Of a DNA stretch of 64,000 nucleotides, positions 1 through 64,000 are shown in pieces. Position 1 is the first letter of the stretch; every line of letters starts with the position of its first letter. The notes under the pieces were generated by a model that saw only the letters and a list, made by a program, of their open reading frames with translations, made no database searches and had not been told where the DNA came from. The DNA is from Nautilus pompilius. Its lineage: Eukaryota > Mollusca > Cephalopoda > Nautilida > Nautilidae. The DNA is taken from positions 617,501 through 681,500 of the forward strand of contig JACATO010000095.1 in the NCBI GenBank assembly GCA_018389105.1, given 5' to 3'. The translations under genes were made by a program, and so were the position numbers.

Positions 1-2351
1 TATATATTACCATAACTTTCTTTGCATTTATTTAAAATTTTTTTAAAAATATATGTATATTCAGGACTGATTTAATTTTCTACCATATTTCCCATGTTTC
101 TTCCCGTCAGAAATTTTCTTTGCAAAATTATGACACTGGAAGAGACTTTCCTTTTTATTTATAGCACTCAGTGGGATCCGAGACAAACAATGTTGGCATT
201 ATTCATGGATTGGCCATATAACCTTTCTTAATGAATAAGATGAGACCAGTGTCGTTCAGATGTGGACTCACAATGAAGTTGATATCATTTAATGATTTAG
301 TGAATCTGAGTAGTTTGCATGAAAACAAAATGACAAGAGATGCTCATCCGTAAAGTCATTACTTTCTCACCCAAGAATTCAAGGTGAACTACATAAGTCT
401 AGGTAATTCTCAACAAGTCTCTTCAAATCAACAGCATCTGGGCAAAAAAGGAAACAGAAAAAAATGTGCTCCAGTGGGTGTGAGGCATAATAAATGTGCT
501 AGGTAGTTTCCAATTTAATAATATTAAAATATATTGCCTAAAATGCATCATTAAATGTAAAATTATAAAAATGCTTGATTATCTAACTCATGAGAAAACA
601 GACATTTGTTTGAGTTAATGCTGTTAGAGAACAATGATAAAATTCTAACAACGCACAAATCATCGTACATTGATTGTACTTTCGTTAGAATTTAGTTTAA
701 AAAAATAATAGCTTTTTGATCGTCTCCAAACAAGCAAAGAGATTGTTTTATTAGTATGATAACCAAAATGCTGTCACACTTACGAGATGAATCAGCCGTG
801 CTTGAAAAGTCAGAAAACAAACAAGAACAATATTCTTTGAGGACTGTATTTGTTGAAGCTGTACAATATTACCAACTCTGTAATGTAGGTATGTATCTCT
901 CTGAGGGGTGTGAACTATAATGATCCTGCCTAATTAGTAAACCAAAGTATTAAAACTGTCCTGTTGTACAATATAAGTTTAAATTCTAAATGAGAACAAC
1001 ACTTACAATGTTTCACTTTTTGCATGAAGTTCAAGCCATTAAAGTAAACTTCTGTATACTTGAGAATAAATCTAGAGGAGATTTTCATAGATTCTGTTAT
1101 ACAAAAGTTTTATTCAGTTCAGTTCAGCAGCTGCAGGACGTAAACAGCCTGTCTCCAAAGTAAAGGGAAGGAAAATGTTTACTGACACTATTCTTGTTTA
1201 GCCTATATACATTGTTAACAATGCTAGTGCAAAGTAGTTATAAATACCAATAAATATGCTCAAAGTTTCCTTTTAATACAAATTAAATTTAAACAAAGCT
1301 TTTAAACCTCAAAAGTTAAAGCCAAGAATGTAATCCAAATAAAAGTTACTGGGCTCCATTTGTACAGTATACATTAGTGTTGAAAACATTAGGAAGAGAA
1401 TTTTTTTTTAAATTCTAAAAAATCTAGAGACCTGAAGAGAAGTCTGTTCCGGTCAGCACTTTTCTTTCATTTTTTGGTTCTGTACTTAAATGATATTACA
1501 TTTGTATCAGTGTAAATTTCTGAAGAAAAAATATCAAGCAGTTATTCAAGCAAAATTTTAATTATATACCTATTTACAAGAATTATAGGATTAAAATTAC
1601 AGTTGGATTTCTGCTTTATCTTTGTCATAATGAATGTTCACTTTGCCTTTAAATGATGTGCCATCATATCAGATGTTTTTTTATTGTTTACAAGCCACTA
1701 GCAGAATACACATTGTGCTATGATCTTATATACGCACAGACTATATACATATATAATATAAAGAACTGAAACCAAAGTGAAGAAAAAAACATATGGCCAT
1801 AAAAATGATATTTGAAAAGATAGGATCATCAGGGAATTTGTGTGGTGTGGATGGGAAGAATTTGTTTCCAGGGTTTCAGGCTAAACAAGGTTTTCATAAA
1901 CAGATCCCAGATTGCAGTCTCTCTACCAGAAAACATTGTACCAAATAATATTAAATAATTGTGGTTGTTTTCAATTCTATCTGTGTTTTTTAAAAGTTTC
2001 TGCCAGTTTCCAAAACAGTAGACCCACCAGATGACCAATGGTGTCAAGAGTCAGAACAACAAATAATAAAACTGCACCAACTGTGTGTGGCTTTTTTTTT
2101 TACACATCATTATACGTTATTGGAGGAAAAACTGCAGATAGAAAAACAAAAATACATTTATTCAAAGGGAAACTGGAGTCCAGAAAGTTTTCAAAATATA
2201 GACAATATTGTTTATGATTCGGTTTCAATGATAAAAGTATTAAATACAAATTTATCAAATGGCCAAATCTAGTATTCAAGTTACTTTAGAGATTAGCCGT
2301 CTCATGTTTTTGAGCTCTTTTGAAGTAGAAAATTATTTCAGAACCCATACA
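1..2351. other. AT-rich non-coding stretch, no gene recognised
   Basis: Frames on both strands are closed at short intervals. The few open stretches of 60-70 codons are low-complexity and show no motif I recognise. No SINE, terminal inverted repeat or tRNA-like promoter was found. Short poly-A/T runs and a small TA-rich patch near 1740-1760 are the only features. Confidence 0.6.
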
Positions 2352-3379
2352 ACAGCTTTATGCACGACTGTGACATAAAACAATGATATAGAATACAACA
2401 CAGCTTTATGCACGACTGTGACATAAAACAATGATATAGAATACAACACAGCTTTATGCACGACTGTGACATAAAACAATGATATAGAATACAACACAGC
2501 TTTATGCACGACTGTGACATAAAACAATGATATAGAATACAACACAGCTTTATGCACGACTGTGACATAAAACAATGATATAGAATACAACACAGCTTTA
2601 TGCACGATTGTAACATAAAACAATGATATAGAATACAACACAGCTTTATGCATGACCGTGACATAAAACAATGATATAGAATACAACACAGCTTTATGCA
2701 TGACCGTGACATAAAACAATGATATAGAATACAACACAGCTTTATGCACGACTGTGACATAAAACAATGATATAGAATACAACACAGCTTTATGCACGAC
2801 TGTGACATAAAACAATGATATAGAATACAACACAGCTTTATGCACGACTGTGACATAAAACAATGATATAGAATACAACACAGCTTTATGCACGATTGAC
2901 ATAAAACAATGATATAGAATACAACACAGCTTTATGCATGACGTGACATAAAACAATGATATAGAATACAACACAGCTTTATGCATGACCGTGACATAAA
3001 CAATGAATAGAATACAACACAGCTTTATGCACGACTGTGACATAAAACAATGATATAGAATACAACACAGCTTTATGCACGACTGTGACATAAAACAATG
3101 ATATAGAATACAACACAGCTTTATGCACGACTGTGACATAAAACAATGATATAGAATACAACACAGCTTTATGCATGACTGTGACATAAAACAATGATAT
3201 AGAATACAACACAGCTTTATGCACGACTGTGACATAAAACAATGATATAGAATACAACACATATTTATGCACGACTGTAACATAAAACAATGATATAGAA
3301 TACAACACAGATTTATGCACGACTGTAACATAAAACAATGATATAGAATACAACACAGATTTATGCACGACTGTGACAT
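2352..3379. repeat. 48-bp tandem (minisatellite) array, about 21.5 copies
   Basis: The unit begins acagctttatgcacgactgt and repeats every 48 bp from 2352; the last copy is cut at 3379. Most copies are near identical. Variants at the central site (cacgactgtg, cacgattgta, catgaccgtg) are not random: copies 6-11 (from 2592) and 12-17 (from 2880) carry the same order of variants, so a six-unit block of 288 bp was itself duplicated. Copies 12, 13 and 14 carry small deletions of 2, 1 and 2 bp. Because 48 is divisible by three, two minus-strand frames stay open for hundreds of codons as a 16-residue repeat. This is a by-product of the repeat, not evidence for a protein. The last three copies (3259 onward) differ near the start of the unit, as is common at the edge of an array. 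Confidence 0.95.
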
Positions 3380-4299
3380 TCATAAACCTGTTTGGTCTTC
3401 TTGAAAGCAAAGCTCTGGCATTACTGAAACTTATTTGAAGACTATCAAAAGTCTAAATAATATGATTGAAATAAATTATACAAAAAGAATGCTTCCAGAT
3501 ATGTTTCTTTGATAGTGATAAATGATTTTTAAATATTTATGGTTAAGCTTTTTGATGATTTCATAAGGAAATTCATCAATCAGACAATGGCTATATGTAA
3601 AAATCGAAGACTATCTTAAAACATCCTATAAAAATTAACTGAACATTTATAAATAAAAACAAGATAAAATATACAAAAATATGATTACAGTAATACTTTC
3701 CTTCTTTTTAAAAAAAAATCTTACATACCACAGGATATATTGGCATTATTGATAGCTTTTGATTCTGCCTAAATATGTACCTCTCCAAATAAAAGAGTGT
3801 TTCCTTCCTTGGCTTAATCAGGATCATTCTGCCTCAACCATAAAACACTAGAAAGCTTATCTGATTGATCGGTCTGATATTGAACACACAACAAACTATT
3901 ACAATATGTCATTTAGCCATCTCAATCAGTGTCACTGTTTTCATGGAAAAGGGGAGACAGTTTAGAGAACAACACTCAATAAGCAGCTACTGATGCAAAG
4001 CAAGTGTGACAGCAATATCATTTCAAACAGAGAAACTCATATCTCAATGTCACACTGAATGAAAATGCATCTTTAATGACTTATGTAAACATATGTGGAA
4101 TTCACATGACATTAAATGTGTAAGATACTGTGTGTCATACAAATGCCATGTAAAGATATAGCCTGGTGACTAAATGTCATTAATGGAAGAAAATCTACAA
4201 GATTAATCATATTAGCCACAACATCAGCAGGGTTTTAATGAGAGCAAAAAGGCTTTTGTAATATCATGTTGTTGTTGTGTTATATACCAGTTTATCTCC
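3380..4299. other. Non-coding stretch, no gene recognised
   Basis: AT-rich sequence beside the 48-bp array. All frames are interrupted and no repeat ends or promoter boxes stand out. Confidence 0.5.
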
Positions 4300-4440
4300 A
4301 TTTGATGAGGGTGGGGCATAGCACTACAGTTATCTGCTGGAGAACATTGCCTATCCTGAGCCACAAGGCGCCGGAGACTCCCAACTTTTGCAGGGAAAAC
4401 CCTACTGAATCTCCTCATTTTTCAAAAACAGGCCCAGATA
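4300..4440 (-). mobile_element. Partial copy of the Ser-tRNA-like SINE family
   Basis: It contains the family's tail-side segment: a tract with 'tatctgctggagaac', then 'cttttgcagggaaaaccct' and 'tctcctcattttt', which match better copies at 25930-26215 and 60780-61020. The tRNA-like head is missing. Orientation is inferred from complete copies. Confidence 0.5.
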
Positions 4441-7400
4441 TCCACACAACCAACCAAGCTGGTATAGAAGAGAGAAAAATGTGTGGGTTAAGCAAAAGAA
4501 AAGCAGTTCACATACCAAAAGTCTGTGCATTGCATAGGTAACCAACCTGCTCTGCCTAGATGAAGAATCACATAGAATGTCAATATATCTGCCAATGTAA
4601 AGTGGTAAAAAAAAAAATGGCTAAAGAAATTTTTTCAAATTCTACTGTTATTCTTGTGAAAGACCACCCAAGCATTGTTTGTGTTTTTTGCCATCATTAA
4701 ACTTCATCTGAAGTGCCAATGATAGAGGATTAATAAATGCACCTTCCTTTTCTATTCAATGTTTACAAATTAATTTTTGTGACCACAAGGAAAATTGATG
4801 AAAGTATTTTGGAAAGTTTACTGAAACTTTGCAAGAAAGAGTAATCATAATATCCAGAGATTCTTATCAGTAGGGGGGTGGGGGTGGAAAAATTCTTTTT
4901 AGTATATATCTGTCACAGTATTCAACTGTTACATTATTGTATTACCATTCAGCTGTTTCTTGAATTTTAAACAACACCTTTCACAGTGGCACCTACTGTC
5001 TCTGATCAGAAGGTTATGCACCCTTGACAAACAAATACACCAGAGTCATTTTCTGAAAGGTTATAAGCCATTAATAGCTGATGGTTTTGAATACTAATAA
5101 AAACGAAATTTTCTCTGAGGTTAAGAAGGTTAAAACAAAAATAACAACTGTGTTTGTTTTGCAATAATTAAAGACGTTTAACTGGTAAAAAGATTGTTCA
5201 CTCATCTCCGGATCACTGTAAATATTGATGTGAAAGCAGTGAAGCAGAAAATTCAATCTGTTTTACAGTTAATTAACTCTAATCGCATTATTAAGTAGAA
5301 AATGACAGTGCTTGATAGCATAACTAATGCAAAAGATGTTAGAAGGAAGAACACTGCCTCATAAAAGTGAAAGTAAAAGCAATACGATAAAACTTGCCCT
5401 AGTGGCTTCCTTAAGAAAAACATTAAGGCAGAAAGTTAACAGTAAGAGCGCTGGTGTACTAACAAAGGTTAATCACTTGCAGAAATGTCATTAACATATG
5501 TAGACATGTACTTTCATTTTCATGTATTGGATAAACCAATACAAAATACAAACAATGAAATGATGAGTGTTACTAAAAGAAATAGTCAATACAGGAATTA
5601 TACACCCATAAAAGTGAACTAAAATGAACTTGATTACTTTCCATATTATTAGAATTATAGGATCACAAATTAGCTCAGAAAGAAGGAAATGTATAATTAA
5701 TATAAAAAGCACTTGCCCAAAATAAGAGCATCAAGCATGTTTTTAAAACCATTTAAAATTCTTACTTCAAAGATGGTATGGGCAAGGTGGGCAAAAACAT
5801 ATTCTAGTGGTTAGCCTACTTGATTGCTAAGTCAATTCCCACAAGGAACAGTTCCATATACCTCCTTAGCATGGTTTATTTACCAGCTGACTGCATGTCT
5901 GGGTTTCCTCAGCATCTATAAAAATGAAAGTAAGTTTGAGTGCACCAAGTATGTTGTGCTCGCTATAGCTTCTGGTGTCTCATTCTTCTCTGCCCATCTA
6001 GTGTTCTGGGTCCTGGCTTATGTTAACGGTTGGGTGCAACAGAGGATAAGATGCCGACAACAACTGGGTAAAGCATTTTGTGGATTTATGATCACTTCCT
6101 GATATTTAATCTGACGCTCAGCCTAGGTTCAGCTGGTGCCCCTATGTAGCTTAAGTGCCATCAGCTTAAATAAAAAGAAAACAACAACTAAACCACAGTG
6201 ACAGTAAGGAGATTTAGTAAATGTCTGGTAAGTCATCCTAGAATTCAAAAACTGAGAAGGATTCATTGTTTCAAGAGTTCTTTTCCTGACTGTAATTATC
6301 CATACCTTTGATCATTTGAATAAATGCTGCCTGATGCCATTGTGAGACATTTCACAAACCTGTTTGACCAGCAATTTATGAAGAAAATATTATTATTATT
6401 ATAGGAAGTATCATTTTAAAATTCTGGAAAAAACACATTGAAATAAGTCAAGTCAGTAACCAGTTTATGTATATCTTGAAACCAATAATAGCAAGTTGCA
6501 GGAAGTTTTAACACTTACAAAATCCTTGCAAGACAATGAGGGTTTAATCTGTTCTTGAAGACATTAATGCTATCTGTCTGCTCCTATGATATGATTTGCT
6601 AAAACATTCCGAACTGTGACAATAAGATTATTAAAAAACATTTTCTAATGTCTAATTTTAAAATGATACTTTAAAATTTCTAACTTATGACCCCTAGTTG
6701 CATATGATGTACTCCTAGTATCAAAAAATTTATTTAACTAAATGTGATCTTTACCAAAAATATTTTTGAAAACAACATTTGTGTAGGCTAAAGTTAGAAA
6801 CTGAAGCCTATAGTCTTTCTTTAACAAACAAGGTTAGGGATGGATGAGGCTAATCATCTTAGTAAATCACCTCTGAACTTTCTCCAAACTAACAACATCC
6901 TTTACATAATGCAAAGGGGCCTGAACTGCATACTCCAACAAAAGTATTACTAATTAATTATCAGAGAAATAAGAATTTATACATTTTTGCTATGTACATA
7001 GTACAATTTATCAGACCTAAAACTCTGTTGGTTTTCAGCCATCTGCTCTCTCCCTTTTGTGTATTAGCTATTACCACTCCAAAATATTCTAATATCATCA
7101 CAAATATTTATTAAGCTTACCATAGATTTTGGTATCAACCACATAATGCTGTTAGATATTCCAAGGTTAGACAAAGCACCTTGCATAACAATTTTGTTGT
7201 ATAAATAATTTGTATCAAAAGTTCATAACATTAGAATTTAAACCAGTCATGTTAAAAACAAAAAGAGAAAACACTAAGAGATATCCACTGACAAAGAATG
7301 TCACAGAACTAAAGATCTACATTTTATCTATAAACTAAATGGTTTTTTTTTTTCATTTTTTAAAATTTCATTACAAATTTTTTCTTGTTTTTAGCATAAA

Positions 7401-7829
7401 TTAAAGTTCTGATCCAAATTATTCTTTCTCTTACTACAAACCATATTCTAGTACATAATCTGTAAAGTACATTTAATGTTAGTGACAGTTTAATTTCCTT
7501 TTCATAAATTATGAAAACAAATTTTTGATGTGTTTCATATAAATTTAAAATTGCAAATAAATAATTAATGCTCATTCTCTCCTTAAAAGTCAGATTTGCA
7601 TATTAAAATTAAACAGTAAAAAAGGAAAAAAGAAAGAGGGAGAGAGCGTAAAAAAGAAAGAAAAAATTGTATTGATTTTCAATGTAGTGAAAAAATAACA
7701 GATTGCTTGATGTTAATGTAGCTTGGAGATTTTAAAAATCTGTTGCCAAGAAGAATGGATGATAAGATGAGATTTCCAGTGAGGCAGAATGCTGGTGACT
7801 GATTGGTCGATATTATATAGAGCCACCAT
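4441..7829. other. Non-coding stretch with one unassigned open stretch
   Basis: The longest open frame (5824-6102, plus strand, 92 codons) has hydrophobic segments but no recognisable domain, no clear splice sites and no coding-like composition. A purine-rich tract lies near 7620-7665. Nothing else is supported. Confidence 0.45.
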
Positions 7830-7885
7830 CCCTGGTTCAGCTGGTAGCTTCATATACAGGTGGCTTAGGTTCAACCCAGCTGGTG
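7825..7885 (+). mobile_element. Candidate tRNA-derived SINE head (third type)
   Basis: A box A-like element (tggttcagctggtag, 7833-7847) is followed about 30 bp later by an exact box B-like element (ggttcaaccc, 7868-7877). This is the arrangement of an internal RNA polymerase III promoter. The flanks do not fold convincingly into a tRNA, so a functional tRNA gene is unlikely. Only one clear copy is present here, so the family assignment is weak. Confidence 0.3.
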
Positions 7886-8479
7886 TTCATCCAGTTAACT
7901 CTTTTCTTGCTTAGTTGAGTTTACCCAGGGTACTCCAGAGATTCATCCAGTCACCTGGTCCTATTACACACACACACATATATAGGTTACCTGACGTTGT
8001 CTGTGAGGAATTCATATCTAATCTTTAAGGATTGTGTTGCAAACTTCAAAATTAAAGAAAAACAACCACCTTAATTTCTCTACACACCAAGCCAAAACTG
8101 ACCTACCTCAGAGACAAAATAACGAGGCAAAATAATATATATCTTCTGAAAGCCCTCTGCATTTAAGACAATTTTCTTTTAGTATTAAAGGGAAACTGGT
8201 ATTCTCTTCATCTTTGGCACCCATTAAGTTTTGAGCAGTGAAAATGAGGTGTTTTAGGAAAGAGCAGATGTTTTTTTGAAGGTGACCATATTATAAACTG
8301 AGTGTTAATCCAATAGAAACTCTTCAGATCCTTCTTTGTAGAGAGGGCAAGTGCCATAACCAGATGATATTTCTGCACTGACACAATGACCTCAGCAGGG
8401 TCTTCCTCTGTTATTGATGTTGGCCTATCAGGAGACAACACTGGTGAGGAAGCATAGAATTTAAGTTGCCCACTAGGTG
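7886..8479. other. Non-coding stretch, no gene recognised
   Basis: Holds a short CA/TA microsatellite near 7970-7985. Open stretches on the minus strand show no recognisable domain. Confidence 0.4.
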
Positions 8480-8660
8480 GCATTGCCAATTTTTGTCTTA
8501 GCAGAGAAAGCTCCGCTAGAATTCCTCATTTGCTAAATGTTGGAGTAAACTGGAGTGCCCAGTGGAAACCCACATGACGAGATGGTAAAGAAGAGTAGAA
8601 AGAAATCTATGCCAAAACAAGCAGGCCTTGACCAGAATTCAAATTAGGGTATCCCAAACT
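8480..8660 (-). mobile_element. Ser-tRNA-like SINE copy
   Basis: It shares with other copies, in order: 'gctagaattcctcattt', a diverged 'gtgcccagtggaaaccca', 'ggtaaagaagagtagaaaga', 'atgccaaaaca' and 'ggccttgaccagaattcaaa'. The last corresponds to the box B side of the head when read on the minus strand. It is diverged and its ends are not defined. Confidence 0.6.
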
Positions 8661-11249
8661 AGGTAGACTACCAATGGACCATCCTCTGACATCACCCAGT
8701 CTTCCCTGAAAGGACAAAGCTAAGCTGACAACCTGCAGTCTTTTCCCATGGTGATCAGTTGGGCAAGGATAAACAAATCATTTTCCTGTGGCTGTGTTTC
8801 CACTTTAATTAAGCAGTTAGTGAAAATAAGGGAAGGGAAGAATCTACTTTAGAGCAGATGTGTGGTGCATGAGTATTGCTGCACATCACAAAACAATGTG
8901 GACCATGGCAAAAAGCAAAACTGTTCAATCATCTACTACAAACATTTCTTTCATTTTGTACAAACCTGTCATTTAGTTTGTTGACTTTCAGTCTAATAAA
9001 GCTATAAAAAAGCTTCTTCTTAGCTCTAACAGACAAAATTTGCTGAATGACTTCAAATGAATATAAAAATACTCCAAAAAAAAACAACAACAAAACTATA
9101 GAACATTAATAATAATAATAATAACAGAAATACTCTAATGATACTTTCCACTCTTCCCAAAAGATGCTGTCAAAAAAAAAAGAGGAAAATCTATTAAGAA
9201 AGATCTTTAAAAAAATTTGTTGTGAACGTTAATTTAGAAAAAAACCCAACAAACTCCATTTATTTACCCATGAGACAAAACTTCATACTTTAAAAACCTT
9301 TTGTCATCGGTAAATACCGTGCAAAGCTGAAAAACTTCTAAAACACAAATTTAATTTACCTTTTAATAAAATTGTATTAAAAAAAAAAAAATAAAACAAG
9401 TTTAGTGAAGTGAAAATCCCCCCCCCCCGTAATAATGCTTGCATATATATATAATGCATATACTGGTGTTGGCCATAAAACTAGGGATGGCACATGATCC
9501 TAATGATATATAACAATACACACAGAAAATATTGCTGTTGCTTAGTGATAAATTATTTAAATACTTTAATAAATAACTATTATATTCAATCTAAAAAAAA
9601 AATAAATTCTATATCAAATATTTCTATTTATTAATTTTTTCTCAAAGAAGAAGCATCAATCCATAGATTGAAAAATGGTGCCTAAAAACAGTTTGTGATT
9701 TTATCAGTCTATTTATCCCTCTTCGCAGGGGAAATCTGTTGAAAGGATATGATTAAAACAAAAAATTCTGAAAGGAAGAAGAATCAATTTGAGAGAGCAG
9801 TTTTTCTCCTGAATGTAATGTCCCCAAACTTCTCATATTTCTCTCTCATGTGATGCACAATATTAGTGTACCCCTGCAGATCTATTTAAACACTCTATGC
9901 ACATCTCAAAACCACATGGATGTAATCAAGTTTTAGGTAAAGTAGAAGACTAGCCACTTTAAATCAATAAGCAAACATGAACAGAATAAAAACAGTCACT
10001 TTCCACAGACCTTAGGTAATCTTTATTGATATATTTGGAATTAAATGTTCTTAACAATGATGATTTTATTATTTTCTTACAATAAAAGAAAAAAACATTT
10101 TAAATTAAAGCATTTTGTCTTAACTCATCCTTTTTAATAGATTCATCCAAGGCAATAGGTTAACTAGAAAAGAAAGATGCCTAAAAACGCATTTTTAAAA
10201 AAAGATGAAGATGAGTAAACACCATGACAGATTTAGTGAAATACTACAGGAGGAGTATGCATGACATGTTGTTTGTTATCTGTCTGAGGCCTTTTGATAG
10301 TCAAATATTTCATAAATCAAATGAGATTTTCACCTGATCACAATGAACTTGATGCATTACAAAATCTTTTTTTCGTTTTTTAGTATGATCACAATTCTTC
10401 GTATCTTCTCATTAAAACCTCCCAGTGAGAGAAAACAAAAAGATCTCCCTCTTAGGAGCAACATCAGTCCAAGATATGTTTTGCTTAATCTCCAAAAAAT
10501 TGCTGTTGTCATTTGGTGAGATAAAAGTCTAAAAGTATTTATTTTTTCTTTCCAAAAACACAGCTTAACTTTCACAGACATCATATTCAGCTTTATCAAA
10601 GCAATGATTGGATGGAAAAAAGAGGAATTCCTGTGCTGTCTGTACACATTTGCCTTACATAACTACTCATTTGTTGTCATCTATGCAGTCAGGGTGTCTG
10701 TCTGTTACTAATGATTTTAAATTTTCATTCTTTGTATTGTTTTTATTTTTTATTTCTCTTATACAGTTTCAGCAGAAAGCTTTTCCTTTTCTTTTTTTAA
10801 TAACTCCACCTAATAATGTTTTATTTACACTGCCAAGTCAAACTAGTCTGTACAAACTTCAAGAACAATTAATTTAAATAATCCATGTTCATTCTAGAAG
10901 CCATAATCACCAGCCACACTCTTCTATGAGGAGAGCAGAAAAGTGACTAAAATGTTGAGGCTTGGCTTATCAATAAATAGCCAATTGTCATTCTGCTCAG
11001 ATTATGAGTGCAGCTTTATTTCCTCATGTTTGTGCTATACAAGAAAAACACAGTAAATGACAGTGCACTTTCACCTAGTTTGCTTCATGTAAAAGAAGTG
11101 CCTTATTATTCTATTAATTTCCCAGCAGCCATCGATTCATGGAATCTTAGAGCAACAAGTGGAGATAATTATCAAAGGCAACATTGTTGTTCTTGCATCA
11201 TACACCAGTCTCAACAACACAGGTAATCTTTCCATATTGGTTGAAAATC
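8661..11249. other. Non-coding stretch, no gene recognised
   Basis: Very AT-rich. It contains an AAT run near 9107-9123, a C11 homopolymer at 9418-9428 and several poly-A tracts. Open stretches around 10357-10877 overlap on both strands and are low-complexity. Confidence 0.5.
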
Positions 11250-11460
11250 CTAGTAAGAGTGTAGTGCCACAATCATCTGCTAAGGAATGTTGTCCAGCCT
11301 GCATCACCACGAGCCTGACACTTCTCACCTTGGCAGGGAAAGCCCAAATAAAGTCTAATGTTTAGATGTGGAAAGAAACCAAGGTGTGGCGAGGCAGGCC
11401 AAACAAAACTGATCCCAACTAGGAACTCAGACCTTTAACCTTGGCAGTAAACTAAACACA
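11250..11460 (-). mobile_element. Ser-tRNA-like SINE copy
   Basis: It contains 'aatcatctgctaaggaa', 'cttctcaccttggcaggga', 'tttagatgtggaaagaaac' and 'acctttaaccttggcagta', in the same order as other copies. The last block is the diverged anticodon-side part of the tRNA-like head. Confidence 0.6.
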
Positions 11461-11680
11461 GAGGCAACAAGCTTCCTTTAAATGGCAATCATAATTTAGT
11501 TTTTATAAAGTTAGCGAACTCCTAATTTTATACATAAGGGTCTGCAATATTAATTTGTTGTGCCTACATAAATGAATGCATCTGACCAAAATTTATATAT
11601 TTAATGCACAAATAAATGCATAACAGATATTTAAGTGGATAAATAACCAATGTGAGCTGTCACCTGCACTATTTCTCTGT

Positions 11681-12447
11681 TTACCTGAGATATTGTGATG
11701 GGTTTTTCAGTGTGATCAGAGCAAACAACAGATTTCCAAAGACCTTTGCATTACTTGAGAATGCAGTCAGTTTTATCACTAAGTAAGTAAAGCAACCTGG
11801 ATGATCTTTGACAGTAACATCGCAACAAGAATATACCATCACTGGCCATGTATGCATGACCATCAAGATTCTCTGTGAGCCAAAGAATAGTCCAATGTCA
11901 TCTCTACCAACTTGGCTGCAGAGAATGTGCAACACATAAGAAACCACTGTGTCCAATAAAAATTAAAATGGTTTGAAAAATCTGGTCAGAGGACATGTCT
12001 GATGAAGTTTTGGCAGCCTTCATGGAAGCATCTAGGTTTTAGCAATTCATTCATGTCTGGGGGTCAACATGAGTTTGAAGATCTAAAAAAGCATTCAACT
12101 CCAATGTTTTAAGCCCACAATAAAGTATACAAGTGTCATAATATAGCTTTAAATCTACATGACGAAAAGATGGAATCTATCCTTTCAGCTGGGCACTTTG
12201 CCATTTTAAGAACACATCTTCCATTGTACCAACAAACATACTGAGATATAATGCCCCTATTTGTCAGGTGGATGGTACTAAATGCCACATATCTCTTGTG
12301 TAAGTCTGAAAGAGAAGTCAAATCATTCAACTTCCTTGCTGAATACCACAAATCCCTGAGAGAGATCTGATTGAGCATCTGGATTATCAGCTGTAAGTAA
12401 TCCATCATATTCATAGAATATGATGGAGTTAAAGACATTTCAACCAC
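11681..12447 (-). pseudogene. Unidentified coding-like relic
   Basis: Two minus-strand open stretches, 12136-12447 (103 codons) and 11681-11956 (91 codons), lie in tandem with a broken segment between them. Their composition is less low-complexity than the surroundings. The upstream piece has a leucine-rich, helix-like stretch; the downstream piece contains HPGCFTYLVIKLTAFSSNAK. This vaguely recalls the fold region of MULE-type transposases, but I cannot assign it. No terminal inverted repeats were found around it. It could be an old transposase, a decayed retrogene, or chance open reading. Confidence 0.2.
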
Positions 12448-13779
12448 AGATAAAATAGACCCTGAATCGGATAATTACACAAAATCTCTGATTCGATGCC
12501 AAATGTAAGGCACGTCATGCCTCAAAAGGTGTATTAGCATAAAGAATTTCTGGTCAACCTAGTAATAACAACAGATTGCCAAATTATTATGTCAGATCAC
12601 TGTACATAAAGTCAGAGGGAAACTCAGAAATTTTAAAGGAATTCGAAGCAGTCTCCATAGAAAAGTTGATACAGTGCTATCAAAAAGAAATACTGTGGAA
12701 ACTCACTTGGGCATGTAATTGCCAACATACTGCAAGAATAACAGCCAAATCATTGAGATACATTTAGCATATAATTCATTGAAGACCAAGAGGAACTTAT
12801 AAGATCAACTGGCAAGTAATTTGTTAGCCAAAGATTGCTGAGGCTACACAAAAGGGCAAGTTCATCTTCTATCAGCTCTTGCTTCCTTTTTAGTGTCCCC
12901 AGTTCATCTTAGCATCCTCTGGCCTTCACAGCATTGCTGTTGCTGCGGAATATTAAAAGACGGATGCCACTAGCCTGAGTCCTAGTAGATAGGAAGAAGA
13001 AAAAGAGATTACCACTGTTCATTATCTTTGGCACTGGTGCAAACTAGCCTTGTAGGACAGAGAGAAGGATGGTTGAAAACTGCTTTGACTGATATCCCAA
13101 TCTGTTTTATTGGTGTCAAGAATCTCAAAATTAACCTCTTAAGGTCAAATAAATTAGAACAGGCAGAACCTTTGATCTACCATTAACCCTTTTCACTACT
13201 ATATTTTAAAAAGTTGATTAACTTATGCAAGTAAAAGCTGTGTCCACACAACATTCATTAAACAGGTTTTTAAAATGTTAATATTAATTTAAATATCATA
13301 ATTAAGGTCAGCCCTGATATAAAGGTCATTGTTCAAAATTTAACAAACAAAACAGTATCAACTTCTGGCAATGACCATATAGTATAAATTAAATTAAAAT
13401 GAACCATCTAAAGCATTTCAACATATATAGTGATGATCTAATAATATTGCACAGTAGTAAAAGAAGATTGTTCAGCCTTGGTGACTGAGGTACAGTTGGC
13501 AGCTCTTGAGCAGTGGTCAAAATTAACCATAGTGCCTCACCAACATATCTGGAAAAATCTACTAGAACTCTTCCCTCCTGGATATGGGATGGATACTGAC
13601 TTAGAAGAAAAACATATATTAAAACACTGACCTTATAAAAGGATAAGCTGCTGTGGCAAATCTCTTTTTTTTTTTTATCTTCATGAAAGAAATCAGCAAT
13701 AAATGTTATCGGGATTTCAGGTGAGAATGGGAAGTTTTTTGGTGATATGCTATTTATACGAATGAGGGCATCATCATCA
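12448..13779. other. Non-coding stretch, no gene recognised
   Basis: Frames are interrupted throughout and no repeat family members were recognised. A T-run lies near 13666-13676. Confidence 0.45.
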
Positions 13780-13905
13780 GGGTTGCATTCCAGAAAACAT
13801 TCCTTAATGTCATCAACATTAGGGTTGCATTCCAGAAATCATTCCTTATTGTCATCACCATTAGGGTTGCATTCCAGAAATCATTCCTTATTGTCATCAT
13901 CATCA
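13780..13905. repeat. 42-bp tandem repeat, 3 copies
   Basis: Copies begin at 13780, 13822 and 13864, each starting gggttgcattccagaaa and ending in a TCATCA-rich segment. Copies 2 and 3 are nearly identical; copy 1 differs at a few positions. The 42-bp unit keeps the plus-strand frame open (13747-13974), giving a 14-residue repeat with the core GLHSR(N/K)HSL, but nothing else supports a protein. Confidence 0.9.
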
Positions 13906-16900
13906 GATACAACTAAGGCATATAAACCTAGAACAGTATTCACTAATGATGAAAGCAGTATGGATGCTCAGTAGTTTTATTAGCTAGTATAATTACCAAT
14001 AATAATGTGGAAAGAAAAATATGAAATATTATCCTTTTATTACAATGGTATACAACACGAGAATGTCTATTAGTAATTTTGAGAATATACTAAAAAAGCC
14101 GTTATCATTGTCATAATAGGTATAATAATGTAATATATTTAAATTATCAGCCTAAAAAAGATAAGTAACATAAAGTTTACTATCAGTATCAATGACAAAT
14201 AATATTCCATTACTCATTATTATAAACAACTCATTTTCCAAGTGCAGACTTGGTACACACAGGCCATATTCACAGATTCTCAAGGTTGCATCCTGAACTC
14301 AGCCTAAACTAATTGCTTTGGAAACGTTTGGGGCTGTTGATCTTATCAAGGTATTAAACATTATAAGTTAAACTAAAAGCAGCTAATAAAAAAGATTTAA
14401 TTTATTCCATATTTAAATTAAAAATTTTTTTTTAAAAATGTCATCTTATCCCTTACTGCACCTGATTACTAATGTTGGTCAGGTCCTGGAGTACTAGTCC
14501 GCTTGGAAATGGGGAGCACATAGCACCAGAAACAATGGCAAGCATGAAAATGTCCAGTGCACTCTGACTTAGACCAGCATAACGAAAAAGCCATACTGTT
14601 AGACCTTTGCACAGCCGTGAAAGACGACGGAAGTACCTAGAGGAAGGCCATGTCAACGAAATGGTACAGAAGAGTGAGAAGAAATCATGCCATGGATTAC
14701 AACAATGCATAAAAGCTACTGAAATAAAATGCAGCCAAATAAAATTATGGGCATCACTATTTTCAGCAGGTTTTTGTTTGGACATCCTTTTTATTTGCAG
14801 CGGGAATGCGGAGGAGGCTAAAACAATTCTGTATGCCTCATACTCATACATAATGGTAAATGCTGTTCGGTTGCAGGTCTTACTTGTGTGCAGTGTTCAT
14901 ATGGACCTCTGACATCAACTGTTTTTACCACTCCAAAAGTACCAGGAAAAGTCACAAGATGGAAATTATGCAGTATTAATATTAGAATATTCAATTATCT
15001 ATTTCTTACATGCATTTGATCATTTATAATATCAGTGTGAAACGATATCAGCAGTTGCCAGCACCAAGCCGCTAAAGAAATGGTTTTGTGGTTTGTCTTT
15101 TTTATAAATCCTTGGCATAGAGAGTTTGAACTGAAAATTTAGCACAAGCTGCAGCCACAACATAACAGGCTTTAGAAATGATTTTTAAGATTTAATAAAA
15201 GAATAAACTAATGTCAGGCAGGCTGCAGTTTTAAGATGTAGCTTCAAATTACAAAAAAAAAAAGAAGTTTTTTAAATAGGTAAATCAGGTTAGAATCTGA
15301 AGCAAGCACATGTTATTTCTCATAGTTGAAATTATAGCTCTCAACTCTTAGAAACAGGATATGTGCATGACATACAAGACATATAGGAAAACAGAAAAAA
15401 AAAAGTTTCTCTGCAGGAACTTTTGTAGAAATATGGTTTCGGAGATCATTCACAGAACACTGTGTTATGCTGTGCAATCCAACTAAAAGTGCAGGACTTG
15501 TAATCACAGAAGCGAAGAGAAAATGATGTTCAGAAAATCAGGAATCTTTCAGAAATGCTTTCACGAAGAATATCTAATAGCAAGAAATTTTTTAAGGTGT
15601 AGATTTTTTTTTCTTTTTCATTTGGAAGATATTTAAGGATCAATATCAACTGTTTCTACATAAAAAAAAATGATAGGCAATGAAGTGAAGAAAAAATTGA
15701 TTATTTGTGTCTTAATAAATAAAAAGATTTGCTTTTCAAATCCATTTTTTTTAAAGAAATAATTTTTATTTTCTAAATGTATAAATGTTCCTAGTAAAAG
15801 CAAATAATAATGAGGATACCACCAATCAGAAAATTATAAATCATATTGGTACAAATTTAATTACAGATGTGAGCTCATTTGAATATATATATATATATGG
15901 AAATAGACCATAGATTGCAAAGTAGACGTTTACTTTATAAACTCATCAAACTACATGTCTGATGTTTAACAGAAGATATTTAGAACAAACTACATACAAC
16001 AATCCTGTTGAAAATAGTGATATGGTTTCTGAGATATTGTTACAAATCAAGGAGAGAGAGAAATTCTTGCAGGATGAAAGCATTATGGTTGAAGGTCTCT
16101 TAACCTGCAGCCATGAACTGTTTTATGCCTTTTTCTAAAATCACCCAAAGCTGTAATCAGACAATCTCTGGACAGGTTAGACTGTACATCTGTTACTCCC
16201 AAATGAAAACATGGCTGACACAACCCCACTCTCCAAACATTTCACTTTATTTTTACATGAAAGGTTGCTATATATATATATATCATGTAGCAACATCTGG
16301 TGTTGTGTAATACTGATGTCCTGTAATGGGTGCCAATGAGGGATTGGCTGGTTGATTTCCTGTCAGCCAGCTCTGGGAACTAGACAATTCATTGTGAACA
16401 CAGCCAGACCAGATTGTTGAACTTCCATTCAGTCTTCCCACTAACACCATTTATCATCTCACACACCATGTCTCTGTTTTTGTCTTAAAGCCTTCACTAC
16501 TACTGGGGTTGTTGTATTTGTGATTATATATTTCAGATATCTACTTAATTTTGTCAATATTTTTAATATCTAGATTGAGGTAGTACATTTTTACTTGTTA
16601 TATTTCTTCCTTTTTTAAAATTTAAAGTTAATCTTTGTAAATAATAAAAAATAATAGATGACTTTAATCTAACTGTAAATACTGAGCAAAAAATACTGAA
16701 AGTAAAGTGAATTTTATTGGAAATTTGTTAAGTTGCCTTTATTTTTTTAAAATATTTCCCACAGAATGGATGAATTAATTTAAAATGCAACAACAATACA
16801 TGAACAGAATTTAAAATCCTTTCTACAAGATTCCTTACCAAAGTTGAATATTAATTACATGTTAGCTTGGTGTTTCACCTTTCTTGACTGAATATTAATT

Positions 16901-17159
16901 TTATTCAAAACACCATTTCCTCTTTTTTTAATCCTAAATTTGAATTTACTCTATTTAATAATAATGAAAATAAAAACTTTAATAAATTAATTGTATTTCC
17001 AGGCTCATAAAGAACTGGTCTGTTTATAAAGTTTATAGAGAAAATTTCTCTTAAATAAATCAGTTTATTTCTTTCTACCTCATTCAAGTTCCCATTTTTA
17101 AGAAATTGATTCTTTTTATTCACCAATGTCTGCAAGGGACACAACCCTGATAAGAAAAT
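13906..17159. other. Non-coding stretch, with a weak SINE-like fragment
   Basis: At 14620-14695, 'gaagtacctagaggaaggcc' and 'cagaagagtgagaagaaatc' resemble the middle of the Ser-tRNA-like SINE (minus orientation). Overlapping open frames at 14453-14912 on both strands are probably products of this fragment. TA microsatellites lie at 15882-15898 and 16271-16283. No gene was recognised. Confidence 0.4.
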
Positions 17160-17375
17160 ATAGCGGCAGGACTTTCTGCTAGGAATCGTTGCCAATCATG
17201 TGCTGTGTGTGTGTGATGTGGGGGAGGGGGTGCTGGCTGGTGAAGAGCAAGAAGAAACCATGCCAGGGAGATATGCCAAAGATTAAAACTTGGGCCCTTG
17301 ACCTTAGCAGTCCAGTGGTATTACTGACAGTGGCTGTAACCAGGCAGTTAACTCTGCGCCCTCTATTAAACATAT
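17160..17375 (-). mobile_element. Ser-tRNA-like SINE copy with preserved head
   Basis: One of the better copies. It contains 'tgctggctggtgaagagcaa', 'gaagaaaccatgccaggga', then 'cttgggcccttgacc' and 'ttagcagtccagtggtat'. Read on the minus strand, the last part gives 'actggactgctaaggtcaag', which resembles the anticodon arm of a serine tRNA with anticodon GCU (loop CTGCTAA), followed by a box B remnant (agttttaatct). This identifies the element as a tRNA-derived SINE transcribed from the minus strand. Confidence 0.7.
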
Positions 17376-18981
17376 ATTGACTGTAGTTGTTTAAATTGTT
17401 TAGACTTTCGAGAAAATCTTGTGTACAAACTACGGTAACTTCTGATTTTTTATTGGCTTTATCTAGAATACCTGAAGACAAAGACAATCAAAAGGGTTTA
17501 CTATCTGACATATAGAAATGATATCTGAGTGAATTACTATTTCTACATTAATTGAAATGTTGAATTAACAAGTTCTTTGTGTGTACAACAGTGGTGCCAA
17601 GAACAAACACTTCATTAAAAAAATAACTTTCCAAGCCTTTAGGAAAGCAAATTCTTTGATTATTTTATCATAATCCATTTTCACTATTACATTGGGCTCA
17701 GTGGAAAGAACTGTAAGTTTAAAACCTGTTCTGGCACATGGTCGACCAGAGATGCGTTTTGATTAACCCTAACTCACTGAAGCTTCATTCACATAAAGCC
17801 ACAGTTGGTGGTAAAGTCTCAGTACGGGCACAAAGCTATTTCTGTGAGCCATGAAAATTCTGGAGAGGGTAAAGTGGCATTAGATACTTTTACATCAGGT
17901 ATTAATAATAAAGCCTGGAATTTAAAACTTTCCATTTTGCTTGAAAATTCATAAGCATCCAAGTCAGTGTTGTATTTTAATGAGAAATCATTTGCTGCTT
18001 TTTTTGAGTTGCTCACCATCCATGTCAACACAGAACCAGGAAGGAAAGCTAATCAGCAGAAATGTCTTTTAAACGCTCATCCTCTCTGATTTAAGGGTAA
18101 AACTAAAGTATCTGGCATATTGTTTAATTCAGTTGAATACCTGTTCAAAAGTTAAAAAAAACAAACAATTCAAATGAAAACCCATTTAAAAAGTAGGATG
18201 CACAGACTACCTACCACGCTAGTATTGAAGATGGGTAAGGGATAAAAATGGCAGAGGTTAAATACAAATATAATAAGTTAAATGATAAGCCTGTGGATAT
18301 TCTAAAGTGCTCATGAAATACCTCTTCATCCAATAAGTTATCGTATCTGTATATCTGACACTCCTATAGATAATTTTAAAAAGTAGTTCACATGTTAAGT
18401 AACCTATGGGACTAAATGGATTCCAATGGATATGTTAAAATATTCAGGCATTCACAGAGCAATAAAGAACTATATGGGCATTTTAAAAAAACCCGAGAGA
18501 CTAACGGAAGCAGAATATTCAGGGGACCATCAGAGAAATTACAAACTAGTGAAGAACCTATGGGAAATGGGACTAAAGTGGACACACTAGTTTCCATATC
18601 TGGATCCAAAATTTGTTTGATTATAATTGAGTGCTGTATTTTAGAATATACATATACAGTATTATAATAATTTAAATATTACTTTGAAATTTTGAATGGA
18701 GGAGAGATGTGATAATACTATTAATGTAGTCCAATAGAAATATATTTAATCAATACAGTTGTTTAACCATTAGAGGCTTGTGTAAATCACTGAAAAGTGC
18801 ATGTTCACACACTGCTACATTTAAAATGTACTTTAATCTGCTTATCCGTTATTTCCCTGGTGTTATTTCTATACTGGCAACCAAAAGTCAATGACAAGGA
18901 GGCCAAATGCTGCCACCCAGCCCATACAGTCAGAGAGAATAGTAGTGTGATGGAATAATATACATATGTATACACACACAT

Positions 18982-18984
<3 letters not shown>
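17376..18984. other. Non-coding stretch, no gene recognised
   Basis: Open stretches at 17819-18031 and 18412-18667 lie on opposite or overlapping strands and have no recognisable domain. Confidence 0.45.

Positions 18985-19026
<42 letters not shown>
18985..19026. repeat. Compound (AT)n(AG)n microsatellite
   Basis: A run of alternating AT is followed directly by an AG run and preceded by a short CA-rich part. Simple repeat; likely length-polymorphic. Confidence 0.95.
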
Positions 19027-19380
19027 GCATGCAGGTGTTAGAGTAGTTAAAGCTAGCAAGAATACTTAGAAAGCTCTGTTCTAGGAGACTGCTGTAAAAC
19101 CACTGATGAAACAGCCAGTTTGAAATATTTCAGGAAATAGTTAATAAACACTTAAACAATTTTCCTATCCCAATCCTACCAATTGATCATGTACACAAGT
19201 CAATATTAAAATGTTGTATTAACTACCCTACTTTTAAAAATTTTATACAATTTGTTTAAGGTTAATCAGTATTATGCCCCCCCCCCCTCATAGGCCATGC
19301 CCAGGGCAGGTGCTGCCAATGCTCATTACCCTGCCGATCACTGGACGACCACCCTGCTCACTGGATGCTTTTGAAGAATA

Positions 19381-19388
19381 CTCTAATT
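19381..19388 (+). repeat. Left target site duplication of the hAT element
   Basis: ctctaatt directly before the left end. It matches ctctaatc directly after the right end (21791-21798) at 7 of 8 positions; 8 bp is the usual length for hAT insertions. Confidence 0.75.
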
Positions 19389-21790
19389 CAGGAGTGGCCA
19401 GACCTCAGAGCCATATCACCTATTTTATTCAAAGATCTACAAACATAATTTCTAATCTCTCCACCTGCTGATACATTTAAATATGCCCCATACTTTGAAC
19501 AAGAGACAAAAAGGTAACAAAAGCACTTTACAATTCAAATATTACTACATTTATTATTCTAGTTAAAATACACCTTATTTATAATAACTGATCAAGAAAA
19601 AAGATAAGTACTGATATGTTCAATGTACACTGACCACCCTTATATAAGTAAAAAAAAATGATATTTTAAAAACATAGAAGAACCACCTGGACCCTAACAA
19701 AGCGATATTGGATTGGTATTTAGACTTAATAATCTTTATATGTGAGAATGCTGAGATTAGGTGGAACCAAAAAATGCAGTCGAGTGAATGACACGTTCTA
19801 ATATTTGGATATTTTCTTGCAGTTATTAGGTCTCAAAAGTTTCCCTCTGAGGCCCTGGATTTTATTTGAATGTCGTTTTTTAAAATTAAAATTTCATCCT
19901 CAACTGTTGTGTCAATGTGGAACAGTGATGCAATTTTCAAGGCCATCCCATCAATATCAATTTTCACACCAAATGGAAAGCACACAAATGTTGCCACAGG
20001 TCCTCGTAATGTAAAGTCATGGAACAGCCTGTTAAATTCTAATAAACATTGTGCATCTGTTTAACGTATCAACTATTATTAGGGTATGTATATTCTTTAC
20101 CCTGAAGTTCTAGCTCTGAAATGGTGCTTTTAAAATTTCGCAATTCGTATTGCTGTAACAATTGGAGTTTTTACCTAAAAGCACTCACAAAGCTAAGCAT
20201 GTGAACAATATTTTTATCTTTAACTTGCAACTTTAAATTTAGTTCATTCAAAATGGTTGTGGAGTCAGTTAAAAAGCTAAATCTAAAAGCGATTGTTTGT
20301 CTGTAAGTTCCATGTATTCCTCATTTTTACTGACCAAAAACTCCTTAATTTCAGATAAAAGAATCCCTAAATTTTTACAGAAATTTTCATTTGCTTAGCA
20401 ATCTAATATCATTATGACATAAAAGGTCTCTGTGTTCTGCTTCATTTTCTTCTAATTGAGAACAAAAAAGACGCCTCTATATGCTTCTGGCACAAAGCGA
20501 ACACACGATCCTAAGCGAAATATCCATATCTTTCACATTCAAAATTTTAGCCCATAGAGCCTGTTGATGAATTATGCAGTGATAATGAAGAAAACTGGGA
20601 AACATGTTGCCTTTGCATAAGGCAATGAACACATTGCTGGGCCAGCCACAGCAAATGCTCCATCTATAGTAACAGACAAAAGTTTGTGAATCGGGAACAG
20701 TGTGGTGTTAATGACTTCTTTGAAAATATTCAATCCTCGAGTGTATTCTTTTAATGGTAGGATTTTAAGATCCTCTTTAGAAATCATGTCTTCAAACACC
20801 ATCCTAATAGAAACACATAGCAGCAATGTGTGAACAACATCTGTAGATTAGTCAAATTGAAGCAAAAAGAATACACATGTACTAATGTCTTTTTTCAGTT
20901 GTTTCTCAAAATCTTCAGCCATTCCTTCATATCAGAGTATTTCTAGATAGGTGAAGTTCCTTAATAGCAGATACTATTTCTGTTTTATTTTAAAAATCCT
21001 GAAACAACGAGTCTGCTGCTTCCAAAAAGGACTCTTTGAATATTGTTCTATCTTGAAAAGGTTTCATGTTTTATAAGTATGCCACATGGAAAGATGCTAT
21101 AGTTACTACCTTTACTCTCATGCTGGACCTTGTAAAAAAAACAAATGTTGTCCAGTAAGCTGAGACTTCAGCTCCTCTACTTCCTTCTTTCTAAGTTCAC
21201 TTTTAGTTGGAAAATCGATTGCATATCTCCTGTGAACAGTTTAAAAAATGCCTTTCCACATTTCCTTTTTTCTGATAAAAGCCATATATGCAGAGCAGAT
21301 AAGACAAACACGTGTTGAATTATTCATTGTAAAAAAACACATTCTTCCTCCCACCAAGTATAAAAATAGCCATTTTAGGAATTAAATCTTAATTTAGATA
21401 AAGAAAATAAAGTAAAATATACTTGCGATCTGATAATGACTAAGTACACAGGTTTGTTTTCCCCTGTAGGAGCAGTGTTTGTCTTCGAATGATTAACCAG
21501 TAATTTCGCTGATTAAGTGTTGCTGACTAACCATTGAATTTTTCAAATCTTTGCACACCTGTCAAGGTTTTACGTCTTCAAGAATAAGAGCAACAATAAA
21601 TGGAGACAATCAGAGCATTATCAATTGCCAGCATATAAACTAGAGTCAACGGGAGAGAACAATTCAAAGAGTACACTTCCTTCGTTTTCGTGGACACAAT
21701 ATGACTTTTCCTGAAAACTCATGCAATATACTCGAATTTAGTTCGTAATATACCAGCAGATCACGATCGCCCTCTAGGCCACCACCCCTG
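19389..21790 (-). mobile_element. hAT DNA transposon, complete ends, decayed (2.4 kb)
   Basis: The left end begins CAGGAGTGG and the right end, read on the opposite strand, begins CAGGGGTGG, each followed by a similar CC-containing stretch. The ends are flanked by a 7/8 matching 8-bp duplication. The inside carries remains of one minus-strand transposase. The size, the ends and the 8-bp duplication fit an autonomous hAT element whose coding region has decayed through many stops and frameshifts. Confidence 0.8.
19700..21330 (-). pseudogene. hAT transposase pseudogene (GTF2IRD2-like family)
   Basis: Read on the minus strand through several frames. A CLIC half of a BED-like zinc finger lies near 21250-21300. 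Then comes KSELRKKEVEELKSQLTGQ (about 21150-21220), typical of the linker in GTF2IRD2/ZBED-like hAT proteins. The catalytic core region is at 20572-20860, with STD..HTLLL, ISKEDLKILPLKEYTRGLNI and the VTIDGA motif that holds the second acidic residue. Near 20160-20240 is a helix resembling LNLKLQ-KNIVHMLSFVSAF. The C-terminal dimerisation region (about 19800-20000) contains DTTVEDEILILKNDIQIKSR. In-frame stops interrupt every part; for example, a stop lies directly before the STD of the first catalytic motif. It is certainly inactive. The family is related to domesticated vertebrate genes, but the complete transposon ends show this copy is an ordinary dead transposon rather than a host gene. 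Confidence 0.8.
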
Positions 21791-21798
21791 CTCTAATC
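21791..21798 (+). repeat. Right target site duplication of the hAT element
   Basis: ctctaatc, the partner of ctctaatt at 19381-19388. Confidence 0.75.
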
Positions 21799-24700
21799 AT
21801 AAATGAAAGCTTATCATTAACATTTCTAACAGCTTAGTCAGACATTTTATATCGATTTTTACTTTGTACAATAGCTGTGTTTTCTAATTCGCCGAATCAC
21901 AACAATGTTGCTTGTATGTCTCTTGTTAACGAGAATAAGTAACAGAAAGTTTTGCCAATCTCTTAGCCTATCATTGAATATACTTATTTCTTCAACAACC
22001 CTCTACTTCTGCTAATTAAACTTTAATGTATAAGTAACTGAAATATGAAAAAATGACTTTATGATTCAATATTTAATTAAATATGAATATAAAAAATAAT
22101 AAGGATGAAGATCATCATCTTTTTTGTGGGCATTTATGCAAATAATTAAGAAAACCCTTATAAAAAATTCTGGATGATGCAGATTCTAAAGAAACATCAA
22201 CCTGATAAAAAATACTGCGATGACTGACAGAGTTGGCAAATATTAATTACACTAAAATTTTTTATCCTCTGGTTTTATGAAAATATTAAATTAAATTTGA
22301 TAAATTCATCAAATTTACAGTAGCTGTATAGTTGCTAATCTGGAAAAAACATGGAGGAGCCTGATTAAGACTTTAGAACAAATCTGACTAATCTACAAAA
22401 ACAATTATCGCCTACAAAACTGGTGGCCTCTCACTGTCCAAAAAACTAACAAACATAAGGAGATGGATGGATATGCTGCTATTGTTGAAAAAGTTTTCGA
22501 AAATAAATTACAAATTGAAGCTTCATTAATATTGTGTATTTCACAGTGTTTAGTGAACTATCAACACAGAAAACAAGCAATTGGTTTTTAAATTCAGGAA
22601 CAAAGGAGAAAGGAGAGAGAAGGGTTGTTAAACAAACCCAGGGTATTTTGCAGATGAAAGACTCCATTAAGCAATTTCATGCAAAAATTCAAAAAATCTG
22701 CTTTTGTGCAACTTAGAAACTGAAATAAATGAATGCAATCTTTTGTGTGCATGATTTTTTTTTTTAAAAAAATTTTTTTAGCATCAATTAATCAATAATA
22801 ATAATAAAAAAAAGATTTCTCATTTGATCAATTCGTGCTGGAAACAGCAATTTTATAAAATAGATGCCTATTTTAAAATAAGTGATTTATCTCCAAAGAG
22901 ATTCCATCCTCTCCACTATGGTGAATGCTTTGTAATAGGAAATATTTTCCTATGGTATATAACAAACAACACACCAGTGCATTAAAGACTGTAGTGGGAG
23001 TTTGAGCAACATGTCAAAACTGCATAACTCCATTGCAAGAGTTACATTACTTCCAACAAAAGATTTTCTATCAGTGCAGAAATTGCTACCTTAATTGCAA
23101 CAAGCTACTTTCCTAAGCTTTAGATGAACCTGTATAACTGATGCTTTGTTGGAGATCTTCCTTAAGGCAGGCTACATGTGAAGTAAAATCCAATGTAATG
23201 AAAAAACCATTAAATGTAGAAAATGCTACCAACTGTGGCAAACTTTCTTTTTTAATCCCTAAAAGGAACTCCATGCAATGAGGGCAAACAGTGCTGTTAA
23301 CATATTTCTCATTGGAATGCAAAAAAAGGTGGCAAACAGATATCTCCACATCTCCTGGGTTACGGCGAACAGTCAGTGCATTATCGCACCACATCTTATG
23401 TTGTGGTTCCGTCAGTCAGGGGAGCAACACCTCTGTGTATGCTGGAGGTGTGGCCTGGTCGGTCCACCACTGGAAGAATAGTATTATTATTTAATCATTA
23501 CAGTTAAAAAAGATGGGGTGCCAGCAAGCCCACGATGCGTTAGCAGTCTGCAACTTCTTAAATGCCATTTTTCTAAAACCAACCCTGCTAAAGTGATCTC
23601 TGTGCACTCCAGATCTGACAACTCACTACAGGGTGATATAAAATGAAATTGTAGCAACACAAAAGCTATATAACAATATAAACAAACAAAAAGGACTGCT
23701 GTGTCTGTGCTGCATTTTCAACTGTTAACCCAGCGCAGCTTAGGAGTCTCCTCATAGAACCTTGTGCTGCTTAATCTTCTGTTGCGACAAAGACGATGCC
23801 CTCACAGATCCAGCATAGATGCATTTGGAAGGGGTGAGGGTATTTATGGGCTACACTGTAGTTATCAGAAGCTGCTTTTTCTCCATCCCCTGGTTTCACA
23901 ATATTTTGTATGAACTTATATGGATGGTGATGCTGATAGAGAACATTTTTCTATAAACCAAATTTAACATTTTTTTAAATGAAAAACGTTAATTATTTCT
24001 CTTCTAAAGCTCATGAAATTGCATTGACAAAACATTTCTAGAGTATAAAACCAAAGCATGAAGTATTTTCTAAAAGATCCGCAATAGCAGATAACAATGG
24101 ACCCACTTAACAGGATTCTGTTTGTATCTATGAGTTACTTCACAGCAGAGTTCAAGTATCATTAGTTTCTAACCAGATGAAAAAAAAAAAAAAACTGCTG
24201 GGTTTAGTTAAAAATGTTTACCTGCTAAAAGCAGATGAAAGATAACACTGAACAACTGCAGATATATGTCATGATGTAAAATGTCAAGTTCTAGGAACAG
24301 CATGCAGAGAAAATACTCAGCCTTCGGCTACCCTGCTTAAAATAAAGACAGAATCATTAGTAGCTGAAGGTTATTTCCTAATTTGCTTTTTTCCAATAAC
24401 AGTCAGTTAGGTCAGAACTATTTCTGATCATGGCTGCAACTCGTTGTTTTACCAGCATAATGCACCGTGAGTGAGTGGGATGGAGAGAGAGAGAAGTTGT
24501 AAGCAATGTTGAAAAATTTGTTTCATATATTCATGAAACTCCCCCCAGAGAAGAGAATATTCATGTGTGTGTGTGTATGTATATATATATCTCCACACAC
24601 ACGCACGCAAGCACGCTTTTTATACATGAAATTTTGTTTAGAGAAAAATTATCAATAATTCCCTAAAGGTTCAGACAGGGTACACCAGTGAACATTTCTG

Positions 24701-25929
24701 GTACTTCAAAATAATAGTAATTAACTAAATTCAGAAACCACGGTGAATGATCAATACAACTAAATTTATTGATTTACCAGAAAGAGAAATCAGTGTTTTC
24801 AGGTTTTTGTTGTTTTTTTCAATCGCTCAGAACGACAACAACAAAGCTGTCTTACCGCAGGAATGTCGAAACAGATTAACTAACTATCAGTAATATTTAG
24901 AATTCCCCTCCCATGTCAGTTTCCGTTGTTTCAGCATTAGCAGCACCAAGCCTACCATATACTCCAGACAATACCCCTGAACTCCATTTTAGGCAAACCA
25001 TGAAAGTTCTTCATAAAATGACAGGTGGAGCTGTGAGCAAGCACCAGGGCTGCAGCTTTCATCCTTTATGCAACATCTCAGCAGAGCCTCGTTCCACAGA
25101 GGGAATTGTAGCATTTCTGAAGACTTCTGCTGACAGTCACAATGTTCTTCCTGGTCAGCAAGACAGTGGAGTTTTACCAAAATGATGGCTTAAAAAATGT
25201 AAATGTTTTTTTTTTTTTTTAACACAGAAAACAATGAAAAATAATCTAATTAAGTTAGAAATTCTGCGCATGTAACCTTTGTGTAATAAATTGCATCCAT
25301 TTATCACTTAAGATCTCTCTGCTTCGTCTAAAATGAAAAATAAAAAGTTGTTGTTTATTTTAATCAAATATTTAATTTAGCACTCCATTAGATGTAATCA
25401 AATACACCAAGAACTCCCCAATAATTTGTTCTGGCCATTATTGTTAAAAAAAGATGATTTATCAAATTTAAAAATCATGCACAAATTTAAAAAATGCATT
25501 GATCTTGTTTTGCTGATGAATTTTGACTCTATTAAAGATTAATTTAATTTCCTTTTGAAATGCAAATTTTCTTTTTATAAAAAAAACAAAAACAAAACAA
25601 AACAAAAATATAAATTCTTCTTCTTTCTTTCAGAACCACCGACACCAACCAGGGTAAATCACTAGAAACAGAAAGATCACTAGAAATTAGCGGGTGCCGC
25701 TGCCTGTCACCTCATCATTACCTGTTCAGTTTGTGCGTGGAAAACCACAGCCATAGTGAAATTAAAGCACCGCACATCTCTCACTGAACAACGCAAACAC
25801 ATCAGCTGATTTTCAACAATCTGAGGAGGACATTAAATGTGTGAGAATATGAAAGATGAACGAAAAGTTTTTTCTGGCATTTGAATTTGACTCTTTATTA
25901 TCTTTGTGCACGCACATGTATATTCGTGC
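21799..25929. other. Long non-coding stretch, with unassigned open stretches
   Basis: Open stretches at 23113-23394 (minus, 93 codons, with HxxxxHCME-like Cys/His residues) and 24913-25185 (plus, 90 codons, relatively G+C-rich at 25000-25180) are the only places where composition departs from the surroundings. Neither has a recognisable domain or convincing splice sites. A GT/AT/CA microsatellite lies at 24563-24610, and poly-T and poly-A runs near 25207 and 24181. Confidence 0.4.
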
Positions 25930-26215
25930 TCACCGGCAACCCTGCTAAGAGAATGTAGTGCTGTGATTGTCTGCTAGGAACCTGGCACTTCCAACTTTGG
26001 CAGGGAAATCTTTACTCGAACTCCTCATTTTTTTTAGATGTGGGAGGAAACCAGAGTGCCTGGAAGAAACCACATGCTTGCCTGGCTGAGAAAGAGCAAC
26101 AAGGAAAAAATCCATGCTGCCAGGGAGGTATGTCAATGTAAGCCACTTCTTCTGCTTAAACCAAACTTGGCTTTTCGACCTTAATGGTGAAGCAAGCTAA
26201 CCACCAGTCACCGCA
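25930..26215 (-). mobile_element. Ser-tRNA-like SINE copy, nearly full length
   Basis: It contains most family blocks in order: 'gctaagagaatgtagtgctg', 'ttgtctgctaggaacc', 'cttccaactttggcaggga', 'actcctcatttttttt', 'agatgtgggaggaaacc', 'ctgccagggaggtatgtca' and 'cgaccttaatggtgaagca'. On the minus strand the head side is the high-coordinate end. A G+C-rich island in AT-rich DNA. Confidence 0.7.
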
Positions 26216-26928
26216 CTACCAAAGTTATCACAGAAAAACAGAAACAAACCAGTGATCAGAGCTACATTAACGCTGGCAGAAGGAATGGATTTTAAAAGTT
26301 ACAGAAGTTACACCTTAACAAATCAAAAACAATGACAATGTGTCTCTCAAAGCCAAAAGTGGTCCCAGGTATGTTAACCCGCACTATTAATAGTCCCCGT
26401 TCCCACATATAAATTGTTACTTACAAATCTATGGAGAATTTGCTTCTGTGTAGATTATCATTATAAATGTTTAATACATACAGATCAATAAATTTAAAAC
26501 TAACTGAAAACTTTTTTGGTTTTTTTAAATATTGATTATACCTATTTGGCATTAATAAAAAAAAAGGAGGGAGGAGACAAAATGGTTAACTGATAAAGTC
26601 AAAGTCAACAATGGTAACATTATATTAATTCAAAACCAAAATTCTAGTCACACACACACACAATATATATATATATATGGTATAATATCAATGGAAAAAT
26701 AAGTAGTTAACATTTATTTCATCTTTTAATTATAAAGAAGGGTTTTTTAAAGCTCCACTTCCAACATGGCACTAAAATTATATTTTGTTAATTCTCTACA
26801 ATAAAGAATATCCAACGAAGGGTAAACTGTTGATGTTTCCTTCTTTGTCCAGCCAGTTAGCAACCAAGTCTTCTAACAATAAACTGATTTTATAAATAGA
26901 ATTCAAATTAAAATTCTTAAAATATATA
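26216..26928. other. Non-coding stretch, no gene recognised
   Basis: Contains a CA/TA microsatellite near 26648-26679. Nothing else stands out. Confidence 0.5.
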
Positions 26929-27207
26929 CAGTGTCCCAAAATAATTGATAAACACTTCCATGTGCTACCACAAAAGCATTTTGTCTCTCAACAATAAGCT
27001 ATTTGATTTGGAAGCATACAGATGACAGTATCATGCAACACAAAAGCAAACCACTGACATCACGTGTTTTCAGATGCAGCAATGTTGATAATGGACATTT
27101 TGAACAACTATTGATATTGTATCATATTTCTGATGTATAAAAAAAGAATTCTATCTAGCAACATGACTTTGTTTACCTGAGATTAGAAAAAATAACTTTT
27201 GGGACAA
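26929..27207 (+). mobile_element. Mariner-like element, internally deleted
   Basis: The left end, cagtgtcccaaaataatt, follows a TA, and the right end contains its inverse in diverged form (ataacttttgggacaata). Near 27070-27120 one plus-strand frame reads FRCSNVDNGHFEQLL, close to the GGHFEHLL-type tail of many mariner/Tc transposases. Only the two ends and the very end of the transposase remain, so most of the gene was lost by internal deletion. The right boundary is uncertain because its last bases do not match the left end. Confidence 0.5.
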
Positions 27208-27459
27208 TAATAAACTATATTTATTTTCTTTCAGTGATTATTGCAGTAAAGAGTTAAAAGCCTTGGATTTTATTGTGAAGTAATTTTTATCAAGCTTGTA
27301 CTGTTTCCTGCAGCTACACCCATAAAATGTCTTTTAAATTCTTATAATCAGCTAGCAATTAATACACACCAATCAAAGCCATGGAATATCTACATTTTTG
27401 ATGCTGTAAAACCATTTTTAAAAATATTTATTTATTTAAACAAGTATAATAAAACTGAG

Positions 27460-27620
27460 GTCCTGAGAATGACTCATGGCCAAGAATGGCTCAATTTGGC
27501 AAACCACACTAGCATGGTTTCTTCTTGATCTTCTTCCCCAGCTGGCCACTTTTTTTTTTTTTTTTTTTTTAGTAGGAGGAAACCAATGAAGAGTTCTGGC
27601 AGGGATATTCTGTGGTAGGT
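27460..27620 (+). mobile_element. Ser-tRNA-like SINE copy (plus orientation)
   Basis: Read directly it gives 'tagcatggtttcttcttgat', 'cttcttccccagctggccac' and 'aatgaagagttctggcaggg', the reverse complement of blocks in the minus-strand copies. A T21 tract (27550-27570) interrupts the block that normally reads like 'ttttctcccacatct', so this copy has a local expansion or replacement. Confidence 0.6.
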
Positions 27621-29764
27621 GGAAACTAACTTCCACACCATTCTCCAGCACATGGTTTAGGACACTGAAACCAGAGACTTGCACTCTTATGTGCTGATGC
27701 CAGCATGCGGGAAATTCGGAGAAGAAAATATATAAATGGAGAGAGTAATTTGTTTATCTCCTTAATTTTAGGCAAACTTCTTTGAAAATGATAATAAAAA
27801 TTATCCACAGAAACTTTATAAGTAATATGTGAAACTATTTGGCAGAAAACTCAAGCCATCTTCTCATTTGAATTTTATTAAGAGAACCATAAAGCAATGT
27901 ATGCCAAATCAGTATATTTTCCTATCAGCCTGTCAAAACCTTCCCTTTTATTTCCCTCCCAAAGTTTTGTCTTAAAACTAATTAAAATCTTTAGTATTTT
28001 GGACATCAGGAAATGTATCTGACAACTCTAAAAACTAATTTAACCTGTATCATAATTTATCTTTCAGGTTTTACGTGAACAGATACAATGCACACTATTG
28101 TTCCTAGTCTATAGTACACTACACCACATTGAACCTAGGTTTGTATGGCCTCATAATCCAGAGATCAGTAATGCAAGAATTATCCCCTGTAACTTTTTGT
28201 ACTTCAAAGCAAGAGATATAGAGGATAACAATGAATTTATGCTCTTAAAGAAGAATGATTTAAAGGAATTTGGTCGTGATTGAGGCCAACCATTATTTAG
28301 CATCAAAGCAGAGCTAATTGCGAGAGAAAGGTTAAAAACTTAATGTTATACTGCTAATCTGACAATGCCTCTTGCTGAAAACTACTTGTCAGACACTGTA
28401 TCCCTATGAGAACCTGTAGCTGATCTTCTCCAGGATATGTCACCATAAGGAACATAAAAATTATTTAAAGTAAACACCAATGTTCTGATGAAAGGTCACA
28501 TGATACTCAATGAAAACTTAATGTTCTGTGAGAACGGACATGTTCAAAAAATAGCTCGCCATAAAGTTGGTGATAAAAGTACCTGCTGCTTCATTAGGTG
28601 CAATTGCCTCCCCTTACTGCCAACAAATGCCCCTACAAAACATGGGTGATCATCTCAAAGGCTGGTTACAATTTGTGTTATGTACGTATTATTTTATTCT
28701 GAGTAGAAATTATTTTAAAAATGACAAAGAGAGGTGGTAACAAAATCAGCTTAAACAGCTAAAATTTCTGAGGTAACTTAATCCATTTTCAAAAGAACAA
28801 ACTCAACAAAATAGGGAAAAAAAAGAAAACAAATGTATTTATAAGATGTTTTCCTCTCATCTGGCTAGTCTTGAGGACTCTACCTTACTTACCTGCATGG
28901 CAATCATAGACTGAAAGTAGATGACATCATAATTTTAGCCAGGTTCTGTACTGATTTGAAGTCAAAGATTATGGAGTCCTTTTTATTAGATATCTTTAAA
29001 TCTGTATCAGATGACCAATATTGTTTTTTTCCCCTGTTGCTTAAATTTTTTCTTACCTTTCCTGGCTTGTTTATTTTTCTTTTGAATATGGATGAAGTTA
29101 CATCTGAAAATATCAGATGTATTCAAGATGATCCTTTTTGTTACAAGCCATCTTGTTTTTGTTTTTTTTATATTTTACATAAATTAAAATTTTTCTGCCC
29201 AAAATCTGATGTAAAGTGTTTAATCTAATCACATTCTATACTAGTTGTTCAAATGTTAATTTTTCCAAATTGATAGTCATAATTAGTCAGTATGCAAGGA
29301 AAATTATGCTTATCAATAAAAGGCTGACATTAAATTCTGTTTTTATGAAAAAGTCTGTTGCATATATATTTGTATATTATGCATTATTTTAACCAATGAC
29401 AGTCATATATTTGTCAGTGTAACACATAAATACATTTATTCCTTATCAGAAAATATTTTAAAATAGTTCAGTGGAATCACTGAAAACTCTGGTAATTTTA
29501 ATTTAACTAAACTGAACATTCATGGCATTCGGTAATCTTTATAATTAATAATACCACCAATGATTCTAGTAAATCAGCTTTGAACGTTTCCAGTTAAGTT
29601 GCATATATGGTGGTGAGAATTCTGTCTATGCTGTAGGACACGGAAAATTAGCATTATTGTTTAACGGAACCAAAACATTTATCATTTTATAAGACACCTA
29701 CTGACTTTAGCATATCAAGGACTTTAATGGTTCAGAAGGATGTCTACAATAATACTCATAAATG
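27621..29764. other. Non-coding stretch, no gene recognised
   Basis: A 61-codon plus-strand open stretch at 28098-28283 and a shorter Cys-containing one near 28480-28640 were examined. Neither could be tied to a family. Confidence 0.45.
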
Positions 29765-30010
29765 GGTGGTGTGCAGCTCTAGTGGTGGATGACTGGAGGT
29801 TGGAGGCCTGTGTTTAAGCTCCACAGAGAACTGAGTCAGGTAAGTAACTCCTTAGCATAATTCTTTTCTTATGCTTCTTCACCAGCCAGCCATGTGGGTA
29901 TCCTCCCACATCTAAAAGAGGAAGATCTCTGTGCTAAGTTGGAATGCTTGATTCCATATGGCACATGAATGGCAATACTTTCTAGCAAACAACTGTGGCA
30001 TGGTACTCCA
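29765..30010 (+). mobile_element. Ser-tRNA-like SINE copy, nearly full length, with head
   Basis: The best copy in plus orientation. The head has a box A-like sequence (cagctctagtggtgga, from 29774) and a box B-like sequence (tgtttaagctcc, 29810-29821). It is followed by 'tatgcttcttcaccagccag', 'tgggtatcctcccacatct' and 'tttctagcaaacaactgtgg', which are the body blocks of the family. The promoter arrangement supports polymerase III transcription from this strand. Confidence 0.7.
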
Positions 30011-33000
30011 TCACTATGATTAACTCAATTTTAGACATCAGTGCATGAAAGAACAACAAATCCATCCCTGACATCTGTAATCAAAAAATTAATAACAGGA
30101 TCAAATAACATTATTGTATAGATCTTATTTAAAAATGGTGAAGCTATTAAAATTTGTTTCAAACATTATGGAAGGTAGAACAATATCTCTGTAGACCGAA
30201 GACTTTATGGCTGGTCTCATAATACAGGTATTATTATTTTTAAATAGGAAGGCTGGCACCTTGTCAAAAAATAATCGATGAAGAAATATAGTAAACTACA
30301 AATGAAGAGAAGAGATAAACTTGCAAAACAAGTCAGTAAACTCAGCAGCTTTCATCATCTCCAGATTAACTCAGTAAAGAGAAGAATAAAGAAAAGCAGC
30401 AGTAATAATATCAATGTCTTAATTAGCTTAAACCCAAGCACAAAGGGTCTTTTATAAACAAAGCAGTATTCAATTAATGATAACTGATTAACAATTCACG
30501 AAGAGGAACTGAATGGAGATCATCGGTTCCAGATACTTATAATGCTTACTGAAAAAAGTGAGAAAGAAATCAGTTTTGTGTAAAACTTGCAGATCATTGC
30601 ATTTGTAGAATTTTAGGTTTGAAAGGCTCTGAGGATAAAAGTGACAACAACAACAAAAAAATTATGACAGTTCTGGTAGGTGAGTTGTGCTAGAGGATGC
30701 AAGTAGATCATTTCAGATTTATTGGTTTCAACTAGTTTTAGGAAAGACCTGTCAGTTTTGTATACAATTACTTATCATACGCTCATAATTTTTCTGTAAA
30801 GCAGCCAAATAAAACGTACATTCTGGTCTTCAAAGTTTATATTGTTAGATTGTGCATTAAAGTCCAGAACTGCTTGCTTTCTGTACAAGTTTGAAAATAA
30901 CAAGATTCTAGAACATTTTAAAATAGTGAAGTGATACCTATCCCATATAACCCTAACCCAAACACAGTTAGAGATATTGGTACATTTAATAACAGTTCAT
31001 TTCAATAGCCCAGCAAAAATAAAAATTATTACAATTTTAAAACACATTTACTGGAATTTTGAAAAGTAGTGTCATTATGTATCATTTTAAAATGAATTTG
31101 CACATTATTTATATTAACAGGAAAACTCACATTAAAACAATGTTGGCAATTTTGATATAAATAAGTAGAGTTAAATGTTTTTCAAATATAAAAATAAAAA
31201 GTTTTAACCTTTGAGAAAAAACAACCCATTTTTAAGAATCATGTGTGTAAATAAAACATGAAACAAGGAAATCTTCAACATGAAGGGGCAATAGAAAGAG
31301 TTGTCTCTTTAAAATAATTACATTTTCATTGAGAAAAAAAGAAGTTGTGTACCTGATAATACAAAATTTAAGTAATCTACAAAGTTAATTTTTCTTTTCT
31401 GTTACCATATTTATTCTACAACAATTTTCCCAGAGAGAAATTAGTAGGATAAGGTGCTATGAACAAAATTAAACATTGCACTTTGTCCTAACCCTCCATT
31501 TATATGCCATATTGGTTTATACCTTAGTTGCATTACCTGGCCCAGATTAGAAGCACGAGTTAGTATTCGTGTTAAATTGGCTGTATATTTAATCATCACA
31601 TTCACAATGCAAAGCATATGGAGGTTAGGGAAATTTTGATCTGTCTTTACAAAGAGTTATATTAATGAGGAAGGTATATGTTCCACAGCCCCTATAGCTA
31701 AATCTGTGCCGAGTAATACAGATTTGAATGGTAATAGGGTGCAAATGCCTGCTGCCCCTTCTCAGGTGATATACAAAGAGTTAATCAAATAGAAAGACCA
31801 AAGTAAAATAAAATGTAGATGCAATACCAAAATAAATCAGTGGAAACATTGAAAAAAAAACAACTTGTGTGAAGACTGAAGTTAATTTGTTTTAAGTTAT
31901 CAGAACTTGCTCAAAATTAAGCATATTCCAAAACTAAAATTTATCCAAAAATTTCATTATATATAATTTAGGAATGAATACTTTGTAGAGCTATTCTTGG
32001 TGCAGCACCATAACTTCAAAAGCTCTACCATATATTAACAAATTGTCAGGTGTGTAGTAGACACTAATTTGAAATGCACAGCATGTTTAGAAAAAATGTG
32101 TAAGAATCTGGTGTTTCACTATGAAGTTGCTGCAACAAATGTGTCAGGAGCCGTATTAGTTGCACTCTACAGGGCATACATAACCATGAATCAAATCTGT
32201 TTCTGTGGTGGCATCATTGAAATATTGCAACCTTTGTGCAGATTCTATAGACCTAGTCGGTGAGTTAATTACCACAGGATAGATGGCTCTGCTCTAATTT
32301 TAATACTACACCGAATGTGTTATCTGCACAGTAAGGGGGGAGGCTGCTGAAAGAAAAAAAGCCCACAATGTCAGACAGAAAAGTGATTTCACAACTATTC
32401 TGAAAAAATACATATATCTACACTGGCAGCCAGAAATGCAAACATACCAAAGAAATATCCAATATTATATATCTTAATTAGTGTATATAGTCATTCGTAT
32501 ATAAGAACGTGACTGTTAGAAACTATATGAGTGGAAAAACATACTAAACTATGTTAATGTTAAAACTTTGATCATGCAAGATGCTTTTCATTAAAATATC
32601 CTCTTACGATATTTTGCCGGAATCCACAAATATTGCAATAAACACTAAGTTTGAAGAAAGAAAAGGCTGCCTACTAGAAACGGGTGATTAAGGACCAGCC
32701 CTATTGGGATTTCATGAAGCATTTTAACTGAATAGCTCTGCACTCTCTAGTGATCTTGTGTTGTCACAGGGAAATCTAACTGACAGATGTCTGCCATTTT
32801 TTAATGGCAGTGAAAAAAAGTAGCAAAAAAAAAAGAAAAGTAAATCGCATACTATATATAAGCTCATAATTTGTTCAAATCAATGTTTTCTTCCTTTTCC
32901 ACTCTGTCTAGACATCTAAAGTAAGTTTTAATTATATTTTCTTCTTCTGTTGGTGTAAATAAATTTGTTGTGAAAATTTGAGGTATCCCTATAAAGACCA

Positions 33001-33599
33001 TAAAGGCTGCAACCAAATGTAGTTAAGCTCTCTGATCTTAATGCCACTTTCTACCTGATTATTGAAAAGTCAAAGATTATGTAAACTTGTTTCCATAGAT
33101 AATCAGGATGCAGAACATTAAGAGACAGTTAGGGTTTTATAGATGCGTGGCTGTTGTGCAGGGATGCTCTCGCTTTAAACAGAACACTAACAAAACTAAT
33201 GAAACACAATTATAATAGGCTCATGATTTATGTAGTAAGTGATTAATGGTCAGCTCATAATTCAATAATGTAATTACAGAAATGGTTTTCTTGGAAGCAA
33301 CTCTTCTCTAAGGATGCTAGGAAGGTTTTTTCACTGCCCACATCCTCTCTTCAAAAGTCCAGGACTACGGGGGATGTTGAAGTGAACCAAGCTGAAATAG
33401 CATCACCATTAGGGTATCTGACTTGGCTTTATTTGAATGTCCCTGGTACAATAAAAAAGGCAAGACATGATTACAAATTAGCTAAGATTCCAGCATGAGT
33501 AGATATTAAAAATGTTCACTAACAGAGTGCAATAAATTACCTACACAATTGGTGTTAACAGTTTTCCATTATTATCATTATTTTGCATACAAATGTTTG
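30011..33599. other. Long non-coding stretch, no gene recognised
   Basis: AT-rich, with short open stretches only. The interval 33170-33260 is rich in TAAT/ATTA homeodomain-type cores, but these are expected by chance in AT-rich DNA. Confidence 0.5.
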
Positions 33600-33790
33600 G
33601 AGGGGAGATAACCCTCCTTAAGAAGCATTTGTCAGTGCTGCACCATGTGGGGCTCAGCATTTTGCCAGGGGGGGGGGGACCCACAAGGCCAGTCTAAGAA
33701 AAGTGAGAAGAAACCATGCCAAAACGAACCATTCCCATGGGAAGAAACCTTGAGCCCTCAGCAGTACTGCAGACTAACCACTGTTAATAG
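33600..33790 (-). mobile_element. Ser-tRNA-like SINE copy
   Basis: It contains 'aagaaaagtgagaagaaacc', 'atgccaaaacgaacc' and 'cttgagccctcagcagtac'. A G11 homopolymer (33668-33678) replaces part of the block before 'acccacaagg'. Diverged copy. Confidence 0.55.
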
Positions 33791-35279
33791 CACTAGTATT
33801 AATCAAGTTAAGAATTGTACTGATGGCTGTTTTTTATTCCCCAGGGGGCCTCACATTAAGTTAAGATGGCTTCCTAACTACCTGTAACTACCAAACTAAA
33901 GAAGTCATTGCCTTAAACACATTTAAATAGGCACAAAATTAATAATTTTCATACTTTTTCTGTTTGTTTACCTTTGCACTTGATTTAATTAATCAGCACA
34001 GAAACACAGTTTCTGCATCTGATGAACTTATTAGGATTCCGTTTATGATCTCCATGATAACAACAAAGTACTTTACCGTAACAACATAACCAAGATGTCA
34101 GGCAAGAACCCTATGGTTGTAAGAGTTGAGCATCCAATATTGCTATAAAAAAAAAAAACAATAAGTCAATGTTGATGATTTGAAAATTGTAAATCTGGAA
34201 TCCAGAATGAAAGTCAAGGATGCAATCAAGACAGGTAAGGACCTACACTAGAATGCAATTTTGTCTCACTCTGTACCCATACATGATGGAACACCCCCTC
34301 CTCTCTCTAAAGAAAACTAATAATAAGTTAGTTTTTTTATAGGTTGGTTGTCTTCTTACCCAGGACATCAGTACTATTCTAATCTTTAAAGTGTTTTCTT
34401 TACGTGGTCTAAAGTAGAGACTTTATTAAAAATCTGTTCTTCATAAAACAAAGAAAAAGTAAATAGTATGTGGTCTAGGTTTAGGGTATTGGACAAGCTT
34501 AAAGTGACAGCTAAATTTATATGGCAACACTCATATTTAATTTCCAACTAATGAAAAAAGATGAAATAAACAAATATGTATATGCACATGAACCATATAA
34601 TGTCTTTTTACATTATTTCCAAAGATAATGTAGATTCTTTCTTTCTAAAATTAAAGTTTTCTTGTGCACTTACTCTAGGTGAGGAGAGAGATATATGAAT
34701 TGCTATACCATAAAAAACAATATACTACAGAAAATAAAACTGACTGAATAGTAACAGAAACTACTGCTTCGCCTCGCCGTGTATTTATTCATTTACTATT
34801 TTTTTTAGGTTTAACATGTTTACAGTCATACTTCTAATGTGTTAACTTTTCTTTTTGAATTAAAAAGATTCTGCCTGCAAAGCGCTGTAATTGTCCTATT
34901 TTCCACTGGCTGAAAAAAAAAAAAAAATAGATTGTGTAAAACTAAATCCTGATTAGCTCAACAATAATTTATTTAGGTTGTAAGTTTTTCTTCACAGCTG
35001 AGAGTTTGCTTTATGAGAACATTTTATAACACTTTACCCTAACAAATACGAATGACCAAACACAAACAAATTACTATTAAAAGCTAATTCCACAACATCA
35101 ATTTCCTGGGCCCAAAGCAATTTTGTTTTCAAATAATAATTTACCATTTTATTGCATAAATACAGAAAAACTGGATTAATGTAGTTTTCCTGACAAATGA
35201 AATAAAATAAAGTAGGAAATTGTTTTCAGTGGTGTTCTTTTCGCTGCTCAGCTAACAATCATTTCATGTCAGATTCTGC
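33791..35279. other. Non-coding stretch, no gene recognised
   Basis: AT-rich with A-runs near 34147 and 34914. No repeat ends or coding signals seen. Confidence 0.5.
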
Positions 35280-35560
35280 CATGCTAAATCTCGTCCCCCC
35301 ATAATAGCTTTTATGTCGGCAGTACCTGAAAACTACTGATAAAACAAGAGGCACCTCTGCATCAGCATCGAGCTGAAATTGTTGGTTAGTCTGTATAAAG
35401 GGGTCATCGTTTGTTGTTCCCTTTAGCTAATTTACAGGCAAGAAACTCCGTCATCCGAATGACAGTCTATAACTGAGGGAAAAGCTGGAAATGATGATGG
35501 AAAGCACTTGTTGTAAAATGTGTAGCTAGTTGGGGTCAAAGGTTGCAATCACCTTCTAGA
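35280..35560. promoter_or_regulatory. Candidate conserved non-coding element
   Basis: This block is more G+C-balanced and complex than its flanks, has no open frame, and contains no repeat family seen elsewhere in the window. It includes ggggtcaaaggttg (near 35534), close to the DR1 site type bound by HNF4/COUP-class nuclear receptors, and two short runs ending in ccctt. The call rests on appearance only; it could also be an old unrecognised repeat. Confidence 0.25.
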
Positions 35561-35764
35561 TATGCCAGGCAATGCAACCGTAGGCAACTGCAAATGACAA
35601 CTGGAGCACAGAAGAGGGCATCAAGTTTAAAATAATTGGTCTAAGTTATGATGGACTATGCTCAGTTTGAGAACTGTGGAAAAAAAAAACCTCTAATTTT
35701 AGTTTTAAGAAAACTTGTATTGAAAATGAGAGCTAAAGGCAGGGTTCAGTGGTAGATTAAAATA

Positions 35765-35890
35765 AAAAGTTCTAGTAGAGATTTCCCTGCTGGTCGGACA
35801 TGTCGGGCCCCATTGTCATGCAAGAATAGCACTACTTCCTAGCAGAGACTTGCGGAACAACCCTCCATCACCAGGGTTATCTCCCTTGTA
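35765..35890 (+). mobile_element. Partial Ser-tRNA-like SINE copy
   Basis: Plus orientation, tail half: 'aagttctagtagagatttcc', 'tgctggtcggacatg', 'tagcactacttcctagcaga' and 'caccagggttatctccctt'. These correspond, reversed, to the low-coordinate part of the minus-strand copies. Confidence 0.5.
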
Positions 35891-37859
35891 GACACTGGTG
35901 TACGAAAGAAAACCAACATTTAGCAAAATAAAATTAAGTTAGTTTTACGTGGAAACAAAACAAACAAACTTAATAAGGAAGCAGATAAAGTCAGATTTGT
36001 GATAGAACACCTGCATCCCTGAGTTCTGAAATGTCTCTCTCTTTATTATTTTGATTTAAGGCAAGATAAACTTCATCTTCATGAACCAACAACAATTCCA
36101 TTTGAATCAAGATCATGCAAATAAATCTCTAAAACTATTTTTTTTATAAAAAAAACCTTTTAATTAAATAACAATGAGTAGTCATTCTTTTGCAATTAAT
36201 GTGACAAACGAACTAGAAAAAAGTAAAAAAAAAAAAACAAAAAACAAAATTTTTTTTATCAATTTTGTTTATTTATTAGTTAACATAACTAAAGATATTG
36301 AATACTGTTATGTGGAGAGATGGACTATATTTTAAGTGAAGTACGTTTCCCTAGTGAACTCAAGTACCGTTACTAAGCTTTGGAAAAAGCATAAAATTTT
36401 ATCTTCTTTTGATTAGTTTATTGTCAACTTTTATTTAATCACATGCTATTTCTCTATTAAATGGGAACTATTTATCTGTAAGTGCCAGCTTTTTAATGGT
36501 CAATAAACAGAACTGCTAAATATCAAAACAACAAAAATACTGGTTCAAGTTGCAGAGGTTCATACATCAAATTAAATAAACTTTGTGACCGCAAGAAAGA
36601 ATGTGTCATTCAAAGGAAGGCAACCATTGATCTGGTCCTGTGACTGAATAGCGTAGTCTGGCTGCCATAATGATGACATTTTATTTTGAAAAATAAAGAA
36701 AAATAAATATTAATTAAAAAAATTACAGAAGTGAAAGTTCTGAAAAAATCTTTTTAACATTTTTTTAAAAAACATGAATAATAATTTTTAATATAAGGAA
36801 ATAAAAATAAAGACAACTGCACTTTAGTTTCTGTATCAATAATGCCTTTTTTACCAGTCAGCCATTTGAGTTTTTTTGCCATATCTAATGATGAAAAGTT
36901 CTACTGGGAAGTTTCACTTATGGCCTCACATGCTGAAAAGTAAGGATACAACTCGCAAAGCACATCAACATAAGATCCCTCATCTTGTAACCAAGATGGA
37001 GATCCACAACCACAGCAACTGGGAATGTGTATGATGATGAAATCAATAATGTGGTACAAAACCAATCTTTAGTAGGTGTCTACACCAAGTCAGTAAATAC
37101 AATATTTTGTCTGGTGTAAGAAATCTTTGAGATAAATGTAGCTGCTGGTAAAATCATCTCAATTAGAAGCGCATGAACCAGCTTTGCACTACATAGGACA
37201 AGCAGATAACCTATTATCAGAGGTATAAAACATGCTGAAGTGCTTCAGTGAAATGTTCCCTACATCCTTATATTAATGAAAGGGATATCTTAAGAGCATG
37301 AAGACAGAAAGTTAATAGAACAGTTCTTGTTTAATGTTTTCTTTCTTCCTTTATTTCCTCAAAACCAGTTTTACCATAGTAAAAGCCGCTACTTTGTTGT
37401 CAGGGAAACAGAATAAAAACCATCAAAGAAATGTGAAGAACTAAGTTGTTAATCATGCTGTAAATATTTCATGCTTTAAAATGTATATCAAAAGTGGCAT
37501 TTAGTTTTCTGTTGTTGTGCAACACAGGAGTCCACTGTTGTAGTCAGGGTAGGTTTTACTGCAGAAGGACAAGAAATAAGTCATCCAAATACTAGCCATA
37601 ATACTGTTAATTTATAGTTGTTATGTATCAAAACCATAATACTTCAGATAAAAATGCTAGTTATGGGAATGCAGGCAAAATTAAATTATATCAACCCTAA
37701 AAGAACCCCCTCCATAATAATAATAATAATAATAATATTCTTCTTGGCAAACCCCTGTCTTGACCTTAAGGCCTAAAGAAAACTTAGGGCATTAAGCAAG
37801 AAAGGAAAAGGTGTAGAGGTATTATTTATGGTGACCAAGTGACTTACCTACAAACAGTT
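35891..37859. other. Non-coding stretch, with an AAT microsatellite
   Basis: Contains a (TAA)n run at 37714-37736 and several poly-A tracts (for example 36223-36234). No gene was recognised. Confidence 0.5.
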
Positions 37860-38095
37860 GTGGGTTCTTGACAGGTAGTCAGGATACAAGCCCATTAAGA
37901 GTTACCCACAAAACCTCCACTACAAGTAACCAGAAAATTCTATCAGGGCTTTTCATTTTCAGACATGGAAGAAAACTGGAGTGATTGGCAGAGACTCATA
38001 TGCTGGCTGGTAAAGAAAAAAACTGTGCCAGAGAGGTAAACCAAACCAAGCTTGTCCTGACCAACATTCAAGCTTGGGCTCGCCATTATCATCAG
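37860..38095 (-). mobile_element. Ser-tRNA-like SINE copy, subfamily with extra tail block
   Basis: It contains 'gagttacccacaaaacctcc', 'ttttcattttcagacatgga', 'tatgctggctggtaaagaa' and 'ccaaaccaagcttgtcctga'. It shares the 'ttacccaca..a..tccac.acaa' block with the copy at 39060-39385, which suggests a subfamily with a longer 3' part. Confidence 0.65.
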
Positions 38096-39059
38096 AAAAA
38101 ATATATACTTTTTACTTGTTTCAGCTCCAATAAAAAGTAAATTTTAAAATTGTGTAAAACAAAGTACAAAACTTCAGTGGAATGACATTAAACAAAGCCA
38201 TCTTTGCTTTTTAACTGCACACTCTTGTTTTTTTAAAGAGCATTAATAACAATTCAAACCTGTTCCACACTCAATCAAGGATTTTCTACATACAGTAATG
38301 ATTCTTAAATGTTGTTTTAAAAATGTTTATTGAATTTCAAAGATAGAATTATGCATCTTTGTTATAAACTTGGGATTAAAAGAAGAAAATAAAAGAGTAA
38401 ATGAATAAGTGAAATAAATTAAATGCTGGTCCAGCTTTGGTATTCGTGTAGCATAATTGAAATGAAGAATGTTATTAATTTATCTGGACATCTGATGGAA
38501 TATTCACTCTAGCTGGTAATTGTTTTGGATGGATGATGCAAATGATGCAGGAAGAGAGGGGGTGAGGTGATCATTGGCTAAAAAATAAAAACAACAATAT
38601 AAAAGTAATAGATGATCTACAGAATTCCCTCTTTTTTTTCTCCCGAGTTGCTAACTATTACTGTGACTTTTTCAAGCAATTTCCAAAACGAGTTGTTTGT
38701 TTGGTAAATCTTTACCAGGATTCATCATGTAAATAGCCAACAACACAGCAAATAAAATAAAAACAGTGTTTGGCTGAGTGAAAACACAGACCATCGTTCT
38801 CACAAAATCTACCTACTTCACAAGTGAATGAAACCCCTGACAATGGTATGACCCCATTATGAATATTTTAAAAAAACAAACCACCTTTCACAACTTGAAA
38901 TATAGAAAAACAAATAGGACTGTATCTATATTTTTTCAAAGATGCTTTACATTTGGCTCCACAAATAAATGGCCATCATTTAGCTCTATATAAATTGAAT
39001 GCAATTTAATAAAATACTCTTTTATTGATGAACCCTGTCCTAAATATCAAGGTCTGAAG
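38096..39059. other. Non-coding stretch, no gene recognised
   Basis: No coding or repeat signal was recognised. The interval 38410-38560 is somewhat more complex than its flanks. Confidence 0.45.
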
Positions 39060-39385
39060 ATAGTGAGACAGAAGGGGCAGGTGTTTTGGATATCAGCCTT
39101 GGAGACCAGGCAATCTATCTGGGTACACTCAGAAACTCAAGCAATGGACTAGGTGGGAGTCAGTCAAGGGTTACCCACAGAATTTCCACCACAAACATTC
39201 ATAAAACCCTAATAGAACTCTTCATTTTTAGATGTGGGAGAAAGCCCACATGGCTGCTGATGAAGAAGAGTGAGAAGAAACCAAGTCACTGAGGTATGCC
39301 ATACTGAGCTGGTTGCAACCAAGATTTAAACTTGGACACTCAACCAGGACCTACTTCTGAACCACTAGACACCCTGATAAACTAT
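39060..39385 (-). mobile_element. Ser-tRNA-like SINE copy, long form
   Basis: The longest copy. It contains 'gggttacccacagaatttcc', 'agaactcttcatttttagat', 'gtgggagaaagcccacatgg', 'gaagaagagtgagaagaaac', 'catactgagctggttgcaac' and 'caagatttaaacttgg', the last being a diverged box B on the minus strand. It gives a good idea of the family consensus. Confidence 0.7.
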
Positions 39386-40549
39386 TAAAAATTATTAGTA
39401 AATTCCTGGAGAAAAATGAAACAAACGTTTGGTAAAATATGACATAAAAATCAAGTCAGGACTTTGTTTTACCAAAGGTTACGTCCCCAAAATGTACAGA
39501 TGAACCTACAAATTGTACTGCTATATACATAATATTCCTAATCCAATATAACAAAATATGTTACTACAAATCTACATAATTTTTACTGATTTAAAAAAAA
39601 CATTAAAAAAGAAATTTTTTTTTCTGTATAAGAAATGGTAATTTTAAAAAAGCTGCAAAATTAAAACTTCATTAGCCTAGAAGTTATCACATTATCTTTA
39701 TTCAGTTAACACAGGAATAAAATGATTTAGAAAAAAAACTTCATAGGTTAACTGAAAGTTTACATTATACCAGTTATTTTACTTGTTGGAATTACTGACT
39801 AATTATTGCATTTAAATGAAGCAAAAAGACAAGCTATTCTGGGACATTATGGAGAAATTTATTTCAAGATGAGATGAGAATGATTCTTCCATGGGAATGA
39901 TCCATCCTTAATTTCTACTGCTTGGAACACCCCATATATTTGGAAAGATATTTTTCATCAATTAAACTCTGGTATTCATCATAGGACCATGAAATTGATG
40001 CAGCAGAGCATAAAAACAAGCACAAACAGTGTGGACATAAAATTGGATGTGCAATTTAACAAATAATGATGTAAATCGGGTTAGAAAGATTATCCAAAAG
40101 TTTCACTGATTGGAAAAAAAAAACTTTTAATTCTTTCTTTTATCTGATAGAAGTTAACCCTTTGACTTGGTTCATTTTTTAAAATTTATTTATTTATAAT
40201 TTAAAAAAAAGAATTTGCCAACAAATTTTTTAAAAAAATTTTTAATGTTATAAATTATTTGTAAGCTCTTATATTATGACATGCTGTTAAGGACAACCCA
40301 AGATACAGGGTATATACAGAGTGTATGACACTGTTTATGGCATATATGGGGCCAGCATTCCTGATAATCCTTTTGTTCCAAATGTTAAAAAATTATGACT
40401 CACTCTAAAGCCTGATGATAGCATTCAGGGAACAATCATCAAAAGATTTTTGTTACTACTAACTTTCATTCCCACAGCCATTACTTGTTGCAATATGAGA
40501 TTAGACTTGATGAAACAAGCAAAGACAGTTCAAACTAATTTTTGCACCC
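39386..40549. other. Non-coding stretch, no gene recognised
   Basis: Very AT-rich, with a dense poly-A/T region at 40180-40250. No gene was recognised. Confidence 0.5.
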
Positions 40550-40830
40550 ATGCAGGACTCTCCATTTAAGTGTGAATGTTTAAGACTATGACACATGCAG
40601 GGAGGTAGTTTCAAGTCATGCCTAGGATAGTAAAGACCCTACCAGAACTCTTCTGTTTAGATATAGGAGAGAACTGGAGTGACCAAAACCTATGCTGATG
40701 GACTGGTACAGAAGAGCAAAAAGAAACCATACCATGACAGGTTGCTAAAGTGAGCCCCAGATCTTAGTGGGATTCAAATGTGAGGCTCCTTGGCCATGGA
40801 AGAGACACAGCTTTCTGCCACCCTCCCTAC
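40550..40830 (-). mobile_element. Ser-tRNA-like SINE copy
   Basis: It contains 'ccagaactcttctgtttaga', 'tataggagagaactggagtg', 'agagcaaaaagaaaccatac' and 'gggattcaaatgtgaggctc'. The last has a box B-like core on the minus strand. Confidence 0.6.
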
Positions 40831-42549
40831 TATAAATAAGGTGATGGGAAATGCTAAACTAAACTTTGACTTTCTAAGATTAACACATCACCAGTAATCC
40901 TCCATTCTTATCTCTCTTACAAAATTCAGTATTCATAAAGGGCAGAAAATAGTAAGTGATGTTTTGATTACTTTATAAAAACAAAAAATTAAAATATACT
41001 GCAACCTTTTTAAAGAAATGGAAAACTAGATACAGAAAGCATTGCTTGTTATGTTAAACATTCAAATGGATCACGAACCCAAATAGTCCTATTTTCACTG
41101 GGCTAACAGAACAATAATCAACTCATGCATTTGTTTGTTTCAACTCTCTCTCTCTCCCTCCTTTTCTGTCATAATGTTTCTGTAAAATGTGTAAACATTA
41201 TTTAGCAACAGATCCCATGGATTAGGAGAAAGGCAGCTACCATTCACGTCAGTAAAACAATGTGAATAAATGTTCGCTACTGACAGCCAGCTGTACCTCT
41301 TTCTGTCTTTTAAATAAAAAAAACTTTAAAAAACAAAAAAAATTCATGCTGCCAATGAGTACCTAATATATATATATTGTATGATGGTTTAACAATATTT
41401 CTAATTACATTTTTCTTTCTTCCTTCCGACAGTAACACAAGATATTTTGCAATTAGCCCTCATGGCAAAACAATGTCCACAGGTAAAAACTGTTGTTGTT
41501 GCTGTTGCCATCTTTTAAAAAAAACACCATGCCTCATGCTAGCTAGACAAGAGCTACACATGCAAAAGTGACTTTCTCCATACATCAGAAACACAGCTGT
41601 CCATTCTGACAAAACCGCACCAAGCAACGAAATGTTGGCACAGACAACAAGGCACTCACAGGAAAACAAATGTCCATGCTTAGATAATTACACTTACTGT
41701 TTCACAGGGTGTCACTCCTGGAGACCAAACCAGAAGGCTGAAATGATTGATGGCGTTAGCAAGCAACCAGTTCTGTAAGTATCCATATTTTTAACTCCAT
41801 GTTGGCAGAAGCCCAAATCTCACTGAATATTAAAAAGAAATGAAATAATCATAATTTTTAAAAAAACTGCTTGTAGACTAACTAGGATGCTGGGAGGTTA
41901 GTTGACTAAACTCTTTAATGAAATATTAGACGTGTTGGATTGCAAAGATCAGCGTGTAGGTTGAAAAAAAAAAGAGGTAAAGAAAAGAAACACTACGAAA
42001 ACAAACAGAATCAAAATTTTTACAATATATTCAGCCTCTTAAAAAACAAGATGCAGATTCTAAGTAGCAATCTCATCTTGATCCACTTAAAGCAAAGAAA
42101 TTTTCCATATAACTTGGCATGACAATATCCACTTAGCTATTTAATCCTGTAAATTATATGACAACCAAGATGGTTCCCAAACCATGCTAGTGTTAAAAAC
42201 ATAAGAACATATTCTTTTGACAAACCATTCTCTGTCCAATAAAACATGCATCTGGATTAGATTTTCACTGCCTCACTGTACTCCAATAGGCCGATTCATG
42301 AGTTCAACAAATGATTGTGAATAAATCACATTAAGGTTTGATTAAGTGTGCAGTTAAAAAGCTTGAATAACTAACAGAATGAAAATGTAGGGCTTAAGCA
42401 GTGAAACCAATATTCACCTCAGTAAAAACATAGTTTCAGTTAATGAGAGATGTGATGATCAATTTTTTATAATTTCTCAAGTACTATATTCATAGATCTA
42501 TAGGTGTCAAACGTAAAATTGTTTTAATATTTTGTTTACAAATGCTTGC
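40831..42549. other. Non-coding stretch, no gene recognised
   Basis: A CT-rich tract lies at 41145-41165 and a TGT/GCT run near 41490-41508 keeps short frames open on both strands. No gene was recognised. Confidence 0.5.
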
Positions 42550-42800
42550 ATGTTGGTGTTGGTTGGACTATTAGATTGAGAGCCTGAGTTTGAATCTTAT
42601 TGATTAGGTTTTGCGGACACATTTGTCTTCTTCGCCAGCTGGCCACATGAGTTTTCTCCAAGCAATCCACCCCCCATCATCTAAAAGGAAAGCTTATGCT
42701 GTCAAATTTAAAATTGTTGGTCATATCATGGCACAGGAATGGCAATGATTTCTAGCAGATAATTGAGACACTATGCATCTTCACAAAGTGCCTTCCATGT
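42550..42800 (+). mobile_element. Ser-tRNA-like SINE copy with head
   Basis: Plus orientation. A box B-like sequence (agtttgaatctt, 42588-42599) is followed by 'cttcttcgccagctggccac', 'atgagttttctccaagcaat' and 'gatttctagcagataattga', the body blocks in the expected order. Confidence 0.65.
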
Positions 42801-44252
42801 AAGCATCTCATGTATGATACAACACCACCAATGCTTGCTTTCATGTCTGCTCTGCCATGTCATAATGAATGCATAAATGTCCCATTTTACTCACAAACCC
42901 TTGAAAGCATTGGTATGAAGGATCAAAGAAGGCATATCCTGTTGCATGAGATATTTTGCAATTCAAACTGGTGAAAATGAGAGAGATTGTCAGAAACCTT
43001 GGACAATCAAATGTTCGTGCATGTGGTACTATCATCAAGCCTTTTCAGAAACATGTAACATCATCGAAAAGCCATTGATGTTTACACTGTGTGCTTGATA
43101 AATGCAATTTGTACCCACCAATAACAAAGCATTTCAAATACTCTTGATACTATAAACTATATATTAAAAAAACAGCATTATCCAATAAATTTGGGGAGAC
43201 TCTGCATACAAAAGGTCAGTGGGTAATGCAGTAAAGGTATATTTTGTTGCTATAATTTTAAAAGGGGAAAAATGTAAACTGGTACTTATGGAAGCAAGAT
43301 CTGCATGAATTAAGACAAAAAGAAGGTTAAAAGCAAAATGCAGTTGGCTTCATAAATAGGTCTGGTGGCTGCTGTAAACTAGACTTTGTCTATCATGTAA
43401 ACAATGTTTTAACGCTTTTACATTGTTCATTTTAAAGAACTGAAAATGATAATTGTTTCAGAATCTGATTTGTATTAAAAAACCCTCCTAAAAAAAAACA
43501 ACAGAATGGTAAAAGAATCAGTGATCTGCCCCTTAAATCAAGACATCTGACATATCTGAAAAATCTTACTGCAATGCTCTACAAAATAAATTAAACAGGG
43601 GTCAGAATCTTCCCACGGTGTATTTTTCAAATTGAGACAAAATGGTTGATTTATTATCTGTTTTATCTAATTCCTGCAGCTATTTCAGAATGTATTTCTG
43701 TGCATGTCTTGTGGTAGAGCAAACAGTACATCAGCTATTAAGACCCTGTAGTGAGGTTACCAGGCGTGTTAACAGTGGTCCACGCTATCCAGTATTGTAC
43801 AGGTTATATCCTCTCCTACCTGTTGACCATTCTGAGTTCTGTTAGAACAGGGATTATGTTTGCTATAAAAAGAGGGGGAAAACAGGAGCAACAGAGAAAT
43901 GCAAAGGTAATGACAACCCCTGCAGACTACTCCTAATTTCATTAAAGCTTTAAAACTAGTTTTGGGTAATTTTTACTTTTATTACACGGTTACGTGTTCT
44001 TTCTTTAGCATTTAAAAATGCAGCTTTCAACTAATTTCTTTACTATAAAAAAAAAGAATAAAGAGAGAATGATTAAGTAAAGGGTTATGCTATTACATAA
44101 GAGTGATAAGCCTGAGAATAGATGTCAATTCCCTAAAAAATTGAGCAAATAATTCATTCATATTTAGCAAATATGCTTGGGAGAGTTATTAATTTCTAGA
44201 TTCAGATCCTATTTAAAGGGAGCTAAGGGTTGTTATTGTTGTTGGTGTAAAT
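42801..44252. other. Non-coding stretch, no gene recognised
   Basis: Open stretches at 42841-43038 (minus) and 43642-43936 (plus, two frames) were examined. No domain was recognised. Confidence 0.45.
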
Positions 44253-44300
44253 CAGCAGTGGGCAAACGTTTTTGGTCGTGGGCCAAATACAGAAAAATAT
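44253..44300 (+). mobile_element. hAT-type terminal fragment
   Basis: cagcagtgggcaaacgtttt followed by ggtcgtgggcc resembles the start of many hAT elements. No matching inverse end was found downstream, so this is a truncated tip. The following segment (44310-44390, 'agtagcgtatccaggggga') may belong to a different insertion. Confidence 0.4.
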
Positions 44301-44459
44301 AAGGAGTCGTGGACAGTAGCGTATCCAGGGGGACGGGGTCAGGCAGGGCACATGCCAAGTGTGCCACTGAGCAGTTTCTATTAAAGTTAGACAAGCCATC
44401 CTCGGATAGTGAAAAAACAATTTTCTTCAGATATATGACCTGCCTTTGATTACTGTTGT

Positions 44460-44610
44460 TGAGTGCAGGGATAGCCTAATGGTTCAAGTGCACAATTTCG
44501 AAGGCATCAAGGGTTCGATGCCCCGTAATGTTAGGCAAAAATATAAATCCCTGCGTTCACCAATGTCAGGCTGTTGTGACAAGCCGATCGGTCATAATTA
44601 AAATTCAAAT
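44460..44610 (+). mobile_element. tRNA-derived SINE of a second type
   Basis: Box A tagcctaatgg (44472-44482) and box B ggttcgatgcc (44512-44522) match the polymerase III promoter consensus and lie about 40 bp apart, as in tRNA genes. The flanks do not close a clean cloverleaf and the unit runs on into a body (ctgttgtgacaagccgatcg) and an A-rich end near 44599. This is a SINE rather than a tRNA gene. It differs from the abundant Ser-tRNA-like family. Confidence 0.6.
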
Positions 44611-44862
44611 ATGGATCCTGTTGTGAGCTCGCCACCCACCACAGCTTGTCCAACAAAGGTTGAGAACAAAGCCCGCAAAGGCGAGATGAAGCCCCTACCC
44701 AAGGCCAATGCTCACATAAGATTGGCCATGTGCTCCGGAGTCGAGTCCGGCATCTTCAAACAGGTGAAGGGATCGTTCCAGTTCATGCCTAAAGCTGCCA
44801 ACTCGTTTGAGGCAGAGAAAAGCGTGGGCCGAAGACACTCAAAGACCGAAGGATACATGTAG
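44611..44862 (+). pseudogene. Histone H1-like fragment, internally deleted
   Basis: An 83-codon plus-strand frame. Its first 30 residues are Pro/Ser/Thr- and Lys-rich, as in an H1 N-terminal tail. The segment ANAHIRLAMCSGVESGIFKQ followed by VKGSFQF resembles the last helix and wing of the H1 globular domain (family pattern: NA.IK.AL..GV..G.L.Q.KG.GASGSF). The first two helices of the globular domain and the GASG residues before SF are missing, and the Lys/Ala/Pro-rich C-terminal tail is replaced by a short tail ending in a stop. An intact H1 is roughly two to three times longer. It probably derives from a retrocopy or repeat-captured fragment, because it starts exactly at the end of a tRNA-like SINE. 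Chance similarity is possible. Confidence 0.45.
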
Positions 44863-45497
44863 CAGATCCTGCATTATAAGCGGAACATAAATACAAGGAA
44901 AAAAATATGATATGCCTTTGATTTTTGTTGTGTCCATTTGCGTGATTCGAAAGACAAGTGGCCTCGACTTAGCCTTATATAGACTGATTACTAAAAGCTC
45001 AAAATTTACAAAAATAATTGATAAGATTGGTACAACTAATGTTCACCTTATTTACAAAGATTTCGAACATATTTCAAAGGTAAGGCCATAGGGAGCATAA
45101 TGTGACTGCTTTCGAAACTGGCGATTCACGTGAGCAGAGCGAGGGAATGAACACCACTGGGCAGATCAAACGTAGGAAACCGTCACCATAACAATTATCA
45201 TAGGTGAGAGGCACTAGGATGGTCAGATTGTTAGACAACTTATATAAATTATAAGGTAAAAATGCAGTGCTTGGAGCTACATGATCATATACCTCATAAT
45301 ACCACTGCTCAGTGCCAACTGCCAGTAAGACCATTCACCTGCACAAACTGGGGAGATAGTCCAGAATTTTGTGAAAAATCTATGAAATTTAATGTTCTTA
45401 TTAAAAGTGCCATTTCCTTATTTCAGAGCATTGTGTTTTAGCTGCCTACCACCCCACAGGCTTGTCTCCCATGGCAGCCACTCCCGGTTGTGTCACA
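44863..45497. other. Non-coding stretch, no gene recognised
   Basis: Interval between the H1-like fragment and the composite transposon. An 86-codon minus-strand open stretch (45074-45334) has no recognisable domain. Confidence 0.4.
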
Positions 45498-45780
45498 GGC
45501 CTCTACGGTAACTCACACTGGCATCACCAGCCCTTCGCGGCTTCCTGTCACTCTGCTGCCCTGATGGAAGAGCTGACAATACACACTGGTGACGGGAGCC
45601 GGAACTGTAACTGTTACTGCACTAGGACTGATGCAATCGAGCCGTGCTCCCATTGGCTAACTCCATTAGGGCCGGCAGCTAAAAGACTTGGACCTCGATG
45701 CCTGCGGGAAGCAAGTGGCAAGCACTAGACAGGGACTCAGGCCAGATGCGCACTAGGCCAACTTGGGCACCAACAGTGTA
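45498..45780 (+). repeat. Left long terminal inverted repeat of the composite element
   Basis: Inverse partner of 48089-48361. It runs inward from ggcctctacggtaactc to the segment ending caccaacagtgta. Very long inverted repeats are unusual for hAT elements, which normally have tens of bases. Confidence 0.75.
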
Positions 45781-45845
45781 AGAATACCATGAAATGTTTA
45801 TTCCCGAATAAGGAAAGTGGAGCTAAAGGAAGGAAGAGATGAAAG

Positions 45846-46926
45846 TTGGAGGCAGAGGAAGCCAAGAGGTCGAGAAAGTTGTTCAAGCACTTCTTAGAAA
45901 AGCCTGGAACAAGTAGTTTGACATGTTTCATGAAGTCACCTGCACCTGCTACAAATTTGTTAGAATCCGAAGGTGGATCAAGTACAAATGCATCACAAGC
46001 CGAGGATAAAGTCAAGTCAGATAAATCCGAGTATAACGAGAATAAGTGTGAGGCTGCCAGAGAGAACGTGGACATCACAGAAAGGGAAATCGATGGTGAT
46101 AATGTTGAGTTTATTGATGAGATTAAACCTGACAACAATGAACCTAGTGAACTGGATGGTGTCGAAGAACCTTGAACTCTCACACCAAGTGATTGAACAG
46201 CACGATATTGGACTTCTGAAGTTCGACAAGGATACTGGAAAAACAATTCTGCCTGACGCGTTGAGAACAGAAATAATAAAGCTAGGTTTGAAGTATTTCC
46301 AGAATAGCGAGGGGCCTTTTCTTCCAAGAAATAACTGCTCAATGAACAAAACTTGGTTCAAGAGAAAATTGGGAAATGGTCGTGGTGAGAAAGTAACTCG
46401 CTCATGGCTGGTCTATTCCCCTTAAAGTCTGTATTTTGTATCTGTTGTCTTCACTATTCCCGGTCAGACAATCAGTCCTCATTGGAGCAGGAAAGTGGAT
46501 TCAACCACTGGAAAAAAATTGAAAGGATTAGTGTTCATGAAAATGCTAAGAATCATCGGAAATGCTTCATACAATGGAAAGAGATGGAAAGAAATTTAGC
46601 TGAAAACAGAGTTATTGACACGGAACTTCAGTCACAGATTGAGAAGGAAAAGCAGAAGTGGCGTGATATCTTGATAAGAATCCTTCACTACATAAAATTC
46701 CTTGCAACACAGAACCTGGCTTTGCGAAGACACAGAAAGTCACTTCACCTAGACGATGACTCCAATGTGAGAAATTTCCTTGAATTACTGAAACTACTGG
46801 CCATCTCTGACCCTGTCATGAAAGCACACCTCACTCGCATGGAAAATCATCCTGGATCCACGTTTTATCTTTCACTGGGTATCCAGAACGAATTCATGCG
46901 CATGCTGGCATCCACTGTTCGCCAGG
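45846..46926 (+). pseudogene. ZMYM1-like transposase N-terminal half, frameshifted
   Basis: Three overlapping plus-strand frames form one protein: 45846-46175 (acidic, Ser/Glu-rich leader), then about 46176-46420, then 46404 onward, so there are frameshifts near 46175 and 46415. The second part has LPRNNCSMNKTWFKRKLGNG and then GEKVTRSWLVYSP. The third continues with SVFCICCLHY, making a TTF-type zinc finger of the kind found before DUF4371. DUF4371-type motifs follow: FNHWKKIERISVHENAKNH, WRDILIRILHYIKFLATQNL, NFLELLKLLAISDPVMKAHL and LSLGIQNEFMRMLASTVRQ. The match stops abruptly at TVRQ (about 46920), just before the catalytic core. In the family the rest of the core and a hATC domain follow; here they are absent and an oppositely oriented sequence begins. 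Confidence 0.8.
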
Positions 46927-48050
46927 TGTTTAGTTGCCTCATCAGATCAACTAAAAAGCCATGTCTGCCAACCATAGAGGGTCACTCAGTTCATGAAGAG
47001 GTTGGCCTTTTTCTTTTAAAAACTGGTCAATTTCACATTTCAGTGAATAAAACCGGTGCAGTACAGAGCCGTGACTAAGCCCGTATTTAACATCAACTTC
47101 AGATAGGAAAGCCTGGAATTCTCTGTGAGAGTGCCCGTGCTTGAATTAGGTTGATAGTTTTCGCCACAATGTTCATGACATCACCAAGCTGGACTGCCTT
47201 GGCAAAGAGTGCCTCTTGGTGGATAATACAGTGCATTTTAACAGCTGCACCTCCACTGTCGTGAACTCTTTTGCACACCATAGAAGCCATCCCATTCTGC
47301 TCACTTGTCATTGCTGAAGACCCATCTGTTGTAACTCCACACAGCTTGTCCTAGAACGATTTCATGTCATCAATCATAGCAGATACAGCTTCAAAAATGT
47401 TCTCACCTTGATGGCGCTCTTTAGACTCCTAAGATCAAGCAGCTCCTCATTGATGCAAAAGTTGTAGTCAACTCCCCGCAAAAAAATTAACAGCTTGGCT
47501 GTGTCCGTAGCATCTGTGCCCTCGTCACATGCAATTGAGTAAAAATCAAATGCACTAGCTTTGTCTGACACCTGCTATTTTAAGTTAGCTGATAATTCTT
47601 TAACTCATCAGGCAACTGTTGTTCTGGACAAACTGACGTTGTTGAATTCTTGAGTTTTCTCTGGGCACATTATCCTGACAACTTTAGTGAGACACTCTTT
47701 AATAAACTCACCATCCTAGAAGGGTTTACCATGCTAGGCGATTAGCTGAGCTATCTCGTAGCTAGCCATTGTGGCATTTTCCTGTACTTTGTTGGCATGA
47801 AAAAAATACTGCTGTTGAGCTTTCGGTTTAGTGGTCAGATGGTTAACTTTCTGCTCTTGCTCTGTGCCAGTGTACAAAGTTTAGGACTGATGTTTCATTT
47901 TGTGACGTCTTTGAACATTATATTCTCTCATCACCACAATAAATTCCATGCAAATCAAACAGGTACACTGTCCCCTGACTTCTGTGAAAAAGTATTACTT
48001 TTTCCACCGTCTGAAATTTTTGGCAATCCATTTTTTCAGTTCTGCCATGT
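46927..48050 (-). pseudogene. GTF2IRD2-like hAT transposase N-terminal half, broken
   Basis: Read on the minus strand from 48050 downward through several frames. A BED-like zinc finger comes first (CTCLICMEFIVVMREYN followed by RRHKMKH, about 47890-47980). Then a linker with QQQYFFMPTKYR; ASAFDFYSIACDEGTDATD followed by TAKLLIFLRGVD (about 47470-47570), which carries the first acidic catalytic motif; LCGVTTDGSSAMTSEQ (about 47300-47345), which carries the second; CIIHQEALFAKA (about 47205-47240), typical of this family; and RFYSLKCEIDQFLKEKGQPL with DPLWLADMAF (about 46950-47060). The similarity continues in a shifted frame as LVDLMRQLNT up to about 46927 and then stops. Stops and frameshifts are present throughout, for example a stop before DKLCGV. 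The C-terminal part, including the final acidic residue and hATC dimerisation domain, is missing. Confidence 0.85.
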
Positions 48051-48088
48051 TTAATAATGCAAGATGAAATTAATATTGATTTGATTGA

Positions 48089-48361
48089 TACTGTTGGTGC
48101 TGAGCTGGCTGGTGGGCATCTGGCCGAAGTCTCTGTCCAATCCTTGCTATGTGCTCACCGCAGGCATTGAGGTCTGAGTGTTTTAGCTGCTAGCTCCAAT
48201 GCCGTTAGCCAATGGGAGTGCGGCTCGATTACATCAGTCCTATTGCAGTAACAGCCGAGTTCTGGCTCCCGTCACCAGCATGTATTGTCCGTGCTTCCAT
48301 CAGGGCAATAGGAAGCTGTGGGTGGGGCCAGTGACGCCAGCGAGAGTTACCGCAGAGGCCC
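48089..48361 (-). repeat. Right long terminal inverted repeat of the composite element
   Basis: Inverse partner of 45498-45780, ending gagttaccgcagaggccc. The match extends through the 'gttagccaatgggagtgcgg' and 'ctcccgtcaccag' blocks. Confidence 0.75.
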
Positions 48362-48379
48362 ATGATGCAAGTCCTTTTC

Positions 48380-48525
48380 AGATTTGAGAAAAAAAGTTAG
48401 AGTACCTGGAGGAAATCCACACAGAAGAACCCATACCAGGGAGGTTTTCTAAATTGAGCCATTTTATTGGGGAAGCAAATTCAAGCCCTTGACCTTAGCA
48501 GTCCAATAAAACACGAGACAATTGT
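48380..48525 (-). mobile_element. Ser-tRNA-like SINE copy
   Basis: It begins within 20 bp of the composite element. It contains 'gtacctggaggaaatccaca', 'cataccagggaggttttcta', 'caagcccttgaccttagcag' and 'tccaataaaac'. On the minus strand the last part gives 'attggactgctaaggtcaag', the Ser(GCU)-like anticodon arm. It lacks the tail half, perhaps because the composite element inserted into it. Confidence 0.65.
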
Positions 48526-49620
48526 ACCATACTTATATAAGTTAAAATGAAGACATCCCAGGTTTTTGTAGCATATAAAAAATCTGCTTTGATACAAGTT
48601 GCTTTTAATCCTCTCCTATTCAAGTTGGCTGAATGAATGAAACCAGACTATATGTTAGATATTCAAGTTTGACTGAAATTAACATGGGTCGCTTACGCAT
48701 CCCACACGCTGGTCAGTTTGGTGGCCAGTTACACAAGGTACTTCGGCGCCTCAACAGGGCCTTTTAGGCCTACACCAGGAGCTTGCTCCACACACGGCTT
48801 CGGCCTCCTCCACAGAGATAGACACACATACATGAACTTTACACCTGCACCCACACGCATGCACCACAGAAAGAAAAAAAAAAAAGATCTGATGAGTCAT
48901 TTAATGATCACTTCCACTTATAGAAGTTTTCTGGTCCACATTATCATTTCCTCTGGCTATTTATATTTTGTTTTTCCTGCAAAAGTGATTTTACCAGTGA
49001 TCCATGTGTGTTAACCAGTTTGTTTACTAACTTGATACAACAGAATCCAACAGTGAATGCTTTCCTTATAGTCGTGTAGAGATCTCCGGTGTTCATATCT
49101 TATCAATTAGCTGGTTGGACAGCGGTGGACAGACCTTGGACGTGGAGAGTGAGAGCAAGATCATCAAGTGAAGTTAGAGTCATCTGTAGCTGATCAATGT
49201 GCAGTGTTTTCGCAGTCTGTTGGCCAAAAAACTGATATCTATGTCAACATGAGGCCAATGGATTTCTTCTTCATCACATACCTGAGCAATGAACTGCTAT
49301 GTAGCTCAGACCCAAAGTGGTAAATATAACTACAATTCTGTGCCAACCATTGAGGATTACTGGAGTGACAATGAATCAATAATGGCACCTCTGTGACAAC
49401 AGTCAGATGATTTTATTTCACATTTTGAACTTTCTGGACCATAAATTAGATTTTTCCTTTCATTTTCTTGGTGTATTTACTTTTTTATTTGGATTATTGA
49501 ACTGTGTATTAAGCCATTAGTGCTATTTGTATCATTCCATGACTTTTAATGTTTTAATAATATTAAACAAGTAGGTCCATTTTGTGCAACCATCCTGCAA
49601 ATTGTCTGAAAGTTTATATT
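48526..49620. other. Non-coding stretch with a G+C-rich patch
   Basis: The interval 48685-48860 is clearly more G+C-rich (tacttcggcgcctcaacagg, acggcttcggcctcctccac) and ends in an A-run near 48872-48882. This might be a retroelement with its tail, but no promoter boxes or coding motif were recognised. The rest is ordinary AT-rich DNA. Confidence 0.4.
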
Positions 49621-50050
49621 ACATATTGCATTTCTTGAACAAGAAAGGGTTAAAGTACGATTTCAAAAGTAGTGGCAAAATATTTTAAATGAATGAAATA
49701 ATTTGCTAGAGGATCTTTCCACTTCAAGGAACAGGAAATCAATTGTCAAATTAGTTTCATATATATTTCTCATGCATCTGTGATTCAATTTTGTGATGGA
49801 AGTATAAAGTAACTAGAGAGAAACAATTTTGAGGTACATATTGCATTTCTTGAACAAGAAAGGGTTAAAGTATGATTTCAAAAGTAGTGGCAAAATATTT
49901 TAAATGAATGAAATAATTTGCTAGAGGATCTTTCCACTTCAAGGAACAGGAAATCAATTGTCAAATTAGTTTCATATATATTTCTCATGCATCTGTGATT
50001 CAATTTTGTGATGGAAGTATAAAGTAACTAGAGAGAAACAATTTTGAGGT
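49621..50050. repeat. 215-bp tandem duplication, two nearly identical copies
   Basis: Copies at 49621-49835 and 49836-50050, each starting acatattgcatttcttgaac and ending gaaacaattttgaggt. By direct comparison I find one difference (aaagtacgat versus aaagtatgat). This is either a very recent duplication or an assembly artefact. It is non-coding. Confidence 0.95.
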
Positions 50051-53000
50051 ATCAGAAGTCTTAATTTTAATCCATTATATTCCATATATACCAATGGTAT
50101 GCAATTAAAAAGCTAAGGATGGTAGATCTAAAGGGTGCACAAACTATAAAAAACTTGTGTGGAGCACAAAGGGAACTTGGATATGAAATCCAGAATCTAC
50201 AAAATCCAGAAATGCTGACCCAAAAATGAGCTATGATAAGTAATATATCTAAAGGACAAGTGTCCCTGCCACTCTACAACTAAACACACAACCATAATGA
50301 AGCTGATGCAGATGGTGGATATGGCAACTAGGCGAAGAAAAGAGGCCCAAATAATCTGTGGCCAAATAAGTTAGATATGAGACACCAACATCTCAGCCAG
50401 AGAAAGCTGTCCCAAAGAGACCATCAATGCAAAGATAATCTGGTAGAGAGGGAAAAAATGCCTCAAAATTTAATATGATCTATACCAAGCACCCATGCTA
50501 TATTTTCTAATCCCTCATCCCATATAAATTAAATAGGATCAAAGATCTCTAATTCTAGACTAAACAGGGCAACACAGTCCTGAAGAAACAAGAATCATGG
50601 AGTAATAATGTCAAAAACCTGAACTTGGACAAGATTCATTTAAAATAACCCACTCACCTAAGAATTCCTACACTATGATGGAGGAGACAAAACCATTAAA
50701 TCTTACCTCATAAGACAAAGAATTAGAAAGTTCTAATTGTGATACTAAACAAACAGGAATAGGTTTGAATAACTTCAGTCTACACCCTTTTCCTGTACAA
50801 GAATCATTAGTGTTATATAAACTTTAACCCTGAGCAGAATTAGAAGAATCTTTGTGCAACAAAATTTACAGGGTTAGTTCTTCATGAATATAAGAATAGA
50901 TAATTACAATTTTTTTTTTTTAATTCCTAGATGGTAGAAACCCTTTGTTGTTACTCATTATGTTGGAGAGACTTAGTGAATATTCTGTGGAAATAAACAA
51001 GTAAATAAATCTAGACCTGTCTATAAAGTTTAGTAAAAGGTAAAAATAAAATACAGAAACTTGGCTATGATTACAGTTAAGTTTTATCAATGATTCTATA
51101 ATGATGATATATTTGTTGCTTGTTTTGTTCTCTGGAGACTTCTGGTAATTCTTACACCTAAAATTTCAAATGATTTCAGCAAATATTTTATTCATGAATG
51201 TCATCTTCATGAAGATTACTTTCAAAATCTCACATTAAACATCTATAGAAAACTAATAGCCAGAGTAAGATTTCAAGTTCCTAGTATACAGCTCTCTTAG
51301 CTTCTTCCAACACCAGGACAGATGTGTAATTTAGATATGCACACATGGGAAGCATTTACATAAGGGGAAAAGCCTTCTCAATGCCTTCAAATGAATATAA
51401 CAGAACTATGGAATACGTGGACAGATTGCATTCAAAAGACAACTACTAATAGTATAGAAAAAATATAAGCATTGAGAGAGATTTGGAATACAACAAGGGT
51501 TAAAGCACAGTCTTCAGCTATAACTCTGGAGCAGTTTTTACATCAGTGAGGGCATGTATACATTTTTGTGTAAATTCCTCTTCTGCTATAGTGATGAGAA
51601 CAGTGTATCTAAGCAAATTTCAGCAGAGGATAACATCTGAACTACAGTGTAGATCTTTTAGCTACCTACTAGGCTAAGTCAAAGATGGAGAAATATGTTG
51701 TTAAGAAAGTTCAAGATCTTCAAAGATGAAGTATAAACTCTTAGTCCCTCCTATCATTGGAAAAATGTTTGCAACTGGTTTATGACATATGTGCAGAAAA
51801 CATGAATGATATCATATTACTATATTTAAATGTTGACCAGATAGTAAATTGTGTTATTCTTTTATCTGTCCCTTCTGGGTTATATGCTATACAAGGACAG
51901 AAAGCCATCATATTTTATATAGCTCCAACCCACATGGAGAAAAAGAATGTCTACCAATGATTTTTTAAACTAACTTACACCATTTTAGTAGTTTATTCCA
52001 TTCTCTTCAAAATCTATTATCAGAAAAAAATATATTTTTAATATACTATGCCAGGATGACTCGATCATACAAACCCTGCAGATAACTGGAAGAATTTGTT
52101 AATGCCCTTCATTATTTGAAAATCTCTATTTGAATTCTTCTAAGATGTCTAACAACCAGACAAGATAGATTTGTGATATTCCAAGATCTGAATTCTGGAA
52201 AATTTTGTAGTAAATTATCTTTCTAATATTTCAAACACATTCCTTCCACAAACAGACGCAAAACCTGCACATTATCTTCAAGGTGTGGATGGGATATCAG
52301 TGTGTTCAAATGAAACTCAGCTGAAATGACACTGCTGTAATAGTATACCTGGAATTTATTTGACTTTTCCCAATATATTGGACTACATTTTTGAAAAGGT
52401 TTTTTTTATTCCATAGTTTGGTTAATTATTCCGAGAATTTTATTACCTACATTAAGATCTTATAACTATTACTGCTGCAAAACCAACCCACCCCAAACCT
52501 TTTTTATCATGCTTACAGAATTTTAAAAATATTTCTAATATAACATTTAACATTTTTAAGCGCTCTGTCTCAGCTTTACACCAAGTTTCATCATTGCAAT
52601 AACCCTGACCTACCACATCAGAGCGGAACACTGAGAACAAGCATGTGATCAGATACATGTCAATCAATGCCAGACCTCACAAAACCACTCACAGCTACTA
52701 ATGCTCCAGCCAGAGCAGTGAAGAGACAAAAGCATCTTGATGAAACAGGAATGTGTTTTCATTTTTCAACATGATCATTAGATTCACATATATTGTGCAT
52801 GATGGATGAAATGATTTGAAAAAGAAAGACAAAAAAATTAAAATTTTTAACACCACCACCACCACCACCACCACAATTCCAGAATTTATTAAATTAAAAG
52901 AAAAAGGAAAAAATAAGGGATTTAATTATCAGGTGGAAACAAGTTCACCTGTAAAGGTAAGATATTTACCATTCCTTGTTCTTCCTATGGACAGTTTCAT

Positions 53001-54025
53001 CAAAGAGAAACTAGTTCTTTAACTACCGTTTTCTCTCTCTGTCTTTCGAAATCTGCAGAAAGAGAAAAGAGTGACCAAGAATAAACGAATGGCTTTATGC
53101 TTGCTACAACTGGCCATGACCTTTCCAACTTAGTGTTCATTGCTTCTCTATGCTACAGTCACTATAGATGTGTGCCAATGGTGTTTTCTCCTTTTCTCCG
53201 AGGAGTTTGACACTGGTGTCACATGACCAACATACACGATGAAACATCAATACTGAAATATAATCTAAACAACGTGGCCGGTACTGATGGTTTACACATG
53301 AAAGCTGTTTTTATCCAAACTAACACAGAAGTCCACGCCTGAGACCGAAGTGTAAACATCAAAATAAAGAAAAAGAAAAATGAAATGATTACCTTAAATT
53401 TCTAAACAAAACTGGTGAAACAACCTGCAAAAGAAGCTGTGCCCTCTCCAGAGATGTAAATCAATTTAAAGTAGAAGTTGATAAATATCTCAGCTCATCT
53501 GGTGCTTTTGAGGATCATCGATTTAGCAAAGTCAAGCCTTGTAATCATGTAAGACGACAGCCAGCAAGCAAAGGCGGGTAAACAAAAACGTTTCAGGGAA
53601 TTGGGCATTTTATCACCTTGACCTTAAGAAACTTTACCAACCAAACTGACTATCAAGCAACACAGGGATAAATATCAGCTACAGTTACTGAATTGTTAAT
53701 CAGAGTCATGAGAAACCCTATTAAACAAATTTAAACAAAATGTCAAGCATTTAATGTTTTTTCCTTCCTTTAAAATACAAAAAAAAAATTTTTTATTTAA
53801 AAAAGCAAAAAATATTTGCTAAACTATCAGCTTTAAAAAAAGAAAAACAAGAAAAAAAACCAAAGAAAGAATAGATCTGAAATAATGACGATTTAAATAA
53901 ATCCCTTTTGAGACTTGCACTGGGTCTGTGTTTACTGTAAACTAATCTACAGATCAATACTTTATGGCGATCAACTATTTAAAAGCTACATAAATGTATA
54001 TGTAATAGTTAATGATATTCATATA
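50051..54025. other. Long non-coding stretch, no gene recognised
   Basis: Contains a (CAC)8 run at 52851-52874, which puts a Thr run in a short open stretch, and a T-run near 50912-50921. A weak segment at 53440-53560 (frame containing VNQFKVEVDKYLSSSG) recalls the tail of some non-LTR reverse transcriptases but is too short to call. Confidence 0.45.
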
Positions 54026-55572
54026 CAGGTGCATCTAAAAAAATTAGAATATCATGGAAGAGTTCATTTTTTTCCATAATTTAAATCAAACAGTGAAACT
54101 TTCATATATTCTAGATTCATTACACACAAAGTGAAATATTTCAAGCCCTTTTTTTTCTTTTGATTTTGATGATTACGGCTTACAGCTCATGAAAATCAAA
54201 AATCCACTATCTCAAAATATTAGAATATTTCATAAGATCAATAAAAAAAAAAGGATTTATAATATAGAAATGTCGAACTTCTGAAAAGTATGTTCATTTA
54301 TGCACTCAATACTTGGTCGGGGCTCCTTTTGCACGAATCACTGCATCAATGCGGCGTGGTATGGAGACGATCAGCCTGTGGCACTGCTGAGGTGTTATGG
54401 AAGCCAGGTAGCTTTGATAGCGGCCTTCAGCTCGTCTGTATTGTTGGGTCTGGTGTCTCTCATCTTCCTCTTGACAATACCCCATAGATTCTCTATGGTT
54501 CAGGTCAGGTGAGTTGGATGGCCAATCAAGCACAGTAATACCATGGTCAGCAAACCAGTTACTAGTAGTTTTGGCACTGTGGGCAGGTGCCAAGTCCTGC
54601 TGGAAAAGGAAATCAGCATCTCCATAAAACTTGTCAGCAGATGGAAGCATGAAGTGCTCTAAAATCTCCTGTAGACGGCTGTGTTGACTTTGGACTTGAT
54701 AAAACAAAGTGGACCAACACCAGCAGATGACATGGCACCCCAAATCGTCACTGACTGTGGAAACTTCACATTGGAATTCAAGCAACTTGGATTCTGTGCC
54801 TCTCCACTCTTCCTCCAGATTGTGGGACCTTGATTTCCAAATGAAATGCAAAATTTACTTTCACCTGAAAAAAGGACTTTGGACCACAGAGCAACAGTTA
54901 GCCCAGGTAAGACGCTTCTGACGTTGTCTCTGGTTCAGGAGTGGCTTGACACAAGGAATGCGACACTTGTAGCCAATTTCCTGGACACATCTGTGCATGG
55001 TGGCTCTTGATGCACTGACTCCAGCCTCAGTCCACTCCTTGTGAAGCTCCCCCAAGTTCTAGAATCGTCTCTGCTTGACAATCTTCTCAAAGCTGCGGTC
55101 ATCCCTCTTGCTTGTGCCCCTTTTCCTACCACACTTTTCCCTTCCAGTCATCTTTCCATGAATATGCTTTGATACAGCACTCTGCGAACAGCTAGCCCTT
55201 TCAGCAATGACCTTCTGTGGCTTACTCTCCTTTTGGAGGGTGTCAATGAGTGTCTTCTGGACAACTGTCAAGTGAGCAGTCTTTCCCATGATTGTGGTTG
55301 TGTGTACTGAACCAGACTGAGAGATTTATGGTATTATACTGCATAAGTAGTGATTTACTCAAACTCAAAATGGAATATTCTAATATTTTGAGATATGTTT
55401 TTTCTATATTTTTTTTAGCTGTAGGCCGTAATTATCAAAATTAAAATTAAAAAAATGCTTGAAACATTTTAGTTTACATGAGTCTAGAATATATACAATT
55501 TTCACTTTCTGAAATAACTGACAAAAAATATTGAACTCTTCCACGATATTCTAATTTTTTGAGATGCACCTG
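54026..55572 (-). mobile_element. Tc1-type transposon, complete ends, 1547 bp
   Basis: Bounded by TA duplications at 54024-54025 and 55573-55574. The left end begins caggtgcatctaaaaaaatt and the right end, read on the opposite strand, begins caggtgcatctcaaaaaatt. The similarity runs inward for about 200 bp and an inner repeat of the type 'caaaatattagaatatt' occurs near both inner borders, i.e. the IR/DR architecture of Tc1 elements. The transposase lies on the minus strand. End sequences and protein are of a type I know as abundant in teleost fish genomes. The copy is complete in outline but mutated. Confidence 0.92.
54306..55289 (-). pseudogene. Tc1 transposase pseudogene (DD34E type)
   Basis: Starts at the ATG at 55289 (MGKTAHLTVVQKTLIDTLQK). 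The first helix-turn-helix contains SQSAVSKHIHGK, then a GRKR motif between the two DNA-binding halves, then the second (HKEWTEAGVSASRATMHR). A single stop at 55059-55061 interrupts the frame. A small deletion and frameshift near 54900 remove a few residues before the catalytic domain, which reads on in another frame as LFSGESKFCISFGNQG; the usual first catalytic Asp (SDES) is Gly. A second shift near 54670-54690 restores the original frame (RLQEILEHFMLPSADKFYGD), and QQDLAPAH carries the second catalytic Asp. Two further shifts flank the IENLWG segment with the final Glu. The end (ASITPQQCHR, RIDAVIRAKGAPTKY) is intact. At least four frameshifts, one stop and one catalytic substitution: inactive. 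Confidence 0.92.
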
Positions 55573-55927
55573 TATATCTATATATCCACACACATACACA
55601 CCTGATGTTGCCAGGTGTTGTTTGAACACCCACAGTAGTTATACTTTAAAAACAAGTCTATTACATTTACCTTTTATAAAACTGCAACTGATGAACGATA
55701 AGGCAAACACCTCTTCTGTCAGACAGACGTATTTTTATATACTAATGGTTCTCCACAAACATTCATGATGTATGAAACTGAACAGAATGAGTGTATTATA
55801 AAAGAAAATTTGTCCTAAAGAACAATTAAATGAACAATAAAGGTTAGCAATTACTGTACTACAACATTCACAAAAGTTCATAACTCTTTAAAACAGTCAT
55901 GTTATATATAATCAACATATTTAAGTA

Positions 55928-56535
55928 CAGTTGTCCCCCGGTATTCGCGGGGGTTACGTTCCTAGAGCACCTGCGAAGAGTGAAAAACCGCGAATGTTGG
56001 ACGTGGTCCATAAAAATGCCTATAAATGCTCTATAAACCTCAAAATATAATGTAAAATATAATTAAAAAAATATAAGTAAATACATAATAATAATTTAAT
56101 AAAAATACAACACTCAGAGAAACACTTGAGATAACTACACGCAGTAAACTGGGATGATGCTGGGCTGCATCTGCCTGAGACAGCGCCTCATGGGCAGCAG
56201 CCAATCAGCAGCGAGGAGAAATGAATAACGCTCTCGGATTGGCTACTTTCAAACCTCCAGCCAATAGCGTTTATTTTATATTGATATTTTGCTGAATTTA
56301 CGTTAGTATTTATATTACAAAATTAGTAAATTATATTGTTATTAATAATTTAGCGTTAAAAAGCGTGAAAAAAATATATTGCCACGAAAAAAGCCATAAA
56401 AAATCGCGGAAGATATTTGCGATTCCGCGAATATGTGGGGGTTTCCACGAACAATTATCAGTTAGGTTCTAAGGAAAATTCCGCGAATAACCGGGGGCCG
56501 CGAATGCTGAACCGCAATTACGCGGGGGTCGACTG
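55928..56535. mobile_element. pogo/Tigger-like MITE, 608 bp
   Basis: Flanked by TA at 55926-55927 and 56536-56537. The left end begins cagttgtcccccggtattcg and the right end, inverted, begins cagtcgacccccgcg. Inside, repeated 'ccgcgaat'-type words (for example near 55990, 56430 and 56490) indicate longer, rearranged inverted repeats. No transposase remains. The CAGT(C/T)G.CCCCC ends and TA target are typical of Tigger/pogo relatives. It lies about 350 bp from the Tc1 element. Confidence 0.7.
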
Positions 56536-56537
56536 TA

Positions 56538-57608
56538 TATGATAATCATTGCTTTTTATAGATAATTACTAAAATGACAAATACAGATAAGGCTAACCTT
56601 AGTTATATCAAATGTTTACCATGATTAAACAGATAGTGATGGATTAAGCACTAAGCAGAGTGCTTTAGCCAAGAGTTGTCAGTTAAAAATTTTGGCCTAC
56701 ATTAATAGAAACAAAATAGAAAAATATCATACATAACTATGATGCACCTTGGCCAACAAAGGCCTTCATCTGACACTGACAACAGAATATAAATTCTACA
56801 CTGAAAATAATTCATCAAAATTAGCATCATTATAAAATGGTACCAAACGGAATATATATTTTTAAATAATTCATAATAATAACAATTTCTTTCCTGTATG
56901 ATTAAAGAAAGTAAAATCACTTTGGATATTAAAGATTTCTTCTAAGTTCCTTCCATTTAATTTTCATCCAGTATTTTATATCAAAATTCTTAAGATAAAT
57001 TAGAGTCAGCAGAACAGTCATTATCAGAATATTTAATCGCAATTTTTTATGTCATCGGACATCTACAGTGCAAGTAAGATGAATAAATTTGTAATATTTA
57101 TCCCATTAGTTGAAATTAATCGCATCATTGATAGACAATGCAAGCAAAACATTTTGACAGAAAATGATTTTTTGTTTTTTTTTTTAAAATCTGTTTTTCT
57201 TGCAAGCAGCAGCAGCAGCAGCTACCAGGATCTGGAGAAGTATAAAATGAGTCAGCTTTTTTTATCTGAAAGCCATCCAATTTGATTAAATAAATTTCTG
57301 CTTGATCTGAAGATCAGCAGGGTTTTGTTTATTAATCCGACAGAACAGAAAGTCAATTTTCTAATGTATGAAGCAGCACTGAGGAGGCTGAGGAGCTCCC
57401 TTAAGTCCACATCTCACAATCCAATGGAATTCCAATGACGGTTTTAGCTGAACAGAGGAATAGATGAAGTTGATTCAGCAGGTTTTTTTGTGCTACATAA
57501 ATACTGAGTGACATGGTATTTAACTTTGATTTTAAAAAGAAAGAGAAGATTGGCTGCACATAATAAACATTAGATCACCAGATTTAGCCAATTGAGGAGG
57601 AATCTAAC

Positions 57609-57610
<2 letters not shown>
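56538..57610. other. Non-coding stretch, no gene recognised
   Basis: Contains an (AGC)6-type run at 57204-57221. No gene was recognised. Confidence 0.5.

Positions 57611-57644
<34 letters not shown>
57611..57644. repeat. (TAA)n microsatellite
   Basis: Uninterrupted TAA triplets directly before the retrotransposon remnant. Confidence 0.95.
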
Positions 57645-57646
<2 letters not shown>

Positions 57647-57654
57647 CAACACAC

Positions 57655-58330
57655 AAGGTGAGGACATCACACACCTTTTCTGCATGGATGATTTAACATT
57701 ATTTGCTAAAGATAACAATCAGACAGAAAAAACAACTACAGACAATGAAATTATCTAGTGAAGACATCCAAATGGACTACAATAGTGAATGCAACCATTT
57801 AAGAGGTAGAAGAAACAGGTACCTGAGGGGGTGTGAATGGCAAACAGTCTATGATGACAGAAAATAAAAAAAGAGTACTAAAGAATAATTCTGAAAAGTG
57901 ACAGAAGGGGGGATCAATATTCCACTTACATGACTCGCTAACAACGTATCAGTGAGAAAGCGAAGAAGCCACAAAGTGCAACAGAGGCAGATACTGGAGA
58001 GCTGATTGAAAAGGGAAATGATTTACCATCACAGAAAGCTAAAACACTGAGAATACTAGTAGGTGATGGAGCAGAATAAAGAAGCTGTCAAGAGAAACTG
58101 TTTCAGGGGCAGTACTCAATTAAAATGAGCAAACCAGATGTAGAGAAAACCAAAAGATAGCTAAGAAACTGAGGGACAGATAGCAGCAGCAGCAGCAGCA
58201 CAAGACCGACACTACCAAAACAACACTGACATAGATTTAAAATGTAGAATGCGAAGAGCATTTGATGAAACCATGGGATGTATAGTAGCAGGAATACCCA
58301 AACATTAACCAAAACAGAAAAATATTTTAT
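57655..58330 (+). pseudogene. Non-LTR retrotransposon remnant (3' part of ORF)
   Basis: One plus-strand frame at 57668-57720 reads FCMDDLTLFAKDNNQTE, matching the reverse transcriptase catalytic box ((F/Y)xDDL.LFA); the Tyr/Phe before MDD is Cys. In other frames follow DIQMDYNSECNH (the usual 'I.M.F...KC' step) and, near 58150-58290, EGQIAAAAAAQD and then CRMRRAFDETMGCIVAG. The latter resembles the Cys-rich CRxC...ET..H...GC motif at the C-terminus of many invertebrate non-LTR elements, with Cys to Arg and His to Cys changes. Stops and frameshifts occur throughout and the 5' half is missing, as expected of a 5'-truncated insertion. The clade cannot be assigned. Confidence 0.65.
58182..58201 (+). 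repeat. (CAG)n run inside the retrotransposon remnant
   Basis: About six CAG triplets lying in the part of the frame that normally encodes a short Ala/Gln motif, giving a longer Ala run. Confidence 0.85.
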
Positions 58331-59029
58331 AAAAGTAGAATACAGATGATAATCAGTGGGCACACAGACAGATGAAGTGATATACAAACATCTTTGTCAG
58401 GTAGAAATGTTGTTTTTTTTTGAGAGGGTGTGAAGATGACATAAAAGAGAGAAGCGAAGGTGTTTGCATATCAAAATTTGATCATAAACACCTATATTTA
58501 ATTTACACAAACCTGTACATTTCTAAAACTGTATTAATTCCTGGATGTTTTTGAAACCATGTCTCCTTTTACCCAGGCACCAAAAGGTATAGTTTATTTA
58601 ACATGTCCATCAAAGCACTAAAGTCTCGAATACTGGATGACCAAAGCAGATTTTTCCATGTTTGACCCTGATGATGTTGATAGAAAAAGATCTACAAAAC
58701 AGAGATTTAAAAAAGGGATCTCACATTAATAATAATAAGTTTTAAAAAACAAAAAAAAATAACACCATCCAAAAACCTTAAGGGAAATACTACAATTTTG
58801 ATAAAACATCACAAGTGGCCTTTTGTTTTTATATATATATACATATATATAAAAAATAGTTATTTCAAAAGAGTGGTAACTAACTAATTGTCTTGATGGG
58901 CATTCTCTGGTGTTCCTGATTAATGTTATAATTTGATAATATCCTGTGTCAATACCAATACTTCATTTTTTAATGGATAGGGTTTTGGTGCAAATGTTGT
59001 TGAGTTGCCCCCCTAGTTAGCAACGAGGC
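58331..59029. other. Non-coding stretch, no gene recognised
   Basis: Possibly the decayed 3' region of the retrotransposon at first. A TA microsatellite lies at 58831-58852. Nothing else is recognisable. Confidence 0.4.
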
Positions 59030-59260
59030 AACAATGTGACATAAAAGTACTGGTACATTCCAAATTTGGTTATCCTAATGAACTTACTGAAAGTCCCTCA
59101 AAGACTTTTATTTTTAAATGTGGAAAGAAAGCAAAGTATTCAGAAGAAACTCAAATGACCAGCTAGTGAAGAGTAAGAGTAAATCATGATAGAAACACAA
59201 CCATAGCAGTCCAATGATACTAGCCATCAGAATCCCACAGAGTCCCCTGCTAAGAATATT
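59030..59260 (-). mobile_element. Ser-tRNA-like SINE copy, diverged
   Basis: It contains 'gacttttatttttaaatgtg', 'gaaagaaagcaaagtattca', 'gaccagctagtgaagagtaa' and 'atagcagtccaatgatac'. The last resembles the anticodon-arm side of the head on the minus strand. Confidence 0.55.
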
Positions 59261-60779
59261 TGTGGTTACTACAAAATGGGCCTTTCATAACAGAATTTAG
59301 AGATTTAGTTTCTCATCTGCTTGAACAGCAGAATAAAAGTAATCTTTTTCTGTTTTTCTTCCTGTGGTAATAACAACATCTTAGTAAGAATATACTATGA
59401 CTTGAATTGAGTAATTAGGTACCAAACTGAGATTCAGATAGGCCATTACAGTTACAAACACATAATTGCAAGCTACACAAACAGGTAAACAACAGAGAAA
59501 CCTTCAGTTTTCACATAGTCAGACCATTATGAGACGTTTGTGAGAACAGATGGACTTTCGAAAGGGATGCATATTTAGGGAACAGGAAATTGGTAGAACC
59601 TAGCAGAAAATCTCCAAGGCACTGATGACTGTTAGTGGTGAGTGTCTAGTTCAAGAGAAGCCATAAAACAATCATTCATGTGGATCCTAGTTTTCCAAAG
59701 CTAACAGAACAGAAACTTCATGCTGTGAAAATAAACATGGAAACTGAACAATATCAAATGGCTGCAAATGTGGCAATATGTGCAAATGTCCAATGGACAA
59801 ATAGTAAAATGCAACTACTCAACATTTTAAGCAATATCATTCAAGATCGCAATGAGCACTGCAGATGCTATCCTATCTTTCTGCCATTTGGAACATTAAG
59901 ATTTTCTGATGAATCCAAGCTTTCTTAAGTGACTGACAGTGGTTGTATAGGGTTGTGGTTCCACCTAGTAAAGAAAATTTCACAAACCACAACAAAATAT
60001 TTGATGTCACTATGGTTTGAGCTTTTTGCCCAATACATTAACATTAACCAAGAGATACATGCCTATGCCATATGGTCGTGTGTATCCAAAGAAGATAATC
60101 TTATGAAAAATGGTGCCTAAGTCATACCACTCTTGCAATACAAAGATGGAAAATCAGACCAACACAATTCTGTCATTGTCTAGGCAATCATTGGAAATGA
60201 ACCCTGTTATGCATATGTAAGATATCCTTGGCCAATCATCGCAAAACTATCCCCAACATTCCAGTACTTTCTAATACAGATTCTGTATCAGAAGTAGAAT
60301 GAAACTCCACAGACCAGCTTTGTTGATGTCTTCCATACAATGTAGTAGCCCAATCATATTTTATCTGCATTATGAAAGATTTCAGAATATACAAATGCTC
60401 TGCTCATCAACAGCCATCAATCTGCATCCATGCCCAACCATGTGATAGGGTATGGCTCTAAGATTAACCCATGAACCAGCTAAGAACACAGATTGTGACA
60501 TAGATGACTAATCTTCATTGAACATGTTAAACATACCCCCCCCCCACACACATGCACATTTTACATATACTGAACATATAGGATTAAATGATTTGATTTA
60601 GTTAGTCTTAATTTTTTTTAAAATCAATTTAAGTGACAAAGAAAGATAATGTTTATTTTTATTTTTTTAAAAAAATAGTATTTTTAAATTTAAGACATAG
60701 CCAATATCAGCAAAAAGTTTATTTAGAATATTTAACATAGCTTCTTAAAAGTCATGAATTGTTACTGCTATGTCCTGCA
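59261..60779. other. Non-coding stretch, no gene recognised
   Basis: Open stretches at 59680-60120 were examined and not assigned. A C10 run lies at 60536-60545, and a poly-A/T patch at 60610-60690. Confidence 0.45.
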
Positions 60780-61020
60780 AAGATGTCTACAATGGTAGAC
60801 AAGCCTGGTGAGGAAGCATAGTGCCATGGTTATCTGCTAGGAAGCATAGGCATTCCTGCTCCACAAGAGGCCCACACTTCCTACTTTGACAAAGAAAACT
60901 GTACTAAACTCTTCATTTTTAGATGTGGGAGAAAACCCATGCAGCTGGCTGGTGAAGATGAGCGAGAATAAAGCATGCCAAACCAAGCTGGTTCCAACCA
61001 CACTGCCAAAAGCCATGAGT
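60780..61020 (-). mobile_element. Ser-tRNA-like SINE copy, nearly full length
   Basis: A well-preserved body: 'catagtgccatggttatctg', 'ctaggaagcatagg', 'cttcctactttgacaaagaa', 'aactcttcatttttagatgt', 'gggagaaaacccatgcagct', 'ggctggtgaagatgagcgag' and 'gccaaaccaagctggttcca'. The tRNA-like head at the high-coordinate end is degraded. Confidence 0.7.
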
Positions 61021-61589
61021 TATAATCCCAATTTTCTTTGAAAAAAATCACTTTTATGTCTGTATAAACTTGAAAAAAAAGAAAAGAATAATAATAGCAT
61101 AGGTATGTAAAATCTGAAATTTTAAAGTAATAATGTTGATAATAATAAAGAAACTAAAGATGATATTAAAATTTCATCATGCAAGATAAAAATATTCAAA
61201 GATGTTAATGATTCACTATGTCAGCCATGGTGTTTATCTGCCATTTTAAACACAGTATACTGAAGCTGGTACTTGACCGTGGCTGCTATGCAGATTATAA
61301 CAAATCGCACTAAAGATTTTGTTGTTTTTAAAAGAAGAAAATGAATAACTAAATAAAAAGCATGATAGTTTGATGTTAGTTCGCATTCCAAGCAGAAAAA
61401 ATTAAATTGGTGCACAGACAGCAAGCCGTTAGATGGAGTTTGCCTCTGCAGTGTTCCTGATAAGGATGCGACAGTAATCCATCATATTTTTGGTAGAACT
61501 ATGATGGATACTGATCAAAAGATACTGATGGATCACCGTGCATTTTGACAGCTGAAATCACAGAAACATACTTTCTACTAAACTTTTCT
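61021..61589. other. Non-coding stretch, no gene recognised
   Basis: AT-rich. A 67-codon minus-strand open stretch (61221-61424) has no domain. Confidence 0.45.
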
Positions 61590-61865
61590 CATCCCTCACA
61601 GAACAACGGAGGGTTAAATGCGAAGTATAAATGCCAGTAATGCGGACAGGATGATGAAGCTGGGGGTGTAGTGAGTATCATTTATGGCAGACATGGTGCC
61701 ATGTAATTCATGGAGAACGCGCGAATGCATCCCAATACTAATGGTAGCGTGTGAGCAAGATCAGTTTTGGGAAAGCTCAGCATCAGAGTTACTTGCTCAG
61801 TGGGCACAGTAATTGATCAGCTCATTAGAATGTTGCATCCTCAACAGGCGCCAACTTTTTGATTC
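61590..61865. promoter_or_regulatory. Candidate conserved non-coding element
   Basis: A block with balanced composition in AT-rich surroundings, without an open frame and without similarity to other repeats here. It contains cagtaattgatcagctcatt, with homeodomain-type cores (TAATTGA, ATTAG on the same side), and a small palindrome catggtgccatg. It looks like a developmental enhancer-type sequence, but conservation is not shown by one sequence. Confidence 0.25.
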
Positions 61866-64000
61866 TATGTTAACTCATTTAGTTCCTGAACCACTCAAAG
61901 GGAAATAGCTCAAACTGAATAACTTCTTTTAAAAAGAAATCTGATCAAACGATGGAAAGTCTTAAAAATAATGTATAAAATACAAAACTGCTACTTAGTG
62001 AAAATCCAAATAGAATCACTACTAAAAAATCAATTTCCTGCAGAAATTCTCCATAGGTCACTCACCTTGAAAACAGACATCATTAATTAATTTTTTTACA
62101 AGAACAGATCAACCTGTGCTTTGTTTGCCAGCAGGTAAAATATAAGTCAATGTTGCAGAGCACCTGTGTTTCATTATCTCAAGGCAGAATTTTCATATCA
62201 ATACTACAAGCAAGTCTACACTACCCACCAACCATCACCTGTGACCAGTTGATTCAGGTACCCGGCACAATTTTTCGTTGTAGGGTAGAAACTATTAAAC
62301 AAACCAGAAATCCATATAAGAGAAGCATGGAACCCGATCTAAAGCAGAGAAAGAGGGCAGCATTGTATTGGGGAGGTTGGTCATCGGAATGGTTATTAGT
62401 TAAACAACTAGTAGTCTGTTGACAAAACACTAAAAAAAAACAAAAGTTATAAAACTAAGCCTGGCTCATCTTTAATCAGATATACAAAAAATAAACTACA
62501 GTTATGAAAATCAAAGATAAAAATAATTGAGGGTTTTAAGAGTGTAACTTGGGTATCAAGATTTAAAACGAAACAAAAAAACCCCGCAAAAAGAACAAAG
62601 AAAAACAGAAAAGATATACTTGTTTATAATAAGCAGCCCACTACTTCTCTTCCAGTGAAGCATTTACCTTTATTTTTAATGTGAACAAACAGAGTCTGCC
62701 GTTCAATAATAAGATTAAAAGAAACCTTTACATTTGTGCTCTTGTTTAGGTATTTGGAAAAAATTTCCACTTAAAAATTTTGGGTGAAAATGGACTAAGT
62801 AAACTTAGTTAAGAATGTCTGATGTTATTCTCTGTTAACCAATAATTTTAATTTGTCATTTATTTTTTTGCTAAAATTTTTAATAATTTGGTAATATCGC
62901 ACTAGATGCTAATTTATTTCACCCACCTGAAAGTAATTTGCATAAATACTACTCCTTGCATCACCTGAGGTCACCGTCACATGTGGCAATGCCCTCTTCA
63001 CGAACCAGTCATCCCCTTTGTCTTTAGAGGATCTTAAGAAAGGCACTAACAAACAAGCAGATGCTAGTAGCACTAATAAATTACCGTATATTTTTTTAAC
63101 AAGGAAAAAAAAAGTTAATATAATTATACAAAACATATGCAACATTGGTTAAAAACTGAAGGAGGTAATGGTGAACAGCAACCAAACTTGAAGAAATGTT
63201 TTTATCGATGGCTTACTGTATTTGTTTTTCAATTTCATGTGGTGTTATTACTTTTTTTTTGAAAATCCATATTGTAAACATGGGAGATGGATGGTGGTAC
63301 CTTTATTAATTAGCCTGGTATTGCTCACATACTCCTGGAGCACAGCTACTTCCAAAAAAAATTGTATATATATAATGGTAATGTTTACAGAGACTGTTTA
63401 TAAAATTTGATTTAAAAAACTTTTAAATAGCAAAGCAAAAAAAAAAAAAGAAAAAAGAACATAACTATAATTCACTAAAATAAGTTCTATGTAAAAGAAT
63501 ATGATGAAATGAAGAAAGAGGTTTTGCCATTGACTGATTTATATGAATATTTAACCCAGAAGGCATAAGTCTCTCAGTTTATTTAAAAATTGGCATTGTA
63601 CTACTTTGCTGATAACGGTCTATAGATTGTAATCACTATAATAAAGCTTTCTGAGGCAGAGTACTCATAAATGTCACATGATTGTACAGCAGCCAACAGA
63701 CTCGAACAAGAGAGCACCAACAAGAAGACTGTGTGACTGTTTATTTACTAAGTGGCTAACAAAAACCTTACTAACTTTAGTTTTCTTAACCTTTGTGCTG
63801 ACTGCAGGTGGATGATGCTATTCTTGTACTTTTGATTCTTATTCTGTACGCCATAAATTAAAAATGAAGAGAATCTAGAATAAAACTTCTCAAGTTATTG
63901 AAGATGCAATGGAGGCTCACTGACAAAACATATTGAATGGTGATCTGGTGGAATCATCAACTAGGACAGTCACAACGATGGCGCTGTATCAGACCGGACA
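61866..64000. other. Non-coding stretch to the window end, no gene recognised
   Basis: AT-rich with several A-runs (for example 63437-63449). An open stretch at 62150-62422 (plus, 90 codons) has no recognisable domain. The last 100 bp are more G+C-balanced and could continue into something outside the window. Confidence 0.45.

Follow-up and report, generated by a model that had tools for sequence, protein, structure and literature searches.

Two different hAT-type transposase halves face each other at positions 45498 to 48361 of the analysed stretch of Nautilus pompilius DNA (64,000 nucleotides of contig JACATO010000095.1, hereafter the window). A preliminary description presented this interval as one element bounded by inverted repeats of about 275 bp, which raises the question of whether the locus is a chimeric transposon that has been mobile as a unit or the remains of separate insertions. 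Comparison with full-length copies elsewhere in the same genome supports, with a probability of roughly 90%, a nested insertion of one hAT element (A) in another (B), combined with deletion.

Architecture of the locus

Both transposase halves named in the preliminary description are present, and they abut at 46925/46926, inside the range that it had given (46921-46930). The plus-strand half matches DUF4371 (PF14291), which is a part of hAT-type transposases; the match falls short of the curated cut-off in the window (E = 2.6e-4) and reaches 5.9e-17 in the sister copy L009. For the minus-strand half, the window retains a SPIN-DOC finger (PF18658, E = 2.3e-4), and the sister copy L021 matches DUF4371 at 2.5e-5, both below the cut-off. 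We take the first half to be of the ZMYM1 type and the second to be of the Charlie8/GTF2IRD2 type. The longest open frame was 362 aa among 10 A copies and 155 aa among six B copies, and searches of solved structures returned no matches. The features of the locus are as follows.

44253..44313, minus strand: left (3') end of B, the outer element, with terminal repeat CAGCAGTGGGCAAAC (CAGGGGTGGGCAAAC in other B copies)
44314..46925, plus strand: left ~60% of A, a ZMYM1-like hAT element, within B and beginning at its own terminal repeat CAGTAGCGTATCC
44602..44862, plus strand: open frame in the A left arm, with weak likeness to a linker-histone globular domain (PF00538, best E = 1.3e-5)
45433..45777, plus strand: promoter-like module, A version, upstream of the A transposase ATG (45789)
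45789..46925, plus strand: 5' portion of the A transposase region, with frames broken (open frames, DUF4371 matches)
46925..46926, no strand: probable deletion junction joining A to B; the similarity to A copies ends at 46925 and that to B copies starts at 46926
46926..48371, minus strand: B fragment, comprising the 5' part of a Charlie/GTF2IRD2-like transposase and a truncated B 5' region
48090..48371, minus strand: promoter-like module, B version, lacking its outer ~55 bp, as well as the B right end

The inverted repeats are real as arms. They lie inside 45488-45756 and 48109-48370 and comprise three ungapped blocks of 146, 50 and 46 nt that are 78-88% complementary; the gapped alignment has 77.7% identity over 282 nt (E = 1.2e-55). 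However, they are not terminal repeats, being interior to A and to B, respectively. All 10 aligned A copies run past 45498, nine of them matching to 44314-44347 and L009 to 44396. Across 12 A loci, the leftward match to the window reaches 44313-44347 in 10, 44396 in L009 and only 45608 in L014, while on the right the match ends at 46920-46925 in these loci and in the A piece of L018, except for L015 (46935). On the other side, the B 5' end continues for ~350-365 bp past window position 48370 in L021 and L024. Since the outer ends of the full-length copies lie elsewhere, the arms are interior sequence and 45498-48361 is not a bounded element; the borders proposed earlier are therefore not element ends, A copies extending past the left one and the left terminus of B being at 44253. 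The facing orientation of the arms follows from the antisense position of A within B, the module lying upstream of the transposase in each family.

Full-length A and B elements

Full-length A copies measure ~4.0-4.3 kb and have the ends CAGTGGCGTATC...GATACGCCCCTG, and B copies that retain both ends measure ~2.85-2.96 kb, with the ends CAGGGGTGGGCA...TGAACACCCCTG. Target duplications were scored by taking the best pair no more than 10 bases from each end. In A, the 8-bp duplication matches at 8/8 positions in six of the eight copies tested (L016 and L017 among the copies being one duplicated locus) and at 7/8 in the other two; in the four B copies it matches at 8/8, 7/8, 6/8 and 6/8. Both families thus show the marks of hAT elements: short terminal inverted repeats starting with CAG, 8-bp duplications and a hAT-type transposase region. 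In these respects they resemble the known Charlie8/GTF2IRD2-SPINDOC and ZMYM1 types of the hAT superfamily, with their CAG short terminal repeats, 8-bp duplications and DUF4371-region transposases, but differ from them in that families with different ends here have a ~330-bp promoter-like module in common.

Two pairs of A copies stand out. L010 and L011, ~164 kb apart on the same contig (C340), are 99.2% identical over 4258 bp, in comparison to 82-89% between L010 and other A copies, and have different flanks, each with its own 8-bp duplication (CATATTGG and, as read by eye, GGTAGATG). This pair appears to record recent movement of an A copy without a long open frame. L016 (C2314) and L017 (C2019) are 99.9% identical over 8993 bp, flanks included, which points either to a segmental duplication or to haplotypes that the assembly left unmerged.

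The left arm of A also contains the frame at 44602-44862. PF00538 matched all seven pieces scanned, which came from the 11 A sequences with the frame and excluded the window's own piece, and the frame gave no match among solved structures. Derivation of the frame from a captured H1 gene of this genome was considered and dropped: the 10 genomic matches to PF00538 include no A copy, and six H1 loci of those 10 share no DNA match with A and just one translated match (E = 3e-4), which falls elsewhere in A. The H1 likeness of the frame is weak and may serve as a lead only.

The window holds two further repeats to the right of the locus. At 48681-48890 lies a SINE-like repeat of ~210-220 bp that ends in an A-rich tail; among 828 first-look candidates, 40 were scored, and 39 other places were 79-88% identical over their best pieces. 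Positions 49620-50051 comprise a 217-bp tandem duplication, the copies being 99.5% identical.

A probable nested insertion followed by deletion

Set against these full-length elements, the window locus resolves into separately bounded parts. The segment 44253..44313 matches the end of the full-length B copy L024 with 96.7% identity over 60 bp, and L021 and L023 with 88-92%. A begins directly after it, 61 bp inside the B 3' end, and 44314..46925 aligns in one piece at 82.9-86.9% identity to seven A copies and at 77% to L027. The remainder, 46926..48371, is 81.6-86.2% identical to B copies and includes the SPIN-DOC finger and, as located by eye, the B transposase ATG at 48049; in this arrangement, the A and B transposases face each other. 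Relative to L010 and L016, the window lacks the last 1.55-1.59 kb of A. Relative to L021, L023 and L024, it lacks 1.00-1.03 kb from the middle of B, and the ~350-365 bp at the B 5' end found in L021 and L024 is missing after ~48371. The A 3' half, the lost middle of B and the B 5' end were sought across the window, and apart from the known arms and B end, only matches of 20-52 bp were recovered, at E = 1e-4 or weaker. Without the right ends of both A and B, the remnant cannot move as a unit.

The likeliest course of events would begin with the insertion of A near the 3' end of B by ordinary hAT transposition. One or more later deletions would then have removed ~2.6 kb in the middle and at least ~0.36 kb at the right, the middle loss taking the right ~1.6 kb of A along with ~1.0 kb from B, so that the two now join at 46925/46926. 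Typical A copies read TGTTCGCCAG before the junction and AGTTTACTG after it, and typical B copies TTTGTTCAGT and GTGTTTAGTTG, such that the two families share a few bases at most at the join. The right target duplication of A has been deleted from this locus, and no matching pair remains there as proof of insertion.

Both junctions were searched for in the window's own genome assembly (727.6 Mb in 2558 contigs), from which 20 stretches around junction matches were fetched; the numbers of repeat matches in these searches are lower bounds. With 46850-47000 as the query, all 28 first-look candidates were scored: 20 match on the A side, one of which continues 10 bases beyond the junction, seven match on the B side, and a single match, the window itself, spans it. 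With 44250-44420, all 27 candidates were likewise scored, 21 matching on the A side only, five on the B side only, and again only the window spanning the join. Each junction is thus single among the scored matches, and nothing there indicates that the chimera has been mobile.

These observations bear upon two other accounts of the locus. According to the first, the gap repair of a broken B copied in the left 2.6 kb of an A located elsewhere by template switching. Its product would look identical to the observed sequence, and a join at which no more than a few bases are shared suits it; yet the A part begins exactly at the A terminal repeat, which is expected of transposition but would be a coincidence for copying. 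Template switching is consequently improbable and was dropped as the first choice. According to the second, a single chimeric long-inverted-repeat element transposed as a unit, and although the arms are truly inverted and flank both halves, this is highly improbable and was dropped, as the arms are interior in A copies and in those B copies that keep the 5' region, the outer ends lie elsewhere, and each junction was matched only once.

The nested insertion with deletion also shows what was sound in the earlier suggestion that two elements had collapsed into one: two hAT copies were indeed fused by sequence loss, but the interval is not one element and its arms are not termini, the full-length copies instead indicating nested insertions with separate boundaries. 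The insertion of one element inside another, followed by sequence loss, is a common pattern of ordinary genome decay. The window locus resembles other nested insertions with later deletion in both respects, and differs from ordinary ones in that the antisense nesting of two module carriers mimics a long-inverted-repeat element.

A promoter-like module in several hAT families

The preliminary description also suggested that one end of the element had been copied. What stands of this is that the A and B families both have the same ~330-bp module; the sharing is at the level of the families, however, and predates this locus. The module is found in families A, B, C, D and E and at the loci designated X. 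It lies ~1.1-1.2 kb inside the A left end (0.9 kb in L027) and ~0.31-0.34 kb inside the B 5' end (0.2 kb in L020). Two genome searches with the module yielded 1464 and 1099 first-look candidates, 40 of which were scored each time, and 36 places (8, 20 and 8) were read; as these were picked from the best-scoring matches, the shares below are not genome-wide frequencies. The first eight comprised seven of family C and one X (L032). The next 20 comprised 16 of family C (L048 by just ~45 bp of flank), two of family B (L044 only upstream of the module), one X (L058) and one, L062, with other flanks. The last eight comprised five of family D, two of family E and one of family C.

Family C elements are short (0.7-1.2 kb), with the ends CAGTGGTTCCCA...TGGGAACCACTG, and among the five tested, target duplications match at 8/8 in two, 7/8 in one, and 6/8 and 5/8 in the other two. 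The C transposase is judged from a 59-aa piece of L035, which presumably resembles the C-terminus of hAT proteins such as ZBED5 and SCAND3; Pfam returned only DUF5330 at 0.055, and NCBIfam profiles matched none of the three proteins scanned, this piece among them. Family D has the left end CAGTCATGAGCAACC and a SPIN-DOC finger (1.3e-8), and family E the left end CAGTGTTGCRTTCGGTAAC and a BED finger at 0.0088, below the cut-off. The two X loci have the module and ~265 bp downstream of it in common, with a hAT-like protein on the other side that reads away from the module; in L032 this protein matches DUF4371 at 6.2e-7, below the cut-off, and the L058 piece matched no Pfam family. In X, the module may thus lie between two divergent units.

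In L062, the module is cut before its 3' end and stands just upstream of an exon-like frame, MPPSCSDFGCTNRENNPPVIFHR, followed by GTAAG. We take this frame to resemble the first exon of a THAP-type gene; its 23 aa gave no match in Pfam.

The tract common to the A and B modules extends from near TTATAGC as far as GGCACCAACA; the starts in X L058 and in D are similar, and C shares the tract from GGCTTGTCTCC onwards. The A, B and C majority sequences keep CCATTGGCTAACGCCATTGGGGCC and GCTAAAAGACTCGG, and conserve CCATTGGC...CCATTGG together with CTAAAAG, one CCATTGG being absent from X. We regard CCATTGG as an inverted CCAAT box and CTAAAAG as TATA-like. In the window, the distance from GGCACCAACA to the transposase ATG is ~13 bp for A and ~42 bp for B, and in the D copy L064 the ATG lies ~105 bp past the last module match; C copies are without a transposase start. 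From the motifs and position together, we infer that the module would be a Pol II promoter with a 5' leader. Against a plain promoter, the CCAAT boxes of the five D copies are separated from the TATA-like box by an intervening ~110-155 bp, and this split of the module and the opposite orientation in X are both unexpected if the whole module acts as one transposase promoter. The module was also considered as a known RNA, and Rfam gave no matches across 44000-49500 at E values up to 1.

Origin of the shared module

The similarity of the modules contrasts with that of the proteins that they precede. Majority modules are 88% identical between A and B, 88% between A and C, and 83% between B and C, whereas the transposase pieces of A and B show 21% identity (E = 7e-5), the D transposase is 33% identical to that of B (E = 3e-23), and that of A aligns to D over just 14 aa (E = 0.38). 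In a tree of 51 modules, the families mostly hold together (seven label changes, in comparison to a minimum of six and a shuffled mean of 25.1), though most inner branches have poor support (eight of 48 are starred). Nevertheless, D modules cluster with A (95/93) although the D transposase is kin to that of B, and the module of the B copy L023 clusters with C (98/99). The module of L062 shifts between two trees, grouping with A in one and with the D copy L063 in the other. The A copy L027 was considered as a second clear recombinant, which the position of its module with X in the tree (98/88) supports, and set aside, since the sliding comparison is ambiguous.

L023 was examined at 37 sites that separate the other B copies from C, chosen without L023 itself. 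In columns 73-294, 23 of its 25 sites have the C-type state, and in columns 305-316 nine of 10 have the B-type state, although neighbouring columns are not independent (90-96, for example, represent one deletion in B) and the real number of events is smaller. In the sliding comparison over columns 50-300, L023 scores 0.81-0.90 to C and 0.72-0.83 to B, and the order is reversed at the end (0.60 and 0.75). L023 and L024 form a single alignment along the entire element, at 82%. The module of L023 is accordingly best read, from the pattern of its sites, as a putative conversion tract of C type in a B copy. It is the one clear recombinant among the seven B modules in the tree, a small base.

Recombination or gene conversion between hAT families is, on balance, the favoured source of the shared module, ahead of common descent. 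A broader statement has about even odds: that one promoter cassette is traded, through gene conversion and similar events, among no fewer than five hAT families (A, B, C, D and E) whose left terminal repeats differ, giving the module a history of its own. The split module in D and the reversed orientation in X count against it. The nesting of A in B, combined with deletion, could likewise put the promoter of one family between the ends of another; the window locus, both of its right ends being lost, is no working example.

Two further origins can be weighed against exchange. The module might be an independent small mobile element that inserted in each family separately, as its very large number of copies (the 1464 and 1099 first-look candidates) would suggest. 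This is unlikely, as 35 of the 36 places share flanks with at least one other locus (L048 over ~45 bp, and X between two loci only), L062 being the exception, and the alignment shows no terminal repeats at the module borders. Alternatively, the module might have been inherited from one hAT ancestor of all the families. That the carriers are hAT-like, that modules largely cluster by family, and that DUF4371 matches were obtained for pieces of A, B, D and X alike agree with such descent, but it is marginally less credible than separate insertion, considering the 83-88% identity of noncoding modules next to transposases at 21-33% or no detectable identity, and the discordant positions of D and L023 in the tree.

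Promoter sequence carried by a DNA transposon has a parallel in Mutator-like elements, which, according to one published account, carry promoters in their long terminal repeats (PMC3310237). They resemble the elements described here in this respect and differ in that the promoter-like module here has an internal position and is shared by families whose ends differ. Among the open-access papers listed, as judged by title and the start of the abstract, no description of a promoter module common to several hAT families was found.

The window locus itself is a case of ordinary decay, and the module is the part worth following. For annotation, the locus is a warning that antisense-nested carriers of the module resemble a long-inverted-repeat element. 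If the exchange is real, it becomes testable whether DNA transposon families pass promoters on to one another, coupling their activity and silencing. Families with distant transposases would then depend for their expression on one common promoter, and their rise and their silencing may coincide.
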